Origin: a bacterium
Lineage (GTDB): Bacteria > SZUA-182 > DTGQ01
Direction: 5' to 3'
Assembly: GCA_023512255.1 (NCBI GenBank)
Contig: JAILZY010000005.1
Location: forward strand, 18,306-82,305
DNA: 64,000 bases
Under the pieces are notes generated by a model. That model did not search any database. It saw only the letters and a program-made list of their open reading frames with translations, and was not told the DNA's origin. Below are positions 1-64,000 of this stretch, in pieces (the first letter of the stretch is position 1; every line of letters starts with the position of its first letter). The position numbers were made by a program, and so were the translations under genes.

Positions 1-157
1 GAGCGTCGTCGATCTTGCGATGCTTATCTGAGGTAAAATCCCGCAAGTTGTGTATCCGTATTCTTACCAGCCCCTTCTCCTGAGCTCTCTTGAGAATACT
101 CTGCTGGATAATCCCAGAAAACATCTCCGGGAATATGGTAATAATATCAAAGAGCAT
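1..157 (-). CDS. trmD: tRNA (guanine-N1)-methyltransferase TrmD, N-terminal part
   Basis: TrmD makes m1G37 in tRNAs to prevent frameshifting. Only the first 52 codons lie inside the window; the gene runs off the left edge. The reading begins [13 protein letters not shown] and continues with [20 protein letters not shown] and then [12 protein letters not shown], the usual N-terminus of bacterial TrmD. The ATG at 157 overlaps the end of rimM by 11 bp, which fits translational coupling. It is the last visible gene of the ffh-rpsP-khpA-rimM-trmD operon. The identity is clear; nothing can be said about the C-terminal knot domain. Confidence 0.93.
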
Positions 158-677
158 CAGAGAGATTCAATAATCCTTTCAACAGATGGATGGTAATTCT
201 TCTTGTTTCTAGGTTTATCTCCCGAACTACCTCTTTAATGGCTGGGATAAGATACTCCTTGTGATCATCCCTAACTACATACACATCGTTACTCCCTGTG
301 GGGAAGATATCCTCAACAACCCCTAAATGCAGCCCCTCCTCAGTGTAGACATCCATACCTATGAGCTGGAAGCAGTAATACTCATCCTCACCCAGGGGAT
401 ATAGCTCATCTTCAGGAACACAAAGCATACCCCCTTTTAGCTTTTCGGCATCACTCATGGTATGGCATTCTTGTGATTTCATAATTACATAACCCTTATG
501 AAATCGAACCCTTTCAATCGAAAGGCTTCTTTGCCCTGAGGGAGTTACTAAAAAGACCTCTTTCAGAGACCGAAATCTTTCGGGGAAATCAGTCAGGAGA
601 TAAACTTTCACCTCTCCCCTATGGCCATGAGTGCCAATGATTTTGCCAATCTGAACGAGGCCCTTAATGTCCTTCAA
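147..677 (-). CDS. rimM: 16S rRNA processing protein RimM
   Basis: RimM assists maturation of the 30S subunit head and binds ribosomal protein S19. The 176-residue product has the normal family length. The N-terminal RimM barrel carries [15 protein letters not shown] and LTDFPERF (residues 12-33). A PRC-barrel follows from about residue 100, with [15 protein letters not shown] and [11 protein letters not shown] and IPAIKEVV. The start is a TTG preceded by GGGAGG at a rather long 12-nt spacing; no better start precedes the conserved VQIGKIIG segment. It lies 41 bp after khpA and overlaps trmD, the standard gene order. Confidence 0.95.
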
Positions 678-718
678 GTAGATGCCAAACCTCCCGCTTG
701 GATGTTATTCCTTGGATG

Positions 719-955
719 TTATTCAAGGATTTCCAATACCGCCCGTTTGCCGATTTTCGTGGCCGCGGCGCTCAAAACCGTCCGCATTGCCCGCGCCGTC
801 TGCCCCTGTTTGCCGATTACCTTACCCAAATCAGTCTTAGCCACTCGCAGCTCCAGCACGGTGGTTCGTTCACCGTCAACTTCAGTCACACTAACTTCCT
901 CAGGATAATCAACCAGTGCTCTAGCGATATCTTCAATTAATTCCTTCATACCCAT
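719..955 (-). CDS. khpA: KH-domain RNA-binding protein KhpA
   Basis: This small cytoplasmic RNA-binding protein (YlqC/KhpA family) is usually encoded between rpsP and rimM and in some bacteria works with KhpB in cell-envelope control. The 78 residues make one KH domain. The GxxG loop is at residues 48-51 within VIGKQGQTA, followed by the helix [16 protein letters not shown]. The ATG at 955 follows GGAGG by about 10 nt; a second ATG two codons downstream is possible. Size, motif and position between rpsP and rimM all agree. Confidence 0.93.
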
Positions 956-1014
956 TTTTTCCCTACCTCCGTAAAATTAATAACTACCTATTTGAATTGG
1001 AGATTACAATACAA

Positions 1015-1257
1015 CTAGATTACTCCTTGTCTGCTAAATATCTGCTTTACGGTGTCAGATGGTTTTGCGCCTTTCTGCATCCAAGAGATGGCTTTCTCTG
1101 TATTGATTCTGATTTCAGCTGGGTCTTTCAGCGGATCATAGTTTCCAATAAGATCCAGATATTCGCCATCGCGTGACTTTCTGGAATCTATAACCACGAT
1201 TCGATAAAATGGCCGCTTTTTCGCTCCCAGTCTCGTTAATCGTATCCGTAGCGCCAA
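1015..1257 (-). CDS. rpsP: 30S ribosomal protein S16
   Basis: S16 is a small-subunit assembly protein. The 80-residue product carries the family core RIRLTRLGAKKRPFYRIVV, then DSRKSRDGEYLDLIGNYDP. I place the start at TTG 1257 because GGAGG sits 8 nt upstream and the product then begins M-A-L-R-I-R-L like other S16 proteins. A longer in-frame GTG at 1266 would overlap the ribosome-binding site and the ffh stop. It begins 5 nt after ffh, so the two are co-translated or closely coupled. Confidence 0.95.
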   Translation of the reverse strand: MALRIRLTRLGAKKRPFYRIVVIDSRKSRDGEYLDLIGNYDPLKDPAEIRINTEKAISWMQKGAKPSDTVKQIFSRQGVI

Positions 1258-1262
1258 AAAAT

Positions 1263-2606
1263 TCACCTCCTCTTCTTTCTGAATGGATTTCCGCCAAAAC
1301 CAGGAATCATACCCATTTTTTTCATTTGCCGAAGTGCTCTCTGCATCTGGGTAAATTGTGAAAGTACCTGGTTGACATCTTGAACTGTTGTCCCACTCCC
1401 CTTGGCAATCCGTTTTCTCCTGCTGCCATTGATAATTTCCGCATTATTTCGCTCTTGCACTGTCATGGAGTTGATAATCGCTTCAATCTGGATCAGCTTT
1501 TTTTCATCCGCCTTAAGGTCTGTGTTTTTGAGAATTTTTTTCCCCCCTGGGATCATGCCGATGATCTGCTCCAGAGGGCCTAACTTTCTAATCTGCCTGA
1601 GCTGATCGCGAAAATCCTCTAGGGTGAATGCATCCCGAGCGATCTTTTTCCGAAGGTCCCTGGCTTTTTCTTCAGAATAGGCAGCCTGCGCTTTTTCAAT
1701 CAGGGAAAGAACATCTCCCATGCCCAGGATCCGAGAGGCCATCCGGTCTGGGTAAAACGGTTCAAGGGCATCGATCTTTTCTCCAGTCCCTACATATCGA
1801 ATCGGTTTCCCAGTAACAGCCCGAATCGAGAGGGCGGCTCCACCTCGCGCATCTCCATCAATTTTGGTCAGGATAACACTGCCAATCCCAACCTCCTGGT
1901 CGAAGGCTTTGGCAATATTTACCGCATCCTGGCCAGTCATGGCATCAGCCACCAAAATTACTTCCTGAGGGTTGACCACCCTCTTAATCTCCCGCAGCTC
2001 CTGCATCAGCTCCTCATCAATATGAAGCCTGCCCGCAGTATCCATAATCATATAGGTGTATCCACCGGAGCGAGCAAACTGATGAGCATCCTGACATATT
2101 TTTACTGCATTTTTGGCCTCTTTGTCAGTATAGACCGCAATTCCTAATTGCTGGCCGAGGATGGTTAACTGATCAATAGCCGCAGGTCGGTAAGGGTCAG
2201 CGGCCACAAGAAGCACCTTTCGCCTTTGCTTTTGAAAAAGATTGGCTAACTTGGCTGCCGTGGTCGTCTTTCCCGACCCCTGGAGACCTATTAGCATAAT
2301 GCTGGTTGGAGGATGAGGAGAAGGAGCTAGCTCTTTATACTCCCCGCCCATCAGGGCCACCATTTCCTCATGAACAATCTTGACCACCTGCTGGCCGGGG
2401 GAGAGGCTCTTCAGAACCTGATCGCCAATAGCCTTTTCCTTTACTTTCTCAATAAACTCCTTAACCGTCTTATAATTGACATCAGCTTCCAGCAAGGCAA
2501 GCCTTACTTCACGCAAGCCCTCCTGAATATTGCTTTCAGTCAACTTTCCATAGCCACGTAGCTTCTTGAAAACCGTCTGAAGTCGGTCTGATAAGTTATC
2601 AAACAC
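1263..2606 (-). CDS. ffh: Signal recognition particle GTPase Ffh
   Basis: Ffh binds SRP RNA and signal sequences and targets nascent membrane proteins to FtsY and SecYEG. The 447 residues show the helical N domain (1-90), the G domain with P-loop GLQGSGKTT (107-115), DTAGRL and TKIDGDARGG, and a C-terminal methionine-rich M domain ending in MQRALRQMKKMGMIPGFGG. Length is typical. The start is GTG 2606, with GAGG 7 nt upstream. It is first in the translation operon, and a good sigma-70-type promoter lies about 50 bp upstream. Confidence 0.97.
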   Translation of the reverse strand: MFDNLSDRLQTVFKKLRGYGKLTESNIQEGLREVRLALLEADVNYKTVKEFIEKVKEKAIGDQVLKSLSPGQQVVKIVHEEMVALMGGEYKELAPSPHPPTSIMLIGLQGSGKTTTAAKLANLFQKQRRKVLLVAADPYRPAAIDQLTILGQQLGIAVYTDKEAKNAVKICQDAHQFARSGGYTYMIMDTAGRLHIDEELMQELREIKRVVNPQEVILVADAMTGQDAVNIAKAFDQEVGIGSVILTKIDGDARGGAALSIRAVTGKPIRYVGTGEKIDALEPFYPDRMASRILGMGDVLSLIEKAQAAYSEEKARDLRKKIARDAFTLEDFRDQLRQIRKLGPLEQIIGMIPGGKKILKNTDLKADEKKLIQIEAIINSMTVQERNNAEIINGSRRKRIAKGSGTTVQDVNQVLSQFTQMQRALRQMKKMGMIPGFGGNPFRKKRR

Positions 2607-2657
2607 TGAATATCCTCATTAAGATTCAGCCTACATTTTTGTATATTTTATACAATT

Positions 2658-2686
2658 AGTTTATATGGCAGACAGTATAAAGTCAA
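2658..2686 (-). promoter_or_regulatory. Putative sigma-70 promoter of the ffh operon
   Basis: On the minus strand TTGACT (2686-2681) is followed after exactly 17 bp by TAAACT (2663-2658), about 50 bp before the ffh start. Transcription would begin near 2650 and cover ffh-rpsP-khpA-rimM-trmD. This was read by eye, and the -10 is not perfect. Confidence 0.5.
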
Positions 2687-2738
2687 GTACCAAAGGTATA
2701 ATTTACTAGGGAAAAGATCTTGCGGGGGGCTAATTTGT

Positions 2739-3485
2739 CTATTCCTTTTTCTCGTCATCCTTAATCGGCTCGCTCGACTGATTAATGTCGAGCATCTGGA
2801 TACCGGAAATGTACTCCATGCTGACTACCTTGGTTGCCCTGGATAATTTGTCAATCACCCCTTTGATGCGGTCAACCTCACCTAGGATGGCGTCAAGCTT
2901 GGCGTTCATCTTTGCGGGGTCTATTTGTTTAGTCAGCATCATTTTGATGACTTCAGCATTGGCGGATATGGCGCATAGCGGGTTATTAATCTCATGGTTT
3001 ACACTGACTGCCACCTGAGCCAAGGTAGCCAGTTTTTCTGTCTGAATCAGCCGATAGTGCAAATTGCGCAGTTTGAGCAGCGACTTTATCCTGGCTAGAA
3101 CTTCCTCCCGACAAAATGGTTTCACAATGTAGTCATCCGCCCCTAATTCCAAACCCATGATTTTTTCCTCAGTGCTGGATTTACAAGTAACAATAATAAC
3201 AGGAATATAGCGCGTATTCTCTGAGGCTTTCAGCATCCTGCAGACGTCATAACCATTAACCTTAGGCAAGGTAAGGTCCAAAAGCACCAGGTGAGGCTTC
3301 TCCTCCTCAACCATGCGTAAGGCTTCATCTCCACTCTCAGCCGCAACTACCCGATATCCTTTGTCCTTGAGCATACGAAGCAGCAGGTTTAGAATATCTT
3401 CATTATCCTCTACCACCAGGATCTTTTCGTTTTTCGCCTGGTCCTGATCCATGTAAACATCCTTAATATAATTACCAATTGCCAT
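2739..3485 (-). CDS. Response regulator receiver protein with a DHp-like domain and no kinase ATPase domain
   Basis: A two-component phosphorelay protein of 248 residues. The receiver domain (about 20-138) has the acidic pair E26/D27, the phospho-acceptor D70 in VLLDLTLP, T100, and K122 in the KPF motif, so it should be phosphorylatable. A coiled segment then leads into a histidine-kinase dimerisation-like domain (about 145-222) with an H-box VNHEINNPL (H164). No HATPase motifs (N, G1 or G2 boxes) follow, so it cannot phosphorylate itself. It may act as a phosphotransfer adaptor for a separate kinase. It stands alone with no kinase beside it. ATG 3485 is used; ATG at codon 12 is an alternative start. 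Confidence 0.75.
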   Translation of the reverse strand: MAIGNYIKDVYMDQDQAKNEKILVVEDNEDILNLLLRMLKDKGYRVVAAESGDEALRMVEEEKPHLVLLDLTLPKVNGYDVCRMLKASENTRYIPVIIVTCKSSTEEKIMGLELGADDYIVKPFCREEVLARIKSLLKLRNLHYRLIQTEKLATLAQVAVSVNHEINNPLCAISANAEVIKMMLTKQIDPAKMNAKLDAILGEVDRIKGVIDKLSRATKVVSMEYISGIQMLDINQSSEPIKDDEKKE

Positions 3486-3788
3486 GCACTCACCAATTTT
3501 TCTATTTGACTTAATTCTCCCCCCATTGAGACAAAACTCCCCCCTTTCTCATAAAAGTTTAATTATAGATAAGTTTCTATATCTGTCAAGATAAAAATGC
3601 ACCCAAAAGATGCTTTGGCCGCAAAATTCGGCTTCTACCGCCAATAGCGGGTTCATCTCCCCTCGATTGGAAGACAGATTAGCTGTCCCCCTGGGGGGAG
3701 GGGTGAATTTAGGGATGAAAAATTTACTAATTCATGTTAAAATAATGCCAATATAAAAATTGGCAGATTAAGCTATAATGGCACTAAT

Positions 3789-3889
3789 TGGTTCTTTTGC
3801 TAAGTGCGAGAGCAGATCCAATTACCCAATCAATTGTAGAGGCGGACCTTGTGTCTGCCCAGCTTGCGCACTTTGTTAGCGAGAGGACC
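3789..3889. repeat. Palindromic miniature repeat family R1, copy a
   Basis: The 101-bp element has imperfect terminal inverted repeats: GGTTCTTTTGCTAA at the left, and a right end whose complement reads GGTCCTCTCGCTAA. It is flanked by ACTAAT on both sides (3783-3788 and 3890-3895), which looks like a target-site duplication. Related copies lie at 9734-9840, 9846-9967 and about 36408-36520. The rest of the 450-bp gap (3486-3939) has a GCCAAT/ATTGGC inverted repeat near 3750 that could be an operator for the zinc transporter genes, but I cannot assign it. Confidence 0.65.
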
Positions 3890-3939
3890 ACTAATCCTAT
3901 GATGGCACTAATAAGAATAGAGTTTTGGGGGAATAATTA

Positions 3940-5100
3940 ATGATCCTAATCACTGCGGCTTCTTGGGAGAGGGGCAATGTTATTATAAAGGTAATCCTCG
4001 CTTCCACTCTAATAGATCTGATGGCTTTATTCTTCTTAATCTTAGGTTGGCTAATACCGCCGGCAGCCTGCCAGGCGGCTGAATCCAAACCAAAGTTATC
4101 CGCAGTGGCCAGTATCTTCCCGCTTCAGGAGATGGCCAAGGCAGTGGGCGGTGAGCGGGTCAGGGTCGATCTCCTTCTCCCCCCAGGCGCCGAGCCCCAT
4201 ACCTGGGAGCCAAAACCAAGCGATATCATCGCCCTGACCAAGGCCGACATCTTCATCTATCTTGGGGCTGGGATGGAGCCTTGGGTTGTCGATCTGCTAA
4301 AAGGCATCGCTCGCTCTAATCTTCGGGTAATTAAGGCCAGCGAAGGGTTGCCAAAGCTTGAGCCGGATACAAGCAGTCTAAAGAGCCACAAGGCAGGGGA
4401 GGCTGAGGAAGCCAGCGCTCAGCCTACTCATGATACTCATGAAGCTCATGATAATCATGAAGAGAATGGCCACCATCGCTCTGCCAAACAGGGGAATCAA
4501 CAGCACTCTCCTAAGGCGCCAGGATCGCCTAATGCTCATGAGGGGGCTCATCAGCACTCTTCCGACCATCAACTTGATCCCCATCTTTGGCTCGATTTTT
4601 CCTATGCTCAGATTATGGTTTCAAATTTGGCCAAAGCCTTTTCAGAGCTTGATCCGGCAGGTGCGAAGTTTTACTCTCAAAATGCCTTAAATTACCAGAA
4701 GAAATTAGCCGAGCTCGATCAAAAGTATCAGCAGGGGCTGAAAAATTGCCGACACCGAAAAATCTTCTTTGGCGGGCACGCGGCTTTTTCCTATCTGGCC
4801 AGGCGCTATCAGCTTGAGCAGATACCGCTCTATGGGATCAGCCCTGATGCCGAGCCAAGCCCAAAGAGGCTGGCTGAGATCACAGAGCTGGCTCGGAGAG
4901 AGCAGGTTACAACTATCTTTTTTGAGGAATTGATCAGCGATCGTCTAGCCCGCATTTTGGCTCAGGAGGTAGGTGCTAGCACTCTGGTGCTGAATCCCGG
5001 AGCCAACCTAACCAGCGAACAGTTGAAAGCTGGGGTCAGCTTTCTCTCGCTTATGGAAAAAAATTTAGACACCCTGCGGAAAGGTCTGCTCTGTGAGTGA
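3940..5100 (+). CDS. znuA: Zinc/manganese-type ABC transporter substrate-binding protein (ZnuA-like)
   Basis: Periplasmic metal-binding protein of the TroA/ZnuA cluster A-I family, which delivers zinc to the ZnuBC transporter. The 386-residue product has an N-terminal hydrophobic export segment (about 15-46, ending AACQAAE). Next come VVASIFPLQEMAKAVGGERV-like sequence and LLPPGAEPHTWEPKP, which contains a metal-ligand His. A long His/Asp/Glu-rich loop (about 147-212) is typical of zinc carriers. LDPHLWLDF, FFGGHAAFSYLARRY and the acidic end FFEELISD supply the remaining ligands. The start is uncertain: ATG 3940 leaves a long n-region and Met28 is also possible. The end overlaps the ATPase gene by 8 bp. 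The His loop favours zinc, but manganese cannot be excluded. Confidence 0.88.
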   Translation: MILITAASWERGNVIIKVILASTLIDLMALFFLILGWLIPPAACQAAESKPKLSAVASIFPLQEMAKAVGGERVRVDLLLPPGAEPHTWEPKPSDIIALTKADIFIYLGAGMEPWVVDLLKGIARSNLRVIKASEGLPKLEPDTSSLKSHKAGEAEEASAQPTHDTHEAHDNHEENGHHRSAKQGNQQHSPKAPGSPNAHEGAHQHSSDHQLDPHLWLDFSYAQIMVSNLAKAFSELDPAGAKFYSQNALNYQKKLAELDQKYQQGLKNCRHRKIFFGGHAAFSYLARRYQLEQIPLYGISPDAEPSPKRLAEITELARREQVTTIFFEELISDRLARILAQEVGASTLVLNPGANLTSEQLKAGVSFLSLMEKNLDTLRKGLLCE

Positions 5101-5854
5101 TCATCATCCCTATCCTTTGGTGTATGTGCAAGGGGTGAATTTTGCCTACGGGACAACGCTCGTTCTGTCTGAAATCTCTCTTGAAATCAGCAAGGGAGAC
5201 TTTCTGGCTATTATTGGCCCCAATGGCTCAGGGAAGACCACTCTGATCAAGATCATTCTCGGCATCCTGCGGCCAGACAGTGGTCAGATAAAGCTGTTTG
5301 GACAGGATTTGGGCAGCTTTTCCAAGTGGGAAAAGCTTGGCTATGTACCCCAGAGCGCTAGTCAGATCGACTCCTTGTTTCCGGTTTCAGCCCGTGAGGT
5401 GGTAGCTATGGGCCTGCTTTCAGGCAAAAAATTCCCCCGGCTGATCACCCGAGCTGATGAGAAGGCCATTGATGAAGCCTTGGAGCTGGTGGACATGGGG
5501 AAATTCAAAACCAGAAGGATCGGAGAGCTCTCTGGTGGGCAGCAGCAGCGGATCTTTATCGCCAGGGCCATCGTCAATAAGCCTGACATTCTCTTTCTCG
5601 ATGAGCCCACTACAGGTGTAGATGCAGCTACCCAAACCCGCTTCTATGATCTACTCGGGTCGCTGAATCAGGTACAGAAAATCACCATTGTCCTGATCAC
5701 CCATGACATTGGGGTAGTCAGCAAATATGTTAACAAGGTGGCCTGCCTTAACCAGAAGCTGATTTTTCATGGGAATCATGAGGAATTCTGCCGATCTTCG
5801 GTGGTAGAGGACTTCTTGCGCGGGGAGCAGCACCTTCTCTGCCACCGTCATTAA
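5093..5854 (+). CDS. znuC: Metal ABC transporter ATP-binding protein (ZnuC-like)
   Basis: Cytoplasmic ATPase that energises metal import. The 253 residues hold a complete nucleotide-binding domain: Walker A GPNGSGKTT (42-50), Q-loop VPQSAS (Q87), signature LSGGQ (146-150), Walker B DILFLDEPTTGVD (165-177) and switch His204 in LITHDIG. The GTG start overlaps the end of the substrate-binding gene, so translation is probably coupled. The permease follows after a 76-bp AT-rich gap. The order binding protein - ATPase - permease is typical of the family. Confidence 0.92.
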   Translation: MSDHHPYPLVYVQGVNFAYGTTLVLSEISLEISKGDFLAIIGPNGSGKTTLIKIILGILRPDSGQIKLFGQDLGSFSKWEKLGYVPQSASQIDSLFPVSAREVVAMGLLSGKKFPRLITRADEKAIDEALELVDMGKFKTRRIGELSGGQQQRIFIARAIVNKPDILFLDEPTTGVDAATQTRFYDLLGSLNQVQKITIVLITHDIGVVSKYVNKVACLNQKLIFHGNHEEFCRSSVVEDFLRGEQHLLCHRH

Positions 5855-5930
5855 AAAATATTATTATTAAAAATATTATTGTTAATAAAATTAACATTAA
5901 AATGTTAGAGATCAAGGGGAGAAATTTTTA

Positions 5931-6785
5931 TTGTCAATCCTATCTTATGGTTTTATGCAGCGGGCACTGCTAGCGGGGATACTCATAGCTTCGGTTTGTG
6001 CCACGCTAGGAGTCTTTCTTATCCTAAGACGTGAGGCCATGATCGGGCATGGGCTCGCTCATCTGACCTTCGCCGGAGTAGCCCTAGGGCTGCTTGTTCA
6101 CCTCTGGCCTATGGGCACAGCCCTTCTGGTAGCAGCTCTTTCCGCTCTTGGCATCGTCAAGCTTAGAGAAAAAGCAGGCATCTACGAGGATACGGCTATC
6201 GGCATCCTGAGCAGCATCGGTATGGCCGCAGGAGTAATTCTAGTGAGCCTGGCCGGAAGCTTTAACGTGAGCCTGATGAGCTATCTTTTCGGGAACATTC
6301 TGGCTATTGCTCCCTCTGAGCTTTGGAGTTCGCTAGCCCTGGCCAGCACCGTATTTGTGGTCATTATCCTTTTCTATCAGGAATTGCTGTTCACTACTTT
6401 TGATTCCGAATCCGCTAAGGTCAGCGGGATAAGGGTCAAGCGGCTTGAGGCCATGCTGGCGGCTCTGACTGCCGCAGCCGTAGTGCTGGGGATGAAAGTG
6501 GTGGGGCTTCTTCTTGTAGCTGCCTTGCTGGTAATCCCCTCAGCCGCAGGGCTTCAAATGGCGGGGAATTTTTTCCAGGCTATCGTGCTGGCCATTATTA
6601 TAGCTGTGGTTTCAGTACTTTTGGGCCTGTTTACCTCTTTTTATTGGAACCTGCCAGCCTCAGGATCAATTATCCTCTTTGCCTCCCTTTGCTTTCTCGG
6701 CTCTCTGGCTCTGCGAAGGCTTAGAGCTGGCCTCATCCGGCTCTGCTCCGGCCCTGATAATAGCTATAAAATAAATGAGGAGTAA
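5931..6785 (+). CDS. znuB: Metal ABC transporter permease (ZnuB-like)
   Basis: Inner-membrane permease of the ABC-3 family. The 284-residue protein is almost entirely hydrophobic, with about eight membrane spans. Family landmarks are REAMIGHGLAHLTFAGVALG (residues 31-50) and the second-half segments DSESAKVSGI and LLVAALLVIPSAAGLQMA. The start is TTG 5931, with GGGGA about 10 nt upstream; Met9 is a fallback. An AT-rich palindromic stretch at 5855-5920 before the gene could hold a regulator site. It completes a three-gene metal importer with the two genes upstream. Confidence 0.9.
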   Translation: MSILSYGFMQRALLAGILIASVCATLGVFLILRREAMIGHGLAHLTFAGVALGLLVHLWPMGTALLVAALSALGIVKLREKAGIYEDTAIGILSSIGMAAGVILVSLAGSFNVSLMSYLFGNILAIAPSELWSSLALASTVFVVIILFYQELLFTTFDSESAKVSGIRVKRLEAMLAALTAAAVVLGMKVVGLLLVAALLVIPSAAGLQMAGNFFQAIVLAIIIAVVSVLLGLFTSFYWNLPASGSIILFASLCFLGSLALRRLRAGLIRLCSGPDNSYKINEE

Positions 6786-6795
6786 ACACCTTGGC

Positions 6796-7575
6796 ATGAA
6801 GATAATCGAAAATCTATTTGTGGGGAGAAATATTCTTGATCTGGTTATCGCCGCTGCGCTTATCTTCAGTCTCATTCGAAGTTTTCTAAAGGGAGTAGTA
6901 AGAGAAATTTTCTCTCTCCTTGCCCTGGGGCTGGGAATTATTTCTGCCCGGCAAATGTTTCCTCAGGTGGCAAAAATTTTAGAAGGCGATGCTTGTGCTG
7001 ATAGCCCATGGATAACCAGGGGAGTAGCCTTTGTTCTTGTTTTTCTTGCCGTCTATATAATCATCAGTATACTTGGCTTTATGGTGCGCACCATGATCAG
7101 GAGCGTTGAGCTCAGCTGGCTGGATCATCTGGGAGGCGCCATCCTTGGCCTGCTCAAGGGAGGCTTTCTGCTCTGCCTACTGATTGCCGTCCTGGTTATG
7201 ATTCTTCCCCCTGACAGCCAAATAATAAAAACTTCGCAACTTGCTCACTTTTTCTTTCAAGAGGCAGCCTTCCTGATGAAGTTTGCCCCGGAGGAGATCA
7301 ATCTAAAATTCCGGGAAAAAATTGAACGCTTCCAAAACCCTGAGGCCCCCTTGAATAAGAAAAAAACTCATCGTACTCCCTCCCTGAAGTCGAAAAAGAG
7401 AAAGCCTGCTGCTCCAGCCTCATTCCTCCTCTTTTCCGAATCCGCCAAAGAGTGGCGGCTGCTTTCGGGATTTTCGGATGCGGGCTATAGTAGACCATTT
7501 AGTGCGGATAATCGGAGGAAGCCCCTTGTGGGCAGTGAGACAGTTGCGGGCGAAGCTTTTGGTTTTTGGATCTGA
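6796..7575 (+). CDS. CvpA family membrane protein
   Basis: CvpA-family proteins are inner-membrane proteins of poorly defined role, linked in E. coli to colicin V production and envelope stress. About 170 residues form four or five membrane helices. The family signature is near the start (LDLVIAAALIFSLIRSFLKG, then REIFSLLALGLG). A basic tail follows (KKKTHRTPSLKSKKRKP). The last 50 residues are antisense to rnhB, and the two 3' ends overlap by 156 bp. I chose ATG 6796 because GAGGAG lies upstream; ATG 6775 overlaps the znuB end. It is probably co-transcribed with the metal transporter, without a clear functional link. Confidence 0.75.
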   Translation: MKIIENLFVGRNILDLVIAAALIFSLIRSFLKGVVREIFSLLALGLGIISARQMFPQVAKILEGDACADSPWITRGVAFVLVFLAVYIIISILGFMVRTMIRSVELSWLDHLGGAILGLLKGGFLLCLLIAVLVMILPPDSQIIKTSQLAHFFFQEAAFLMKFAPEEINLKFREKIERFQNPEAPLNKKKTHRTPSLKSKKRKPAAPASFLLFSESAKEWRLLSGFSDAGYSRPFSADNRRKPLVGSETVAGEAFGFWI

Positions 7576-8085
7576 AGGGTAGCCTGAGCCAAAATCTCCA
7601 TAGAGCTTGTGCAGCTTTTTAATTTCAGCATCCCGCACTACCTTGGCCACAATGGAGGCCGCAGCTACGACCGCATAGTTTTGATCAGCCCGGTTTTCTC
7701 CAAAAATTTTGAGGTCCTCCCGGCCAACCAGCCAGCGGATAGCTTGGCAATATTTTTGAATTCCCGGGCCTCTAGCCGGCACATCGAGGTAGACCCAGTC
7801 AGGATCAAGTCGGCTGATCAGCTCGGCTGACTTTTTCTTGCTAAGCACATTCAGGTTTTCCCGGTCGATCTCCTGAGGTAAAACCAGGGCCATTTGCACG
7901 GAATGAGCTATCTGAGCGATTTGCTCACCCAAGCGCTCTCTTTTTGAGGGAGTAAGCCGCTTGGAATCTCTCACTCCAATCTGCCAAAGCTCACCCTCTC
8001 TCTCCTGCTCGATAGCTACGGCGCACAGCACCATCGGCCCGATCAGGCATCCCCGGCCAGCCTCATCAATACCAGCTATGAGCAT
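7420..8085 (-). CDS. rnhB: Ribonuclease HII, archaeal-like type
   Basis: RNase HII cleaves RNA in RNA-DNA hybrids and starts ribonucleotide excision repair. Catalytic landmarks are visible: AGIDEAGRG with Asp/Glu near the N-terminus, VRDSKRL, and AAASIVAKVVRD. The segment YGDFGSGYPSDPKT followed by LPPIIRTKWSTI resembles archaeal and eukaryotic enzymes more than the usual bacterial GYPTKEH type. I start at ATG 8085, with GGGG 5 nt upstream, giving 221 residues; an in-frame TTG at 8109 is weaker. The 3' end overlaps the convergent cvpA-like gene by 156 bp. Confidence 0.93.
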   Translation of the reverse strand: MLIAGIDEAGRGCLIGPMVLCAVAIEQEREGELWQIGVRDSKRLTPSKRERLGEQIAQIAHSVQMALVLPQEIDRENLNVLSKKKSAELISRLDPDWVYLDVPARGPGIQKYCQAIRWLVGREDLKIFGENRADQNYAVVAAASIVAKVVRDAEIKKLHKLYGDFGSGYPSDPKTKSFARNCLTAHKGLPPIIRTKWSTIARIRKSRKQPPLFGGFGKEEE

Positions 8086-8420
8086 AGAGTCCCCTATCCT
8101 TATCCACAAAAGTCCACAAAGGCTTTGTTGCCGCTCGGGTTTCAGGATTACAACCAGACATTGTTACTTGTAATATTAGCCTCCTTGTAACTTGCCCCTC
8201 TATATCAATAAATTCAATACGATCAATCAATTCAATACGCCCCTCCCATTTAATGGCCATCTGGTAGTAAAAGCATAGCTTATTTCTTCTATCTAATCAA
8301 GTGAGTCTAAAAAGCTCTAAGAGTAAAGAAAGGTTTAAATTCTAAATAGCGTTTTCCCCGATAAAGGCAAACAAGAAAAGTTATTTATTTGGTTTCTATT
8401 TTTGAGGCTTTATTTTTTTG

Positions 8421-8449
8421 TTGACTTTATTATTTATTAGCACTAAACT
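8421..8449 (+). promoter_or_regulatory. Possible sigma-70 promoter
   Basis: TTGACT (8421-8426) and TAAACT (8444-8449) are separated by 17 bp, the same hexamers and spacing as the candidate ffh promoter. It lies in an AT-rich stretch about 105 bp before the small-ORF candidate at 8555. Weak evidence in such AT-rich DNA. Confidence 0.3.
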
Positions 8450-8554
8450 TATATCCTTAATATATATTGTCGATTTTAGCTTGATAATATTAACTTTCTT
8501 TCTTTGAGATATTAATTCCTAATGGATTTTTATATAATAATAAGGGAGGTTATA

Positions 8555-8674
8555 ATGCCCTCGTTTGTTGACAGGATTAATATTTTGGATACTTATTATC
8601 GGCGTTCTCAAAACTTGTCGATTATGCTATCTAACTGTCACTGCAACCCCAAATATGATGATGCCTATCGATAA
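8555..8674 (+). CDS. Candidate small protein, 39 residues
   Basis: In the roughly 900-bp gap between rnhB and the ComEA-like gene, a 39-codon frame opens at ATG 8555 right after AAGGGAGG with 5-nt spacing, the best ribosome-binding site in the gap. It reads MPSFVDRINILDTYYRRSQN at the start, contains a CHC pair in the second half, and ends at TAA 8672-8674. A possible promoter lies upstream, and a hairpin (8701-8737) follows the stop. I do not recognise it. It could be a small regulatory or cysteine-containing peptide, or a chance frame. The remainder of 8086-8979 holds AT-rich sequence and no other convincing gene. Confidence 0.35.
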   Translation: MPSFVDRINILDTYYRRSQNLSIMLSNCHCNPKYDDAYR

Positions 8675-8700
8675 GAAAGAAAAATTCCCCCTCAAAGCAA

Positions 8701-8737
8701 GTAAGCAAGCCGCTAATTTTTTTGGGCATTTGCTTAC
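8701..8737 (+). terminator. Hairpin after the small-ORF candidate
   Basis: An 8-bp inverted repeat, GTAAGCAA (8701-8708) and TTGCTTAC (8730-8737), encloses a loop containing seven T. There is no T-run after the stem, so it is not a standard intrinsic terminator. Confidence 0.3.
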
Positions 8738-8979
8738 AATAGCAATCCCTTAAAAGAGTAAAAAAAGTAGCCGCAAGGGCCCAAAACTCAAGCCCCAATC
8801 CCACTCAGAGGAAGTAAGCTATTTCTTTGGAGAAATACGGGAAAATTTAATCAATAACCGAACTAAGTCTAATATAAGTTTAATATAAGGGAAAATATCA
8901 ATCTATGCACAAACCTAACAGAAACAGTATCGAGGCCGGTTTTTCACAATCGCTTTGCAAAAGTCAAGGAGGAATATTC

Positions 8980-9534
8980 ATGAAAAAGTCAAAAACTCTC
9001 TTATCCGCAGTCGGTTTTATCTCTATCTTGTATATTATTGTTGCTCTCGTCATTATAGTCCCTTCAGCCACATGGGCTAATCCTGAGGAACAAGGGGCAA
9101 CCCCGGCAGCCGAGGAGCAGGCAACACCTCCGGCTGAGCAGCCAGCAGCGCCAGCCGCCGCGCAGCCTGCGGCTTCTGAGGAAAAGATCAATATCAACAC
9201 CGCTGGTGAGCAAGAGCTACTGAAGCTCAAAAGAATTACCCCCGATCTAGCCAAGAGAATTATTGCCTACAGAGAGAAAAAAGGCCCCTTCAAGAAAGTT
9301 GAAGACATCCTCAAGGTAAAAGGACTTGGAAATAAGTTCTGGAAAGCGAATAAGAATCGGATGACTGTTGGAGAAGGAACTATAGAGGAAAAGAAACCTG
9401 AAGAAAAGAAGAAAGAGCCAGCAGCTCAACCATCTGAGCAGCCAAAGTCTGAATCTCAGGAACCAGCTACTCCACCAGCAAGTCAAGAGACTACTCCATC
9501 GGCAGAAGGAGAGGCTGCTCCACAGGGAGAGTAG
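8980..9534 (+). CDS. Exported ComEA-like helix-hairpin-helix protein
   Basis: The 184-residue protein has an N-terminal signal or anchor (1-33, MKKSKTLLSAVGFISILYII then a small-residue cleavage region TWANPEE). An Ala/Pro/Glu-rich linker precedes a ComEA-type helix-hairpin-helix domain (69-120) with INTAGEQELLKLKRI, KRIIAYREKKGPFKKVEDI and KVKGLG. A charged Lys/Glu/Pro-rich tail ends acidic. ComEA proteins bind incoming DNA in the periplasm during natural transformation; dprA at 15.6 kb fits, but no comEC is seen. ATG 8980 is chosen because AAGGAGG lies 6 nt upstream; a longer frame from 8905 lacks a ribosome site. The HhH identity is firm; the uptake role is inferred. Confidence 0.82.
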   Translation: MKKSKTLLSAVGFISILYIIVALVIIVPSATWANPEEQGATPAAEEQATPPAEQPAAPAAAQPAASEEKININTAGEQELLKLKRITPDLAKRIIAYREKKGPFKKVEDILKVKGLGNKFWKANKNRMTVGEGTIEEKKPEEKKKEPAAQPSEQPKSESQEPATPPASQETTPSAEGEAAPQGE

Positions 9535-9733
9535 CCTGCCCACCCAGCATAGGCAAAGTAAGGGTAGGAACCTGAAGGAAAGTGCGCCTCAAGATCTAAT
9601 TGAGGCAGTGATTCTAAGAAAAATTTCAATGCGAGGAGAAAAACCGGCCCTAACGCGTACCTGGCGCGGTAAATTCTCTATCCAGATTCTTGATTTTTTT
9701 CTGGCCGAGGACTTACCGCACCGGGTAGCTTAG

Positions 9734-9840
9734 TGGTTTTCTCGCTAAGTGCAAGAGCATATCTAATTACACAATCAATTAATTGCATGGGCGAACACAA
9801 GGGGGCTGCCCAAATTGTGCATTTGTTAGCGAAAAGACCG
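9734..9840. repeat. Palindromic miniature repeat family R1, copy b
   Basis: The ends are TGGTTTTCTCGCTAA and GTTAGCGAAAAGACCG. It is flanked by CTTAG at 9729-9733 and 9841-9845. It lies in the 480-bp gap between the ComEA-like gene and the U32 gene, which otherwise holds only an inverted repeat (GCGCGGTAA / TTACCGCACC) at about 9663-9722. Confidence 0.65.
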
Positions 9841-9845
9841 CTTAG

Positions 9846-9967
9846 TGGTTTTCTCGCTAATAAACTGCGCAAGCCGCGGGCGGCGGGCACAAGGTCTGCC
9901 CCTACTACAATTGAATAGCGTAATTTATCCGCTGCCCACTTGTGTTACGCACTTAGCGAAGGGACCA
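9846..9967. repeat. Palindromic miniature repeat family R1, copy c
   Basis: A second copy in tandem with copy b. The left end is TGGTTTTCTCGCTAA and the right end TTAGCGAAGGGACCA. CTTAG lies on both sides (9841-9845, shared with copy b, and 9968-9972). Its right half is nearly identical to copy d at 36.4 kb, sharing TTTATCCGCTGCCCACTTGT. Confidence 0.7.
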
Positions 9968-10016
9968 CTTAGTTTTTCCTTTACCTCATCATCGGATCTC
10001 GATATTATAGTAGTTG

Positions 10017-12455
10017 ATGATTACCAATAAAGCGGATATTCTCGCCCCTGGGGGAGATGAAGAGGCAGTGAGGGCTGCTATTTTAGCTGGGGCCGATGCG
10101 GTCTATCTTGGGCTTTCGAAGTTTAATGCCCGGATGAAAGCAGCTAATATTTCGGAAGAGTCTTTACCCAGCCTGGTGCATCTGGCACACTCCCGGGGAG
10201 TGAAGATCTACGTTACCCTCAATACCCTTATTACCACTGGCGAGGTTAAAGAATTTCTAGCCTTAGTCAGGGTTTGCCAAAAAGCTGGGGTAGATGCGCT
10301 GATTATTCAAGACCTTGGAGCGCTGTATCTTCTCCAAAAACTCTACCCTGAGCTTCGGACCCATGCCTCAACTCAAACGACCAGCCACAATAGCGGACAA
10401 ATAGAATTTCTTAAACGATTAGGGGTTCGGCAGGTCAATCTTTGCCGGGAGATGTCCCTGTCTGAAATCAGGGAGCTGACCGAAGTTGCCGATCGGATGG
10501 GAATCAAAACCGAGGTCTTTGTTCACGGAGCCTACTGCATCTCATTCTCCGGCCAGTGTCTGATGAGTTCTTTCATTGGCGGCCAGTCTGCCAACCGTGG
10601 GTTGTGCGCTCAGCCCTGTCGCCGGCTCTATTATCTGCGGCCGGGGAAGAGGGATGGAGCCTATCGCCTCAGTCTCAAGGACAACAGTGCTTTCAAAAAA
10701 GCCGCTTCTCTCCTTGAAGCCGGGGTCAAGAGTTTCAAAATTGAAGGTCGTCTCAAAAACTTTTTCTATGTCTACCAAACTGTCCGCGCCTGGCGAGAGC
10801 AGATGGATAGAATCTTGGCCGGCTTGGCTCCAAATGAGGATGATCCAAGGCTGCATGAGGTCTTCAACCGAGGATTTAGCGCGGGATATCTTGAGAGCAG
10901 AATTGGCCGAAAGATGTTTGTTACCTCCCCCTTGGATCAATCCTTGCCCTTAGTCGGGGAGGTCAAAGGGTATCTGGCTGATCGGAGACTCCTTGAGCTG
11001 ACAGAATCGGCTGAGCTGCCAAGGGGGGCCAGGATCAATATTTATAGCCCGGATAATCGGTTTATCTGCACAGCCGTGGTTGAAAATAAGCAGACAGCGA
11101 ATGCCTTCAAGATCCTTCCTGAGCATCGGATGCGGGACAAAATAGTGAAGGGGCATCTGGTCTGCCTCCTGAGGGATAGTGAAAAAATAGCCAATCTTCA
11201 GGCAGAGTTGAGACAAATGAAGGAGTGTGAGCGGCTTCCCTTGTGGGTTAAGCTTGAAGGAAGAGAGGGGCAGCGCTTGAGGGCCAGCTTCAGCAGCGGG
11301 CAAAAGATTGTCTTGGCTGAAAGCTCCATCCTCCTTCAAAAAGCAGCCAAAAATCCCTTGACTCAAGAGGCCGCTTTTTCGGCTTTCAGCAGGCTAGGAG
11401 GCACAGCCTTTGAGTTGAAGGGTGTAGATTGCTCATCTTTGGCCGATAGCCTCTTTCTGCCAGTCAGTGAGCTGAACGCCTTGCGGCGAAAGGCAATCAG
11501 TCAATTGGAGAAAGAGCTTTGGCCAGATTCAGGGGAAAAACTTCCGCCTCCACTACCTCCCGGCGGGGCAGAGTCAGTGAAAACCAGGCTAGTGATCCTG
11601 GTTTCAGAACCTGATGAGGCGGCCATCTTTTCATCTCTTCTGACTTCTCCTGTGCTACTGGAAATAAATAGCGCTGAGGATTTTCAGAAGGCGGCTCCCT
11701 ATCTTGCCAACCATCAGAATATTCTTCCCTTTTTCTCGGCTATCCTTTTTGAAAGGGAGTTTCAAAGACTGGCCAAGATACTCGATGCAGCCATCTGCTC
11801 CAAGGTCGTGGTCAACAATAGTGGCCTTGGCCTTTTGGCTACCGAAAAAGGAATCAGATGGGTTGCTGGCCCCGCTCTTAACTGCACCAACCCCTATACG
11901 GCCAGGGCACTGCGGGAGAAGGGTGGAGCTGAAGGCGTCTTTCTTTCCCCTGAATTGAACCTCGAGCAGCTCAAAGAAGCTAGCAGAGTCGGCTTTGATC
12001 TTGAAACCTGGCTCACCATCCTAGGCCCTATCCTACTTATGACCACCAGGCAATGCCTGCTTAGGGACACAGCAGCCTGTGGTAAGGAAGTGTGCGATGA
12101 GCACTGCCTCGGCTCCTGTCATCAATATGCAGTCTGGTATGATGAGCGGAATATGCCCTTTTATGTCTACAAACGGCCAGGAACCTATACCCAGATTTTC
12201 AATAACGCTATTTTGCTCGCTCCTGAGGCTATTTTGCACCAATTGAGAGGCCGAATATCCTATTTTGTTCTCGATATGCGAAATTTCCCATTCTACCATC
12301 TGAGCAGAGAGGAAAAGAGGATGATCCTGGATTATCTGACTGCTATTTTGGACAAAGGGACTAGTAAGAATAGCCAGGGGCAGGATCAGCACTGGCAAGC
12401 AGTGAAAAGGATTTTATCCCCAACGACAAGCGGACACCTCAAAAGGGGGCTTTGA
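10017..12455 (+). CDS. Peptidase U32 family protein (RlhA/YdcP-like)
   Basis: U32-family proteins include rRNA and tRNA hydroxylation enzymes and collagenase-like proteins. The 812-residue product starts with the U32 TIM-barrel-like region (about 5-300): ILAPGGDEEAVRAAILAGAD, AVYLGL, VYVTLNT-like KIYVTLNT and the diagnostic VFVHGAYCISFSGQCLMSS. Conserved cysteines follow in NRGLCAQPCRR. The second half continues with beta-rich segments and a distal cysteine cluster (CGKEVCDEHCLGSCH). The long form with this extension resembles RlhA, which hydroxylates 23S rRNA C2501 in E. coli, so that role is possible here. ATG 10017 is used, and an in-frame TTG immediately precedes it. It stands alone. Confidence 0.8.
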   Translation: MITNKADILAPGGDEEAVRAAILAGADAVYLGLSKFNARMKAANISEESLPSLVHLAHSRGVKIYVTLNTLITTGEVKEFLALVRVCQKAGVDALIIQDLGALYLLQKLYPELRTHASTQTTSHNSGQIEFLKRLGVRQVNLCREMSLSEIRELTEVADRMGIKTEVFVHGAYCISFSGQCLMSSFIGGQSANRGLCAQPCRRLYYLRPGKRDGAYRLSLKDNSAFKKAASLLEAGVKSFKIEGRLKNFFYVYQTVRAWREQMDRILAGLAPNEDDPRLHEVFNRGFSAGYLESRIGRKMFVTSPLDQSLPLVGEVKGYLADRRLLELTESAELPRGARINIYSPDNRFICTAVVENKQTANAFKILPEHRMRDKIVKGHLVCLLRDSEKIANLQAELRQMKECERLPLWVKLEGREGQRLRASFSSGQKIVLAESSILLQKAAKNPLTQEAAFSAFSRLGGTAFELKGVDCSSLADSLFLPVSELNALRRKAISQLEKELWPDSGEKLPPPLPPGGAESVKTRLVILVSEPDEAAIFSSLLTSPVLLEINSAEDFQKAAPYLANHQNILPFFSAILFEREFQRLAKILDAAICSKVVVNNSGLGLLATEKGIRWVAGPALNCTNPYTARALREKGGAEGVFLSPELNLEQLKEASRVGFDLETWLTILGPILLMTTRQCLLRDTAACGKEVCDEHCLGSCHQYAVWYDERNMPFYVYKRPGTYTQIFNNAILLAPEAILHQLRGRISYFVLDMRNFPFYHLSREEKRMILDYLTAILDKGTSKNSQGQDQHWQAVKRILSPTTSGHLKRGL

Positions 12456-12506
12456 TTCCCTTGCTAAGCCTTTTATCACAAGGCCTTTGTGGTTTTCTTA
12501 CTAGCA

Positions 12507-12646
12507 GACACATTTTATCTTTCGATTTTGTATATGCCCTCTTAAGTGCAGGCATTTAATGTCATTCCCCACATAGGCGGAAATCCAGAGGGTTGCTGCA
12601 ACCATACCTGGATTACCACCTTCGCGGAAATGACGATAAATGTGTC
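12507..12646. repeat. Fold-back repeat with GACACATTTTATC / GATAAATGTGTC ends
   Basis: The 140-bp region is an imperfect palindrome. Outer arms are GACACATTTTATC and GATAAATGTGTC. Inner arms are TCATTCCCCACATAGGCGG and CCACCTTCGCGGAAATGACG, around AAATCCAG / CTGGATT. The core resembles widespread bacterial extragenic repeats whose translation gives REGGNPG-like peptides; the minus-strand frame here does give that. It is the first element of the 12.5-13.05 kb repeat island. Confidence 0.6.
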
Positions 12647-12672
12647 GGTAGTGAAATAATAGTTTATAATAT

Positions 12673-12916
12673 CTATGCTTTTGCACTTTTTTCCGAACCT
12701 TTGATTTTACTGGATTTGCTCTTATATATCAGACACCATAAACCTTTATCAGAACAACCATAAACCCTCGAAACAACCATAAACCCTCAAAGGGGCTTAG
12801 CTCTTATTAGGGTTATGGCTCTCAATGGTAGCTAATAAATAAGAGCGACTGGATTTGCTATTATGAGGTAATTTTTAAAGATTTCAAGGCGTTAAGAAAT
12901 TTCTGCAAAAGTGTAG
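12673..12916. repeat. Miniature repeat family R3, copy a, interrupted by an R2 element
   Basis: Outer ends are CTATGCTTTTGCA (12673) and TGCAAAAGTGTAG (to 12916), an imperfect inverted pair. Removing the insertion and one target copy (12718-12859) leaves about 102 bp that aligns along its whole length with R3 copy b at 12938-13042, including TTGATTTTA and TTCAAGGC. Confidence 0.7.
12718..12847. mobile_element. MITE-like element R2, copy a, inserted in R3
   Basis: A non-coding 130-bp element with inverted ends GCTCTTATATA and AATAAGAGCG. It sits between two copies of ACTGGATTTGCT (12709-12720 and 12848-12859); the last three bases may belong to the element end, so the target duplication is 9-12 bp. 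Inside are two copies of AACAACCATAAACCCTC. An inverted copy lies at 37345-37464 and a short derivative at 60119-60165. No transposase is encoded. Confidence 0.8.
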
Positions 12917-12937
12917 TAATATAATAATCATATAATA

Positions 12938-13042
12938 CTATACTTTTGCACTTTTTCTCTTACCCCTTGATTTTAGTGGGTTTGGTATGAAAGATAATTT
13001 TCAAGAAGTTCAAGGCATGGGGAGAGTTCTGCAAAAGTGTAG
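12938..13042. repeat. Miniature repeat family R3, copy b
   Basis: A 105-bp intact copy with ends CTATACTTTTGCA and TGCAAAAGTGTAG and internal arms CCCTTGA / TTCAAGG. Both sides are TA-rich with repeated AATATAATCAT-type sequence, a possible target preference. It lies 70 bp beyond the 3' end of topA. No gene is visible between 12456 and 13114. Confidence 0.7.
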
Positions 13043-13114
13043 ATAATATAATCATGTCGAGTAATATAATCATATCCAGAGCTTATTGTAAGGTCAAGCT
13101 TACTGCATCCTGCC

Positions 13115-15532
13115 CTAATCCTCATTTTTCTCGGCATAATCGCACTCCTTATTGGGGCAGATTAATTTGTTCCGGTTTTTAACCAGAAATGGATACCCGC
13201 ACTTTGGACATTTTTCGGCTATCGGCTTATGCCAGGTCGAAAAGTTGCAGGTAGGGTAGCGGCTACAGCTATAGAAGAGCTTTCCTCGTTTAGTTCTTTT
13301 CTCGGTCAGGTATCCACCGCAGCCTGGCTCAGGGCACAAGACGCCGATGCTAATCGGTTTGATGAATTTGCATTTCGGATATTCAACGCAGGATAAAAAC
13401 CGGCCATAGGGACCGACCTTAATTTGCATGGCCGAGCCACATTTTTCGCATTTTTCGTCTTGGGCGAGTTCGGCTTCTTTCTGATCTGAGGTTTTTACCG
13501 AGACAGTGTTTTTACACTTAGGATAGGCTGAGCAGGCTAGAAAATCACCATAGCGGCTATGTTTCAAAACCATAGGGCTGCCGCACTTATCACAGAGCTG
13601 CTTCTGATGTTCATTTTCTCTGATCAAGATTTCATCATTTTCACCCCTGGTAAACTCCTTGGCATTTTTACACTGCGGATAGCCAGTGCAGGAGAGAAAT
13701 TCGCCATTTCGTCCCCACTTGATAGCCATTGGTTTTCCGCACTTTTCGCAAAGTTTGTCGGTCAGGATTCCCTCTCGCTTTACATCCCGCATACTGGTTT
13801 CCGCTTTTTGGACATCTTGGGTGAATGAATCGTAGAAGAAGCGCAGATCCTTGACCCAATCGCGCTTGCCTTCTTCGATCTCATCAAGTCGGCTCTCCAT
13901 CTGAGCGGTGAATTCCACATCCAGGATTTTCGGGAAATTATCAACCAAAAGGTCATTGACCAGCATACCTAATTCCGTAGGGACAAACCTTCCCCGACTG
14001 TCTCTGTTCACATATTCCCGATTGACAATGGTGCTTAAGATAGTGGCATAGGTACTTGGCCGGCCAATTCCCTTCTCTTCCAGTTCCTTAACCAAGGTGG
14101 CATCGGAAAATCGGGACGGAGGCTGGGTAAAGTGCTGTTTCGGCTCTAATTTGCTCAGTGAAACTATCTCTCCCTCTGACAAAGAAGGGAGCTCCTTTTG
14201 TCTGTCTGGTGAAGCAGGGTCAATTTCCTCCTGGGTCTGGGAAGAGCTCTCCTCATCCTGCCCCTCCTGATAGAGCTGCATGAATCCCTTAAAGAGGATA
14301 ATTGATCCGGTGGCCCGGAAAAGATAGCGTCCAGCCTCTAAGTCGATAGTAGTCATATCCATCAGAGCATCTTCCATCTGACAGGCTACAAAGCGGTTCC
14401 AAATGAGCTGATATAGGAGGAATTCCTCTGGCTTCAGATAGGGTTTTATTTTTTCCGGCTCCCGAAAGGTAGAGGTAGGACGTATGGCCTCATGGGCATC
14501 CTGGGCATTATTTTTATTCTTATAAACCCTAGGCCGGGATGGGAGGTACTCCTTGCCAAAGCGGGATGCAATATAAGATCGCACCTCTTGAAGAGATTCC
14601 TCAGCAATGCGGGTTGAGTCCGTCCGCATATAGGTAATTAGACCAGTGCTTCCCTCCTCTCCAAGCTCAATTCCCTCATAGAGCCTTTGAGCAACTGACA
14701 TAGTCTTTTTAGCTGAAAAATGAAGCTTGCGGAAAGCCTCCTGCTGCAATTTGCTGGTAGTAAAAGGAGCAACTGGTTGTTTCTTTTTCTTTTTCCGCTC
14801 AACCTTTATGACCTGAAAATTTTGAGCCTGAAGCTCCTCTACTATTTTCTGAGCCTGAGCCTCAGTCTCAATTTCGGCCTTCTGGCCGTCGATTTTCAAT
14901 AACCTGGCACTAAAGGGTGGGGGGAGACTTCCCTCTAGATAGGCGGTGATTGTCCAATATTCCTTGGAGATGAAATTTTTGATTTCACGCTCCCGCTCGC
15001 AAATTAGCCTTACCGCTACCGACTGCACCCTTCCCGCGCTCAATCCCCACCGTACTTTGCGCCATAGGATAGGGCTGATCTTATATCCTACCAGCCGATC
15101 CAGAATCCGCCTGGCCTGCTGGGCGTTTACCTTGTCCTCATTGATACTGCCAGGGCTGGCTAAGGCCTGAAGAACCGCTTTTTTGGTGATTTCATTAAAC
15201 AGGACCCGATAAATCTGAAAATTCCCGTTCTCTTCCTTCAAGACATTGGCGATATGCCAGCTAATCGCCTCCCCTTCCCGATCAGGGTCTGGCGCCAGAT
15301 AAACGACCTTCACCTTTTGGGCGGCTTTTTTAATCTCTGCCAGAATCTTCTCTTTGCCTTCGATGGTGATATACTCAGGGGTAAATTCATGGTTAATATC
15401 CACCCCTAGGCGATTGGAAGGCAGGTCCTTGACATGCCCCACTGAGGCTTTAACTAAGTACTGTGGTCCTAAAAATTTGGTAATGGTTTTTACCTTGGTG
15501 GGAGACTCTACAATGATAAGAGCATCAGCCAT
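13115..15532 (-). CDS. topA: DNA topoisomerase I
   Basis: Type IA topoisomerase that relaxes negative supercoils. The 805-residue protein starts with the Toprim domain (ALIIVESPTKVKTI, LAPDPDREGEAISWH). The active-site tyrosine is in STGLITYMRTDSTRIAEE. After the core, the C-terminus carries four Cys4 zinc ribbons (CEKCGKPM, CDKCGSPM, CEKCGSAM, CPEPGCGG) and a fifth CPKCG...CPNKECDY unit, more than the three of E. coli TopA. I start at ATG 15532, with GGAG 8 nt upstream; an ATG five codons earlier overlaps that site. dprA precedes it by 18 bp, a common arrangement, so the two are probably co-transcribed. Confidence 0.97.
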   Translation of the reverse strand: MADALIIVESPTKVKTITKFLGPQYLVKASVGHVKDLPSNRLGVDINHEFTPEYITIEGKEKILAEIKKAAQKVKVVYLAPDPDREGEAISWHIANVLKEENGNFQIYRVLFNEITKKAVLQALASPGSINEDKVNAQQARRILDRLVGYKISPILWRKVRWGLSAGRVQSVAVRLICEREREIKNFISKEYWTITAYLEGSLPPPFSARLLKIDGQKAEIETEAQAQKIVEELQAQNFQVIKVERKKKKKQPVAPFTTSKLQQEAFRKLHFSAKKTMSVAQRLYEGIELGEEGSTGLITYMRTDSTRIAEESLQEVRSYIASRFGKEYLPSRPRVYKNKNNAQDAHEAIRPTSTFREPEKIKPYLKPEEFLLYQLIWNRFVACQMEDALMDMTTIDLEAGRYLFRATGSIILFKGFMQLYQEGQDEESSSQTQEEIDPASPDRQKELPSLSEGEIVSLSKLEPKQHFTQPPSRFSDATLVKELEEKGIGRPSTYATILSTIVNREYVNRDSRGRFVPTELGMLVNDLLVDNFPKILDVEFTAQMESRLDEIEEGKRDWVKDLRFFYDSFTQDVQKAETSMRDVKREGILTDKLCEKCGKPMAIKWGRNGEFLSCTGYPQCKNAKEFTRGENDEILIRENEHQKQLCDKCGSPMVLKHSRYGDFLACSAYPKCKNTVSVKTSDQKEAELAQDEKCEKCGSAMQIKVGPYGRFLSCVEYPKCKFIKPISIGVLCPEPGCGGYLTEKRTKRGKLFYSCSRYPTCNFSTWHKPIAEKCPKCGYPFLVKNRNKLICPNKECDYAEKNED

Positions 15533-15550
15533 TTTTTCTTCTCCCATATC

Positions 15551-16648
15551 TTATATCCTTATAAACAGCTTTCCCGGAAGCTGTTTTATAATCCCTTTCA
15601 TTTCTAATGTCAATAAAATAGTATGAATATCCTGTGGGCAAAGCCCGCTCTTTAGGATTATAACATCAATAGGTACAGGATCATAGGAGAGAAGAGCATA
15701 AATTTTGCCCTCTTCCCGCGTCAGTTTTATGTTAGAAGAGGGAGACTGACTGCCGGCTGTCCCGCTAGAGTGCTCGCCGGCGCTGATCCCAAGCTCCTCT
15801 AAGATATCTTCGACTCCCTCGACCAGTCGCGCCCCTTGTTTAATAAGCTGATTGGTGCCGCGGCTTGTGGGAGAGTAGATATTGCCAGGGATGGCCAAAA
15901 CCTCTCTCCCCTGCTCTAGAGCACAATTAGCCGTAATTAGTGCCCCACTTTTTTCTCCAGCTTCAATGATAAGCACACCGGCAGAGATTCCACTAATAAT
16001 ACGATTTCGGATCGGAAAGTTCATCTTGTGGGGCTCGGTACCGAAAGGAAACTCGGACAGCACAGCCCCCTGGTTAGCAATCTGTTCCATCAGGTTTTTA
16101 TTCTCTGGCGGGTAAGCTACATCAAGGCCGCATCCCAGAACGGCTATGGTCTCCCCTGCGCTGGCTAGGGCGCTGCGGTGGGCAATGGTGTCAATGCCGC
16201 GGGCTAGCCCGCTGACGATTAGAAATCCACAGGCCACAAGATCTCGCGAGATTCGTTCCGTAACCAGTTGTCCATAGTGGGTAGCTCTTCGGGAGCCGAC
16301 AATAGCCAGGCTCCTGCTCATATCCTGGGGGAGACTCCCTTTGACATACAAGGCCAGTGGAGGATCATAAATCTCTCGTAAAAGTTGGGGAAATGCAGTA
16401 TCCAGAAGGGTAATAATGGCTGCTTTGGCAAGGTGCGCTTTTTTCTCTTCTTGCCGCACAATCGCCTCAGCATCGGCAAATTGCAGATTTTGAATAAAAA
16501 GCGGACGACATTCAGACCATGAGGCAGCCTTGGCTTTGGCCCGAAAAATTTCCTCTGCTGAGCCAAGTTCATTGATTAGCCGTAATTTTTGCCCAGCCCC
16601 CATGCCGGAAACCGCATTGAGTGCGATCCAAAATTCTCTCTCCTCCAC
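15551..16648 (-). CDS. dprA: DNA processing protein DprA
   Basis: DprA loads RecA onto incoming single-stranded DNA during transformation. The 365 residues show an N-terminal helical region, the extended Rossmann fold (about 110-285) with IVGSRRATHYG, GLARGIDTIAH and LGCGLDVAYPPEN, FPIRNRIISG and GALITANCALEQGREV, and a C-terminal winged-helix domain (about 300-365). Length matches the long form of the family. It sits directly upstream of topA. With the ComEA-like protein at 9 kb it hints at natural competence, although no uptake channel gene is in the window. Confidence 0.95.
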   Translation of the reverse strand: MEEREFWIALNAVSGMGAGQKLRLINELGSAEEIFRAKAKAASWSECRPLFIQNLQFADAEAIVRQEEKKAHLAKAAIITLLDTAFPQLLREIYDPPLALYVKGSLPQDMSRSLAIVGSRRATHYGQLVTERISRDLVACGFLIVSGLARGIDTIAHRSALASAGETIAVLGCGLDVAYPPENKNLMEQIANQGAVLSEFPFGTEPHKMNFPIRNRIISGISAGVLIIEAGEKSGALITANCALEQGREVLAIPGNIYSPTSRGTNQLIKQGARLVEGVEDILEELGISAGEHSSGTAGSQSPSSNIKLTREEGKIYALLSYDPVPIDVIILKSGLCPQDIHTILLTLEMKGIIKQLPGKLFIRI

Positions 16649-16672
16649 CAGGATTTCTCCGCACCTTAAAAG

Positions 16673-17347
16673 CTAGGGAAGAACCCGAATGGATTTGATA
16701 ACTACCGGTACAGCAGGCAGATCACTATGGAATTCTTTGGTGGTTGGAACATTTCCAATCTTGACCACCACATCCATCCCCTCGATCACCTTTCCGAATA
16801 CACAATACCCATACCCCTGCTCTGAGTCGTCCTTATGGTCGAGGAATTTATTATCTTTTAAGTTAATAAAAAATTGCGAGGTGGCACTGTCAACCACCGA
16901 CGTTCTGGCCATAGCCACAGTTCCGGCTGTATTGCTGAGCTTATTGGTAGCTTCATTTTTGATTGGAGGATGGGTTGGCTTCTGGACCATGTCCGCAGTA
17001 AATCCTCCTCCCTGAATGACGAAGTTTGGCACCACCCGGTGAAATATCGTTCCGTCATAAAATTTTTCCTCTACATAGCTTAAGAAATTCTTTACCGTGA
17101 TCGGCGCCTCTTTGGCAAAAAGTTCAATTTTTATCTTTCCCAACGAAGTGTCTATCACTACTAGCGGATTTTTGATCCTTTGAGCTTCCTGCTGCGGCTT
17201 GACTTCTCCTTTTGTGGCCACTGCGGCCTGATTATCCTGGGATTTTACCTCCGGCAGCCTCTGTTGTGCCTGAGTGGAACCGATAACCATTCCTAGTGAA
17301 AAAAGAAAACACACACCCCAAATGCCCAAAAGACGCCTCACGATCAT
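16673..17347 (-). CDS. Exported cyclophilin-type peptidyl-prolyl isomerase
   Basis: Catalyses cis-trans isomerisation of prolyl bonds, here probably in the periplasm. The 224-residue product begins with a signal peptide (about 1-28: IVRRLLGIWGVCFLFSLG, ending TQAQ) and a Gln/Lys-rich spacer. The cyclophilin domain (about 60-224) carries VVIDTSLGKIKIELF, the catalytic FHRVVPNFVIQGGG, AMARTSVVDSATSQFFINL and YCVFGKVIEGMDVV. The start is uncertain: ATG 17347, GTG 17350 or GTG 17359, which overlaps the GGAGG site. It ends 24 bp before dprA and may be first in the ppi-dprA-topA set. Confidence 0.92.
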   Translation of the reverse strand: MIVRRLLGIWGVCFLFSLGMVIGSTQAQQRLPEVKSQDNQAAVATKGEVKPQQEAQRIKNPLVVIDTSLGKIKIELFAKEAPITVKNFLSYVEEKFYDGTIFHRVVPNFVIQGGGFTADMVQKPTHPPIKNEATNKLSNTAGTVAMARTSVVDSATSQFFINLKDNKFLDHKDDSEQGYGYCVFGKVIEGMDVVVKIGNVPTTKEFHSDLPAVPVVIKSIRVLP

Positions 17348-17558
17348 CACTGTACACACCTCCGCTTGATTGAAAGAGTAAGTTGGTTGATTAGAGTATA
17401 AGGGTTAAAGATTTTGATTGACCATAGAGCCTCCAATCGAAAACTCTAAAGTAGAAAACATTGGAAAACATTATATAGAATAGTTAAAAATATTGTCAAG
17501 GGAAAGCCTTTTTCGAAAAGATGTGTTACAACCACAAGAGGCTAGTAAAATAATGAAG

Positions 17559-17588
17559 TTGACAGGCCTTATGATTTTTCACTATAGT
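17559..17588 (+). promoter_or_regulatory. Putative promoter of the sigma/CHAT operon
   Basis: A perfect TTGACA (17559-17564) and TATAGT (17583-17588) are spaced by 18 bp, about 250 bp before the sigma-factor gene. The rest of the 17348-17842 gap is AT-rich leader with one short frame at 17753. By sequence this is the best promoter in the region. Confidence 0.55.
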
Positions 17589-17752
17589 ATGGTTAGGTAT
17601 TCAGAGATCTTGAAGTTTGAGGATATCTTTTTGAATATATCTTAAAATTTGACTACAGGCTGTTATGTTCCGAGTAGACAGAGAAAGAGCGAAAGTTAAT
17701 AAAAAGTTAAATATTTTATAATATATTTATTGATATAATTTAGGAGGCACAA

Positions 17753-17839
17753 GTGAACAACGTCGGCTATCTGCAGAGTCTTTTGGCCACTAAGGAATTG
17801 TTTTCTACAAAACGGATACACTGGATAATAGGGCTATAG
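17753..17839 (+). CDS. Candidate 28-residue leader peptide upstream of the sigma factor
   Basis: A GTG follows TAGGAGGCACAA, a much stronger ribosome site than the sigma-factor start has. The frame runs 28 codons (VNNVGYLQSLLATKELFSTK and then RIHWIIGL) to TAG 17837-17839. The sigma-factor ATG is 3 nt later in the same frame. It could be a coupling leader, a decoding-controlled extension or a recently mutated N-terminal part of the sigma gene. Unknown function. Confidence 0.4.
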   Translation: MNNVGYLQSLLATKELFSTKRIHWIIGL

Positions 17840-17842
17840 CTT

Positions 17843-18466
17843 ATGAACACTCTGGCGCAACAAGATGGAGAGATTACCAGTTTTCTGGAGGCCTGCATAA
17901 ATCGGGATGAGCATGCTTGGGATGAATTTATTGCTAAGTACAGCAAGCTGATATACAATTATATTATCAAAACTCTCAAGAGATATAATTTTCAATTTCA
18001 ATCGGATGAGCTGGAAGAAATCTACAACCGGATTTTTGCCGCTCTTTTAGAGAATGATTGTCGTCGACTGCAAAATTTTCGGGGGACAACCGAAAAGTCA
18101 TTTACCGCTTATTTGCGTGAGATTTGTTTTCACAACACGGTTGATTTTCTTAGAGAGAGGAGATTTTTTCTGGATATTGAGGAGGTCCCAGAAAGCTCCT
18201 CAACGGAGTCAGGGTATGATAATCTTGAATTGAAGCAACTTCAGAATATTATTGGGGAATTGAAAAAAGAGCTGAATCCTCGGCACAAACTTTTCTTCAA
18301 ACTGATCTTCGAGGAAGAACTCCCCTCTGATGAGGTGGGAAGGATTATGAACCTGAAGCTGAACGCCATTCACCAGTTGAAGTTCCGGCTGATTAATAAG
18401 CTTATTCAGATTGCTAAGGAGAAAAATTTATATCGCGATTTAGAAACGTTCATAAGAGATCTTTAG
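17843..18466 (+). CDS. ECF-like RNA polymerase sigma factor
   Basis: An alternative sigma-70-family factor of 207 residues. Region 2 spans about 25-105: DEHAWDEFIAKYSKLIYNYI, then ELEEIYNRIFAALLE, and LREICFHNTVDFLRERR, which matches the core-binding and -10-recognition helices. Region 4 (about 135-200) has a helix-turn-helix with PRHKLFFKLIFEEELPSDEV and LNAIHQLKFRLINKL. It opens a plus-strand operon; the anti-sigma-like gene follows after 60 bp, then the CHAT protease gene. The local ribosome site is weak, so expression may depend on the leader frame upstream. The sigma call is firm; the targets are unknown. Confidence 0.82.
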   Translation: MNTLAQQDGEITSFLEACINRDEHAWDEFIAKYSKLIYNYIIKTLKRYNFQFQSDELEEIYNRIFAALLENDCRRLQNFRGTTEKSFTAYLREICFHNTVDFLRERRFFLDIEEVPESSSTESGYDNLELKQLQNIIGELKKELNPRHKLFFKLIFEEELPSDEVGRIMNLKLNAIHQLKFRLINKLIQIAKEKNLYRDLETFIRDL

Positions 18467-18526
18467 GTTGTTCGTCTATCTTGGTGATGTTAAACTTAAA
18501 AGAGTCCACCTGATAAGGAGTTAATC

Positions 18527-19237
18527 ATGGAAAGAGATATTGAAAAATTTGCTGAGGTACTGCACTGTATCTCTCCTCGAAGGAGGGGAATCGCACCCCG
18601 CTGTACTCCTGATTGCTTGACTGAAGAAAGGTTAGAAGCGTATTACCAGGGGACCTTACCCAAACCTGAAGGAACGAAGATTGAAAACCATCTCCTTACC
18701 TGTCGATATTGCTATGACAGGCTAATCATTTTAGATCAATTTATGACCGGAGAACAAGTTAATGTACCGCACAGTCTCATGGTCAAAGCCAAAGAGGCTG
18801 TTTTCAAAAATTCCAATCGAGTTCTGGAAATCGTTTTGAGTATTACCCAAAAAGCAATCAGGATTATTAAAAATACCGGAGAGTTACTGACTCCAGCCCC
18901 CATTTTACAGCCTGCCCGAGGACGAGAGGATAAGATCAATCAGGGCCAATTGTCCGATTTGATTATGATCTCCAAGGAATTCAACGATCTGAAAATTGAT
19001 GTTCAGATCGAGTGCATTAATGATTCTTATAAGGTCATACTTAATGCCTCAGATCCAATCAATCAAACACCCCTGACCGGCGCTCGGCTAGCCCTTTTTT
19101 CGGGTGGAAGAGAGATCAGCTCCGTCGAGGACAGTGAAGCTCTGTTTTACCTGAAGCTGAGAAAATACCTCATCAAGGTCCTCTTTGAAGACCGGGAGCT
19201 AGGCCAGATTAGGTTGGATTTGCGAAAAGAATCCTGA
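18527..19237 (+). CDS. Anti-sigma-factor-like zinc-finger protein
   Basis: A 236-residue protein without a membrane helix. Residues about 30-70 resemble the zf-HC2 anti-sigma domain: CLTEERLEAYYQGTLPKPEG, then IENHLLTCRYCYDRL, giving the H-x3-C-x2-C zinc knuckle that holds ECF sigma factors. A middle helical segment (80-125) and a beta-rich C-terminal region (about 145-236) follow. An SD-like AAGGAG lies upstream of ATG 18527. Its position between the sigma factor and the CHAT protease suggests it binds the sigma factor and is the natural candidate substrate of the protease. That last point is inference. Confidence 0.72.
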   Translation: MERDIEKFAEVLHCISPRRRGIAPRCTPDCLTEERLEAYYQGTLPKPEGTKIENHLLTCRYCYDRLIILDQFMTGEQVNVPHSLMVKAKEAVFKNSNRVLEIVLSITQKAIRIIKNTGELLTPAPILQPARGREDKINQGQLSDLIMISKEFNDLKIDVQIECINDSYKVILNASDPINQTPLTGARLALFSGGREISSVEDSEALFYLKLRKYLIKVLFEDRELGQIRLDLRKES

Positions 19238-19322
19238 TGAATCTGATGAGTAATCCTGATAAATAGAGAATTCTTAGCCGAGGGAAAGAGTTCACAACTT
19301 TTTGTAGTCTGGGAAACAAGCA

Positions 19323-21581
19323 ATGAAAGAGGCGCTCTTTTTAGAAATATCTCGAAAAGCCGACAATCTGGAAATTAGTCTTAGTGAAGGCGAGCAGACG
19401 GTAACTCATTATGAAGAATGCCGCCTACCAAGTTCTGATCTGGAGCGCAGATGCAGAGAGCTTCTCCATCTTTTGAATGCCGTCTCCCGTCACGGGAAAA
19501 TTCCAGTTAAGATCTTCCACGAGCTTCAGCAGATGGGGCAGGTGCTCTACAATGAAATTTTCCCACTCAGTATCAAAAAAGAGCTTGCCGAGACCTCGGT
19601 CGAAGATATTATTCTGAAAATTGATAACCGCCTGGTGCAAGTTCCCTGGGAATTGATCTACACGGGGCGAGAGTTTTTTTGTGAGCGATTCAATATTGGT
19701 CGTATCGTTAAGACCCAACAGGTTATTGCCTCGGGCGGGATCAAGAAAGAGCTTCATCCTCCTTTGAACATGCTTATCATTACCGACCCAAAGGGTGATC
19801 TGCAGTCGGCCTATGAGGAGGGAAGCCTTATTCGGGAGAGCCTGAAGCAGAAAGCGATCAATATTACCCTGGTCAGCTCTGAGGTAAGCGTTGATTATCT
19901 GAAAAAAAAGTTGCTTCAGTTTGATCTCATTCACTACGCAGGCCATGCAGATTATAATCTGGATGATCCCTCGACTAGCGGATGGATCCTTGAGGATGGG
20001 AAATTTACTGCCCTAGACATCCATAAACTTTCCGGCACTAGTCCTATGCCTGCCTTAGTATTCTCAAATGCCTGTCAGTCGGCTACCACTGAAGAATGGC
20101 AAAAGGGAACTACGGATGGCGAAAAAATCTACGGTTTAGCCAATGCCTTTCTACTGGCTGGAGTGCAGCATTATATCGGCACTTTCTGGAAGGTGCTGGA
20201 TACGCCGAGCACAAGCTTTGCCATTGAGTTTTATCGTCAACTCCTAAGCGGCCACAGTATCGGCCAGGCCATGAGATCGGCCCGTATGTCCCTCAAAGAG
20301 CGCTATGGTCGGGAAAATATCCTATGGGCAAGCTATCTGCTCTACGGAGATCCGACGGCTAGATATTTTGAATTATCCAAGAAAGATGATATGTCGCGTC
20401 GGGATTTTCAAGCTACCTCTTGGGCGGCCTCCCTTTCTCCTCAGCTTACCTCTGCCTCTTGTGGCCCTTCTTCCTCCTGGAATCCGGCCACAGAATGGCT
20501 GATCCAGGAAAAGAGCCGAGGAGGGGGCCTATTATGGAAAACACGCTCTCCCTCAGAGCTTATGGAGCGCAGTTGGCAGGCGGAAAAAGAGTGTCAGCAA
20601 AGCAGCGAGGCGGCAAAGGAGAGCAAGCCTGAACAGCGTGGTCGATCTCGCCTATGGTACAGTGCGGCTACTGTGGGAATGCTAGCAGCCGTCGGCCTTC
20701 TTTTTTCCCTTTTTCATGGAGAAAAGGATAGGTCTTCGCTCATCTCGGCTATCCTAAGCGGCAGATGGACTACGGTCAAGGCTGTCGATCAGCAACAGCC
20801 TTATAATTTGGCCGAAATCTTTAAAGATGAAAATTCGTTGATGAACTTTTTTCAAGGGCTGGTCAGGCAATATCAATGGGCGGCAGAGAGAGCAAAAGGG
20901 CCGCTAGATGAGTGGAGTTCACGCCCCTTGACGCTTTTTTTCTATACTCCGCAAGGAAATACTGAAGGACGGATCCAGGTTCTGACTACCAAGATTATGG
21001 CTCGGTTAAATAAAGATGAGCGTCTTAAAGTTATAGAGCGTGCAGAATTTGAAAGCCTCATTCAGGAGTTAGCCATATCTTCTTCCCCTTTGGCGAATAA
21101 AAATTTTGCCCTGAGGACTAATGAAATGGTATCGGGGCGTCTGTTGAATATTTGTAGTATTTATCAAGATGGATCAAAGTTACAGCTTATCATGCGTCTG
21201 GTTGAAAGTGAAACCACAATTGTGAAAGCTGCCCTATATGAAGAGTGGGAAAACGAAAGCTCGACTGAGGTGATAGCTGATCGCCTGGTTCAAAAACTTC
21301 TTCAGGTCATTGATGAGAAATTCCCATTGAGAGGGAAAATTAGTTATGTAGTAAATAGTAATAATGTTAAGCTCAATATCGGGGCCAGGCAGGGTTTGAA
21401 ATCAGGAACAAAACTCAATGTCTTTAAAGATCAACGCATAACTCAAGATGGAGAAATCGTTAGTGAAGAGAGTGTTAAAGTTGGGGAACTTGAGGTTTCC
21501 AAGGTAACAGAAGATTGCGGCTACGCGAAAGTCCTGAGTAAATCCGAAGACCTGGCAGTCGGTATGAAAGTTATTCCTTAA
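19323..21581 (+). CDS. Membrane-anchored CHAT-domain protease with C-terminal CsgG/FlgT-like region
   Basis: CHAT proteins are caspase/separase-like cysteine proteases. Of 752 residues, about 110-355 form the CHAT domain, with catalytic His208 in LIHYAGHADY and Cys251 in VFSNACQSA. Supporting motifs are VPWELIY, GLANAFLLAGVQHYIGTFW and ASYLLYGDP. A charged linker (about 360-440) leads to one membrane span at about 444-466 (LWYSAATVGMLAAVGLLFSL). The C-terminal 280 residues contain a CsgG-like part (TTKIMARLNKDERLKVIERA) and a FlgT-C-like beta domain (VKLNIGARQGLKSGTKLNVF). No signal peptide precedes the CHAT domain, so it should face the cytoplasm and the C-terminus the periplasm. It is the third gene of the operon. 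Confidence 0.85.
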   Translation: MKEALFLEISRKADNLEISLSEGEQTVTHYEECRLPSSDLERRCRELLHLLNAVSRHGKIPVKIFHELQQMGQVLYNEIFPLSIKKELAETSVEDIILKIDNRLVQVPWELIYTGREFFCERFNIGRIVKTQQVIASGGIKKELHPPLNMLIITDPKGDLQSAYEEGSLIRESLKQKAINITLVSSEVSVDYLKKKLLQFDLIHYAGHADYNLDDPSTSGWILEDGKFTALDIHKLSGTSPMPALVFSNACQSATTEEWQKGTTDGEKIYGLANAFLLAGVQHYIGTFWKVLDTPSTSFAIEFYRQLLSGHSIGQAMRSARMSLKERYGRENILWASYLLYGDPTARYFELSKKDDMSRRDFQATSWAASLSPQLTSASCGPSSSWNPATEWLIQEKSRGGGLLWKTRSPSELMERSWQAEKECQQSSEAAKESKPEQRGRSRLWYSAATVGMLAAVGLLFSLFHGEKDRSSLISAILSGRWTTVKAVDQQQPYNLAEIFKDENSLMNFFQGLVRQYQWAAERAKGPLDEWSSRPLTLFFYTPQGNTEGRIQVLTTKIMARLNKDERLKVIERAEFESLIQELAISSSPLANKNFALRTNEMVSGRLLNICSIYQDGSKLQLIMRLVESETTIVKAALYEEWENESSTEVIADRLVQKLLQVIDEKFPLRGKISYVVNSNNVKLNIGARQGLKSGTKLNVFKDQRITQDGEIVSEESVKVGELEVSKVTEDCGYAKVLSKSEDLAVGMKVIP

Positions 21582-21614
21582 AAAACAACCTCAAGGTCGA
21601 AATACACAAAAGCA

Positions 21615-23693
21615 ATGAACAGCCAAGGTAGGTTTACACCGTTGTTTAAAATAATACTCGGGACAATAGCGCTCATTTTGTTAGCCCTCCAGTTTGGATG
21701 TGCAGTCAAGGCTGGTCCGATTTACCACAAGGGAGGAAGGGAATATGGGCGGATTAAGGGTATCTGGGGAAGTACCTTCTGGAATTACTATGAGCGGGGG
21801 CTCTCCTATGCTGAAGGAGAATTCTGGACCGAAGCCATCCATGACTTTCAGCAGGCCATCCGGTTAAAAAATCAAGACCAACGCCGGGTGCGCACCTATG
21901 GTCTCCATATCCTCGACGACTACTTCCCCCATCGGGAGATGGGCATTGTCTACTACGCAATGGGTGATTATCAAAAGGCTATTCAAGAGCTCTCCCTCTC
22001 TCTGAAATACTATCCTTCCGCCAAAGCCAAATATTATTTGAACCGATCCCGCCAGGCTTACTTGCAGCAGAGAGGGCAGGATAAGGCTTGCCCGCAAATC
22101 TTATTTACCTCCCATCGGGATCAGCAACTGGTGAGTGGATTTGAGGCCCTGATTGAAGGCCGGGCAAGTGATGATTGTTTTGTTGAAAAAATTATGATTA
22201 ACGGCACCCCCTATCTGTGTGAACTTGCCCAGCCAGAGATTCCCTTTTCGGCCACCGTTGATCTTGAGCCCGGAGTAAACGAGATTAAGGTCGTGGCTAA
22301 AGATCTTCTTGGCAAGGAAACCGTAGCCAGCCTTCATCTGATCGCTGATCGACAAGCTCCACTGCTCTATGTTGAGGATCTGCGGATCATGCCGGCGGCT
22401 GGAAATGAGGGTCGCTATCCTGGTGGGGAAATTCAAATTGAAGGGCGGATTAAAGATTTAGCCGGAGTCCGAAGTTTTCAGATTGACCAAAAAGAGGTCC
22501 CACTCCATGGAGCGGAGGGAAGGTTCCTCTTCCGCTCTCCCCTGATTGAATCAAGATCCTTTCTCCCCTTTACGGCCGAGGATCGTTTGGGGAATCGGGT
22601 AGAGGGGCAAATCGGGATCGAGACAGATCAGCAAAAGGAGTATACTTTTTTGCCGCGGCTAGTCAGGGTAGCCTCTTTGCGCTTGGCTGGAGTTGGCAGC
22701 TTCAGACAGCAAGGGGAAAGTAGAGATCTTCAGCCACCCACTATACGCATAGATTCGCCCAAAGGGGATCTTGTTGTAGATTGGGAATCTGTGTTCGTAT
22801 GCGGTGAGGTTCAGGATACCGGAGGTATTCGAGATATCTTGATTAATCATGAATCTGTCATGGCTGGAGAGGGAAAGAGGATTTATTTTAACCATATTTT
22901 TAAATTGCCACCAGGGAAGACTACCATCACCATTCAAGCCATAGATCGAGCTGGCAATGAAAAGACAAAATCGATCACTATTGAGCGCAAAATCAATCCG
23001 GTCCGCCAGATTGGCGCCAGAATGAGTCTGGCCATTATCCCATTTACCCAATACGGGAAAAATGAGCCGGGAGGGTGGAATTTGGTGACTGATTTTCTGA
23101 TCAAAGCCTTTGCGGATCAAGAGCGATTCTTTGTGGTTGATCGGCAAAGGATTGATCAGGTTTTGCGACGACTGAAGAAGGATGATCCTGAAAATCCTGA
23201 GATTTCGCCTCGGGAGTTTGGAACGATGGTTTGTGCCGAAACAATTCTGGCCGGGCATGTCTACGAAAGCAAGGGATTCGTTGAGATCGCTGCCCGGCTG
23301 ATCGATACTGAAACCTCGGTCATTCTGGACTGTCAAGATGTCTATGGGCCCGAAGACTCAGAGAGTCTCAAAACCCTTCTTGAGGGATTGGCTCTAAAAT
23401 TCAAGCACAGCTTTCCGCTGGTTGAAGGAATGATTGTGGAAAAAGAGGGGCAGAGCATTTTTGTCAATCTTGGCAAGGAGAAAAATATTAAGGAATTTAC
23501 CAAATTCATCGTTTTTCGAGATGGCAGGCCGCTAATCGACCCACTTACCAAAAAGGTGTTGGAATACCGGCCTGATATCCTAGGAGAGGCTAAGATCGTC
23601 AAGGTTTTTGAGCAAACTTCACAAGCTGATCTAAGGATTAAGGATCAACAAAAAGATACTGTCCGGGTTAAGGATCGGGTTATTACCAAGTGA
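21615..23693 (+). CDS. TPR lipoprotein with Ig-like segments and a CsgG/FlgT-like domain
   Basis: A 692-residue envelope protein. The signal peptide ends with lipobox LQFGC (Cys29), so it is a lipoprotein. Two or three TPR-like repeats occupy about 58-150 (YERGLSYAEGEFWTEAIHDF, then MGIVYYAMGDYQKAIQELSL). Beta-rich Ig-like modules follow (about 165-465). A CsgG-like region begins at about 475 (LAIIPFTQYGKNEPGGWNLV, VVDRQRIDQVLRRL, AETILAGHVYESKG), and a FlgT-C-like end starts at VEGMIVEKEGQSIFVNLGKE. The last two modules echo the end of the CHAT protein 34 bp upstream, so the two may share a ligand or complex. This lipoprotein could be the periplasmic sensor part. Confidence 0.75.
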   Translation: MNSQGRFTPLFKIILGTIALILLALQFGCAVKAGPIYHKGGREYGRIKGIWGSTFWNYYERGLSYAEGEFWTEAIHDFQQAIRLKNQDQRRVRTYGLHILDDYFPHREMGIVYYAMGDYQKAIQELSLSLKYYPSAKAKYYLNRSRQAYLQQRGQDKACPQILFTSHRDQQLVSGFEALIEGRASDDCFVEKIMINGTPYLCELAQPEIPFSATVDLEPGVNEIKVVAKDLLGKETVASLHLIADRQAPLLYVEDLRIMPAAGNEGRYPGGEIQIEGRIKDLAGVRSFQIDQKEVPLHGAEGRFLFRSPLIESRSFLPFTAEDRLGNRVEGQIGIETDQQKEYTFLPRLVRVASLRLAGVGSFRQQGESRDLQPPTIRIDSPKGDLVVDWESVFVCGEVQDTGGIRDILINHESVMAGEGKRIYFNHIFKLPPGKTTITIQAIDRAGNEKTKSITIERKINPVRQIGARMSLAIIPFTQYGKNEPGGWNLVTDFLIKAFADQERFFVVDRQRIDQVLRRLKKDDPENPEISPREFGTMVCAETILAGHVYESKGFVEIAARLIDTETSVILDCQDVYGPEDSESLKTLLEGLALKFKHSFPLVEGMIVEKEGQSIFVNLGKEKNIKEFTKFIVFRDGRPLIDPLTKKVLEYRPDILGEAKIVKVFEQTSQADLRIKDQQKDTVRVKDRVITK

Positions 23694-23711
23694 GGTGTGC
23701 GGGAGAGAAAG

Positions 23712-25070
23712 ATGGAAAGGGCAAGAGCAGTAGAGATGAGAGCGACGAAAAAAAGATGTTTTATCCCTTGGGGCCTGGCCTGGATAGTGGCAGGAATATG
23801 GTTATTATCTTCTTGGTGTGGCTATGCGCAAGAGCCAATACCCACCTCACCCCCAGTGCCTGTAGGTTCGGGAGCTAGGGCTATGGGCATGGGGGGAGCC
23901 TTTATTGCTGTGGCCGATGATGCCACCGCAGCCTCTTGGAATCCGGGCGGACTTGGCCAGCTGCAGCAGCCAGAGATGTCGGTTGTGGGAAGTTATTTTT
24001 TACGGCAAGAAGACTATAGCGGTAATAATGTGGAAAATATGGGTAGCTCTCGAAACTCTTCTTCGGACCTAAACTACTTCAGCCTGGCCTTGGCTGGAAA
24101 CATCTGGCAGAGAAATTTATTTTGTTCTCTCAATTACCAGAAATTATTCGACTTTAGCCGAAGCGTCCAATGCGGTAGCCGTACACCTGATAAAGAAGGT
24201 GGTACAATTAATGCCATAAAAAACGATTTTAAGCAGCAAGGCTCTCTTTATGCTTACTCTCCAGCTATAGCTGTGGAATGGATCCCGGGCAGTCTATATG
24301 TTGGTTTGGCTTACAATCTCTGGTCAGATAATTATACTCACCAAAGCCGGTGGGAGAGCTTTAACCATGGGTCCACTAGTGGTCAAACTTTTAGTAGCTG
24401 GGACACTAAAGAAGTCTATAAGGATTTTCATGGAGAAAACTGGACTTTCGGCTTATTGTGGAAGCTAAACCCGCAGCTCCAGTTAGGTGGGGTATACAAA
24501 ACTCCATTTAAGGCCAGGGTAAGATACGAGAGATTTGATGAGTTCCCCGGTGGAGCATGTACTGAGAAGAAAATATTACACATCAATTTCCCTGTTGCCT
24601 ATGGGGTTGGGCTTTCATACAAATTGGGGAATTCCTGGACCTTAGCTGGAGATGTTACCTATACCAGATGGCAGGATTATCAGATTTCAGATTCAGGTAC
24701 AGTAAGAGGGCCTTTTGTCAAAAAGTCCGGCCAATTACCGGAGAAGGATCCTACCTATACAGCTCGCCTGGGAGTAGAATATGCTTATATCTTGGATGAG
24801 AAAGACCTGCTCGTTCTTCCTGTTCGGCTTGGGGTATTTTATGATCCTGAACCCTCGGTCAAAGCTCCTCAGGATTTTTATGGGCTAAGCTGTGGCTTTG
24901 GAATAGCCGATAAACGATTTTCATTAGATTTTGCTTATCAATTTAGAACTGGAACACCGGTTAATTCAATCGAGCTTGGCCTCGATCCGGCTCAGGTGAT
25001 CAATAAGGGGGATGAGGGAAAAATCCGGCAACATTTTTTCTTAACCTCTCTTATTTTTTATCGCTTTTAA
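23712..25070 (+). CDS. Outer-membrane beta-barrel protein, FadL/PorV-like
   Basis: A 452-residue protein with a signal peptide (about 12-41). Next comes GSGARAMGMGGAFIAVADDA and then TAASWNPGGLGQL, the N-terminal hallmark of the OmpP1/FadL/PorV superfamily. The rest alternates beta strands and ends LTSLIFYRF, with the C-terminal Phe typical of BAM-assembled barrels. ATG 23712 has GGGAG 6 nt upstream; GTG 23697 is an alternative start. It follows the lipoprotein by under 20 bp, so it belongs to the operon. FadL-type proteins move hydrophobic molecules; PorV-type proteins serve secretion. Which applies here is unknown. Confidence 0.8.
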   Translation: MERARAVEMRATKKRCFIPWGLAWIVAGIWLLSSWCGYAQEPIPTSPPVPVGSGARAMGMGGAFIAVADDATAASWNPGGLGQLQQPEMSVVGSYFLRQEDYSGNNVENMGSSRNSSSDLNYFSLALAGNIWQRNLFCSLNYQKLFDFSRSVQCGSRTPDKEGGTINAIKNDFKQQGSLYAYSPAIAVEWIPGSLYVGLAYNLWSDNYTHQSRWESFNHGSTSGQTFSSWDTKEVYKDFHGENWTFGLLWKLNPQLQLGGVYKTPFKARVRYERFDEFPGGACTEKKILHINFPVAYGVGLSYKLGNSWTLAGDVTYTRWQDYQISDSGTVRGPFVKKSGQLPEKDPTYTARLGVEYAYILDEKDLLVLPVRLGVFYDPEPSVKAPQDFYGLSCGFGIADKRFSLDFAYQFRTGTPVNSIELGLDPAQVINKGDEGKIRQHFFLTSLIFYRF

Positions 25071-25356
25071 TGAAAGATTTCTCTGGAGAAACTATTTTGA
25101 TCTAAGAAAAAAAATGCACATATGAATTTTATTTCAGAGTAGGGCCTATCTATGCAAAGTTAAGTGAGGCAATAAAAAATTCTTACTTTTAAATTACAAG
25201 GGGTTAAGAAGATAACAATTCTTTTCATATGCCTGTGATGGCAGGCACTGATGTTGCAAGTCGAAGTTTGAGCTTGGAGCTTGATCTTGTGTTTTATCCA
25301 GAAGCGAGATAAGGCAAGGTGCAGCTTTAAGTTGTTGGTTAGGAAGGTATGAGACG

Positions 25357-28044
25357 ATGAAGGCAGCGGTTCAGAGAGGATGGGTATATATAATTATCTT
25401 ATCGATTATCTTAACTGGCTTGCATAAGATCGCCTATGCTCAAATGATGGTTAAGGATGCGGCAGGGGCAAGTGCTTCATTAGCTGCTATGGCCAATATT
25501 ATAACTAATATGGCATCTTCTCAATCCTTGCTGGGATTAGGGGGGATAGATTCATCATCTGTGCTGGCGGCAGACCCTTCCTTGTTAATAGGTGGTGGTC
25601 TTTCTTTGGCTATGGGGCTAAACCCTGCTTTGGCTTCCTTTGCTTCGCCCTCGGCTATTAGCAATGATCCTCTGATGGCGGCCTCAGCTGCCTTGTTATC
25701 TCAATCTATAGTTGCCCAGTCTATGGTGGGCCTATCTATGGCGGGAAGTGGAATAGGAGGCGCCGCGCCTATAGCAGCAGGTCTGGGCGGAAGCTCTCTA
25801 GCGGGAGATGCAAATCTTTTGATGAACCCGTTTAGCTTAGGTGCAGGGCTTTTCCCTGGTTTAGGAGGGGCATTAAGTAATATCTCCTTTTCTATGCTAC
25901 CCAGTTTATCGCTTCTTTCAAGTCAAGGCAAAGGGATAAGCCCTTTATCTGCTCTCGCTTCTACTCTGATGACTATTCCATCTCTTAATCCATTTGTCCG
26001 GCCACCATCTCTACTCCCCTCATGGCAGCAAATGGGTGGATATCAATATGGGAATTCCCTTTTGGGTATGCCGCCTATGGGAAGCCCACAAATGATAGGT
26101 GCTCTCCCAGGCGGGGGATATGGCTACAGTGGATATTCGCCTTTTGTCTCTCCATATATTTTACCGGGGGGGAATATCTCTTCGATTACACAAACTAGAT
26201 TAGGAGCCTCTTCTGGAGGAAGTGTCTTCCCTTCTCAGGGGCTGTCTAGTCCCGGTGGGTTGATTACTGGTACTGGCGGAACGATCGGGATCACTGGTAC
26301 TGGGCTCCCAGTTACTGACCTCTATGGTAGCATGATATCATCTCCGGTAAACCTAGCTTACTTATATACTATTAGCCTGGCCAATGAATATAATAAAATA
26401 TCGATCCGAGGGGTAACCATTTTTGGCACAGTTAGGGACCAGGAAGGGGAGGGGATAGGAGGGGTTACTATTAACATTTATTATAAAGGCCAGCAGCAGG
26501 TAGGACATTCCTTGATAAGTAGAGATTCTGATGGATACTATGGCCAGAGTGCGGTTTTTCTGGGGGATGAGTGTTCAGTAAAGATTTTTTATGAGGATAA
26601 ATCCACTAGCTATAAGATGCTTCCTTTTGTGGGACCTACAAGGTGTGACTTTCTCCTGGGCCCAGGTATGGTCTTCGATGAAATTACAGGCATTCCCTTG
26701 AAGGGGCTAAATGTTGTAGCCATATACCAGGCCAACCCTAATTTAGAAGCCCAAACAACCACTGATGCCGAGGGGAAATATCAGCTTTTTCTTCTGCCGG
26801 GAGACTATAATATAACAATATATGACAATCAGGGTAGTACTCTTATTCCGCCTAGGGTGGTAAAAGTTCCTTCAACAGAAAGCAAAGAGCTAAAATTTGC
26901 CTTAAAGCTGCCGCAATTTTCCGGCAAGGTGGTTGATATCATCGATCATCATCCTATTAAGAATGCCCAAATTAAGGTTATTCCGATAGCGAATAAAGAG
27001 GTTGTGCTTCCTATGGGTGATACAATCAATACTGGAAATATGGGTGAGTTCATGATACTTCTTCCGACAGGAAATTATCAACTTGAGATTACCAGTAATG
27101 GATATCAGAAGAAGATTATTCCTAATGTTAACATCTCTGGGACGATCAAGGATTATCTCATCGAGTTAACAGAGGTGGAGGTGAGTCAAAGGCCGAAAAA
27201 CACTCCACCAATTATAACCTCACCCAAGGATGGCCAGGAGATAACGGTCAAAACAGGCGATGAGCTTTGCTTTTTTGTGAAAGCGCAGGATAATGAAAAC
27301 TCCTATCTATACTATACGATCTTAGGGCCAAAGGGTTGGCCAAAACTTGACAAGGTGGGTGGGGAATCAGGAAAAGAGTATCGGTATTCTACCACCTTGG
27401 CTGATCTTGGCGAATATACCTTCGAGATTACGGTTTCTGATTTAGGTTTATCCACTACGGCTCGTATTAAGGTAGTGGTCCAGTATCCTATCCAGCTTAC
27501 ATTGGTCAAAGGGATGAATTTGATCAGCTATCCCCAAGGGCCGAAAGATGCTGTTAATTTCGCCTTTGATTTGCTCTCCTTTTTGGGAGATGCCAATTGC
27601 ATATCCAGCATCGGCAAATACGATTCAGAGCAGGGGGTCTACAGCAAGGCCGTGATTACCAAAGACAGGAAAAAGAGTGGGGATAACTTTTCCATCAGCA
27701 GTCAGGAAGGGTATGCTGTTTATGCCAAACAGCCGACTACCATTAACCTGAATATCCGACAAGGCAATATTACCTCCTGCACACTCAATCTCAAGGAGGG
27801 GATCAATTTGGTTGGTATACCCGCAGTTTTAGGGGATCAGTATTCCTCTCATGATCTTTTGCTTGATCTTGGTCAGGATACGGCGATTAGTATCTGGCGC
27901 TATAATAAGTTAAGGGGAGAATATGAGTTCACTTACTGGCTTGGAAATCATCCGGCGGGAGTGAATTTTCCTATTCGGATAGGAGAGGGATATTTTATCC
28001 ATACAAGAGCTGAAAAGCAGATTTCTCTGCCGATGCTGCACTAG
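25357..28044 (+). CDS. Large secreted protein with three carboxypeptidase-regulatory-like domains
   Basis: The 895-residue protein begins with a signal peptide (1-29). Residues 30-350 are low-complexity, rich in Ser, Gly, Ala, Leu, Met and Pro (runs such as GLGGIDSS and GGGYGYSGYSPF). Three carboxypeptidase-regulatory-like beta-sandwich repeats follow at about 354-440, 440-520 and 521-610 (GTVRDQEGEGIGGVTINIYY, TTDAEGKYQLFLLPGDYNI and SGKVVDIIDHHPIKNAQIKV). An Ig/cadherin-like module is at 615-710, and a C-terminal domain begins LVKGMNLISYP. The N-terminal composition resembles the small secreted proteins at 46.9-48.1 kb. A 286-bp gap separates it from the barrel gene, so it may have its own promoter. 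It is probably a surface or matrix protein. Confidence 0.72.
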   Translation: MKAAVQRGWVYIIILSIILTGLHKIAYAQMMVKDAAGASASLAAMANIITNMASSQSLLGLGGIDSSSVLAADPSLLIGGGLSLAMGLNPALASFASPSAISNDPLMAASAALLSQSIVAQSMVGLSMAGSGIGGAAPIAAGLGGSSLAGDANLLMNPFSLGAGLFPGLGGALSNISFSMLPSLSLLSSQGKGISPLSALASTLMTIPSLNPFVRPPSLLPSWQQMGGYQYGNSLLGMPPMGSPQMIGALPGGGYGYSGYSPFVSPYILPGGNISSITQTRLGASSGGSVFPSQGLSSPGGLITGTGGTIGITGTGLPVTDLYGSMISSPVNLAYLYTISLANEYNKISIRGVTIFGTVRDQEGEGIGGVTINIYYKGQQQVGHSLISRDSDGYYGQSAVFLGDECSVKIFYEDKSTSYKMLPFVGPTRCDFLLGPGMVFDEITGIPLKGLNVVAIYQANPNLEAQTTTDAEGKYQLFLLPGDYNITIYDNQGSTLIPPRVVKVPSTESKELKFALKLPQFSGKVVDIIDHHPIKNAQIKVIPIANKEVVLPMGDTINTGNMGEFMILLPTGNYQLEITSNGYQKKIIPNVNISGTIKDYLIELTEVEVSQRPKNTPPIITSPKDGQEITVKTGDELCFFVKAQDNENSYLYYTILGPKGWPKLDKVGGESGKEYRYSTTLADLGEYTFEITVSDLGLSTTARIKVVVQYPIQLTLVKGMNLISYPQGPKDAVNFAFDLLSFLGDANCISSIGKYDSEQGVYSKAVITKDRKKSGDNFSISSQEGYAVYAKQPTTINLNIRQGNITSCTLNLKEGINLVGIPAVLGDQYSSHDLLLDLGQDTAISIWRYNKLRGEYEFTYWLGNHPAGVNFPIRIGEGYFIHTRAEKQISLPMLH

Positions 28045-28165
28045 TCCGAGAAGGTGCGCCTAATCTGTCTGTCTGGATTTAAGCGCCCAAGTCTTTTTGC
28101 CTTCCTTTTTGTTCTTTCCGTGATCAGATATTTCTGGTTATTAAAAGTTTTAGGAAAGGGGTTTT

Positions 28166-28200
28166 AGGGGAAAACCCTTTTTCAAAAAGGGTTTTCCCCT
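28166..28200. terminator. Near-perfect 35-nt palindromic hairpin
   Basis: A 17-bp stem, AGGGGAAAACCCTTTTT against AAAAAGGGTTTTCCCCT, has a one-base centre. TTATTAAAAGTTTTAGG precedes it by a few bases. The same arrangement occurs twice at 49.57-49.69 kb. It lies between the secreted-protein gene and the radical SAM gene and probably terminates or protects the upstream transcript. Confidence 0.5.
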
Positions 28201-28272
28201 AAACTTACAGGGTTTTTCCTCAAACTTATAGGGTCTTCCCCTTAAACTTACAGGCTTTTCCCCTCAACTTAC
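28183..28272. repeat. Short tandem array with a unit of about 22 bp
   Basis: Four imperfect units of the form AAACTTACAGGGTTTTTCC recur from the right arm of the hairpin onwards (AAACTTACAGGG, AAACTTATAGGG, AAACTTACAGGC and AACTTACTTCCC, each followed by a TTTTCCCCT-like block). Each unit repeats the hairpin-arm sequence, so the array probably grew from it by slippage. Confidence 0.6.
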
Positions 28273-28325
28273 TTCCCATATCAGGGGTAGTAGTGTATAA
28301 TACCTTTAACTAATTGAAAGAAAGG

Positions 28326-29963
28326 ATGGTTTTAGCTGACTTGGTTTCCTGGCGGCAGATAGAGCAAGCCAAGGTCCTGATTTCTCAGGAGCGGGGCACT
28401 TTTATCAAAGATCCTGGCGGTAGGGTTAGCGTGGCTTTAGTCTATCCTAATCGCTACCATATCGGCATGTCTAATCTTGGATTTCAAACTATCTACGCCC
28501 TGCTCAATAGCCGGGAGGATGTGGTTTGTGAGCGGGTATTTATACCGGACAGGCCGCTGCTTCCTCAGGAGAGCATAATTTCTCTTGAGACGCAGCGCAT
28601 GCTTCATGAATTTGACCTCATCGCTTTTTCGGTCTCTTATGAAAATGATTATCTGAATATTCTAAAAGTGCTAGATTTGGCCTCGGTTCCCCTAGAGGCG
28701 AGAGAGCGAACAGATAACGATCCTCTGGTAGTGATTGGGGGAGCCTGTGCTGGGTTTAATGCCGAGCCCTTGGCTAACTTTGCCGATCTTTTCGTAGTCG
28801 GCGAAGGAGAGCGAGTTGTCCATGAGCTTATCGACCATTATATAGCCTGGAGGAGGAGCGGGAGCGGCAGGGAGGAGCTGCTTAAGGTTTTAGCCGGGCG
28901 GGAAGGTTTTTATGTTCCCCGGTTTTACCAAATCGTCTATCATGATAATGGTACCATAGCCGGGATTGAGGCTGCCGAGGGCGTTTTACCCCGGGTTAGT
29001 CAGGCTTTGATTCCTGACCTTGATGCTTATGAAACTACAACCTGCATTGTAACCCAAAATACTGAATTTGGCGATATGTTTTTGATAGAAATCAGCCGGG
29101 GGTGTCGCCGAAGCTGCGCCTTTTGTCTGATGACCAATCTCTATAAACCTTATCGGACAAGAAGCCCACAAGCACTTTTGCCCTCAATTCGCCGCGGGCT
29201 TTCTTTTCGTCAGCGTATCGGCCTGATCAGCGCCTCGGCTACAGATCATCCCCAGATTCTGGAAATTTGCTCTCAGATTCTGGCTGAGGGGGGAAAGGTT
29301 TCGGTCAGCTCCTTGCGGGCAGAGTCGATTACTCCCCAGTTTCTTGACTGTCTGGCCGCCAGTGGACATAAAACCATTACCCTTGCTCCTGAGGCTGGAA
29401 GCGAAAGGCTTCGCCGGTATCTTGGTAAGGCTATGTCGGATGAGCTCATCTTTGACCGACTCCGACAGATCACTGCTCATGGGATTCCAAACCTTAAGCT
29501 CTATTTCATGATTGGGCTGCCTTCAGAGACTGAAGCTGATGTAGAAGCCATCGTATCGTTGGTCAAAAAAATAAGGCACACAGCTCTTCAGGCCACAAGA
29601 GATAAACTCTCGCTCGGCAGGATTACGGTCAACCTAAGCTGCTTTGTGCCAAAGCCGCTCAGCCGGTTTGAACGCTGTCCTATGGAGCAGGTAGAGGTTT
29701 TGCAATCTAAGCTAAAATTTCTGGCTGGTCGGCTGAATAAGGTGGACAATGTCCAAGTTCTGACCGATGTTCCCAAGTGGGCCTTTATCCAGGCGCTTTT
29801 GGCCCGTGGGGATCGCCGGGTGGGAGAGATTCTAAAGCAGGCTCATATCCAAGGAGGAAACTGGAGGCGAGCCTTCCAGTGCGTTAACCTGAATCCGCAT
29901 TTTTATGCTACTAGGCCACGGGGTGAGCAGGAAATTCTCCCTTGGGATGTGATCCGAAGATAA
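28326..29963 (+). CDS. B12-binding-domain radical SAM protein
   Basis: A 545-residue protein. The N-terminal third (about 15-190) is like a cobalamin-binding fold (VALVYPNRYHIGMSNLGFQT, LIAFSVSYENDYLNI, VVIGGACAGFNAEPLANFAD). The radical SAM core carries the CX3CX2C cluster motif CRRSCAFC (Cys260, 264, 267), binding a 4Fe-4S cluster and SAM. SAM-domain motifs SVSSLRAESIT, LAPEAGSERLR and LKLYFMIGLPSE follow. This matches the family often encoded beside TIGR03936-type proteins. ATG 28326 is used; an in-frame TTG lies four codons upstream. It stands alone and converges on the pilT-like gene. The substrate is unknown. Confidence 0.85.
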   Translation: MVLADLVSWRQIEQAKVLISQERGTFIKDPGGRVSVALVYPNRYHIGMSNLGFQTIYALLNSREDVVCERVFIPDRPLLPQESIISLETQRMLHEFDLIAFSVSYENDYLNILKVLDLASVPLEARERTDNDPLVVIGGACAGFNAEPLANFADLFVVGEGERVVHELIDHYIAWRRSGSGREELLKVLAGREGFYVPRFYQIVYHDNGTIAGIEAAEGVLPRVSQALIPDLDAYETTTCIVTQNTEFGDMFLIEISRGCRRSCAFCLMTNLYKPYRTRSPQALLPSIRRGLSFRQRIGLISASATDHPQILEICSQILAEGGKVSVSSLRAESITPQFLDCLAASGHKTITLAPEAGSERLRRYLGKAMSDELIFDRLRQITAHGIPNLKLYFMIGLPSETEADVEAIVSLVKKIRHTALQATRDKLSLGRITVNLSCFVPKPLSRFERCPMEQVEVLQSKLKFLAGRLNKVDNVQVLTDVPKWAFIQALLARGDRRVGEILKQAHIQGGNWRRAFQCVNLNPHFYATRPRGEQEILPWDVIRR

Positions 29964-30031
29964 GCCAAGATCTAGGTGCCATTTGACAGGATAAGGGCTG
30001 CACAAGACAGCAGCGAGCCTTTTTGCGAAGA

Positions 30032-31444
30032 TCAGTGATTGACCTTATCAGTCGCGTATTCAGCCAGCATGTCCAGATCGGTACAAAATTCCTTTGCTAC
30101 CTCAAGAGAGATGATCCCACGATTGTACAGTTTGCGGACCGAATCTTGCATAGTGTGCATTTTATATCTGCCTCCTGTCTCGATGATCGAGCGAAGCTGA
30201 ACCGTGTTATTTTCCCTGATAATACTCCTGGCTGCTTCAGTAACAATTAGGGCTTCGGTGGCTACTACCCGATCTTCCCCACTCTTTCGGGGCAAAAGAG
30301 CCTGAGCGACGATTCCCAGCAGGCAGTTTGACAATTGCATGGAAATTTGGTTTCGCTGATGGGATGGAAACATACCTATCAGCCGGTCCAGGACCTGAAC
30401 GCAGTCCGGGGCATGCATGGAGGTCAAGACCAAGTGTCCGGTTTCGGCCGCGGTAATGGCCACGCTGGCTGATTCTGCATCCTGAAGCTCTCCGATCAAA
30501 ATGACATCCGGGTCCTGACGCAGGGCATAGCGAAGAGCCGTAGAAAAGGAAATGGTGTCAGTGCCAATCTCCCGCTGTTTAACAATTGACTTGATATTCG
30601 TATGGAGGCATTCAATTGGATTTTCCAAACAAATGATCACGGCCTCACGCTCTCGGTTGATCTTGTCCACCATAGCGGCCAGGGTAGTGGTTTTGCCTGA
30701 GCCAGTCGGACCAGCAATGATCACAATGCCTTTTCGCTTCTCAGCCAGGTCCGCCACTACACTTGGCAGGCCGAGCTCGGCTATAGACCTAATATCGGGT
30801 CTGATAGTTCGAAAGACCGCCTCTACATTTCCCCGCTGCAAGTGGACATTGACCCTAAAACGGATATGAGGATTGGGGGAAAAAGCAAAATCGAGTTCCT
30901 TCCACTTTTCAAAGCGCCGGATCTGCTCCTCAGTGAGAATGCTATAAATCAGTGTCTGTAACTCTTCGCTACCAAGCTCCTCCATATCGAGAGGCTGAAG
31001 TCGGCCAAAGACGCGCAAAATGGGGGGACGACCATAGGTCAGGTGCAGATCAGAAGCCTTGTTTTCATGGGCCAGATGCAGCAAGTGCAAGATATCCATC
31101 ATCTCAATCCGCTTTTTGATTTCTTCCTGATCAACCCCTTCTAGTTTTTGAAAGGCAACACCAACCTGGTATCTGGTGTTGAAATCAAGCTCTTCAAGGT
31201 GAACTACCCTCCCAATAGCCATGATTTCTTTGCCAAGGCCAGGGAGAGTAAAAAGGAGCTTTATCTCTGATCCGATTGGAAGAACCTCATCCGCCTCCAG
31301 TAGCAGACCGAAGGCGTTAATGTTTCTGATAAAGGATTTTCGATATTCTAAGGGCATACTACTGTCAATTAGACGATGATAGCGGACAAAGATTTTGGAG
31401 CGAATGCGGGTAGAACGTCTATTCTCCGGCCCTTCCCATAACAT
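30032..31444 (-). CDS. PilZ-PilT fusion: twitching-motility-type ATPase with N-terminal PilZ domain
   Basis: A 470-residue protein joining a PilZ domain (about 8-105) to a complete PilT-type secretion ATPase (about 112-470). PilZ shows RRSTR (9-13), part of the c-di-GMP motif, but the second motif reads NINAFG (41-46) with Asn in place of the usual Ser. The ATPase has Walker A GPTGSGKT (245-252), an Asp box LENPIE (273-278, usually EDPIE), Walker B DVILIGELQD (313-322, usually GEMRD) and a His box TSMHA (341-345, usually TLHT). ATG 31444 follows AAGGAG. No pilin or pilB gene is nearby. Retraction ATPase control by c-di-GMP is inferred. Confidence 0.85.
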   Translation of the reverse strand: MLWEGPENRRSTRIRSKIFVRYHRLIDSSMPLEYRKSFIRNINAFGLLLEADEVLPIGSEIKLLFTLPGLGKEIMAIGRVVHLEELDFNTRYQVGVAFQKLEGVDQEEIKKRIEMMDILHLLHLAHENKASDLHLTYGRPPILRVFGRLQPLDMEELGSEELQTLIYSILTEEQIRRFEKWKELDFAFSPNPHIRFRVNVHLQRGNVEAVFRTIRPDIRSIAELGLPSVVADLAEKRKGIVIIAGPTGSGKTTTLAAMVDKINREREAVIICLENPIECLHTNIKSIVKQREIGTDTISFSTALRYALRQDPDVILIGELQDAESASVAITAAETGHLVLTSMHAPDCVQVLDRLIGMFPSHQRNQISMQLSNCLLGIVAQALLPRKSGEDRVVATEALIVTEAARSIIRENNTVQLRSIIETGGRYKMHTMQDSVRKLYNRGIISLEVAKEFCTDLDMLAEYATDKVNH

Positions 31445-31548
31445 GGCATCTCCTTATTAGGCTATGGATGTGTTCAGAAGCTCTCTCTCCTATCTCTTCG
31501 GAAGGGAAGCATATACAATTCGGAAACGGGGAGGGAAGATGGGGCTCG

Positions 31549-32412
31549 CTACCCGATCAGGAGATCAATAATGGCCGCAGTGCACAAAACGATACTAATT
31601 ATGCCGTTAAAAACAAAAAAGGAGAGATTGACCCTAGATAGATCATCAGGCCGCACGATCCAATGTTGATAGAAGAGAAAAAAGACGGTTACCAGATAGC
31701 CAATCAGATACACCAGCCCTAGTCCAGCCATAGGGAAGAGCAAAAAGAAGAAAACAGCCGCTCCGATATGCAGGAGTGCAGAAATCCACAATCCGGTGCG
31801 AATGCCGAATCGGCAGGGGATGGAGTAAAGGTTTGCCTGTTGGTCAAAGTCATGATCCAGACAGGCGTAGATGATATCAAATCCACTTACCCAAAGCAGC
31901 ACTCCAAGCCCAAGCACTACCGGCAGCCAGTCGAATCGACCACTTATGGCTATCCATCCTCCCAGAGGAGACAATCCAAGGCAAAATCCCAGAATCAGGT
32001 GAGCAAAGGAGGTAAATCTTTTAGTGTATGAATAGAGAAGTAAAATGGCCAGCACCCAAGGGGACAGAAGTAGGCATAACCTGTTTAGGCTATAGGCAGC
32101 ATAGAAGAAGAGAAGACAAGAGATCAGAAGGAAGACTATGACTTCACTGCGCTTTATTTTCCCAGCCGGTATGGCTCGATCTTGAGTGCGGGGATTTCGG
32201 GCATCAAAAGGAGCATCCACCAGCCGGTTAAAACTCATGGCTGCACTGCGCGCCCCCACCATAGCTACCAGAATCCACAGCAGCCGCAGGGGATCTGGCC
32301 AGCCGCGGGCAGCCAGAAAGGCCGCCAACAAAGCAAAAGGGAGGGCAAAGATGGTGTGCTCGAATTTGATCATCTCAAGAATGATCTTTATCCGCTCAAC
32401 CACCTTGGCCAT
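31549..32412 (-). CDS. ubiA: UbiA-family prenyltransferase (quinone biosynthesis)
   Basis: Integral-membrane enzyme that attaches a polyprenyl chain to an aromatic quinone precursor. The 287-residue protein has eight to nine membrane helices. The two Asp-rich motifs are MSFNRLVDAPFDARNPRT and YACLDHDFDQQANLY, for binding prenyl diphosphate and magnesium. ATG 32412 follows AAGGAGG at 7 nt; an in-frame TTG at 32418 is less likely. It overlaps the end of ubiX by 17 bp and is last in the HD - ubiD - ubiE - ubiX - ubiA operon. In anaerobes this trio often serves the futalosine menaquinone route (MqnP/MqnL type); the sequence alone does not decide between the routes. Confidence 0.9.
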   Translation of the reverse strand: MAKVVERIKIILEMIKFEHTIFALPFALLAAFLAARGWPDPLRLLWILVAMVGARSAAMSFNRLVDAPFDARNPRTQDRAIPAGKIKRSEVIVFLLISCLLFFYAAYSLNRLCLLLSPWVLAILLLYSYTKRFTSFAHLILGFCLGLSPLGGWIAISGRFDWLPVVLGLGVLLWVSGFDIIYACLDHDFDQQANLYSIPCRFGIRTGLWISALLHIGAAVFFFLLFPMAGLGLVYLIGYLVTVFFLFYQHWIVRPDDLSRVNLSFFVFNGIISIVLCTAAIIDLLIG

Positions 32413-33025
32413 ACTCAACCCTCCTTTTGCGGGCGTAAGCCTGGACTGCAGGCGATGCCTGGCCGATATGCTCTAGAACCCGACGGATAAAATCCTCAAC
32501 CAGATCCTCAAGATTTTTCGGATGATGATAAAAGGCGGGCATGGCCGGGAAAATGACCGCTCCTGACTGGGAGAGCCTCAGCATGTTCTCAAGATGGATA
32601 CTGCTCAAAGGGCTCTCTCGCGGCACCAAAATGAGTTTTCGCTGCTCCTTGAGGCAGACTGAAGCGGCTCGGTGGATGAGATTGATCGAAAGCCCCTGAG
32701 CTACGGCTGCCAGACTATTCATGGAGCAGGGGATAATGACCATACCCTGGGTATGGAACGAGCCGCTGGCTAGCGGTGATGAAAAATCCTGAACATCATG
32801 GCAGATTGCCGAAAGCCGCTGGAAATATTCCAGGCCAAGGCCAAGCTCCTCCCTGATTACCAAAGCTGCCTGCCGGGAAATGATCAGATGAAGCTCAATG
32901 CCGGTTTCAAGCAGATGAGCGAGAAGCCTTTGGGCATATAGCATGCCACTGGCCCCCGTCATGGCCAAAATAAAGCGCTCAGGCGCACTGACAGCAGGCG
33001 GTGATGACTTTTGGTCAGCGAGCAC
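32396..33025 (-). CDS. ubiX: UbiX-family flavin prenyltransferase
   Basis: UbiX makes prenylated FMN, the cofactor of the partner decarboxylase UbiD. The 209-residue product shows FILAMTGASGMLYAQRLLAH (FMN-binding), VIIPCSMNSLAAVAQGLSI and LVPRESPLSSIHLENML, all family signatures. GTG 33025 is chosen because GGGAG lies about 9 nt upstream, giving an 11-bp overlap with ubiE; an ATG ten codons earlier would start deep inside ubiE. Co-location with ubiD supports the cofactor-enzyme pairing. Confidence 0.93.
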   Translation of the reverse strand: MLADQKSSPPAVSAPERFILAMTGASGMLYAQRLLAHLLETGIELHLIISRQAALVIREELGLGLEYFQRLSAICHDVQDFSSPLASGSFHTQGMVIIPCSMNSLAAVAQGLSINLIHRAASVCLKEQRKLILVPRESPLSSIHLENMLRLSQSGAVIFPAMPAFYHHPKNLEDLVEDFIRRVLEHIGQASPAVQAYARKRRVEYGQGG

Positions 33026-33734
33026 GGTCTTTTTCTCCCACGTGCAAAGCGACAATGCCAGCAGTCAGAAGAGAGAAGGCGACCTTTCGATAGCCGATCT
33101 GCTCCATGATCTGCTGAAGTTGATCTGGGGTGTAGAATTTTCGCACCGAATCTGGCAAGTAGCGATAGGCATTGATATTTCCTGAAATCAGACCACCAAT
33201 GAGCGGCAAAATGTACAGGGAGTAAAAATAATAGATAGCCCGGAAAAATCTTGATCTTGGCTGAGAGAATTCCAAAACAGCCAGCCTGCCAGATGGCTTT
33301 AGCACCCGCTTGATTTCCCGCAACCCTTGGTGGCGGTCGATCAGATTGCGAAGGCCAAACCCCATGACCGCAGCCTCAGCCACATTGTCTCTCAGCGGCA
33401 GGTGCTCAATATCGGCACAGATCAGGCGGATTCGATCTCGATCCCCTTCGGGGATTTTCTTTTTCCCTTCATTGAGCATCCGGGAACTGAAATCCAGAGC
33501 AAATATCTTGGTCTTTGGTCCGCTCTGCTTCAGTATCTGGATGGATAGATCAAGTGTGCCACTACAAAGATCAAGAATGAGCGCATTGGGCTGCTGCTGC
33601 CATATTGGTCTTATAAGATCAACAGTTTTTTTCCTCCAATACTTGTCGAGGTTAAAGCTCAAGAGGGAATTTAAAAAATCATAAGTAGGAGAAATCGTCT
33701 GAAACATGCTTTGCACTTGACTCTTGCTGGCCAT
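33015..33734 (-). CDS. ubiE: Demethylmenaquinone/ubiquinone methyltransferase UbiE/MenG
   Basis: SAM-dependent C-methyltransferase that completes the quinone ring. The 239 residues include VQSMFQTISPTYDFLNSLLS, the SAM site DLCSGTLDLS (variant of the usual C/T-GTGD motif), ALDFSSRML, GFGLRNLIDRHQGLREIKRV, LKPSGRLAVLEFS, and YRYLPDSVRKF. ATG 33734 starts 22 bp after the ubiD stop. In an anaerobe the product is most likely menaquinone. The Leu in the SAM glycine loop is unusual but probably tolerated. Confidence 0.93.
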   Translation of the reverse strand: MASKSQVQSMFQTISPTYDFLNSLLSFNLDKYWRKKTVDLIRPIWQQQPNALILDLCSGTLDLSIQILKQSGPKTKIFALDFSSRMLNEGKKKIPEGDRDRIRLICADIEHLPLRDNVAEAAVMGFGLRNLIDRHQGLREIKRVLKPSGRLAVLEFSQPRSRFFRAIYYFYSLYILPLIGGLISGNINAYRYLPDSVRKFYTPDQLQQIMEQIGYRKVAFSLLTAGIVALHVGEKDRAR

Positions 33735-33756
33735 GGATTTGTTTTTCCCTCACAAA

Positions 33757-35205
33757 TTAATCAATTCCTAACCTTGGCCACAGTTGGTTCACCTTCTCCA
33801 CCACCTGAGGATCCATTTTGATCAGATCAGGCCAGGTGCGGGGATATCCCTCTTGCGGCATTTTGCGGGTAGCATCAATACCCATTTTGGAGCCAATATG
33901 AGGATTTGTGGCCGCATGATCCAAGGCATCTGTCGGGCCTTCAAAAAAAATCACATCTCGCCTAGGGTCAATATCGTTTCCTAGCCTCCAGAGCACCTCG
34001 GACAGATTATGTACATCCACATCGCTTTCAAAGACAATAATGATCTTGGTGAACATCATCTGGCCCATTCCCCAAAGAGCGGACATCACTTTTTTGGCCT
34101 GCCCAGGATAGGTTTTGCGGATGGAAACCAGGGCCATATTGTGAAACACTCCCTCAATCGGCAGGTTAAGCTCTACTATCTCGGGCAACTGAGCTTGAAT
34201 CAAGGGCAAAAAGATCCTCTCGGTGGCCTTAGCTAGATAGCAGTCCTCCATAGGAGGTTTGCCGACAATAGTGGCTGGATAGATCGGATCTTTCTGATGG
34301 GTAATGCAGGTTATATGAAAAACCGGATATGGGTCTGCCGGGGAGTAGTAGCCGGTATGATCGCCGAACGGCCCCTCAATGCGCCGCTCTCCTGGCTCCA
34401 CGTACCCTTCAAGGACGAATTGGGAATTAGCAGGAATCTCCTGATCAATAGTTAGGCATTTGGCCATCTCAATCGGTGCATTCTGTAGGAAAGCAGCAAA
34501 CTGAATTTCATCAATATCAGGAGGAAGGGGAGCTGTGGCCGCGTAGGTAACTGCTGGATCAGGACCGATAGCTACTGCCACTTCAAGTCGCTGCCCTAGC
34601 TGCTCCGCCTGGCGATAGTGCTCTGCTCCACCCTTATGGGTGTGCCAATGCATCCCAGTGGTACGCTCATCGTAGACATGCATCCGGTACATACCCACAT
34701 TGCGTTTGCCGCTCAGCGGATGTCGGGTAAAAACCGTGGGCAGGGTGATAAATCTGCCTCCATCAGCAGGCCAACACAGCAAAATTGGCAACCGAGCCAG
34801 CGACACCTCATCCTGCCGGTAGATTACCTGCTGACAAGGAGGATTTTTGACTACTTTAGGGGCGATCGCAAGAAAACGCTTCAGCCTGGGCAAAAGTCTC
34901 AATCTGTCTAGCCAGCCTGCTGGCACCTGAACATCCAATACTCCCTTGAACACCTGCCCAAGCTCTTCCTCCCCCCGAAGGCCAATAGCTCGCGCTACCC
35001 GGCTCATAGAGCCAAAGGCATTCATGAGTACCGGCACCGTGTGCCCCTTGACCCGCTCAAAGAGCAGGGCAGGGCCGAATCGCTTGGACACTCGGTCAGT
35101 GATTTCGGTAATCTCAAGCTCTGCGCTAACCTCTTCCTTAATACGGACAAGCTCACCCCTTTGCTCAAGGTCCGCCATAAACTCTTTCAAATTGCTAAAG
35201 GCCAC
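33757..35205 (-). CDS. ubiD: UbiD-family decarboxylase
   Basis: Prenyl-FMN-dependent decarboxylase that removes the ring carboxylate in quinone synthesis. The 482-residue length matches the menaquinone/ubiquinone branch. Motifs include LLFERVKGHTVPVLMNAFGS, KRNVGMYRMHVYDERTTGMHW with its His cluster, YVEPGERRIEGPFGDHTGYYSP (Glu/Asp metal and catalytic region; quoted segments are interrupted here for length) and ATRKMPQEGYPRTWP. The GTG start follows the HD gene by 4 bp. Together with ubiX, ubiE and ubiA it forms a compact quinone operon. Confidence 0.93.
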   Translation of the reverse strand: MAFSNLKEFMADLEQRGELVRIKEEVSAELEITEITDRVSKRFGPALLFERVKGHTVPVLMNAFGSMSRVARAIGLRGEEELGQVFKGVLDVQVPAGWLDRLRLLPRLKRFLAIAPKVVKNPPCQQVIYRQDEVSLARLPILLCWPADGGRFITLPTVFTRHPLSGKRNVGMYRMHVYDERTTGMHWHTHKGGAEHYRQAEQLGQRLEVAVAIGPDPAVTYAATAPLPPDIDEIQFAAFLQNAPIEMAKCLTIDQEIPANSQFVLEGYVEPGERRIEGPFGDHTGYYSPADPYPVFHITCITHQKDPIYPATIVGKPPMEDCYLAKATERIFLPLIQAQLPEIVELNLPIEGVFHNMALVSIRKTYPGQAKKVMSALWGMGQMMFTKIIIVFESDVDVHNLSEVLWRLGNDIDPRRDVIFFEGPTDALDHAATNPHIGSKMGIDATRKMPQEGYPRTWPDLIKMDPQVVEKVNQLWPRLGID

Positions 35206-35209
35206 AGGG

Positions 35210-35797
35210 CTATTTCCCTCCCTTGACCCACCAGGGATCTTCCTTGTCCTGAAACCACCAAGCGTTGGAATCAGTGGTTACGATCTCTTTGGCCATCTCC
35301 TTTGCCTCCTCAGTGTAGAGGCGCTTGAAAACCGCCCGAATCCAATCCTCGGCATACTTATTTCCAAGGTCTCCTGATTCTTTCAACTGAAGCAGAAAAT
35401 CTAACTGATCCGCATCTGAGGCTAGCTTTGCCTCCAGGGTAGCCTGCCCATTGAATTCGCGAATCAGATCAGCCACCTCCTTGCCAAAGGGAAGAAAATC
35501 GGTTAGGTCGCGAATGGCTTTTTCCTCATCAACAGATACATACTTTTTGTTGACATAATTATGATCTCCGGTTCTGGCTTCAGGAAGATCGTGGAAAAGA
35601 CACAGCTTGACTAGACGCGACTCATCCACTGCCTGCCTAGATAGCTTTGCCAATACATACCCTATGCAGGCTACTCTAAAGGTATGCTCGGCTACGGATT
35701 CTTTCCCCGATCCTAAAAACTGATACCCCGTTCTGGGGGTTTTCTTAAGCATTCCCGCTTCGAACAGGAAATTGACAATTGCTTCCATATCGCTCAC
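35210..35797 (-). CDS. HD-domain phosphohydrolase (YfbR-like)
   Basis: Predicted metal-dependent nucleotidase of the HD superfamily, related to the 5'-nucleotidase YfbR. The 195 residues contain the HD ligands: His38 in VAEHTFRVA, His69-Asp70 in LCLFHDLPEARTGD and a distal Asp in LASDADQLDFL. It begins with GTG 35797 and ends 4 bp before ubiD, so it is probably the first gene of the quinone operon. The link to quinones is only positional; it may act in nucleotide salvage. Confidence 0.83.
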   Translation of the reverse strand: MSDMEAIVNFLFEAGMLKKTPRTGYQFLGSGKESVAEHTFRVACIGYVLAKLSRQAVDESRLVKLCLFHDLPEARTGDHNYVNKKYVSVDEEKAIRDLTDFLPFGKEVADLIREFNGQATLEAKLASDADQLDFLLQLKESGDLGNKYAEDWIRAVFKRLYTEEAKEMAKEIVTTDSNAWWFQDKEDPWWVKGGK

Positions 35798-36116
35798 AAC
35801 ACCAATGCCTCCGATAAACTATCTGGATCCTACACTCTCCTAATATGGGAAAAATCATTTTTTTCAAGCCATATCATACTAAAAACATGGCCTGTCTGAC
35901 AAACATTTTCTCATTTAATCCTGCACTTTTCCACCTTACGGGTTTTTCCCCGTGTCTGGGCAGCTCTTGAACCGATACGGTTATCGAAGGCAGTGAGAAT
36001 AATCTCGCTCTTTATAACCGCATCGCTTTATGAACACAGGGTTGTTATGGGGATGCAAGGCGCTATCGACTTTTCATCATCTCATTCCATTTTCTGAATA
36101 AGGGAGACTGTGACTT
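35798..36116. other. Intergenic region without a recognisable gene
   Basis: About 320 bp upstream of both the HD gene (minus) and the small gene at 36117 (plus), so it should hold divergent promoters. I see no convincing -35/-10 pair, RNA gene or repeat. Confidence 0.5.
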
Positions 36117-36386
36117 ATGAACCACCTGAGAGCCAGAATTCAGAGCGCGCTTGACCTTTTCCTCTCCGGCTGTCAAATCTGGGCAGAAATTCTCAATCGT
36201 CAGGATTTTCTCGATGAACTGGAAAGCATTAAGGCGGAGTTTCAAAGAATCAGCTGCCTGCCTCATGATGAAGATACCGTAAGTATTATTGAAAACATGA
36301 CTAGCCGTATTTTGTCAGATCTTGACCTGGCGATGAAAGATATGGGGCTTGGCGGACTAGAAATTGGAGAGAATGTACGGCACTGA
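36117..36386 (+). CDS. Hypothetical 89-residue protein
   Basis: A small helical, acidic soluble protein. It starts MNHLRARIQSALDLFLSGCQ, contains long amphipathic stretches (FLDELESIKAEFQRI) and ends GLGGLEIGENVRH. ATG 36117 has GGGAG about 10 nt upstream. No family is recognised. It stands alone between divergent neighbours; a repeat R1 copy follows 20 bp after the stop. Codon-like composition and a reasonable ribosome site suggest a real gene. Confidence 0.55.
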   Translation: MNHLRARIQSALDLFLSGCQIWAEILNRQDFLDELESIKAEFQRISCLPHDEDTVSIIENMTSRILSDLDLAMKDMGLGGLEIGENVRH

Positions 36387-36407
36387 AAAATGCTCTCAAA
36401 ACCAAGC

Positions 36408-36520
36408 GATCTTTTCGCTAATAAAGTGCACAAGCTGCGGCGGCACAAGGTCCGCGAGCTACAATCGATAGCCTAATTTATCCGCTGCCCACTTGTGTTA
36501 CGCACTTAGCGAAAGAACTC
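36408..36520. repeat. Palindromic miniature repeat family R1, copy d
   Basis: Arms are GATCTTTTCGCTAA and TTAGCGAAAGAACTC, with AGTGCACAAGC / ACTTGTGTTACGCACT inside. The right half matches copy c at 9.9 kb. No clear target duplication is seen. Copies of this family in the window are all intergenic. Confidence 0.65.
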
Positions 36521-36588
36521 TAAAAGCCGCTATTACTATTATTACTATTTAAGTTATCCATCCAAATTATCTATCACAAAGTTATCCA

Positions 36589-37281
36589 TCACATCCCCAT
36601 AATTGGAACAATGACAATGGGAATAAAGTTAGTGAGAAAATGAAGCACAATGACCATCGTTAAACTTCCTTTCCACAAAAACAGCAGAGAAAATACCAAA
36701 CCGATATAGCCAACGGCCAGCATCCCGGCTGTCCCCTCATAGGCATGGCCAAAGGTAAAGAGAAGAACGGAGAAAATAACACTGATCCAGGTATTACCCG
36801 TGATCTCTTTAAGTCGCGTCAGTAGATAGCCGCGAAAGATAATTTCTTCGGCAAAAGCCACAACTAGTACCAAAATTCCCCCCAGGATGATTTCCCAGAC
36901 CCCTTTAGGGTTTAACGATACAGGCACTTCCTCGATATGGCTTAGCCCCAGCCAGGTAAAAAAATCGAGCACCAGCCCTACGGAAAAATAAAAGAGCGGG
37001 AAAATAGCCACTCCCCAAAAAAGATGTTTCCCAAGCTCCTGGCTGGTCCAACCGATTCGGCAAAAGGGCTCTTTACGCAATCTGAGCAGCCCAAAGATCA
37101 AAGCTGACAGACCAAGGTTTCGAAAGATGGTAACCAGGGCGGTAATGAGAAAGGGACAGTATCCTTCCGGGCAAAAGAACTCTGCCGGAAAGGCCAGGGA
37201 AGCAAGGAAGATGGTCAGAAACAGCATCAATTCATGAAACTTGCCCCTGCTGTTAGGATCGTTTTTAAATTCTTCGTCCAC
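36589..37281 (-). CDS. CPBP-family intramembrane metalloprotease
   Basis: CAAX-protease/bacteriocin-processing (CPBP, Abi) family membrane protease. The 230 residues form about seven or eight membrane helices. Motif 1 is AFAEEIIFRGYLL (Glu145-Glu146...Arg150), motif 2 FGHAYEG (His179), and the last His lies in VLHFLTN; these bind zinc and act in catalysis. The GTG start at 37281 has a weak AAAGAGA site. It is monocistronic, with repeat R2 copy b 63 bp upstream of the start. The substrate is unknown; the site-2 protease gene nearby on the other strand is a separate family. Confidence 0.85.
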   Translation of the reverse strand: MDEEFKNDPNSRGKFHELMLFLTIFLASLAFPAEFFCPEGYCPFLITALVTIFRNLGLSALIFGLLRLRKEPFCRIGWTSQELGKHLFWGVAIFPLFYFSVGLVLDFFTWLGLSHIEEVPVSLNPKGVWEIILGGILVLVVAFAEEIIFRGYLLTRLKEITGNTWISVIFSVLLFTFGHAYEGTAGMLAVGYIGLVFSLLFLWKGSLTMVIVLHFLTNFIPIVIVPIMGM

Positions 37282-37344
37282 TCGAAAAATCTCTTTTCTA
37301 AACCGCTAGATCTGGCTTATAATATTTATGGTAATAAATATTTT

Positions 37345-37464
37345 CGCTCTTATTTATTAGCTACCATTGAGAGACATAACCCTAATAAGAGCTAAGCCCA
37401 TTCGAGGGTTTATGGTTGTTCTGATATTACCTTAAGGGTTTATGGTGTCTGATATATAAGAGCG
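37345..37464. mobile_element. MITE-like element R2, copy b
   Basis: A 120-bp element in inverted orientation relative to copy a. Terminal inverted repeats are CGCTCTTAT and ATAAGAGCG. It is flanked by a perfect 8-bp direct repeat AATATTTT (37337-37344 and 37465-37472). The sequence matches the complement of copy a over nearly its full length, including GGGCTTAGCTCTTATTAGGG and AACAACCATAAACCCTCGAA. It sits in the 345-bp gap between divergent CPBP and site-2 protease genes and may affect their promoters. Confidence 0.85.
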
Positions 37465-37626
37465 AATATTTTATAATCAGTAATGAGTAATATACCCCTT
37501 TCTTCACTACCGATTATACAATAAGTCGGAGAAAGGAGAAAAGAGTTTCTCTGGTTAACAGGGCGAAAAAAGGTTATGTTTAAATAAATAGCTATGTTTC
37601 AATAAATATTTTAAGGAGAAGCCAAG

Positions 37627-38703
37627 GTGAAATGGTCAATCCAGGTTGGCAAATTTTTCGGCATCCCATTGAAAATCCATATTACTTTCTGGCTCCTGCT
37701 GCTGTTTGTGGCTATGTCTGCGGGCAAGCGGGGAGGAGGAGTGCAGGGAGGGATGCAAGGGGTTTTGCTGGTGCTTCTGCTCTTTGCCTGCGTGGTCCTT
37801 CATGAGCTGGGGCATAGTGTTGTTGCTCAGCGTCTTGGGATCAGGGTGCGGGACATTATCCTTTTGCCTATCGGTGGTATATCTCAAATGGAGAGAATCC
37901 CGGATGAGCCAAAGAGCGAGCTATTTATTTCCGGCATCGGGCCGATTATCAGTCTGACTCTGGCCTTGGTTTTTTACTCTCTGGCCAGGCTCTTTGGGCT
38001 AAACACTGCCCTTCCGCAAGCCTCTCTGCTCGATGGACATGTTCTGGTAAGTCTTTTCTGGATTAACCTAATCTTGGGGATTTTCAACCTCTTGCCTGCC
38101 TTTCCTATGGATGGGGGGAGGGTGTTGCGGGCTCTTTTAGCCATGCGGATTGAATATCTTCAGGCTACGCATATTGCAGTCAGTGTAGGCCAGATGTTTG
38201 CTATCTTTTTCTTTTTCTATGGATTATTCTATAATTTCTGGCTGGCCATGATCGGTATTTTTATCTACATGGGGGCAGAGGGCGAGGAGCATGAGACAAT
38301 TCTGCGAAGATCACTGAGAAGGATACCGGTTGGCCAGGCTATCATTACCAGCTTTAGTCGGCTGTCGCCGGATGATAGCCTTAGGGAAGCTATGAACATT
38401 GCCTGTCATAGCCTCCAGATGGATTTCCCGGTCATGCGGGATGGTGAGCTCATTGGCCTTTTATCCAGAGATCGTTTTGTAAAAGCCATGAGGGATCATT
38501 CACCGGACACTCGAATCAGCGAGATCATGAGCACGGATTTTCCCACTATCTCAGATACCGAACCCCTCGAAGAGGCCTACTCCCGGCTCACCGAGGCCAG
38601 GGGAAGCTTTGTTCCAGTCATGCATGGCCGCACCCTCCTAGGATTCATCAATCTTGAGCAGATCGGCAAATACCATATGCTCTGCGGGCTGGGCAAAAGA
38701 TAA
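37627..38703 (+). CDS. Site-2 protease family protein with two CBS domains
   Basis: Membrane zinc metalloprotease of the S2P/Rip family. Of 358 residues, the first 225 form the membrane protease domain, with zinc motif HELGH (59-63) and NLLPAFPMDGGR supplying the Asp ligand. Residues about 230-350 form a CBS pair (PVGQAIITSFSRLSPDDS and ISEIMSTDFPTISDTEPLEE) that may sense adenosyl nucleotides. The GTG start follows AAGGAG at 8 nt. Such S2P-CBS proteins can do regulated intramembrane proteolysis; substrates such as an anti-sigma factor are possible but not shown here. Its stop lies 1 bp before the end of the convergent neighbour. Confidence 0.9.
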   Translation: MKWSIQVGKFFGIPLKIHITFWLLLLFVAMSAGKRGGGVQGGMQGVLLVLLLFACVVLHELGHSVVAQRLGIRVRDIILLPIGGISQMERIPDEPKSELFISGIGPIISLTLALVFYSLARLFGLNTALPQASLLDGHVLVSLFWINLILGIFNLLPAFPMDGGRVLRALLAMRIEYLQATHIAVSVGQMFAIFFFFYGLFYNFWLAMIGIFIYMGAEGEEHETILRRSLRRIPVGQAIITSFSRLSPDDSLREAMNIACHSLQMDFPVMRDGELIGLLSRDRFVKAMRDHSPDTRISEIMSTDFPTISDTEPLEEAYSRLTEARGSFVPVMHGRTLLGFINLEQIGKYHMLCGLGKR

Positions 38704-38704
38704 A

Positions 38705-41518
38705 TTATTTTACCCCTGCTGCCTCGTGCTGCTCTTCTATCAGCTCGATCCTCTCCTGAAGGGATCTGGCTTGCTGGTTATCTGGCTGAAGGCGAAGGCT
38801 CTCTTGAAGCTCGACGTAGGCAGCTTGGTATTTCCCCTGACGGAAATAGGCTGCTCCCAGATAGTAGTGGAGAAGAGGATTTTGTGGATCGATCTCTTTT
38901 GCCTGCTGCCAAGCGAAAATTGCCTTGTTATCATCACCCGCCTGAGAGAAGGTGAGGCCGACATTGATCAGGTGCACTGACAGGTCAATCCCTTTTCCTT
39001 GAAGAGCTATCTTCCACTCAGCCAGTGCCTTGTCAATCAGATTTTTTTCAAAATAGGCATTCCCCAAATTAAGATGTGCTCCTGCCAAATCTGGTTTGAG
39101 AGAAAGTGCCTTTTCCCAGGATCGAATAGCCTGATCAGTCTGGCCAAGCCCCTGCTGAGCTTTTCCCAGCGAATAATAGGCCAGAGGATCATCCGGGTGT
39201 CGGCTCAGCACCTCCTGAAATGAAGACAGGGCTAAAGAAAACTCTCCCTTCTCAAGATAAAGGAGCCCAAGCTGATGGTAGCCTTCGGTGCAGTTCTGAT
39301 TAAGATCAATGGCTCGGCGATACTCTCGCTCAGCCAAGGTGTAGTCCTTGAGGCCAAAATAAGCCATTCCCAGATTCAAGATAGCCTTCTGATAATTAGG
39401 CCGAAGGGAAAGTGCCTTGCCAAGTTCCGCGATAGCCTCAGAAAAGCGGCCTTGGCTCAAGTAGATACTCCCTAGATTGTTGTGGGCCTCTGGGCTATTG
39501 GGATCAAGGGAAATAGCCCGCTGGCAGTATTGTATGGCTAGCTCTGGTTTCCCCTGTTGGCCATAGATCAGCCCTAGGTTATGGTATGCGGAAACATTCT
39601 GGGGATCGATTTTGAGAGCTGTTTCAAAATGAGAAGCGGCTTTGTCTAAATTCGCCTGACTGAAGAAAAGGTTGCCCGCCTGATTATGGGCCTGGGCATA
39701 GTTTGGATCAACCTGTAGAGCCTTTTCTATGGCCGCCATAGCCTCATTGCTTCTTCCCAGCTTGTCGCAGGCAAGACTAAGGTTGTGGTAGATTTCAGGA
39801 TATTGAGCCCAAGCCAGCGCACGCTTGAATTCATCCAAGGCTAGCTCAAAATTGCCCTTATGATAGTATATCAGGCCAAGCTGGTTATGGGCGTCGATAT
39901 CGTCAGGATTTAGACTGAGGGCTGTTTTGAAAGAAGCTTCTGCTTGGTCAAAAAGTCTTTTCTCCTGATATACCCGACCAAGATTAACATGGGCTGCTGT
40001 GTTTTCGGGGTTAGCCTGGATGATTTTTTGAAAGCAGAGCATGGCCTGATCATAGAGATGAGCATAAAGATATGATATCCCTTGGTCAAGATAGTCTATC
40101 AGGTAGATCATATCCTTGGGATCCTGCCCTTGAGTCTTTCTGCCTGCTACTGGCCTGGTCCACACATAGCCTAAGCTTTTTAGCCGAGCCCGAATCTCTG
40201 CGCTCATCTCCACCTGCCGGGCTGTCTCAGGAGGAGCAGCCGGCGAGGAGGATTTTTTCAGCCGCTCAAGATTTCTCTTCCAGTGGGCAGAAAGCTTGCT
40301 GTCCTGGGCAGCCAGGTTTTTCATTTCTCTGCTGTCTTCGCTCAGGTGATAGAGCTCAGGGCGAGGTGCCTGAATGTACTTCCAAGCCGGGGTTCGTATT
40401 CCCTCAAGTCTGCTCCAGCCAAAGTTAAGCTCAGGACTGAGGCTCTCACAGAGGAGTTGTTGGTGTATCTCCTTGGTTTGACCACGGATCAGGGGAAGCA
40501 GGCTCTGTCCTGCAAGCCCAGGGATAGGGCTAAAACCATAGAGATCAAGAACAGTGGGCAGGATGTCCATGTTGCTCACCATTGCCCCACAGGATTTCCC
40601 CCTGGGCAGAAGATCAGCAGGGGCTTTGATAATTAAGGGAACCCTGATTGTTGGCTCATAAATGAAAATAGCATGGGTGGCTTCGCCATGCTCTCCGAGG
40701 CTTTCTCCGTGATCTGCGGTTAGGATGATGATTGTCCGCTCGGAAAGCCCCATCTTTTCCATCCCGCTGATCAAATCACCAAGGCATTTATCGGTATAGG
40801 CGATTTCCCCATCATAAGGACATTTAGGATAGGCTTGCGCAAAAGGAGCGGGCGGAGAGTAGATGGCATGGGGATCAAAGTAGTGGAGCCAGAGGAAAAA
40901 TTTCCCACCTCTATGCTCCCGAAGCCAGGTAAGCCCAAGGTGGGTGATTTCTTCGGCTTTCCGCTCATTATATAAAATTTCCGTTGGTTTTCCCCGAGCC
41001 GGAAGCCGATCTTCATAGAAGTCAAATCCCTGATCCAGCCCAAAGATAGAGTCAAGGACAAAGGCTCCGACACAGGCGGCGGTCTGAAAGCCGTGTTCCT
41101 TCATGATTTCAGCCAGAGTGCGAACCTCTTGTCCGAGAATGAAGTTTCCATTATTGCGAACCCCATGTTGAATAGGGTAGAGGCCAGTCATGATTGAGGC
41201 ATGAGCGGGCAGGGTGATCGGGACAGGGGTAATGGCCTGAGTAAACATGATCCCCTGAGCAGCCAGGGTATCTATGGTGGGGGTTTTAATCTGCTGATAA
41301 CCATAACAGCCAAGATGATCGGCCCTCAAGGTATCAATGGTGATGAGGAGAAGATTATAGTTGCCTCCTCCTGACCCTGTCTTCATAGCATTGAGCTGGG
41401 CATTGAGCCGGCTTGCTTGAGAAAGGAAAAAAGCTGCGCACACCAGGGTAGCTATGCTAACCAGAAAGTAAGATTTGCTGCCGCGACGACTAATTTTGAC
41501 CATACTAATTCTGACCAT
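38705..41518 (-). CDS. Alkaline-phosphatase-superfamily hydrolase fused to a long TPR array
   Basis: A 937-residue membrane-anchored protein: one N-terminal membrane anchor (16-40), a sulfatase-like hydrolase domain (about 55-440) and about 13 TPR units (about 485-925). The metal site is visible in LLITIDTLRADHLG (Asp62) and ILTADHGESLGEHGE. The nucleophile position is Thr102 in ITLPAHASIMTG. Cys/Ser in a C-x-P-x-R motif is absent, so it cannot form formylglycine and is unlikely to be a true sulfatase. A phosphodiesterase or phosphotransferase is more likely. The TPR array should sit in the periplasm and bind partners. It lies just downstream of the small-secreted-protein array. Confidence 0.82.
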   Translation of the reverse strand: MVRISMVKISRRGSKSYFLVSIATLVCAAFFLSQASRLNAQLNAMKTGSGGGNYNLLLITIDTLRADHLGCYGYQQIKTPTIDTLAAQGIMFTQAITPVPITLPAHASIMTGLYPIQHGVRNNGNFILGQEVRTLAEIMKEHGFQTAACVGAFVLDSIFGLDQGFDFYEDRLPARGKPTEILYNERKAEEITHLGLTWLREHRGGKFFLWLHYFDPHAIYSPPAPFAQAYPKCPYDGEIAYTDKCLGDLISGMEKMGLSERTIIILTADHGESLGEHGEATHAIFIYEPTIRVPLIIKAPADLLPRGKSCGAMVSNMDILPTVLDLYGFSPIPGLAGQSLLPLIRGQTKEIHQQLLCESLSPELNFGWSRLEGIRTPAWKYIQAPRPELYHLSEDSREMKNLAAQDSKLSAHWKRNLERLKKSSSPAAPPETARQVEMSAEIRARLKSLGYVWTRPVAGRKTQGQDPKDMIYLIDYLDQGISYLYAHLYDQAMLCFQKIIQANPENTAAHVNLGRVYQEKRLFDQAEASFKTALSLNPDDIDAHNQLGLIYYHKGNFELALDEFKRALAWAQYPEIYHNLSLACDKLGRSNEAMAAIEKALQVDPNYAQAHNQAGNLFFSQANLDKAASHFETALKIDPQNVSAYHNLGLIYGQQGKPELAIQYCQRAISLDPNSPEAHNNLGSIYLSQGRFSEAIAELGKALSLRPNYQKAILNLGMAYFGLKDYTLAEREYRRAIDLNQNCTEGYHQLGLLYLEKGEFSLALSSFQEVLSRHPDDPLAYYSLGKAQQGLGQTDQAIRSWEKALSLKPDLAGAHLNLGNAYFEKNLIDKALAEWKIALQGKGIDLSVHLINVGLTFSQAGDDNKAIFAWQQAKEIDPQNPLLHYYLGAAYFRQGKYQAAYVELQESLRLQPDNQQARSLQERIELIEEQHEAAGVK

Positions 41519-41574
41519 ATTATGGTTACTCTTTTTTATTTATGTATGGTTACTCTTCTTTCTTTTTTTGAGCT

Positions 41575-42135
41575 TTAATTTTCTGGTGAGAGAAAATTTT
41601 CCCAAATGAAATAGATGATTGACTCCTGTGGAGATACCCCAATATTGCGGGCATAGTTATAGAGATTAGCTCCAATGTAGTCGGCTGTCTGATCATACAG
41701 GTATAGAAAAGGAGTCTGACTGGCCAGCTCATAAAAGTGAAGGGCATAGTTGAGATAGTCATACAGAGCGCAAATCTCCATGAGGGAATGATAGATATTG
41801 TAGGGATTCGTAGAAGAATAATACGGGAGGGTGGAGAAAAATGGGGATCCGTAGTAGCTACCATACAGAGGATCAATTCCTCCGACCAAGGGTCTATAAG
41901 CGCCATAGGCCGCCAGAGCGCTCCAGCCGGCAGCAGGCAGGTAACTTCTATATATACCTGCATATATACCGAGGGGAAATAGCCCCTGGGCCGAAGCTTG
42001 AGCAATGAAACCGAATAAGAATAAACCGATTAAACCAATTATGATTCCGCTGGACACTAAGCTGATATGTAATTTGGCCATAGGGTGAACACCTGTCAGA
42101 TGTACTTGAAATTTCAGTAAAGATTTTAGGGTCAT
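41575..42135 (-). CDS. Small Tyr-rich exported protein at the end of the secreted array
   Basis: A 186-residue protein with a hydrophobic export segment (about 28-50, ending AQASAQ). The mature part is very rich in Tyr, Ser, Gly and Leu, with blocks PLYGSYYGSPFF and LPYYSSTNPYNIYHS, and one Cys. AAGGAG lies 8 nt before ATG 42135; Met19 is an alternative start. It is not alignable with the WPLWSP family but follows it on the same strand and shares the size, export signal and YG/YN-rich character. Function unknown; probably a surface or matrix component. Confidence 0.65.
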   Translation of the reverse strand: MTLKSLLKFQVHLTGVHPMAKLHISLVSSGIIIGLIGLFLFGFIAQASAQGLFPLGIYAGIYRSYLPAAGWSALAAYGAYRPLVGGIDPLYGSYYGSPFFSTLPYYSSTNPYNIYHSLMEICALYDYLNYALHFYELASQTPFLYLYDQTADYIGANLYNYARNIGVSPQESIIYFIWENFLSPEN

Positions 42136-42162
42136 GATATTGTCTCCTTATTAAAACAATAG

Positions 42163-42207
42163 GGGGGGCAGGCAAGTTGAGATCGCAATCTCACTGTTTC
42201 TGCCCCC
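42163..42207 (-). terminator. Strong hairpin between array members
   Basis: On the minus strand GGGGGCA pairs with TGCCCCC, and an inner GAGAT-TGCG-ATCTC hairpin nests inside. It is followed by CCTATTGTTTTAATAAGGAG, that is, a short U-rich tract and the ribosome site of the next gene. It could attenuate or process the transcript between the last WPLWSP gene and the Tyr-rich gene. Confidence 0.45.
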
Positions 42208-42326
42208 ATTGCTTTCTCAAAACTTACCCTGATGCCCCCCTCTGTTTCCTAATCTCAACATGCCTCAGGATAGATTATGTCTGTATGCTCTTTTTCCTCA
42301 TCATTCTCGATTATTTGGTTGCGCTA

Positions 42327-42914
42327 CTAGATTGGCGGCAGCCCAAACACCTGCGCCGCAGTCAGAAGCGATGATGGGCTTACTCCTAGGGCATTCCCAT
42401 AGGCCAAAAGATACGACAAATTGGCCAGATCGAACAGATAGATGGCTTGGGTGATCGGCAGTGTGGCTGGAGTCGGATCAATCAGAGAGTAGCCAGCCAA
42501 TAAGCTGATCGGAATAGGAGCTCCAGTGGTCGGATCAAGATATTTAGCTGGAGGCCAGGGATTTATGCCATACAGAACATCAAAGAAGACCAGGCCGGTT
42601 GGAGTGTTGTAAAGGAGCCAGGGTGGCTGCTCACCCATAGGCCAACCACTAACTGGACCTTTCAGTGTCCACCAGGTTGGGTCAAGAACCAAGGCTGGCT
42701 GCACTGGCAGGATAGTGTTTCGGGTCACTGAAGTAACAAGTGGCGTAGGACTACCCGCGGCATTTGGTGGCGAGAGCACCGGAGACCAAAGCGGCCAGAG
42801 GATATTGTAGGGTGGCAGAGCTGCCCAATTTTGTGCCTTGGCTACCGAAACCCTTACAGCCACAATAGCCAGGACAAATAATAAAATCACTAAGTATCTT
42901 TTTTCCCTAAACAT
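42327..42914 (-). CDS. WPLWSP-family secreted protein, paralogue 5 (A type)
   Basis: A 195-residue exported protein. The signal peptide is about 1-27 (ending VSVAKAQ). The mature part starts NWAALPPYNILWPLWSPVLS and continues with NTILPVQPALVLDP, PPWLLYNTPTGLVFFDVLYG, INPWPPAKYLDPTTGAPIPI and a C-terminus AANLSYLL-type segment ending FGLPPI. It has no cysteine after the signal peptide and many Pro, Trp and Tyr. AGGAGG precedes ATG 42914. It is closest to the member at 43712, sharing TPTGxVFxDxxYG and ALGVxPxxLLT. I know no named family; these are probably surface or matrix proteins. Confidence 0.8.
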   Translation of the reverse strand: MFREKRYLVILLFVLAIVAVRVSVAKAQNWAALPPYNILWPLWSPVLSPPNAAGSPTPLVTSVTRNTILPVQPALVLDPTWWTLKGPVSGWPMGEQPPWLLYNTPTGLVFFDVLYGINPWPPAKYLDPTTGAPIPISLLAGYSLIDPTPATLPITQAIYLFDLANLSYLLAYGNALGVSPSSLLTAAQVFGLPPI

Positions 42915-42955
42915 GGCTATTCCTCCTTAAATAACCCATGAGCGGGCAAGTGTCA

Positions 42956-43510
42956 TCATATCGGCGGCAGACCCCAGATTTGAGCAGGTGTCAGCAGACT
43001 GAGGAATGCTGGTCCGGTAATCCCATAAGTCAGGGCATAGGTTGCATTGGCCAGTGGAATATAGTATTCCAAATGAGCCAATGAGGTTGGCAGCAAAAGA
43101 GACCAGGTGAGGGGTAGGGTAATCGGAACCGGAGCGCCAGTAACCGGATCTTGCATATACTTGGGCGGCCAAGTATTTAGACCGTAGATCTGATCAAAAT
43201 AGAGCAGCCCGCCTCCAAGAGTGGCTGGCGCATTATAGAGAGCCCAAGGCAGGGGTTGAGCAGGGTCCCAGGCTAGGCCTGGTTGCACCGGAAGGATAGT
43301 GTTTTTGGTAACATCGGTTACCAGGGGGACCCCTCCTGGTGACAGGGCAGGTGACCAAAGAGGCCAAAGAACATTATAAGTGGGCATAAGCTGCCAGTTT
43401 GCTGCCTCAACTGATGAGATAACCATCAAACTCAGGCAGCTTACGATCAGCAGAGTGAATGCAAGGGTAGTAAAGAGAGAGAGTCGTCTGGATTTTCTTC
43501 CATGAAACAT
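42956..43510 (-). CDS. WPLWSP-family secreted protein, paralogue 4 (B type)
   Basis: A 184-residue exported protein with a signal peptide of about 36 residues (ending SSVEAAN). Mature landmarks are LMPTYNVLWPLWSPALSPGG, NTILPVQPGLAWDP, PWALYNAPATLGGGLLYFD, YGLNTWPPKYMQDPVTGAPV and the end LLTPAQIWGLPPI. AAGGAG lies 8 nt before ATG 43510. It is most like the member at 44341: both have the shortened SPGG(V/T)PLVT turn, LAWDPxQP and EYxIPLAN. The mature chain has no Cys. It lies 41 bp before the next member. Confidence 0.8.
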   Translation of the reverse strand: MFHGRKSRRLSLFTTLAFTLLIVSCLSLMVISSVEAANWQLMPTYNVLWPLWSPALSPGGVPLVTDVTKNTILPVQPGLAWDPAQPLPWALYNAPATLGGGLLYFDQIYGLNTWPPKYMQDPVTGAPVPITLPLTWSLLLPTSLAHLEYYIPLANATYALTYGITGPAFLSLLTPAQIWGLPPI

Positions 43511-43674
43511 CGGTTAATCTCCTTCTTTAAACCTTATGAAATCCACATTTTTGAGTTCTGCAAGAGAATTGTTCACGGCCCATTTCCTAAAAGCCATGAT
43601 CATATCTCCTGGAGTTTCTAACAATAATATTTATACTTGCCAAATATATTTGCCTAAAAACCTTAAGCTAATAT

Positions 43675-43693
43675 GGGGGAAGACTTTTCCCCC
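43675..43693 (-). other. GGGGGAA hairpin in the longest gap of the array
   Basis: GGGGGAA and TTCCCCC pair around a 5-nt loop, in the 201-bp gap between the members at 43712 and 42956. No U-run follows. It may be a processing or stability element. Confidence 0.35.
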
Positions 43694-43711
43694 GCCCCCT
43701 TCCCCCCTGGC

Positions 43712-44278
43712 CTAGATTGGGGGAAGCCCCCAGATGTCGGCGTAGGTCAGGAGTAAAGCTGGGTTTACCCCAAGTGCAAAGCCATAGCCAAGCAGATAAG
43801 TCAGGTTGGCTGTCTCGATAAGAGACAGAGCAGTCTCTTTCAGCAGCGGCAGCGACAGAAAGGTATAGTCAGGCGGCAGGGTAAGGGGAACTGGCGCTCC
43901 AGTAACCGGATCGAGAAGTTTGGCCGGCGGCCAGGGATTGAGACCATAGACGATATCATAAAAGACCACACCAGTTGGAGTATTGTAAAACAGCCACGGA
44001 AAAGCAGTCCCCATTGAGCCAATGTAGGTAGGAGTGGGATTCAGGGCCAGAACAGGCTGTACCGGCAGGATGGTATTTCGAGACAGCTCTGGAATTATCG
44101 GAGTCGGCAGGCCAGTAGTTGGGCTTTTTGGCGACAGCACAGGAGACCACAGCGGCCAAAGGACATTGTAGGGTGGCATAGCTACCCAGTTTTGAGCTCG
44201 GGCCGCTGGATTGGCCAGCCCACCGGCGATGATCAGAAAAAATACCAGGGCCACAATATATCTTGCTTTCTTATGCAT
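43712..44278 (-). CDS. WPLWSP-family secreted protein, paralogue 3 (A type)
   Basis: A 188-residue exported protein. The signal peptide is about 1-28 (ending PAARAQ). The mature chain starts NWVAMPPYNVLWPLWSPVLS and shows NTILPVQPVLALNP, FPWLFYNTPTGVVFYDIVYG, LNPWPPAKLLDPVTGAPVPL and ends LLTYADIWGLPPI. I start at ATG 44278 because AAGGAG lies 8 nt upstream; a TTG two codons earlier is in frame. It shares TTGLPTPII with the member at 45033 and the C-terminal half with the member at 42327. Cysteine-free. Confidence 0.8.
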   Translation of the reverse strand: MHKKARYIVALVFFLIIAGGLANPAARAQNWVAMPPYNVLWPLWSPVLSPKSPTTGLPTPIIPELSRNTILPVQPVLALNPTPTYIGSMGTAFPWLFYNTPTGVVFYDIVYGLNPWPPAKLLDPVTGAPVPLTLPPDYTFLSLPLLKETALSLIETANLTYLLGYGFALGVNPALLLTYADIWGLPPI

Positions 44279-44340
44279 ACCCAATTCTCCTTAAAATATC
44301 TATCATCATCTATCATCATCTCTCAGCAGCGCCTCTATAT

Positions 44341-44874
44341 CTATATCAGTGGCGCTACTCCCCAGATATCAGCGCTGGTCAGCAGGCTAGCTATCGGCAC
44401 TCCATACTGATAGGAGTAGATGGCATTGGCTAGAGGGATAAAGTACTCAAACCCTTTCAAGGGTGTCGGCAGAAGCACTGACCAGCCAGCAGGCAGGGTA
44501 ATTGGCTTTGGCGCTCCAGTAACCGGATCGACCATGTAGCTTGGTGGCCAGGGATTTAAGCCATAGTAAAGATCAAAGAAGAGCAAGCCACCGCCAAATG
44601 CGGTCGGAGTATTATATAGAGCCCACGGTTTTCCAGTTCCGGCTGGCTGTAGGGGATCCCAAGCTAGGGCCGGTTGCACAGGAAGGACTGTATTTTTGGT
44701 AAGGCTAGTTACCAGGGGAGTCCCTCCTGGTGACAGGGCCGGAGACCAAAGAGGCCACAGGACATTATACGGTGGCAGAGCCGCCCACTGGGCCTGAACT
44801 ACAGCCGGAAGAGCAAGGCTGACAGCAATTATCATAACTAAGGCCAAGATTAAAGACTTCTTTCCTTTTAACAT
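44341..44874 (-). CDS. WPLWSP-family secreted protein, paralogue 2 (B type)
   Basis: A 177-residue exported protein. The signal peptide is about 1-28 (LKGKKSLILALVMIIAVSLA, ending VVQAQ). The mature part has WAALPPYNVLWPLWSPALSP, NTVLPVQPALAWDP, KPWALYNTPTAFGGGLLFFD, YGLNPWPPSYMVDPVTGAPK and ends LLTSADIWGVAPLI. ATG 44874 follows GAGGTG by 6 nt; an upstream in-frame ATG at 44907 would add a charged extension before the signal peptide. It is the nearest relative of the member at 42956. The mature chain has no Cys. Confidence 0.8.
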   Translation of the reverse strand: MLKGKKSLILALVMIIAVSLALPAVVQAQWAALPPYNVLWPLWSPALSPGGTPLVTSLTKNTVLPVQPALAWDPLQPAGTGKPWALYNTPTAFGGGLLFFDLYYGLNPWPPSYMVDPVTGAPKPITLPAGWSVLLPTPLKGFEYFIPLANAIYSYQYGVPIASLLTSADIWGVAPLI

Positions 44875-45032
44875 AGGTCTCACCTCATCAATTCTTGGTA
44901 GCTTCATTTTTGAGAAGCTATGTAATTTATGGGTTGAGCGAGGCTGGAGAAAAAATCTCTTCCAGCCCTTGTCAAATTACTCCGTCAAATTACTTCTTCA
45001 CACGTGTAGGGTTGATACTCTTATCCTAAAGA

Positions 45033-45593
45033 TTAAATATAGGGTATTCCCCAAAGTTGCGCCGGTGTTAGCAGGGTTAAGAATTCCGCTGGGGTCAAAC
45101 CGTATAGAAAAGCATAGGTCAAATTAGCCGTATCAATCGTCGTCGCAAAGTGGGTCAGCTTGGTAGGCAGCAGGGTTGAGTAGCCGATTGGCAGAGTAAT
45201 TGGCAGTGGAGCACCGGTCGCTGGATCGACTAAATATGGCGGTGGCCAGGGTTTGAAACCATAAATGTCTTCAAAGAAGGTTATCCCACCGCCGAAAGCA
45301 GGAGGGACATTATAGGCAAGCCATACTGGCCCCTTAGCATTCAGAACCGGATCCCAGATTATGGCTGGCTGTACAGGAAGAATGGTATTCTTGCTGAACT
45401 CAGTAATTATCGGTGTAGGCAGACCGGTGGTCGGGTTAACAGGAGAAAGGGGGGGAGACCAAAGCGGCCAAAGGATATTGTACGGAGGAAGTGCTGCCCA
45501 CTGTGCTTGAGTCAAACCAGCAAAAAGTAGACTTCCAACAATGGCAAGCACAAACATATAAGCAAATAATAATTGTCTTTTTACTCTCATCAT
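45033..45593 (-). CDS. WPLWSP-family secreted protein, paralogue 1 (first transcribed)
   Basis: A 186-residue exported protein, 5'-most of the array on the minus strand. The signal peptide is about 1-30 (ending AGLTQAQ). The mature chain has WAALPPYNILWPLWSPPLSP, NTILPVQPAIIWDP, VWLAYNVPPAFGGGITFFED, YGFKPWPPPYLVDPATGAPL and ends LLTPAQLWGIPYI. It mixes features of both subtypes: the long PTTGLPTPII turn of type A with the FGGG segment of type B. ATG 45593 follows GAGGG. A 535-bp leader with tandem repeats precedes it. Confidence 0.8.
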   Translation of the reverse strand: MMRVKRQLLFAYMFVLAIVGSLLFAGLTQAQWAALPPYNILWPLWSPPLSPVNPTTGLPTPIITEFSKNTILPVQPAIIWDPVLNAKGPVWLAYNVPPAFGGGITFFEDIYGFKPWPPPYLVDPATGAPLPITLPIGYSTLLPTKLTHFATTIDTANLTYAFLYGLTPAEFLTLLTPAQLWGIPYI

Positions 45594-45710
45594 TCATACC
45601 CTCGATTTAACCAATGAGAAGTTGCTATTCTAATGACAAGTTAGGTATAATTAAAATGTTAGTAGCCTATAAGGAGATGTTATCTTATGATATGACATAT
45701 CACCCCCTTC

Positions 45711-45812
45711 CTAGGATGCCCTGATGATGCCTCCTGGTCCAGTCTTTACGGGTATCAATAAAGGTATCTTGGGCAAGGGGGAATTTTTATCTTGCCCAAA
45801 GGGAATCATCAT
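45711..45812 (-). CDS. Candidate 33-residue leader ORF before the secreted array
   Basis: On the minus strand AGGAGG lies 12 nt before ATG 45812. The frame reads MMIPFGQDKNSPLPKIPLLI and ends GGIIRAS at TAG 45711-45713. It encloses a 9-bp hairpin, TTGGGCAAG / CTTGCCCAA, so translation and RNA folding would interfere with each other, as in attenuator leaders. About 45 bp upstream is a second strong ribosome site (AAGGAGGTGAGGCAATG) with only a four-codon frame. Function unknown; it could be chance. Confidence 0.3.
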   Translation of the reverse strand: MMIPFGQDKNSPLPKIPLLIPVKTGPGGIIRAS

Positions 45813-45932
45813 GGGGCTGAAGCTCCTCCTAAAAAGTGATTTTGGGATGAGTTGATTAAGCCTTTTTAAGATCTATTCATTGCCTCACCTCCTTTCTTAA
45901 AAATAGCAAGCCTTATTATTGTCTAGCCACTC

Positions 45933-45972
45933 TTATCACCAGGTTGCTTGTGTTATCACTGGGTTGTTTGTG
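45933..45972. repeat. Tandem 20-bp direct repeat in the array leader
   Basis: TTATCACCAGGTTGCTTGTG (45933-45952) is followed directly by a copy differing at three positions (45953-45972). A spacing of two helical turns suits a dimeric regulator site about 340 bp upstream of the first array gene. Confidence 0.5.
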
Positions 45973-46052
45973 AATGATAGCAGATCGTCTTGCGACTGAT
46001 ATCGACTTAACAGAACTGAATATAAAGATACTGACTCAGAAGGCCACTTATT

Positions 46053-46080
46053 ATAACCAGATATAAATAACCAGATATAA
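46053..46080. repeat. Perfect tandem 14-bp direct repeat in the array leader
   Basis: ATAACCAGATATAA occurs twice head to tail without a mismatch, 50 bp downstream of the stop of the neighbouring gene in transcription order. A candidate operator or slippage product. Confidence 0.5.
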
Positions 46081-46128
46081 ACAGAGAATTTCCCATGGAT
46101 TTTAAGGTCTTATAACTACGGGAGATTA

Positions 46129-46560
46129 TTAGATTCTAAGAATATGACAGGACTGGTTTGATCTTTCGGGCAGTGATAATGATAGAGAATGCTGGGCAGG
46201 ATTAACACGATTAGCAAGGATATCAGCACATAGCTTTTCCTCATCGAGTTTTTTTCTTTTACTCCCTATGATTCTCCAGCAAGTTGCAAATAACTGCTTA
46301 AAATCTATAAAATAACTGCTTGACTGTTCAAATACTTTCAGCAGCCAATCTTGGCTGGCTCCTCTAAAAGTAGACCGACTTATTATCCCTTCCACTCCGG
46401 TTGGCATATTTTCTTTTTGAGCAGTATCCAAGATATCCAAAAACTCATCCGGCATGATCTGTGTGCATCGGGCATATGCCGCAGGATCAAAAACTAACAG
46501 CAAAGAGAAAACAAATAGAAGTAGCCAAATTATATTTTTCTCCCCTAGTACTCGCTTCAT
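46129..46560 (-). CDS. Small exported protein of unknown function
   Basis: A 143-residue protein with a signal peptide (about 1-30, KNIIWLLLFVFSLLLVFDPA, ending AYARC). The mature part is charged and mostly helical (MPDEFLDILDTAQKENMPTG, then KQLFATCWRIIGSKRKKLDE) with several cysteines, unlike its low-complexity neighbours. The Cys just after AYAR is not in a convincing lipobox. ATG 46560 has a GGGGGAAAG site. No known family is recognised. It precedes the WPLWSP array on the same strand and may be an accessory factor. Confidence 0.6.
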   Translation of the reverse strand: MKRVLGEKNIIWLLLFVFSLLLVFDPAAYARCTQIMPDEFLDILDTAQKENMPTGVEGIISRSTFRGASQDWLLKVFEQSSSYFIDFKQLFATCWRIIGSKRKKLDEEKLCADILANRVNPAQHSLSLSLPERSNQSCHILRI

Positions 46561-46942
46561 TTCTAGCTTTCCCCCTGAGTAGAAGGGTTTAATTTGGAAT
46601 TAGCTCTTAAAAAAGTATTTACTCGCTGGTATAAATTTTATAATTTATTAAAGCATAAATTATACCATATATTTATAGGAATTAAAAAAAATAATAATCT
46701 ATTCGATTTTTCAAATAAATACTTTTGGCCAAATCTACCTAATAAATAAACATTCCCATTAATCATAGAAGTTTATTTATGAAAAATTTTGCATATTCCA
46801 AACTCTTTATGGTTTAATCTTATGATTATTATTTCATTTTTTAATTCATAAATATGAAATAAATTTCATTTTTCATCTTGCTCCAGTTTCTTTCTGCCCT
46901 CTTTTCTCTGGTCCTATTTTAAAGAGTCTCTTAATTTTCCCT
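46561..46942. other. AT-rich intergenic region
   Basis: About 380 bp of very AT-rich DNA between two exported-protein genes. No ORF, hairpin or repeat stands out. It probably holds the promoter of the gene at 46129. Confidence 0.5.
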
Positions 46943-47581
46943 TTAGATAAGAAGCGGCAATAAGGCAGTCAGCCCAGGAAGAGTGGTGGTGGTAGTAAGC
47001 GAAGTGGCCGCGGGGGCAACTTTGGCAGCCGCAGCAGCAGGAGCAGTTCCGGGAGCGGCCGCGGCAGGAGTAACAAGGGTTTGCGTTTGAGTATAGGGTG
47101 GAGCCGCTGGGGCAGTTGAGGCAACAAGGGCCGGAAGGAGTAGAGCCAAAGCCGTTGGAGCTATAGTTGGGGTAGTGGTTGTTGGCAAGGTTGTAGTTGG
47201 AACCGCGGTAGCTGGGGCAATGGCGGTAATCGGAACAGCACTGACATTTACTACCGATACCGCTGGATTAAAAATAATGGTAATCGTAGCCGCTGCATTT
47301 CTTACCATAGGCCGAGGGATACTCATCGGTACAGGAATGGGCGCCAGCGGAGAGGGACGCAGGACAGGCGCAAGAGAAGGCAAGGGGAGCATGAGCGAAG
47401 GCGTATAAAAGGCGGAAGAAATAAACGGCGCTCGCTGGGGAAAGAAACTAGACAGAAAAGGAGAAATCATAGACAGCCCAGCCTGTCCCGAAAATGAGAC
47501 CATCTGAGCCTTGGCAGGGCTAGATAAGGACAATAAAATGATACTGAAAAAAATAATAAGTAATGTAGTCCGCAATTTCAT
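46943..47581 (-). CDS. Low-complexity Ala/Pro/Thr-rich exported protein
   Basis: A 212-residue protein with a signal peptide (1-25, ending SPAKAQ). The mature chain runs through a Phe/Ser-rich head (SPFLSSFFPQRAPFISSAF), a Pro-Leu repeat-like stretch (APVLRPSPLAPIPVPMSIPR), NAAATITIIFNPAVSVVNVS and long Ala/Thr/Pro tracts (PTTTLPTTTTPTIAPTA) to an end LTALLPLLI. GAGGAG precedes ATG 47581. It has no cysteine. It resembles the next gene at 47698 in layout. Thr/Pro tracts suggest an extended, perhaps glycosylated surface protein. Confidence 0.65.
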   Translation of the reverse strand: MKLRTTLLIIFFSIILLSLSSPAKAQMVSFSGQAGLSMISPFLSSFFPQRAPFISSAFYTPSLMLPLPSLAPVLRPSPLAPIPVPMSIPRPMVRNAAATITIIFNPAVSVVNVSAVPITAIAPATAVPTTTLPTTTTPTIAPTALALLLPALVASTAPAAPPYTQTQTLVTPAAAAPGTAPAAAAAKVAPAATSLTTTTTLPGLTALLPLLI

Positions 47582-47697
47582 TGCTGTTTTCTCCTCTGCT
47601 GTTTTCTCCTCTAAAACTTAACTTTAATCCTTCTCGGTAAAGGAAGGTAATCCTTTACCGAGAAGGAAATCCTTTATCAAGGATTATATCTTCCAGG

Positions 47698-48147
47698 CTA
47701 CAGGATCAAGGATGATAAGTAGGCAAAAAGCAGTGGATTAGCCACAGAAAGAGGTGTCGGGGAGTAGAGCGCACTGGTATAAAGAACAGCTAAAATGCTA
47801 AGTAAAGGTGCAGGGGCTGCCGTCGTGGTGGTTGTAGGAGTAGCGGCGGAAATAATAGTTGGAGCTGTGGTCGGAGTAACCACTGTCGGGGCTCCAATGA
47901 CCAATGTCCCTGCTGTTGGGCTAACTGCCGTAAGGCCCGGAGAGATAATAATTGTGGCCTGAGGTGCTCTTGAATACGGTATTGGCACCAGCGGAGCTGG
48001 AAATAGTGGAACTGGCGGAGCCTGTATCCAGGGCATCAATACAGGATATGGTGCCACAGGATATTGACATTCGCCTTTTTTAAAGATAAATCCTACGATA
48101 ATAATAGATAACATAAGGATAAAACAAGACTTTTTGGTAACGCGCAT
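47698..48147 (-). CDS. Low-complexity Pro/Thr-rich exported protein
   Basis: A 149-residue protein with a signal peptide (1-27, SCFILMLSIIIVGFIFKKG). The mature chain begins QYPVAPYPVLMPWIQAPPVP, continues with ATIIISPGLTAVSPTAGTL and a Thr/Ala tract, and ends PLLFAYLSSLIL. I start at ATG 48147 since AGGAGG lies 9 nt upstream; a TTG six codons earlier overlaps that site. It shares the Pro-rich head, an ATIIIxP/ATITIIFNP strand, the Thr tract and a hydrophobic C-terminus with the gene at 46943, so the two are probably distant paralogues. Confidence 0.65.
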   Translation of the reverse strand: MRVTKKSCFILMLSIIIVGFIFKKGECQYPVAPYPVLMPWIQAPPVPLFPAPLVPIPYSRAPQATIIISPGLTAVSPTAGTLVIGAPTVVTPTTAPTIISAATPTTTTTAAPAPLLSILAVLYTSALYSPTPLSVANPLLFAYLSSLIL

Positions 48148-48754
48148 AAGATGACTCCTCCTCAATACCGATACTTTTAGATTCTTTTACCTAATTCTTG
48201 GAGTTTTTAGGATCTTGTTATAGGATATTGTTATTTGAGGAGCGGGTGACTTATGCTGGGGATTTACGATTATTTCCCGCCCAAATATCAGACCTTCAAT
48301 TTTTAGTCAAATTAGTTTTCCTACGCCGGATATAAGCTGACTGAAAATTCAAGAGGCTAGAGAGCTTAACTAACAACTAAAGAGCTTAGCTGCCCAAATT
48401 AACTACACAAGTAAGGCTATGCAACCTTTATACCATAATATAAATAAAAGGTAAGAAAGTGGTATTCGAAGATTAGCCTTATCTGTATTGATCAGGATTG
48501 ATCAGGCTATCTTTTTGAAAAATCGTCATCAATAAATCAATAAACCTCTCACAACCGCACAGGGAAAATTTTTAATAATCATAAGCCGACACAGCCCCAA
48601 AAGGGTAGGTAGGAGAGATAATATTAAAAGCGGACTCCATTTTTAAGACTGACGTAGCAAAAATAGACGAGATAGGATTTTTAAAACCTGAAAATACAAA
48701 AACGACCCCTCCTCTTGATTAAATCGATCTCGGATTTTGGGAGCAACAAATGCA
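48148..48754. other. Long intergenic region with a possible GEMM-like RNA core
   Basis: About 600 bp with no convincing gene. On the plus strand at about 48546-48616, CTCTC ... GCACAGGG ... AAGCC ... GGGTAGGTAG ... GAGAG occur in the order of conserved blocks of the c-di-GMP-I (GEMM) riboswitch, closed by a CTCTC/GAGAG stem. The first internal stem is poor, and no protein gene follows on that strand before the tRNA, so it may be coincidence. Confidence 0.2.
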
Positions 48755-48783
48755 TTGACATATTTTGTCAATAATGTTAAATA
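48755..48783 (+). promoter_or_regulatory. Promoter of tRNA-Leu
   Basis: A perfect TTGACA (48755-48760) and TAAATA (48778-48783) with 17-bp spacing lie 40 bp before the tRNA. Confidence 0.6.
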
Positions 48784-48823
48784 AAGGTTTATTTCTCTCT
48801 CTCACAAGTGAAAAACTCTATTA

Positions 48824-48909
48824 GCCGGGGTGGCGGAATTGGTAGACGCAAGGGACTTAAAATCCCTCGGAGGCTTGCCCCCGTGCCGGTTCGAGTCCGG
48901 CCCTCGGCA
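48824..48909 (+). tRNA. tRNA-Leu (anticodon UAA)
   Basis: An 86-nt class II tRNA. The acceptor stem is GCCGGGG / CCTCGGC with discriminator A909. The D-loop region is TGGCGGAATTGGTAGACGC. The anticodon stem AGGGA / TCCCT encloses CTTAAAA, with anticodon TAA at 48858-48860. A long variable arm (CGGAGGCTTGCCCCCG) precedes the T-arm GTTCGAGTC. CCA is not encoded. The long variable arm and anticodon identify leucine. Confidence 0.96.
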
Positions 48910-48955
48910 CTGAAAATTTCAATCCTCAAGAGGCGCAGGAATAGCTACTCTGCGA

Positions 48956-49438
48956 TCAAAGGGCGGCAAGTAGGGTAGAGGAGGAGAGGATATAGAGATG
49001 AGAGCAGAGCACCAAAAGATATAGCCCCAAAATAGCCATAAGCACCAGCCTAATAAATTTGAAATTAACCCGCAGACACAAAAAGAGCAGCCCCAAACTG
49101 GTGAGCCAATACTTTACCATAAAGAAGGAGGATATATCACTTTTCAACAGGTAAGCCATAAGGGGATTGAATTCTGGAACATCCAGGCAGAAAACATTAA
49201 ACAGGGTAAAATATCCATCGAGAATGCACAGAAACAAGATTAGACAGATAAGTAGAAAAAGCCCGCTACTGTATTGATCTACATAACCGTGGGCCGAGTC
49301 GCTCGCCCGGCGATGTCCCCTCCTTTGCCCCGAAAAAATACTGTATCTACTGATAGCGGGAGTAGGACCCCTTCGCCGGTCTTGACCCACTCGGCGATCA
49401 AAGAAAAAACTAGCTGAGGGTTTTAAATCAAATTCCAT
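48956..49438 (-). CDS. Small membrane protein, DUF5658-like
   Basis: A 160-residue protein with a basic cytoplasmic head (DRRVGQDRRRGPTPAISRYS, then GQRRGHRRAS) and four membrane helices from about residue 58. The segment CILDGYFTLFNVFCLDVPEF, continuing into NPLMAYLL and FFMVKYWLT, is the layout of DUF5658-type proteins. Function is unknown. It is monocistronic, convergent with the tRNA. ATG 49438 has a weak upstream site. Confidence 0.65.
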   Translation of the reverse strand: MEFDLKPSASFFFDRRVGQDRRRGPTPAISRYSIFSGQRRGHRRASDSAHGYVDQYSSGLFLLICLILFLCILDGYFTLFNVFCLDVPEFNPLMAYLLKSDISSFFMVKYWLTSLGLLFLCLRVNFKFIRLVLMAILGLYLLVLCSHLYILSSSTLLAAL

Positions 49439-49567
49439 CTTCTAGGCCGAATACAAAAAATTTCTCACTTAACAGGTATCTGCCTTGCTTGAGGTTTTAG
49501 TCTTGTTAATAATTTAATTGGTCCAATAGGAAATTATCAAGAGGAAATTAGCTGCCCCCCATTTTTT

Positions 49568-49694
49568 AAGGGGAAAACCCTTTTGAAAAAGGGTTTTCCC
49601 CTTATCACCCCTTTCCCAAAACTTTAATAATAGTTATTAAAGTTTTAGGAGGATGGTTTGGAAGGAACCCTTTTTCAAAAGGGTTCCTTCCAAA
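49568..49694. repeat. Head-to-head pair of fold-back hairpin elements
   Basis: Three inverted repeats in a row. AAGGGGAAAACCC folds on GGGTTTTCCCCTT (49568-49603). AAAACTTTAATAA folds on TTATTAAAGTTTT around TAG (49618-49646). TTTGGAAGGAACCC folds on GGGTTCCTTCCAAA (49657-49694). Each hairpin has the CCCTTTTxxAAAAGGG core and is preceded, reading outward from the centre, by TTATTAAAGTTTT. The unit is the same as at 28.14-28.20 kb. The 49439-49788 gap holds nothing else obvious. Confidence 0.65.
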
Positions 49695-49788
49695 AATCTG
49701 GCCTATAATTTGCAATATTTCTTTAACTCGATGATCAATTATTTTTTCCAATTTTTTAATTTCTTATGGGAGGATTACCTTTCCGCAC

Positions 49789-51960
49789 ATGGTCAAAGAA
49801 AAGCGAGCCTGCTCAATTTTTAACCTTGCAATTTTAAAATTGACCGCTGTTATCATGGTCATGATCTGCCAAAGCATAACTGCTCAGGCCATTGAGTTGC
49901 CGCCGATAGATATGCAGATGCCGATGACTGGAAATGCTCTCAAGACTGCTCAGGGAGATATCATTTTGGATAACTTTGAATACTGGGACAGCCCACTAAA
50001 TCACGGCTGGCAGACGATCGAGCCCGCCTATCCTGTCTTTGGATGGACAGTTGGTTATGGAACCATCAATAGTCTTCTTGATTTTGAGGAAGGCAGCAGA
50101 GTGCTCGATGTTTATCGACCAGCCTCGGTCTTTTTACCCTTTAATTCCCAATACATGCCTTATACGATCAGTAAGGCTACCCTGTATCCAACTGAGAATT
50201 CCTTAAGTACAATCGATGCCAACTATGCCGAGCTGAGCTTTAAGGTCCGTGCTCCTGTGGCTATTGAAAGCTTTGCTACCTTCAGCTTCGTGGTAATTGG
50301 AACTACGAATAAGACCTACTCTTCTGGTCAAAATATAGGAGCAAATCATACCTTTCAACTGGTCTTAATCCCCCGGGAGGATCCTGATGGAAGTCTCAAG
50401 ACTGGCCTTGACTCTCTTGAGCCTGGTAGCGTCAATCTTGAGGTCAATCCGATGATTTTGGTTTATCTAGGCAGGCAATTTCAGGATGGAACCTGGCATG
50501 CGGTCAATATTGATCTTAGGCAGGCGGTTTACAAGGCTACCGGCGAAAGTCTCAAAGAGATTGAAGCTGTTCAGGTGCGAGGCAATCAATACCGGCTGGA
50601 TGATATTATCTTTTTCAAAAAATCTCCCTACCGAAACCGCGCTCCTTACCTGTTTCGAATCGGCCCGCTCTACTCTCTGTTGTTTGACCAGAGCGGTCGA
50701 TATAGCAGTCGGCTCATTTTTGCTGAAGACCCTGACCTTGGCACCTGGTGTCTTGATCCTAATGGAAAAGCCCTCTGCTATGACAAGCCAAGAGATCCGG
50801 TAACCAAAGCGACCACCATGCTGGATGTTCCCCCTGAGGTGTTCAAAAATTACAAAGATGAGAATCTCCTCTACTCGATTGACTCGGCAGGAAACAGACG
50901 GTTTGTCGATGGCCGAAAAGGGGATCCTCTCACCTTCCGGCTTACTGTTGGCGGCGCTGGTGCCCAAGGAGTAGAAGCTCCCTATCTCTTTAGCAGAATC
51001 CCCTTGACCTATAAAGATCCGACAAATGGGGCCGAGATTCCCATACCAAACTATGGTCAATATCTGCGCACCTACTTTGGTCTGTGGGCTATCCCCAAAC
51101 GGAATGTTCCCATAACCCAATGGATCTGTACGGATAAGGATTTTGAGGATCTTCAATATGCCCTGATCAATAGCGGCTTCTCCTACCTACCCAATGTTAT
51201 CTTCTTGCGCATCCAAGGGCAGGTGCTGGAAGATTTGATTGTAACCTGCGAGGTATCAGACGGGCGGCTGTCTGATGTGGAAACCTTTCCGGTTTCCGTA
51301 GTCAATTATCTGGTAACTAACAACCCTCCAAGAATTGAGCAGCTATCTGATCAATGTTTTGAGGTAGGCAAGATGCCCAGCCAGCGGGATATTATCATGG
51401 GAGGATGGTCAATATCTGACCAAAAGATCATAACTAATGTCTACACGATAACTGCCACCGACCCTGACCCTGGGGATATCCTGACTTACTCAGCTACCCT
51501 GAATGGGCTTCCCTCGTATCAGTACGGTCCGTGGATTAGCAAGCTGATTGATCCCTTCCGGGGGGTAATCGCCTTTACTCCCCAGTTTGAAGGCTCCTTC
51601 CAGTGCGTGGTGACAGCTCGAGATTCTAAGGGAGTGGCGGCTGTAGGCTCATTTAATCTTTTCTGCATCAATCCGGGGACCTGGCTCAACCATCCTCCGA
51701 TCATCCTGGAGCCAATCCAATCTCCCCAGCAATGTCGGGCTGGCGAGCTCTTTATCCTGTCTGAGCTGAAGATGTTCGATCCTGATGATCAGAAAATTTT
51801 CTACTCCTCTAACCTCGGAGCGGTCAGTGAGGATGGAGTCTTCACCTTTCAGACACAATTCCCAGGACAATACCTGGTTCAGATCACTGGCTATGACAGC
51901 CTAGGCGGATGCGTAACTCAGCAGTTTTTATTGGATGTAACTCCTTGGTGGTCTTATTAA
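49789..51960 (+). CDS. Large secreted protein with Ig/cadherin-like domains
   Basis: A 723-residue exported protein with a signal peptide (about 12-35, ending ITAQAIE). Residues 55-280 form a beta-rich, concanavalin-like region (DIILDNFEYWDSPLNHGWQT, ILVYLGRQFQDGTWHAVNID, QVRGNQYRLDDIIFF). The second half carries cadherin/putative-Ig modules (NNPPRIEQLSDQCFEVGKMP, ITATDPDPGDILTYSATLNG, FRGVIAFTPQFEGSFQCVVT and LNHPPIILEPIQSP). The domain after residue 290 has an odd AEDPDLGTWCLDPNGKA segment. ATG 49789 lies 16 nt after GGGAGG, so the start is not certain. It probably acts at the cell surface; no enzyme motif is seen. Confidence 0.65.
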   Translation: MVKEKRACSIFNLAILKLTAVIMVMICQSITAQAIELPPIDMQMPMTGNALKTAQGDIILDNFEYWDSPLNHGWQTIEPAYPVFGWTVGYGTINSLLDFEEGSRVLDVYRPASVFLPFNSQYMPYTISKATLYPTENSLSTIDANYAELSFKVRAPVAIESFATFSFVVIGTTNKTYSSGQNIGANHTFQLVLIPREDPDGSLKTGLDSLEPGSVNLEVNPMILVYLGRQFQDGTWHAVNIDLRQAVYKATGESLKEIEAVQVRGNQYRLDDIIFFKKSPYRNRAPYLFRIGPLYSLLFDQSGRYSSRLIFAEDPDLGTWCLDPNGKALCYDKPRDPVTKATTMLDVPPEVFKNYKDENLLYSIDSAGNRRFVDGRKGDPLTFRLTVGGAGAQGVEAPYLFSRIPLTYKDPTNGAEIPIPNYGQYLRTYFGLWAIPKRNVPITQWICTDKDFEDLQYALINSGFSYLPNVIFLRIQGQVLEDLIVTCEVSDGRLSDVETFPVSVVNYLVTNNPPRIEQLSDQCFEVGKMPSQRDIIMGGWSISDQKIITNVYTITATDPDPGDILTYSATLNGLPSYQYGPWISKLIDPFRGVIAFTPQFEGSFQCVVTARDSKGVAAVGSFNLFCINPGTWLNHPPIILEPIQSPQQCRAGELFILSELKMFDPDDQKIFYSSNLGAVSEDGVFTFQTQFPGQYLVQITGYDSLGGCVTQQFLLDVTPWWSY

Positions 51961-52105
51961 TTTTAATGTTGATTTTCATGGTAATCTTACCAAGGGCAGG
52001 CTTGCTCAATTGTTCATTTTCAATTGTTCAATTGATGATAATTATACTATTATTAAATAGAATAACTGATTAATGGACCGATCACAGGATAAGGAGAAAG
52101 CAAGG

Positions 52106-53110
52106 GTGGGTAATTTTCAGACGATTTTTGATGCCAGAGTAGGCCAAGGGAAAAACGCCGGGGCAATCTTTTCACCGCTCATCTTATCTTTTGGCTTACT
52201 AAACTTTTTGCTTGCTCTGCCTCTTCTCTTTTTCATCGGCTGCCAGGGCTCACCGCAGTGTCCGATCAATGGCCAAAGAGCCTTTAAGCATGTTGAAAAG
52301 CTGGTGAGCTTTGGTCCCCATCCTTCGGGATCAAAAGCCATAGGAGATGTTCAAACCTACATCCGCAATCACCTAATCAGGTCGGGATTGCAGGTGATGG
52401 AAAAAGATTTTCTTGCCTCCACCCCAATTGGCAGCATCCCGATGAAAAACATTATCGGAATACTAGAAGGAAAGAGGTCGCAGATCATTATGCTGGCCAC
52501 TCATTATGACACCAAGCGCTTCAGTGAGTTTAAATTTGTGGGGGCAAATGACGGCTGCTCAGGCACAGGGCTGCTGCTTGAGCTGGCCGCTGCTCTGGCG
52601 GCAGAACAAAAGAAGCTAGACTGTAGCCTCTGGTTCGTCTTTTTCGACGGTGAAGAGGCTATTCTTCAATGGTCTTCTGATGACAGCCTCTATGGCAGTC
52701 GGCATTTGGTGAAAGAGCTTAAAGAACAAGGGATCCTCTCTCTGGTTCGGTCGGTAATTCTTCTCGATATGGTTGGGGATCAAGATCTTACTATCTGCCG
52801 GGAGGCCTATTCAACCAAATGGCTCCAAGACCTGATCTGGTCGGTGGCTTCGCAGATGAACTACCAGCAATACTTTCGGGAATGCAGCCAGCAGGTCATG
52901 GATGACCATTGGCCCCTCCTTCAGGAGGGAATCTCAGCAGTCGATATCATTGACTTTCAGTATGGAGGAAGTGAGCCGCCAGGCATCTATTGGCATACGG
53001 CTCAGGATACTCTGGACAAGGTCAGTGCCGAAAGCCTCCAGGTGGTCGGAGAAGTGGTTTATAAAAGCATATTTCAGGTTCAAAAGGCATTGTTTGGAGA
53101 GATGAATTAA
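52106..53110 (+). CDS. M28-family (glutaminyl-cyclase-like) zinc peptidase lipoprotein
   Basis: A 334-residue envelope enzyme. The hydrophobic N-terminus ends in lipobox FFIGC, so it is probably a lipoprotein. The M28 fold shows zinc ligands in ATHYDTK (His), GANDGCSG (Asp), FDGEEAI (catalytic Glu pair), LLDMVGDQD (Asp) and YWHTAQDT (His). YGSRHLV and the loop before the last His resemble bacterial glutaminyl cyclases, which form N-terminal pyroglutamate; an aminopeptidase role is also possible. GTG 52106 follows AAGGAG by 9 nt and is preferred to ATG 52073, which has no ribosome site. The TonB receptor gene follows after 31 bp. Confidence 0.82.
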   Translation: MGNFQTIFDARVGQGKNAGAIFSPLILSFGLLNFLLALPLLFFIGCQGSPQCPINGQRAFKHVEKLVSFGPHPSGSKAIGDVQTYIRNHLIRSGLQVMEKDFLASTPIGSIPMKNIIGILEGKRSQIIMLATHYDTKRFSEFKFVGANDGCSGTGLLLELAAALAAEQKKLDCSLWFVFFDGEEAILQWSSDDSLYGSRHLVKELKEQGILSLVRSVILLDMVGDQDLTICREAYSTKWLQDLIWSVASQMNYQQYFRECSQQVMDDHWPLLQEGISAVDIIDFQYGGSEPPGIYWHTAQDTLDKVSAESLQVVGEVVYKSIFQVQKALFGEMN

Positions 53111-53141
53111 GCTTCTTATCTCAAAGAAGGGGATTGCTCAT

Positions 53142-55145
53142 ATGGATGTGAAATCTTTAACTTGCCTGCTACTAGCTCTCTTATCCCTTAATCTTTTATC
53201 CCTTAATCTTTTCGTTTCATCATCAGCCGCAAAGACATTGTCAGCAGCAGAGGCTGAAACCATACACCAGCTTGATCCTGTGATTGTCTCTGCTGACCGC
53301 ATCCGCCAGCCGATTAATACCTCTGCCTCTTCAGCCACCCTGATCAGCGGAGAAGAGCTAGCTGAAAAACGTCCCTCCCGGATTGATGACCTCCTTAGAG
53401 GCTCACCTGGTGTCTCTATCAATAGCTCCGGCACAACAGGGGAAACTATTACCATTCGCCTGCGGGGAAGCGCCTCGAATCAGACCCTGGTGCTGATCGA
53501 TGGTCTGAAGGTCAACTCTCCCTGGGATGGTACTTACGGCGAATGGGGCAATACGGATCTTGGCGATATTGATCGGATTGAGATTCTCCGCGGCACTCAA
53601 AGCGAGCTCTACGGCTCAGAGGCTATGGGCGGTGTGGTGCAGCTCTTTACCAAGGGAGGAGGGAAAAGCAGGGGAGCAGCTCTTTCTTTGGGGGCGGGAA
53701 GCTTTGGAACCTGGAGGGAATCTGTGGAGCATAGCGGAGGAGGGGAGAGGGTAAATTATCTTTTTTCCGCTTTTACCCAAAAAATTTCACCCGGGCAATT
53801 TGATCATGATTCTTATTGGAGCAAGGGGCTGAGTGGCCGATTTGATTGGCAGATCGATCAGTCTTTGTCTCTTTCGGCCATATGCCGCCTGCGAGAGGCA
53901 GAAAAAGAGCTAGCAGTCAACCCGGAAGGGGCCGTCTCGGCAACCCAGGCCACCTTCTTCTGGGATGATAAGGGGCGGCGCCGCGGCCGCCTTTCTCAGC
54001 AAACCCTGGCTATTGAAGGCTATCCCTACGATGTCTGGCATTACCGGATCACCTTCGGCGCTCTACAGGACCATTACCGGGCCGAGAAAGGGGTCTTTGG
54101 CCAGCCTGCTGCCCTCTCGATCACTGATGTTTCAAGCGGCCGCCTTGTGGTTGGAACTCAGCATGATTTCACCTGGCCCAGCCTATCTGCTGGCAGCGGC
54201 GCTTTCAGCCATACCTCAAGCCTGGGGCTAGAATATGAGCAGGATGCAGCAGATGGCCTGGTAGAGATGGCTGGTATACCAAGCAGCCGAAAGAGTGTTG
54301 ATAAAAGCCGCTCATTGTGGTCTTTATTTTTCCAGGACCGGATCGAGTCTCACTCTTCGGTCTTGACTGCCGGGCTGCGCTGGGATAAAAATTCAGCCTA
54401 TGGAAAAGTAGTAAGCCCGCGGCTTAGTGAATCCCTTCTGCTTGACCAAAAAAGCAGGATGAGGCTTAAGATAAGTTGGGCAAAGGGATTTCGGGCTCCA
54501 ACCTTCAAGGAACTCTACTATCCTAACCGCGGCAACCCAAACCTTAATCCTGAGCGCAATACTAGCTTTGAGGTCGGCCTGGTCCAATCTCCGACTGAGA
54601 AGCTAACTGTTGGCTGCACCTGGTTTCGGATGAAATTTCAAGACCTGATCACCAAAACCCTAACCAGCGCCGAGAATATCGGCCAGGCTGCAAGCAGAGG
54701 GATTGAAGGGGAGATCACCTATCATCCCCTCTCAAACTTAGGCCTTCAACTCTTCTATACCTACCTCGATTCAGAGGATAAGGATCATGGCCACGAGATC
54801 CCGGAAATGCCGCGGCATACCTGGAAAATAGCCGCAGGGTATCACCGAGGAGGATTTTTTCTCTCTCCAGTGATTCAAATAATTAGCCGCGAATATTCTC
54901 TTTCCTACCTTGATCCCCCTTTTTCTCTCCTTGATCTTCAAGGGCATCCGATGAAGAAGTACAATCCAGGCTATAGCCGGATCGATCTGGTCATCCAGTA
55001 CGATCTTCCTCACTATCCGAGGTCAGCAAACGAATGGCAGTGGTATGCGCGGATCAATAACCTCCTTGATAAGGAATACTATGAAGTTCAGGGGTTCCCT
55101 GCACCGGGTATCAATTTCCTGACCGGCATCAGCGGAAGGTTTTAA
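53142..55145 (+). CDS. TonB-dependent outer-membrane receptor (BtuB-like)
   Basis: A 667-residue receptor for active uptake across the outer membrane. The signal peptide (about 1-27) is followed by a TonB-box-like LDPVIVSADR, the plug domain (about 55-165: RPSRIDDLLRGSPGVSINSS, TIRLRGSASNQTLVLIDGLK, IDRIEILRGTQSELYGSEAM) and the 22-strand barrel with SWAKGFRAPTFKELYYPNRG and NPNLNPERNTSFEVGL. It ends NNLLDKEYYEV ... GISGRF with a C-terminal Phe. BtuB-like short receptors often take cobalamin, but no cobalamin riboswitch is seen upstream. It has a good AAGGGG site before ATG 53142. The sensor kinase follows 34 bp later. Confidence 0.9.
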   Translation: MDVKSLTCLLLALLSLNLLSLNLFVSSSAAKTLSAAEAETIHQLDPVIVSADRIRQPINTSASSATLISGEELAEKRPSRIDDLLRGSPGVSINSSGTTGETITIRLRGSASNQTLVLIDGLKVNSPWDGTYGEWGNTDLGDIDRIEILRGTQSELYGSEAMGGVVQLFTKGGGKSRGAALSLGAGSFGTWRESVEHSGGGERVNYLFSAFTQKISPGQFDHDSYWSKGLSGRFDWQIDQSLSLSAICRLREAEKELAVNPEGAVSATQATFFWDDKGRRRGRLSQQTLAIEGYPYDVWHYRITFGALQDHYRAEKGVFGQPAALSITDVSSGRLVVGTQHDFTWPSLSAGSGAFSHTSSLGLEYEQDAADGLVEMAGIPSSRKSVDKSRSLWSLFFQDRIESHSSVLTAGLRWDKNSAYGKVVSPRLSESLLLDQKSRMRLKISWAKGFRAPTFKELYYPNRGNPNLNPERNTSFEVGLVQSPTEKLTVGCTWFRMKFQDLITKTLTSAENIGQAASRGIEGEITYHPLSNLGLQLFYTYLDSEDKDHGHEIPEMPRHTWKIAAGYHRGGFFLSPVIQIISREYSLSYLDPPFSLLDLQGHPMKKYNPGYSRIDLVIQYDLPHYPRSANEWQWYARINNLLDKEYYEVQGFPAPGINFLTGISGRF

Positions 55146-55179
55146 GTAACCACAATAAATACCTCAAGATGATTTCAAA

Positions 55180-57003
55180 ATGACAATTACTAGCCATAAT
55201 TCTCAAAAAATATCCAAAACTCGCAGAATATCAAAACTATCCACCAAGCTGATCCTGGTCTTGGTTCTCTCCTCCCTGATTCCTCTCCTCATTTATGGAA
55301 TAATTTCGATCAAGGTCTCACGGTCTGCCTATTTTCAATCCATTGCCGAGAGAAACAGATGGGTAGCCATGAGTACAGCCTATCAGATCGAAAGCTACAT
55401 CAAGCATAACCTGGCCATTCTTCAAGGATTGGCCAATAATATCGATCGAGTTTATCTGAATAAGTGGCAAAAAGAGATCATCATCAAAAACTTTTTTATA
55501 AATTTTAATGAATTTCGAGAAATTTCTCTTCTTGACCACCAAGGGCTAGAGGTAGCTACCAGCAGACTGGAAGGAGAAAAATTACGGAATAGATCGCAAG
55601 AGGAATTTTTTCAAAAAGCCATCCGGGGAAGTGTCTATTTGTCCAAGATTTTTATTTCTAATACCCTGCTGCCCTCAATGATTATTGCCATTCCCCTCAG
55701 GAGCGTAGGCACTATTGATGGTGTACTTGTTGGGGAATTAGACCTTTCCGATATGTGGGAGCTGATCGACAAGATCAGAATCGGAACGCATGGAATTGTA
55801 TTTGTGGTTTCTCAATCAGGGCTCCTTATTGCTCATGGGGATGATGAGCAAAAGCCGGATATCTTCAAACACAAAAACCTCGCTCAGCTTGAAATTGTCA
55901 AATCCACGATCCAGGGGAAAACTGCTACCCTGACCTATACGAACGATGTTGGCATTAATGTGCTGGGGAGCGGCTACCCTGTCAAGCCCTTGGGCTGGGG
56001 GGTAGTGGCTGAGCAGCCTACCGATGAAGCATTCGTGCTCGCTAGCAGAATGAGTTTGACCTTATCCGTTCTAACCATCCTTTTTTTGGCCATCATGATA
56101 ACCTTGGGAATTATTGGAGGAAGACAGGTAACCAGGCCCATCTATGAGTTAATCGAGCTAACCAGGGCGATCGCCTCAGGTAATCTGAGCCGATCGGCGA
56201 ATGTGTCTTCCGGCGATGAATTTGAGGAGCTGGCCAATTCATTCAATCTGATGACCTTGAGACTGGCCGAGCTTCAGGAGGAGATTCGTCTCAGCGAGCG
56301 ATCATCAATTTTCGCCAGGCTAGCGGCTGGTCTGGTTCATGACCTCAAGCATCCGATCAAGAATATCGAAAACAGCAGCCATCTTATCCTGCGGCTCTAT
56401 CACGATCCGGAATATCGGCAGTTTTTTCAGAAAACAGTTCAAAAGGAATTCAGCAATATCAACCGATTCCTGGAAGACTTACACGACCTTACTCATTCGG
56501 CTCCTGTGGTCCCCATCGAGTTAAATGCCGAAGCCTTTCTCATGGAGATGATCAATCTCTATCGGGATGAAACCAGCCAAAAGGGGATTGAATTGCAGTT
56601 TATCTGCAAGGCTTGCGGGGTGCGAATCCTGGCCGATAAATTCCTCCTTGAGCGGATCATCAAGAACCTGATCACCAATGCCATAGAAGCTATGCCCAAG
56701 GGAGGCCTTCTGCAGATTACCCTGAGCAGGGATGATGACCAAGCCGAGCTAAGGCCAAAGATGGCCAAAATAATCATTGAGGATACAGGAGTGGGCATCC
56801 CCAAGGAGCGACTTGAGACCCTCTTTACTGACTATATTACCACCAAGAAAAGAGGACTTGGGCTTGGGCTGGCCATAACCAAAAAAAATGTCCTGGAACT
56901 TGGAGGAACGATAACGGTAGAGAGCGAGCTTGGCAAGGGGACTATTTTTACCCTGGCTTTTCCCCTGGTAAGTGAAACTAAGGAGCAAAAGGAAATAAGC
57001 TAA
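55180..57003 (+). CDS. Sensor histidine kinase with Cache, HAMP, HisKA and HATPase domains
   Basis: A 607-residue inner-membrane kinase. TM1 is about 24-46 (LILVLVLSSLIPLLIYGIIS). A periplasmic double-Cache sensor domain spans about 47-285 (ISLLDHQGLEVATSRL, ISNTLLPSMIIAIPL, GHGIVFVVSQSGLLIAHG-like sequence). TM2 is about 288-312, then HAMP. The DHp H-box is ARLAAGLVHDLKHPIKNIEN (His387). HATPase motifs are NLITNAIEAMPKGG (N box), IEDTGVGIP, TTKKRGLGLGLAI and GTIFTLAFPL. It follows the TonB receptor by 34 bp and may sense a ligand related to its uptake. No partner response regulator is adjacent. Confidence 0.9.
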   Translation: MTITSHNSQKISKTRRISKLSTKLILVLVLSSLIPLLIYGIISIKVSRSAYFQSIAERNRWVAMSTAYQIESYIKHNLAILQGLANNIDRVYLNKWQKEIIIKNFFINFNEFREISLLDHQGLEVATSRLEGEKLRNRSQEEFFQKAIRGSVYLSKIFISNTLLPSMIIAIPLRSVGTIDGVLVGELDLSDMWELIDKIRIGTHGIVFVVSQSGLLIAHGDDEQKPDIFKHKNLAQLEIVKSTIQGKTATLTYTNDVGINVLGSGYPVKPLGWGVVAEQPTDEAFVLASRMSLTLSVLTILFLAIMITLGIIGGRQVTRPIYELIELTRAIASGNLSRSANVSSGDEFEELANSFNLMTLRLAELQEEIRLSERSSIFARLAAGLVHDLKHPIKNIENSSHLILRLYHDPEYRQFFQKTVQKEFSNINRFLEDLHDLTHSAPVVPIELNAEAFLMEMINLYRDETSQKGIELQFICKACGVRILADKFLLERIIKNLITNAIEAMPKGGLLQITLSRDDDQAELRPKMAKIIIEDTGVGIPKERLETLFTDYITTKKRGLGLGLAITKKNVLELGGTITVESELGKGTIFTLAFPLVSETKEQKEIS

Positions 57004-57056
57004 GATGATAGCTACAAAAATGATAGCTGCAAGAGTGCAGACCTTTCCTCCTTCCC

Positions 57057-60000
57057 TCACTCCCCGCGGCTTATAAGCTGAAGCCCCTTGGGCAGGGATT
57101 CGCCGAAAACAAGGCTCTGCTCTCGACTTTGGTAGCGGATCACCTCGCGAACAGTCTGAATCGCCTGATCCAGAGCAGCTAGGTCGGATTTAGCTTCTTT
57201 CCTGAGTCGGTCAAAGAATTCAATCAGGCGGCCTTGAGCCGCATCGCTGATATTTCGCGCCCGATCAGGAGTCTTTCGAGCCAGTTGGGTCAGGGTGAAG
57301 ATTTTCTCATCCTGGGGCAGGTTCTCAATTTCCAAAAGACGACCGATCCACTCCTCAGCCACCTCAGCCGAAACAACAGCATGGGCACTGGCATACAGCG
57401 GCTGGCGGGCTCCGATGCGGGCTAAAGCCCACAGATCAGCCGCCAGGGGCCGCCCTCGGCTCAGGCGCTCCAGTACGGCATTGCCTAGGGCTTCTTTACT
57501 GCTTGCATCCAGCCGCTCAAGGCTTGCAGCCAGACGCCACATCTCGGCTAGCTCATGAGGAGAGGGCTTTGGCCAAGGGGGCGTTTTCTTTTGAGGAAGC
57601 AGCCAGGGGCAGATCTTGCGGAAAACCTCTATCTGCTGATTCTGGTTTAGCCCACCAGCCACCCGACGATAAAGGATCCAGCCCTGGGTTCTGATCTCCC
57701 GATCCTTTACTTCCCTCAGCCCTTGAGAGATCACCTTCAGAAGATTTTTGATCCGCCACTCATCCAGAGGATAGCCAAAGCCCGGACGAAGGCAAAAGCC
57801 AACCAGATTCAGCCAGCGGGCCTCATGGGCTGTCGAGCGGCCCCTAGAGTCTGAAAATTCAAGAAGCATCTCGCCAATTTTGCGCAAGGTAAAGATTGGC
57901 CATCCCTGTCGAGGAGTGCTCAGAGCATCTTCTATTTTTTTCACAAGGTTATCCGGGGTCACTTTCTCCGCTGCCGCAGAAAGTTCTCTGGAGTCTGGAC
58001 CAAAAGCCGCCGAAAGAAGCGGCCGAATCTTATCCGTATCCAGCATACTTTCTTCTGTCTCCACCACTTCCCCCTCTTCCTCTACTGCTTTTCCCTGATC
58101 TTCTACCAGTGATAAGAGCTGATTTGCTTTTCCTTCCTCCTCTCGAATGGCGAACTGGAGCTTCCACTGCCGATCCGTGCCCCGAGAAACGCACCACAAT
58201 TCCAGGGTCCCGATCTCGGTCAGCTTGGCGCGAAGATACACGGGAACCTTGGTGAGTTTGGCCCGGCCTCGGCGCAGGATAGTCTGAATCGGGGGCAGTG
58301 GGGTAAGGGGTTCTTCCCCTGCGCTTTCTGAGCCTGTTTGCGGATTGATGGGCAGAAGATCTCCTGGCTGATCGAGCAGGCGGGTACTTGAGGTATAGAG
58401 GGGAAAGCTTACCGGCTCACCAATCAATAAGATAAATTCCCGATCTTTGATCTCAACCTCTTGCCCCTCTTCCATCTTCCTCGGCACAAGGCACAGAGCC
58501 TGGGCAGATTCAGCTCTTCCCGTCGTGCCAACCCCGACATAGTATGATCGGCCAATCCCTCCACTTATCCTAATGCCTTTCCCTCGACGCACCTGTCCAT
58601 AATAGGCGGCTCCGTAGGCTACGGACAGATCGCCCATCTGGTGGGAGAGCACGGCCAGGGGAGGAAAGCCCTGCTCTGCGTCCGTTTTGGCTCCTCCTTG
58701 GGGAGCTTGATGATTGGGCCAAAACCAGCTTTCCACGATCTGAACCATTCTATCCTGCAAAAACTTTGGCTTAAGCGCGCCTCCATTGAAGAGAATGGCA
58801 TCGGGCCGAAGAGCCATCTCCTCAGCAGCAGAGGATGAGCCTTGGCTGGTTTTCTCCCGCAGCTCACGGATAGCAGCCCGATGCTTTCGAAGGAATGAAG
58901 CTAGATGCCGAGATACGGCTGTATCCTGCACATAGGGAAGCCCCCACTCCTGAAGCCCTAGCCGAGAGGACCTGATAGGATCATCTTCCAGCCTGCTTTC
59001 AGGAAAAAACCCCCTCTCGATAATTTCCCGCACCTCCTCTTCGGTCAGGTCGTATTTCAGGGTGCTGCCTATCAGACGGCTGCTCCTGTCCTGAATCACT
59101 ACCGGATAGAAACGCTGGCCACCGCCTCCCTCGGCCAAAAGCTCCTCTTTGGCCTTGCGGCAGCCGTGGCAGAGCATAGACCACTGACCGGAATCAAGCA
59201 CCCCGGTCTGTCCCATCAGTTTGAGCTCGATATGACGGGCAAGAGCCATATCAATATTGTCTCCACCCAGGATGAGATGATCTCCTACGGCGATGCGGGT
59301 AAAGAGCGGCTTTCCACCCTCCTCCTGCACAGTAATCAGACTAAAGTCTGTTGTGCCGCCGCCCATATCGCAAATGAGCACAATCTGGCCGTTGTGTAGG
59401 TACTGATGCCACACGTCGCGATGTAAGGCTATCCAGGCATAGAAAGCAGCCTGAGGCTCTTCAAGGAGAGTAACCCTGCTAAATCCCGCCTTCTGCGCTG
59501 CCTCCAGGGTCAACTCACGAGCAACCTCATCGAAAGAGGCTGGAACGGTTAGAATAATCTCCTGATTCTGCAACTCGTATTCCGGTCTGCCTTGGGCCAT
59601 TTGATAGTTCCAGGCATCTTTGAGGTGTTGCAGATAGCGGGAGGAGGCCTCAATGGGGGAGAGTTTTTCAAGCCCCCGGGCGCCGCTCCAGGGCAAAATA
59701 GCCGCCCGACGGTCCACGCCTGCATGACAGAGCCATGATTTGGCTGAGGAAACCAGCCTCTGAGGCACAGCCGCACCCAGCTTTTTGGCTAGCTCTCCTA
59801 CCACATAGCTAGTCTTGGCATTCCAGGGCAAGCGAATGGTTTCCTGCATCACCTCATGTTCACCAGCCAGATAGAGGTAGGAGGGAAGCATGGGCAGAGG
59901 GGCTACCATCCCCTCTGAGACCAATTGGAGAATCTGAAAGACCTCAATGCCAGCCTCCTCCCCGCGACTGTTATCCACATAGGCAAGGGCGCAGTTTGTG

Positions 60001-60065
60001 GTCCCAAGATCAATGCCGATGGTAAAAGGGGAGGGTGGGGCTGATGAGCGAAGATCAGAGTTCAT
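57057..60065 (-). CDS. Large Hsp70-like ATPase (1002 residues)
   Basis: An actin-fold chaperone-like ATPase, much longer than DnaK. The N-terminal nucleotide-binding domain shows TIGIDLGTTNCALAYVD (16-32), QRLVSSAKSWLCHAGVDRRA, ILTVPASFDEVARELTLEAA, LICDMGGGTTDFSLI and ILFNGGALKPKFLQ. A substrate-domain-like region starts near 520 (GIRISGGIGRSYYVGVG, then ELWCVSRGTDRQWKLQF). About 330 extra residues form a helical C-terminal region absent from the paralogue at 61305. It shares RLVSSAKSWLC and DRRAxILPW with that paralogue, so they duplicated from a common gene. Its client is unknown. ATG 60065 has an AAAGG site. Confidence 0.85.
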   Translation of the reverse strand: MNSDLRSSAPPSPFTIGIDLGTTNCALAYVDNSRGEEAGIEVFQILQLVSEGMVAPLPMLPSYLYLAGEHEVMQETIRLPWNAKTSYVVGELAKKLGAAVPQRLVSSAKSWLCHAGVDRRAAILPWSGARGLEKLSPIEASSRYLQHLKDAWNYQMAQGRPEYELQNQEIILTVPASFDEVARELTLEAAQKAGFSRVTLLEEPQAAFYAWIALHRDVWHQYLHNGQIVLICDMGGGTTDFSLITVQEEGGKPLFTRIAVGDHLILGGDNIDMALARHIELKLMGQTGVLDSGQWSMLCHGCRKAKEELLAEGGGGQRFYPVVIQDRSSRLIGSTLKYDLTEEEVREIIERGFFPESRLEDDPIRSSRLGLQEWGLPYVQDTAVSRHLASFLRKHRAAIRELREKTSQGSSSAAEEMALRPDAILFNGGALKPKFLQDRMVQIVESWFWPNHQAPQGGAKTDAEQGFPPLAVLSHQMGDLSVAYGAAYYGQVRRGKGIRISGGIGRSYYVGVGTTGRAESAQALCLVPRKMEEGQEVEIKDREFILLIGEPVSFPLYTSSTRLLDQPGDLLPINPQTGSESAGEEPLTPLPPIQTILRRGRAKLTKVPVYLRAKLTEIGTLELWCVSRGTDRQWKLQFAIREEEGKANQLLSLVEDQGKAVEEEGEVVETEESMLDTDKIRPLLSAAFGPDSRELSAAAEKVTPDNLVKKIEDALSTPRQGWPIFTLRKIGEMLLEFSDSRGRSTAHEARWLNLVGFCLRPGFGYPLDEWRIKNLLKVISQGLREVKDREIRTQGWILYRRVAGGLNQNQQIEVFRKICPWLLPQKKTPPWPKPSPHELAEMWRLAASLERLDASSKEALGNAVLERLSRGRPLAADLWALARIGARQPLYASAHAVVSAEVAEEWIGRLLEIENLPQDEKIFTLTQLARKTPDRARNISDAAQGRLIEFFDRLRKEAKSDLAALDQAIQTVREVIRYQSREQSLVFGESLPKGLQLISRGE

Positions 60066-60118
60066 GATTTTTAGCCTTTAATTTTTGATTTATTATTTTT
60101 TAGCTTTTAAATTTTAAT

Positions 60119-60165
60119 CGCTCTTATTTTATTATTATTTATTACGGTGTCTGATATGAAGAGCG
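60119..60165. mobile_element. MITE-like element R2, copy c (47-bp minimal form)
   Basis: CGCTCTTAT at the left and GGTGTCTGATATGAAGAGCG at the right are the ends of R2, with the interior lost. Flanks ATTTTAAT and AATTTAAT differ at one position, which could be a decayed 8-bp target duplication. It sits between trpS and the Hsp70-like gene. Confidence 0.65.
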
Positions 60166-60168
60166 AAT

Positions 60169-61134
60169 TTAATAGATAATTCCAACCCGTTTGCTGACCT
60201 CTTTCATGGTTTCATTAGCCACAGAACGGGCTTTTTCCGCGCCGGCTTTGAGGATCTTTCGCACAAATTCCCTATCCTCTTCCAGGGCCTTCTTTCTTTC
60301 ACGATGAGGGGTAAAGTATTGCCAAATCGCCTCAGCCAGGGCCTTTTTTACCTCTCCATAGCCGACTCCACCCTGGAGATAGCGCTGGCGCAGAGCCTCG
60401 GCCTCATCCCTGGAGAGAAACAGCCGGTAGAGCTTGAAGACATTGCAGGAGTCAGGATCTTTGGGCTCTTCCACACTCTTTGAATCAGTTACGATACTCA
60501 TGACCTTTTTTTGCAACTGACTCTTTTCGGCAAAGATTTCAATAGTATTGCCATAAGATTTTGACATCTTCTGGCCATCGGTGCCTGGCACCACAGCCAC
60601 CTCTTCGCTGATCTCAGGCTCTGGAATAGTGAATACCTGACCATACTGCCCGTTGAATTTTAGGGCAATATCACGAGTTACCTCAAGGTGCTGCTTTTGA
60701 TCCTGACCAACCGGCACCCGCTCTGACTGATACAAGAGGATATCCGCAGCCATCAAAACCGGATAGGTAAACAGGCCAGTGTGAGGACTAAATCCTCTGG
60801 CAATTTTATCCTTGTAGGAATGACAGCGCTCAAGCAATCCAAGCGGAGTGAAATTAGATAAGACCCAGGTCAGCAGATTTACCTCGGGCACATCGGACTG
60901 AACCCAGAAGATCGCCTTTTCAGGGTCAAGCCCAAGAGCTAAAAAGGTTGTAGCCGCATCGAGGGTCTGTTTGGCCAGAAGCTCTCCATCCGCCACTGTA
61001 GTCATGGCATGAAGGTTAGCAATAAAACAGAAGAGCTCGTGCTGCTCCTGATATTCAATCATTTTTTTCATCATGCCAAAATAATTACCGATATGAAAGC
61101 TGCCCGATGGCTGTATACCCGACAATATCCGCAT
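60169..61134 (-). CDS. trpS: Tryptophanyl-tRNA synthetase
   Basis: Class Ic synthetase that charges tRNA-Trp. The 321 residues include SGIQPSGSFHIGNYFG (HIGH-type motif, 5-20), WVQSDVPEVNLLTWVLSNFT, PVLMAADILLYQSERVPVGQ and the KMSKS loop DGQKMSKSYGN. Length and motifs match the TrpRS I family. ATG 61134 follows AGGA. It lies between two Hsp70-like paralogues on the same strand, an odd setting for a housekeeping gene; its stop is 4 bp from repeat R2 copy c. Confidence 0.96.
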   Translation of the reverse strand: MRILSGIQPSGSFHIGNYFGMMKKMIEYQEQHELFCFIANLHAMTTVADGELLAKQTLDAATTFLALGLDPEKAIFWVQSDVPEVNLLTWVLSNFTPLGLLERCHSYKDKIARGFSPHTGLFTYPVLMAADILLYQSERVPVGQDQKQHLEVTRDIALKFNGQYGQVFTIPEPEISEEVAVVPGTDGQKMSKSYGNTIEIFAEKSQLQKKVMSIVTDSKSVEEPKDPDSCNVFKLYRLFLSRDEAEALRQRYLQGGVGYGEVKKALAEAIWQYFTPHRERKKALEEDREFVRKILKAGAEKARSVANETMKEVSKRVGIIY

Positions 61135-61304
61135 GGTTCGTCCTGCTCCTTCTAGTCTCGTTATTTCAATCTCGTCTCGTTATTTCAATAATAGGTGAAT
61201 AGGTGCGCTATTTCTGATAGCAGACCAATCCTCCCACCGCTACCACAGTAACATCTTGTGGCATTCTCTTTGGCCGCATCTTCCTGCCAATGAGGTTTTT
61301 TCAA

Positions 61305-63167
61305 TTATCCTTCTTCATAAGGTTTTCTGACGGTGAATTCTAATTTCCAGCGGTTGCGCTCATCTCGGCTAACAAACCACAGCTCCAAAGTGCCGATTTC
61401 CGTAAGATGAGCATGGAGGCGAACCGGAATGGTCACTCCTTCCTGTCCTTCGAGGGTAAGATGAGCCTCAAGAGAGGTCAATTCCTCAATTTCTTCCTGC
61501 CAGTTTTCAATCAACTCCCCGATCTGGTCGTGGCGTCTGATGGAGGAGGCAAAAAAGCGAAAATCTGCTGGCTCACCAACAATCAGCCCGAATTCCTGCC
61601 CTGGGATCTCAACCTCGGTCCCTTCCTCCATTCCAAAGGGCACCACGCACAGGGCCTTTATAGGCGGTGGAAATCCAGGCACAGAAGGCATGGAGGTTTC
61701 AATGCCGATATAGTATGAGCGGGCAGCTCCACCACGGATGCGAATGCCTCGGCCGCGACGGGCAAGACCGTATGAGGCAGCCCCATGAGCTACTGCCAGA
61801 TCAAGGTTTGTTTCCTGCAAAACTCTAAGCGGCGTCCCTCCCTCGGCCTCAATCCAACTATTGATCACTTCAACTACTCGCTCCTGTAAAAGCCTGGCTT
61901 TAAAAACACCACCGTTAAAGAGAATAGCTGTGGGATGAATAAACTTTTTCCCCGCGGTTTTCTCCCTAAGCTGCGGGAAATTATCCAAAGCCTTAAGGTG
62001 CACCCCAAGAAAACGGGCTAGGTGCCGAGTTACCGCAGCATCAGCCGCATAGGGCAATCCCCACTCCTGGAGTCCCACCGCCCGCTGGGTTCTCGGACGA
62101 TCCTCAGCCTCACAGGCTGGGAAAAAACCCTCAACCAGCACCGACTCAACCATTTGGCGACTCAAGCGGCTGCTCAAGGTGCCGCCAATCAGGCTGCTCC
62201 CCCGACCAGGGATAGTAACCGGATATTCCTGGCAGTTAGGATCATTCAGGATCGTCTCCTTGGCCAGACGGCAGCTCTGCCACAGGATACGGTTTTGCCA
62301 GATATCAAGGCTGGCTGGTGCTCCCTCCTCTCGCATCTTGTTCTGAACAGCTACGGCCAGGGCAAGATCCATATTATCACCGCCCAAAAGGATATGTTCT
62401 CCAACGGCAACACGATTTAAAACCAGGTTCCCCTCTTCTTCGCCAACCGCAATCAGGCTAAGGTCTGTAGTGCCTCCCCCGATATCGCAGACAAGGATTA
62501 GATCACCGACCCTAACCTTAGCCCGCCAATCCTCGTTAGCCCGAATCCAGGAATAAAAGGCCGCTTGGGGCTCTTCCAGTAAAATCGCGTTTTCCAGCCC
62601 AGCAGCTCGGGCCGCCTCCATAGTCAACTCTCTGGCCACGGCATCAAAAGAGGCTGGAACGGTCAAAAAAATCTGCTGATGCTCAAGGAAATAATCAGGA
62701 TTGTCTTCGCTCTGCAGATAATTCCACGTTTCCCGAATATGCTCAAGGTAGCGCTTTGAAGCCTCAAGAGGAGAGACTTTTTCAACCTCAGCCGGGCTTT
62801 GCCAGGGAAGAATCGGAGCCCGCCGGTCCACTTCGCCATAGCAAAGCCAGGATTTAGCTGAGGAAACAAGCCGCTGAGGCACCTCAGCTCCCCTGCTTCT
62901 AGCTAGCTCCCCAACAGCAAACTTGCGCTCTGCATCCCAGGGCAGAGCCAGGCTCCCTTTAGCCAGCTCATACGGTCCGGGCAGATACAGAAATGAAGGC
63001 AAAAGGGTGCGGCTCTCCACTGTCCCCTCATGAACAAGCTGGGGAATCTGGAGATATTGAATTTCCCCCTCACCCTCATTATCCGAAGAATCTCTGGTGT
63101 CGACAAACCCTACTGCACAGTTAGTCGTACCCAGATCAATGCCCACGATATACCGTGAATCGATCAT
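61305..63167 (-). CDS. Hsp70-like ATPase (620 residues)
   Basis: The shorter paralogue of the 57057 gene. It has VGIDLGTTNCAVGFVDTRD (9-27), LVHEGTVESRTLLPSFLYLP, QRLVSSAKSWLCYGEVDRRA, FLTVPASFDAVARELTMEAA, LVCDIGGGTTDLSLIAVGEE and ILFNGGVFKARLLQE. A beta domain at the end (about 500-620) is shared with the large paralogue (LTEIGTLELWFVSRDERNRW). It lacks the helical extension. AGGAGG precedes ATG 63167. The DUF2760 gene 85 bp upstream is often seen with such Hsp70-like proteins, so the three may form one chaperone module. Client unknown. Confidence 0.85.
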   Translation of the reverse strand: MIDSRYIVGIDLGTTNCAVGFVDTRDSSDNEGEGEIQYLQIPQLVHEGTVESRTLLPSFLYLPGPYELAKGSLALPWDAERKFAVGELARSRGAEVPQRLVSSAKSWLCYGEVDRRAPILPWQSPAEVEKVSPLEASKRYLEHIRETWNYLQSEDNPDYFLEHQQIFLTVPASFDAVARELTMEAARAAGLENAILLEEPQAAFYSWIRANEDWRAKVRVGDLILVCDIGGGTTDLSLIAVGEEEGNLVLNRVAVGEHILLGGDNMDLALAVAVQNKMREEGAPASLDIWQNRILWQSCRLAKETILNDPNCQEYPVTIPGRGSSLIGGTLSSRLSRQMVESVLVEGFFPACEAEDRPRTQRAVGLQEWGLPYAADAAVTRHLARFLGVHLKALDNFPQLREKTAGKKFIHPTAILFNGGVFKARLLQERVVEVINSWIEAEGGTPLRVLQETNLDLAVAHGAASYGLARRGRGIRIRGGAARSYYIGIETSMPSVPGFPPPIKALCVVPFGMEEGTEVEIPGQEFGLIVGEPADFRFFASSIRRHDQIGELIENWQEEIEELTSLEAHLTLEGQEGVTIPVRLHAHLTEIGTLELWFVSRDERNRWKLEFTVRKPYEEG

Positions 63168-63252
63168 AAAAATAAAATCCTCCTCAAAAAAGCTTTGCCG
63201 GCCGAAAAAAAGCGTATGGAGACTTTTTAAAAAGCTTTTTTCCCAAAAACAC

Positions 63253-63741
63253 TCACCCCTCCTGCGCAGGCTTTATGACCTCAACTTCAGCCGGAGCAAT
63301 CACCGACGGATCCTGGCCCTTTGGCAGATCGGGCAAATTTAGCCGACAGGCTCTCCAGCCATGATGTTTTAAAATTCCGGTAAAGGGTGGATCCCCAATA
63401 ACATACCCACTCAGCCTGACCACAGAAGGGTCTACTCCCTTTTCGATGGTTACTGTGCTCCCCTCAGGCTCTTTCCTGATCGGCTCAACAGTGAGAATCC
63501 CATCCAGCGCCCTTCTGCATCCCTCATGAACCGTTCTTACTGCCGCGCCGATCTGATAGTCCGAATAGGCGGAGATATCCTCCTTGAGAAAGTCGATCAG
63601 GCGACCTTCTCTCTGCAACAAGGAAAGGATCTGAATCCCTTCCGAAGGGGCTCCAGAAAGAAGGCCAGATATCCTCTTCGCTATATCCTTACTCTTGAGC
63701 ACGGTAAAAAAGCTTTTAAAAGCCAAACCCAAACGCCCCAT
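63253..63741 (-). CDS. DUF2760 domain protein
   Basis: A 162-residue protein with a helical N-terminus (RLGLAFKSFFTVLKSKDIAK) and a conserved beta-rich second half: LLQREGRLIDFLKEDISAYS, DYQIGAAVRTVHEGCRRAL, and DPSVVRLSGYVIGDPPFTGI, GILKHHGWRA. This matches DUF2760, which is commonly encoded directly before Hsp70-like genes. AAGGAGG lies 6 nt before ATG 63741. It is probably co-transcribed with the Hsp70-like gene. The biochemical role is unknown; it could be a co-chaperone or nucleotide-exchange partner. Confidence 0.82.
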   Translation of the reverse strand: MGRLGLAFKSFFTVLKSKDIAKRISGLLSGAPSEGIQILSLLQREGRLIDFLKEDISAYSDYQIGAAVRTVHEGCRRALDGILTVEPIRKEPEGSTVTIEKGVDPSVVRLSGYVIGDPPFTGILKHHGWRACRLNLPDLPKGQDPSVIAPAEVEVIKPAQEG

Positions 63742-64000
63742 CTATCGCCTCCTTGAACTTTTATTGAAACTTCCAATCCACACTCTTTTAATTGTCGGCC
63801 GTCAAGACAAAAAATCTATTCACTATTCGATTTTTCCCCTGCAATATTTTTTTCATCTTCCACCAAAGTAGACACAAAATTATAACATAAAAAGGAATAG
63901 AAGGGGAGAGGGGTAATAAAAGGCCAGATGTTCCCCATGTTTAAATTAGGAGGAGGAGATAAGCCGCAGGGTAAGGGTATTGAGGTAAAAGATAATAGTA
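63742..64000. other. Upstream region at the right edge
   Basis: AT-rich DNA upstream of the DUF2760 gene. On the plus strand TTAGGAGGAGGAGATAAG at 63945-63962 looks like a ribosome site but no start codon with an open frame follows. I see no clear promoter hexamers or repeat. Confidence 0.4.

Follow-up and report, generated by a model that had tools for sequence, protein, structure and literature searches.

Release of sigma factors by proteases is textbook knowledge for membrane anti-sigma factors and has newly become known for CRISPR proteases. In DegS/RseA/RpoE and other cases of regulated intramembrane proteolysis, it is the anti-sigma protein that spans the membrane. In Craspase, a CHAT protease (Csx29), an inhibitor (Csx30) and an ECF sigma factor (CASP-sigma) are encoded together; Csx29 carries TPRs before its CHAT domain and is activated by Cas7-11 with RNA, and Csx30 receives a single cut in a flexible loop (PMC10028731). 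The CalpL/CalpT/CalpS set of type III CRISPR likewise consists of three genes, for a protease, an anti-sigma protein and an ECF sigma factor (PMC11417357). The DdvA/DdvS system of Myxococcus xanthus (PDB 8rot, 8rw5) combines zinc anti-sigma and CHAT domains in an ECF system, while HetF of Anabaena, with a CHAT domain, one membrane span and a further domain, cleaves the inhibitory regulator PatU3 (PMC8406250, PMC12288457).

Here we compare with these systems a locus in a window of 64,000 nucleotides (the whole stretch of DNA that was analysed). A sequence-only reading had proposed a five-gene operon at 17559-25070. All five open reading frames lie on the + strand where it placed them, and its starting point, 17559, turns out to be that of a sigma70-like -35/-10 pair, present also in two relatives; what it missed is a sixth gene, CPREG, which is kept in order as well. 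The elements are:

17559..17588, + strand: sigma70-like operon promoter, TTGACA-18-TATAGT, 11/12 consensus positions, boxes aligned upstream of SIG in relatives G002 and G003
17843..18466, + strand: SIG, ECF-type sigma factor, 207 aa (TIGR02937 1.6e-17, Sigma70_r4 1.4e-6)
18527..19237, + strand: ASIG, soluble zinc anti-sigma protein, 236 aa, without membrane span (zf-HC2 weak; family profile; model pLDDT 85)
19323..21581, + strand: CHAT, membrane-anchored CHAT protease, 752 aa (PF12770 8.7e-37 at residues 70-343; model and fold matches)
21615..23693, + strand: TPRL, exported TPR protein with a CsgG/FlgT_C-like C-terminus (TPR_2, Glucodextran_B; CsgG and FlgT_C weak)
23697..25070, + strand: PORV, outer-membrane barrel, OMPP1/FadL and PorV-like (PF03349 4.8e-10; PorV_fam 3.9e-15, below cut-off)
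25357..28044, + strand: CPREG, large exported protein with carboxypeptidase-regulatory-like repeats (PF13620 4.2e-23), following the five genes in five genomes

The order SIG, ASIG, CHAT, TPRL, PORV is common to five genomes of the window's lineage, one small phylum, and all six genes, with CPREG last, keep the same order in five genomes of that lineage. The SIG-ASIG-CHAT core is also found in Desulfobacterota, Nitrospirota and Omnitrophota, and thus, with the window's lineage, in at least four phyla; further such modules were seen in additional lineages. A cultured bacterium, Desulfonema magnum 4be13 (loci L102, L133, L153), is among those with homologues of CHAT and ASIG. The sequence-only reading was prepared to be given up if gene order proved not to be conserved, and the recurrence of the trio across four phyla bears it out on this point; an accident of one genome is rejected as an explanation of the neighbourhood, given the order in five genomes and the trio in four phyla. 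ASIG lies directly upstream of CHAT in 58 of 79 homologous CHAT loci, with SIG there too in 50, and the core genes mostly overlap or are a few bases apart (median gap from ASIG to CHAT, -3 bases). Of the 21 CHAT loci with no adjacent ASIG, several are truncated where the contig ends or carry ASIG at another place; for others, and for a second CHAT in the same genome, no ASIG partner is visible. An apparent exception of another kind, an ASIG with the Arg discussed below but no CHAT (locus L192 of genome G056), is best explained by a contig end, since the next open reading frame is a cyclase domain resembling the N-terminus of cyclase-CHAT proteins. TPRL and PORV homologues lie near 47 and 38 of the 79 loci, respectively. 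We found no report of the trio in the open-access papers that were searched; papers on ECF reclassification or on DdvA might mention it.

SIG scores 63.6 bits against TIGR02937 (curated cut-off 42.9) over residues 24-189, covering regions 2 to 4, and its family profile matches SigW, RpoE and others in the PDB; it has no membrane span. No clear common ECF promoter motif was seen upstream of the operon and CPREG. A conserved block is present upstream of CPREG, and the region that contains it has no credible Rfam match.

ASIG as a single protein matches zf-HC2 only weakly (E 0.002, 18.6 bits against a curated cut-off of 22.2), and the profile of its family (62 rows) matches the anti-sigma chains RsiW (E 5.8e-4), ChrR and DdvA. 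Hydropathy reveals no hydrophobic span in it, in agreement with the sequence-only reading. The protein is divided as follows:

18614..18811, + strand: zinc anti-sigma domain, C30/H55/C59/C62, with helices to residue 95 (alignment, model)
18875..18958, + strand: disordered loop, residues 117-144 (model; variable sequence)
18917..18919, + strand: codon CGA of Arg131, candidate P1 residue (conservation in homologues)
18959..19228, + strand: C-terminal beta-sandwich domain (strands 145-234, mostly pLDDT >90)

The ligand columns of the motif C30...H55-x3-C59-x2-C62, in which the upstream ligand is Cys, are kept in 93-95% of 61 sequences. Fold neighbours of the beta domain are Ig-like or macroglobulin-like (Z up to 8.3), common Ig-like folds only, and Foldseek with the ASIG model gave no match at E <0.001.

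Of particular interest is Arg131. It lies in the stretch 121-144 that lacks secondary structure in the AlphaFold2 model (block pLDDT 52-55 at 121-140), and is present in 38 of 39 non-redundant ASIG homologues (<40% identity), being the second most conserved residue of ASIG and more conserved than the zinc ligands. Its context is [VILAF]-R-[GS]: P2 is nearly always V, L, A, I or F, and 31 of the 38 have G or S at P1'. Three distant zinc anti-sigma proteins with no CHAT neighbour lack the Arg, in a control set that is small (n=3) and more distant. Such a residue within a variable, unstructured loop looks like a candidate cut site for CHAT, as judged from alignment and model, and it could also be conserved for another contact.

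The CHAT protein scores 127.6 bits against PF12770 (curated cut-off 24), the profile for the CHAT domain of clan CD cysteine peptidases, and its key positions are:

19650..19652, + strand: Glu110 of a PWE motif common to separase, invariant, candidate S1-pocket acid
19944..19946, + strand: catalytic His208 codon, 80/80 sequences
20073..20075, + strand: catalytic Cys251 codon, 80/80 sequences
20199..20201, + strand: Asp293, 79/80, at the start of helix 293-308, candidate second S1-pocket acid
20643..20717, + strand: single transmembrane helix, residues 441-465 (model helix; hydropathy 446-464)
20919..21578, + strand: predicted periplasmic CsgG/FlgO-like and FlgT_C domain (FlgT_C 3.8e-6)

His208 and Cys251 had been assigned correctly as the catalytic pair and are invariant in the 80 sequences, with the conservation of the His partly a matter of selection, as the pattern used to gather the loci contained the His motif. 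Among fold matches, the model of the CHAT domain comes closest to separase (Z 26 over 305 residues), and the Arg-specific gingipain R is matched as well (Z 20.8); against the separase C50 profile PF03568 the protein scores 21.8 bits, below the cut-off of 27.8, though separase is the closest fold. PADLOC gave a weak BovA match and nothing else. Separase cuts after Arg. The Glu of its PWE motif has been proposed to hold the P1-Arg (PMC4626109), and Asp293 of CHAT aligns with the Asp in LWDVTD of separase. Glu110 and Asp293 correspond to the two acids proposed to hold the P1-Arg in separase and would form a candidate Arg pocket, with P1-Arg specificity predicted from the PWE and W-x-V-x-D positions in both proteins. 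Not all CHAT proteases share such a specificity, since Csx29, the nearest relative by mechanism, cuts a loop in which no residue is essential (PMC10028731).

The placing of the protein in the membrane had also been anticipated. There is one candidate span, close to the residues 444-466 first suggested, and the location of the CHAT domain in the cytoplasm agrees both with the positive-inside rule (mean K/R of 4.6 before the span vs 2.8 after it, in 70 proteins) and with the presence, in 36 of 79 relatives, of a cyclase domain fused to CHAT on its N-terminal side. Fold matches of CHAT include FlgT and TolB, and CHAT homologues have CsgG matches. The predictions thus support one helix in the inner membrane, a cytoplasmic CHAT domain and a periplasmic domain of the CsgG/FlgT type. 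TPRL had been described as a TPR lipoprotein; the TPRs are there, and it is probably a lipoprotein, with a lipobox (LQFGC) that is atypical in the window and standard lipoboxes in some relatives.

We consider it probable that the locus is a membrane-tethered protease switch, in which an envelope signal causes CHAT to cut ASIG after Arg131 and SIG is freed. The zinc helical domain of ASIG, to judge from its family, would hold SIG in check in the cytoplasm. A signal from the envelope or surface, probably passed on by TPRL and PORV, would turn on the CHAT domain, which would then cleave ASIG after Arg131 in the disordered loop, as suggested by the conserved motif together with the predicted Arg pocket. 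The cut would part the anti-sigma and beta domains, the leftover inhibitor fragment would lose its grip or be degraded, and the released SIG would drive transcription of a regulon. The near-invariant loop Arg and the separase-like pocket, one from each partner, lend the proposed cleavage independent support at the level of alignments and models.

It is also conceivable, and in our view unlikely, that CHAT or its anchor recruits ASIG-SIG to the membrane by binding, with the Arg as a docking residue and release through a change of shape. Csx30 binding to Csx29 is indeed separate from cleavage (PMC10028731), and the well-folded, conserved beta domain of ASIG could be the docking part; binding alone, however, has no need of a catalytic pair and candidate pocket acids that are invariant or nearly so, and an Arg in a disordered loop beside G or S is typical of a cut site, which counts for cleavage over mere docking. 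Still less probable is that ASIG senses redox or zinc in the cytoplasm, in the manner of RsrA and ChrR, and that CHAT is a co-operonic protease with other substrates, for example one that acts in stress or death and is turned on by SIG. Redox sensing is common among soluble zinc anti-sigma proteins (PMC7406223) and CHAT proteins with no ASIG neighbour exist, but such a reading leaves unexplained both why the near-invariant Arg of the loop is better conserved than the zinc ligands and why ASIG is so tightly coupled to CHAT across phyla. That CHAT cleaves SIG itself to keep it off, as proposed for ECF54 sigma factors with nearby CHAT genes (PMC8999054), is very improbable, as the SIG alignment has no standout invariant Arg or loop and there is a dedicated anti-sigma gene here, unlike in ECF54.

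If the protease-switch reading is extended beyond this locus, it is possible, and we suggest it only tentatively, that a widespread class of transmembrane separase-like receptors (periplasmic sensor, helix, cytoplasmic Arg-specific CHAT and often a nucleotidyl cyclase) cuts soluble zinc anti-sigma proteins at an invariant Arg, Craspase being a captured version of this older module. If true, this would be a general non-CRISPR system in which the protease itself is the membrane receptor, a third design of sigma release; it would hint at where Craspase may come from and give a function to many environmental CHAT proteins. Receptors with two outputs are hinted at by the fusions of a cyclase to CHAT, and Arg131 of ASIG is a single residue whose change would test the cleavage idea.

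Compared with the described systems, the analogy with Craspase drawn in the sequence-only reading stands as a likeness of mechanism and goes no further. The CHAT folds are alike (Z up to 24.5), and a single cut in a flexible loop is what is proposed for ASIG. In contrast to Csx29, CHAT here has no TPR and its protease domain is near the N-terminus, or after a cyclase in relatives, in a membrane-anchored protein that also has a periplasmic domain. No match to Csx30 was detected for ASIG, which belongs to the zinc anti-sigma proteins, and the candidate cut-site Arg of ASIG is conserved, whereas no single residue is essential in Csx30 (PMC10028731). Direct membership in a CRISPR system is rejected: SIG reaches 30.3 bits against the type III-E CASP sigma model NF041236 (cut-off 100), and array-like repeats are absent from 8000-34000. 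The repeats in that interval are a 21-nt tandem at 28172-28271, which has no spacers, and two-copy repeats. CalpL differs in being a Lon-SAVED protease activated by cA4, not a CHAT protease, and has no membrane-receptor layout (PMC11417357). In DdvA both domains are in one transmembrane chain with the CHAT domain C-terminal, whereas here each domain has a protein of its own, and the CHAT domain lies before the span. Separase, in turn, is a eukaryotic cohesin protease. HetF, with its CHAT-TM-TPR arrangement and its cleavage of PatU3, provides a precedent for the topology of CHAT and span proposed here; it differs in having a TPR instead of the CsgG/FlgT domain and in having no known sigma/anti-sigma pair. 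Finally, unlike RseA and the other membrane-spanning anti-sigma proteins, ASIG is soluble, and it is the protease that spans the membrane.

The five genes that the sequence-only reading had assigned to one operon all lie on the plus strand where it placed them, and their order is kept in relatives. The observation is thereby confirmed; the window belongs to a draft genome of 3.8 Mb from a phylum represented by nine genomes in the collection searched. Profile matches identify an ECF sigma factor (SIG), a soluble zinc anti-sigma protein (ASIG; zf-HC2, weak), a CHAT protease with an FlgT_C end (CHAT), a TPR protein that is probably a lipoprotein (TPRL) and an OMPP1/PorV-like barrel (PORV). The features around them, including a sixth conserved gene (CPREG), are:

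17499-17470, minus strand: promoter with 12/12 sigma70 consensus, directed at a peptidyl-prolyl isomerase gene and divergent from the operon promoter
17559-17588, ahead of the five-gene operon: good sigma70-like promoter
25071-25356: CPREG leader, with the block TGCACATATGAATTTTATTTCA and a second block, AGGCA-TTGATGTTGCAA, kept in about four of five relatives
25357-28044: CPREG
28172-28271, between CPREG and the next gene: short tandem repeat, unit about 21 nt

A search of Rfam gave no credible match to the leader blocks.

The order SIG-ASIG-CHAT-TPRL-PORV-CPREG is exactly kept in four relatives, across which SIG identity falls from 93 to 52%. Relatives with matching records include a Candidatus Schekmanbacteria MAG. 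The window's lineage also has paralogous shorter modules, either SIG-ASIG-CHAT or CHAT beside SIG-ASIG (L068, L069, L071, L074), and in L072 a sigma-like protein of 399 aa is followed by ASIG-CHAT. Scanning the CHAT alignment against about 85,000 species genomes gave 80 loci, and a CHAT ORF was called in the 79 on which neighbourhood counts are based. ASIG lies immediately upstream of CHAT on the same strand in 58 of these 79, with SIG present too in 50, and TPRL or PORV homologues are near 51. The median ASIG/CHAT overlap of about three bases fits the expectation for translationally coupled genes. Judged by their record titles, the loci belong to Desulfobacterota (and unassigned delta-type MAGs), Nitrospirota, Schekmanbacteria and Omnitrophota, the last with the full trio at all five of its loci. 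The cultured Desulfonema magnum (complete genome, NZ_CP061800.1) has at least three SIG-ASIG-CHAT modules (L102, L133, L153), and paralogous switches are thus able to coexist in one cell. An ASIG profile search of 290 genomes found further modules, CHAT-SIG-ASIG orders included. At L193:6643-9805 and L194:130-3376 a membrane-spanning CHAT comes first, then a small ORF for an exported thioredoxin-like protein, then SIG and ASIG; the ASIG loop Arg is retained in both, and CHAT in L193 has a PEGA end.

The expected layout of CHAT, with the protease domain ahead of the only membrane span, is borne out: the single predicted helix (441-465) is C-terminal to the domain, and 70/79 homologues are alike, with Lys/Arg commoner before the span than after. 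In 36/79 a class III cyclase domain stands N-terminal to CHAT; such domains use nucleotides, which fits a cytoplasmic placement. These homologues run class III nucleotidyl cyclase, CHAT, membrane span and CsgG/FlgT-like end, and the window's own genome encodes one cyclase-CHAT protein (G000:C147, L065:6468-9761), without an adjacent ASIG. The region beyond the span is FlgT- and TolB-like by fold matches, and CsgG-like in homologues; all three are envelope proteins. TPRL ends in a similar CsgG/FlgT_C domain, and the two proteins could therefore meet in the periplasm.

H208 and C251, the catalytic pair, are invariant in all 80 CHAT sequences, and the protease part of the model is mostly above pLDDT 90. 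Its best fold match is to separases (Z 26.0, 3.5 A, 305 residues), followed at lower rank by Csx29 (24.5), gingipain R (20.8) and DdvA (20.3). Separase and gingipain R cleave after Arg, and a published separase model attributes the recognition of P1-Arg to a Glu behind the first strand and an Asp opening helix 4 (PMC4626109). In human separase these acids lie in the motifs PWE and LWDVTD, and fragments carrying them match PDB chains identically or nearly so. PWE recurs in the CHAT family, where its E110 is invariant; a W-x-V-x-D-like stretch there holds D293 (79/80), which opens helix 293-308 of the model. Both acids were matched to those of separase by motif and position.

The AlphaFold2 model of ASIG (pLDDT 85) comprises a zinc helical domain (33-95), a short beta pair (99-116) and a well-folded beta domain (145-234), while residues 121-144 have no secondary structure (pLDDT 52-55 at 121-140). 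Aligned ASIGs share a mean identity of about 24%. R131, in this loop, is present in 38 of 39 sequences (set with <40% pairwise identity); only Y214 is better conserved, and the zinc ligands are less so. The remaining sequence carries a nearby Arg (FARTHG). R131 is the only strongly conserved loop position (next best G132, 67%), flanked by hydrophobic residues (V, L, A, I, F) on its N-terminal side and Gly or Ser on its C-terminal side, an arrangement characteristic of protease recognition motifs. The loop Arg is absent from three more distant zinc anti-sigma proteins that have no beta domain and no CHAT neighbour, a small control (n=3). Given the separase-like P1-Arg motifs of CHAT, its predicted specificity and the sole conserved feature of the inhibitor loop agree, a correlation rather than proof.

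A receptor protease is the most economical account of the SIG-ASIG-CHAT locus. CHAT would receive a periplasmic signal and cut soluble ASIG at R131 in the cytoplasm, releasing SIG, for which the conserved CPREG leader is one candidate regulatory target. By analogy with Csx30 and CalpT, for which a further degradation step is under discussion in the literature, cut ASIG may be degraded further. The mechanism is plausible, strengthened by independent evidence and not demonstrated.

A search of open-access literature found no description of the trio, and the claim of novelty is limited to the papers covered. None of the CRISPR features tested was found at the locus. A review describes CHAT genes near ECF54 sigma factors without an anti-sigma factor (PMC8999054). 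Craspase and CalpL/T/S have a mode of working similar to that proposed here, HetF resembles the present CHAT protein in topology, and DdvA unites in one protein similar parts that are here separate proteins.
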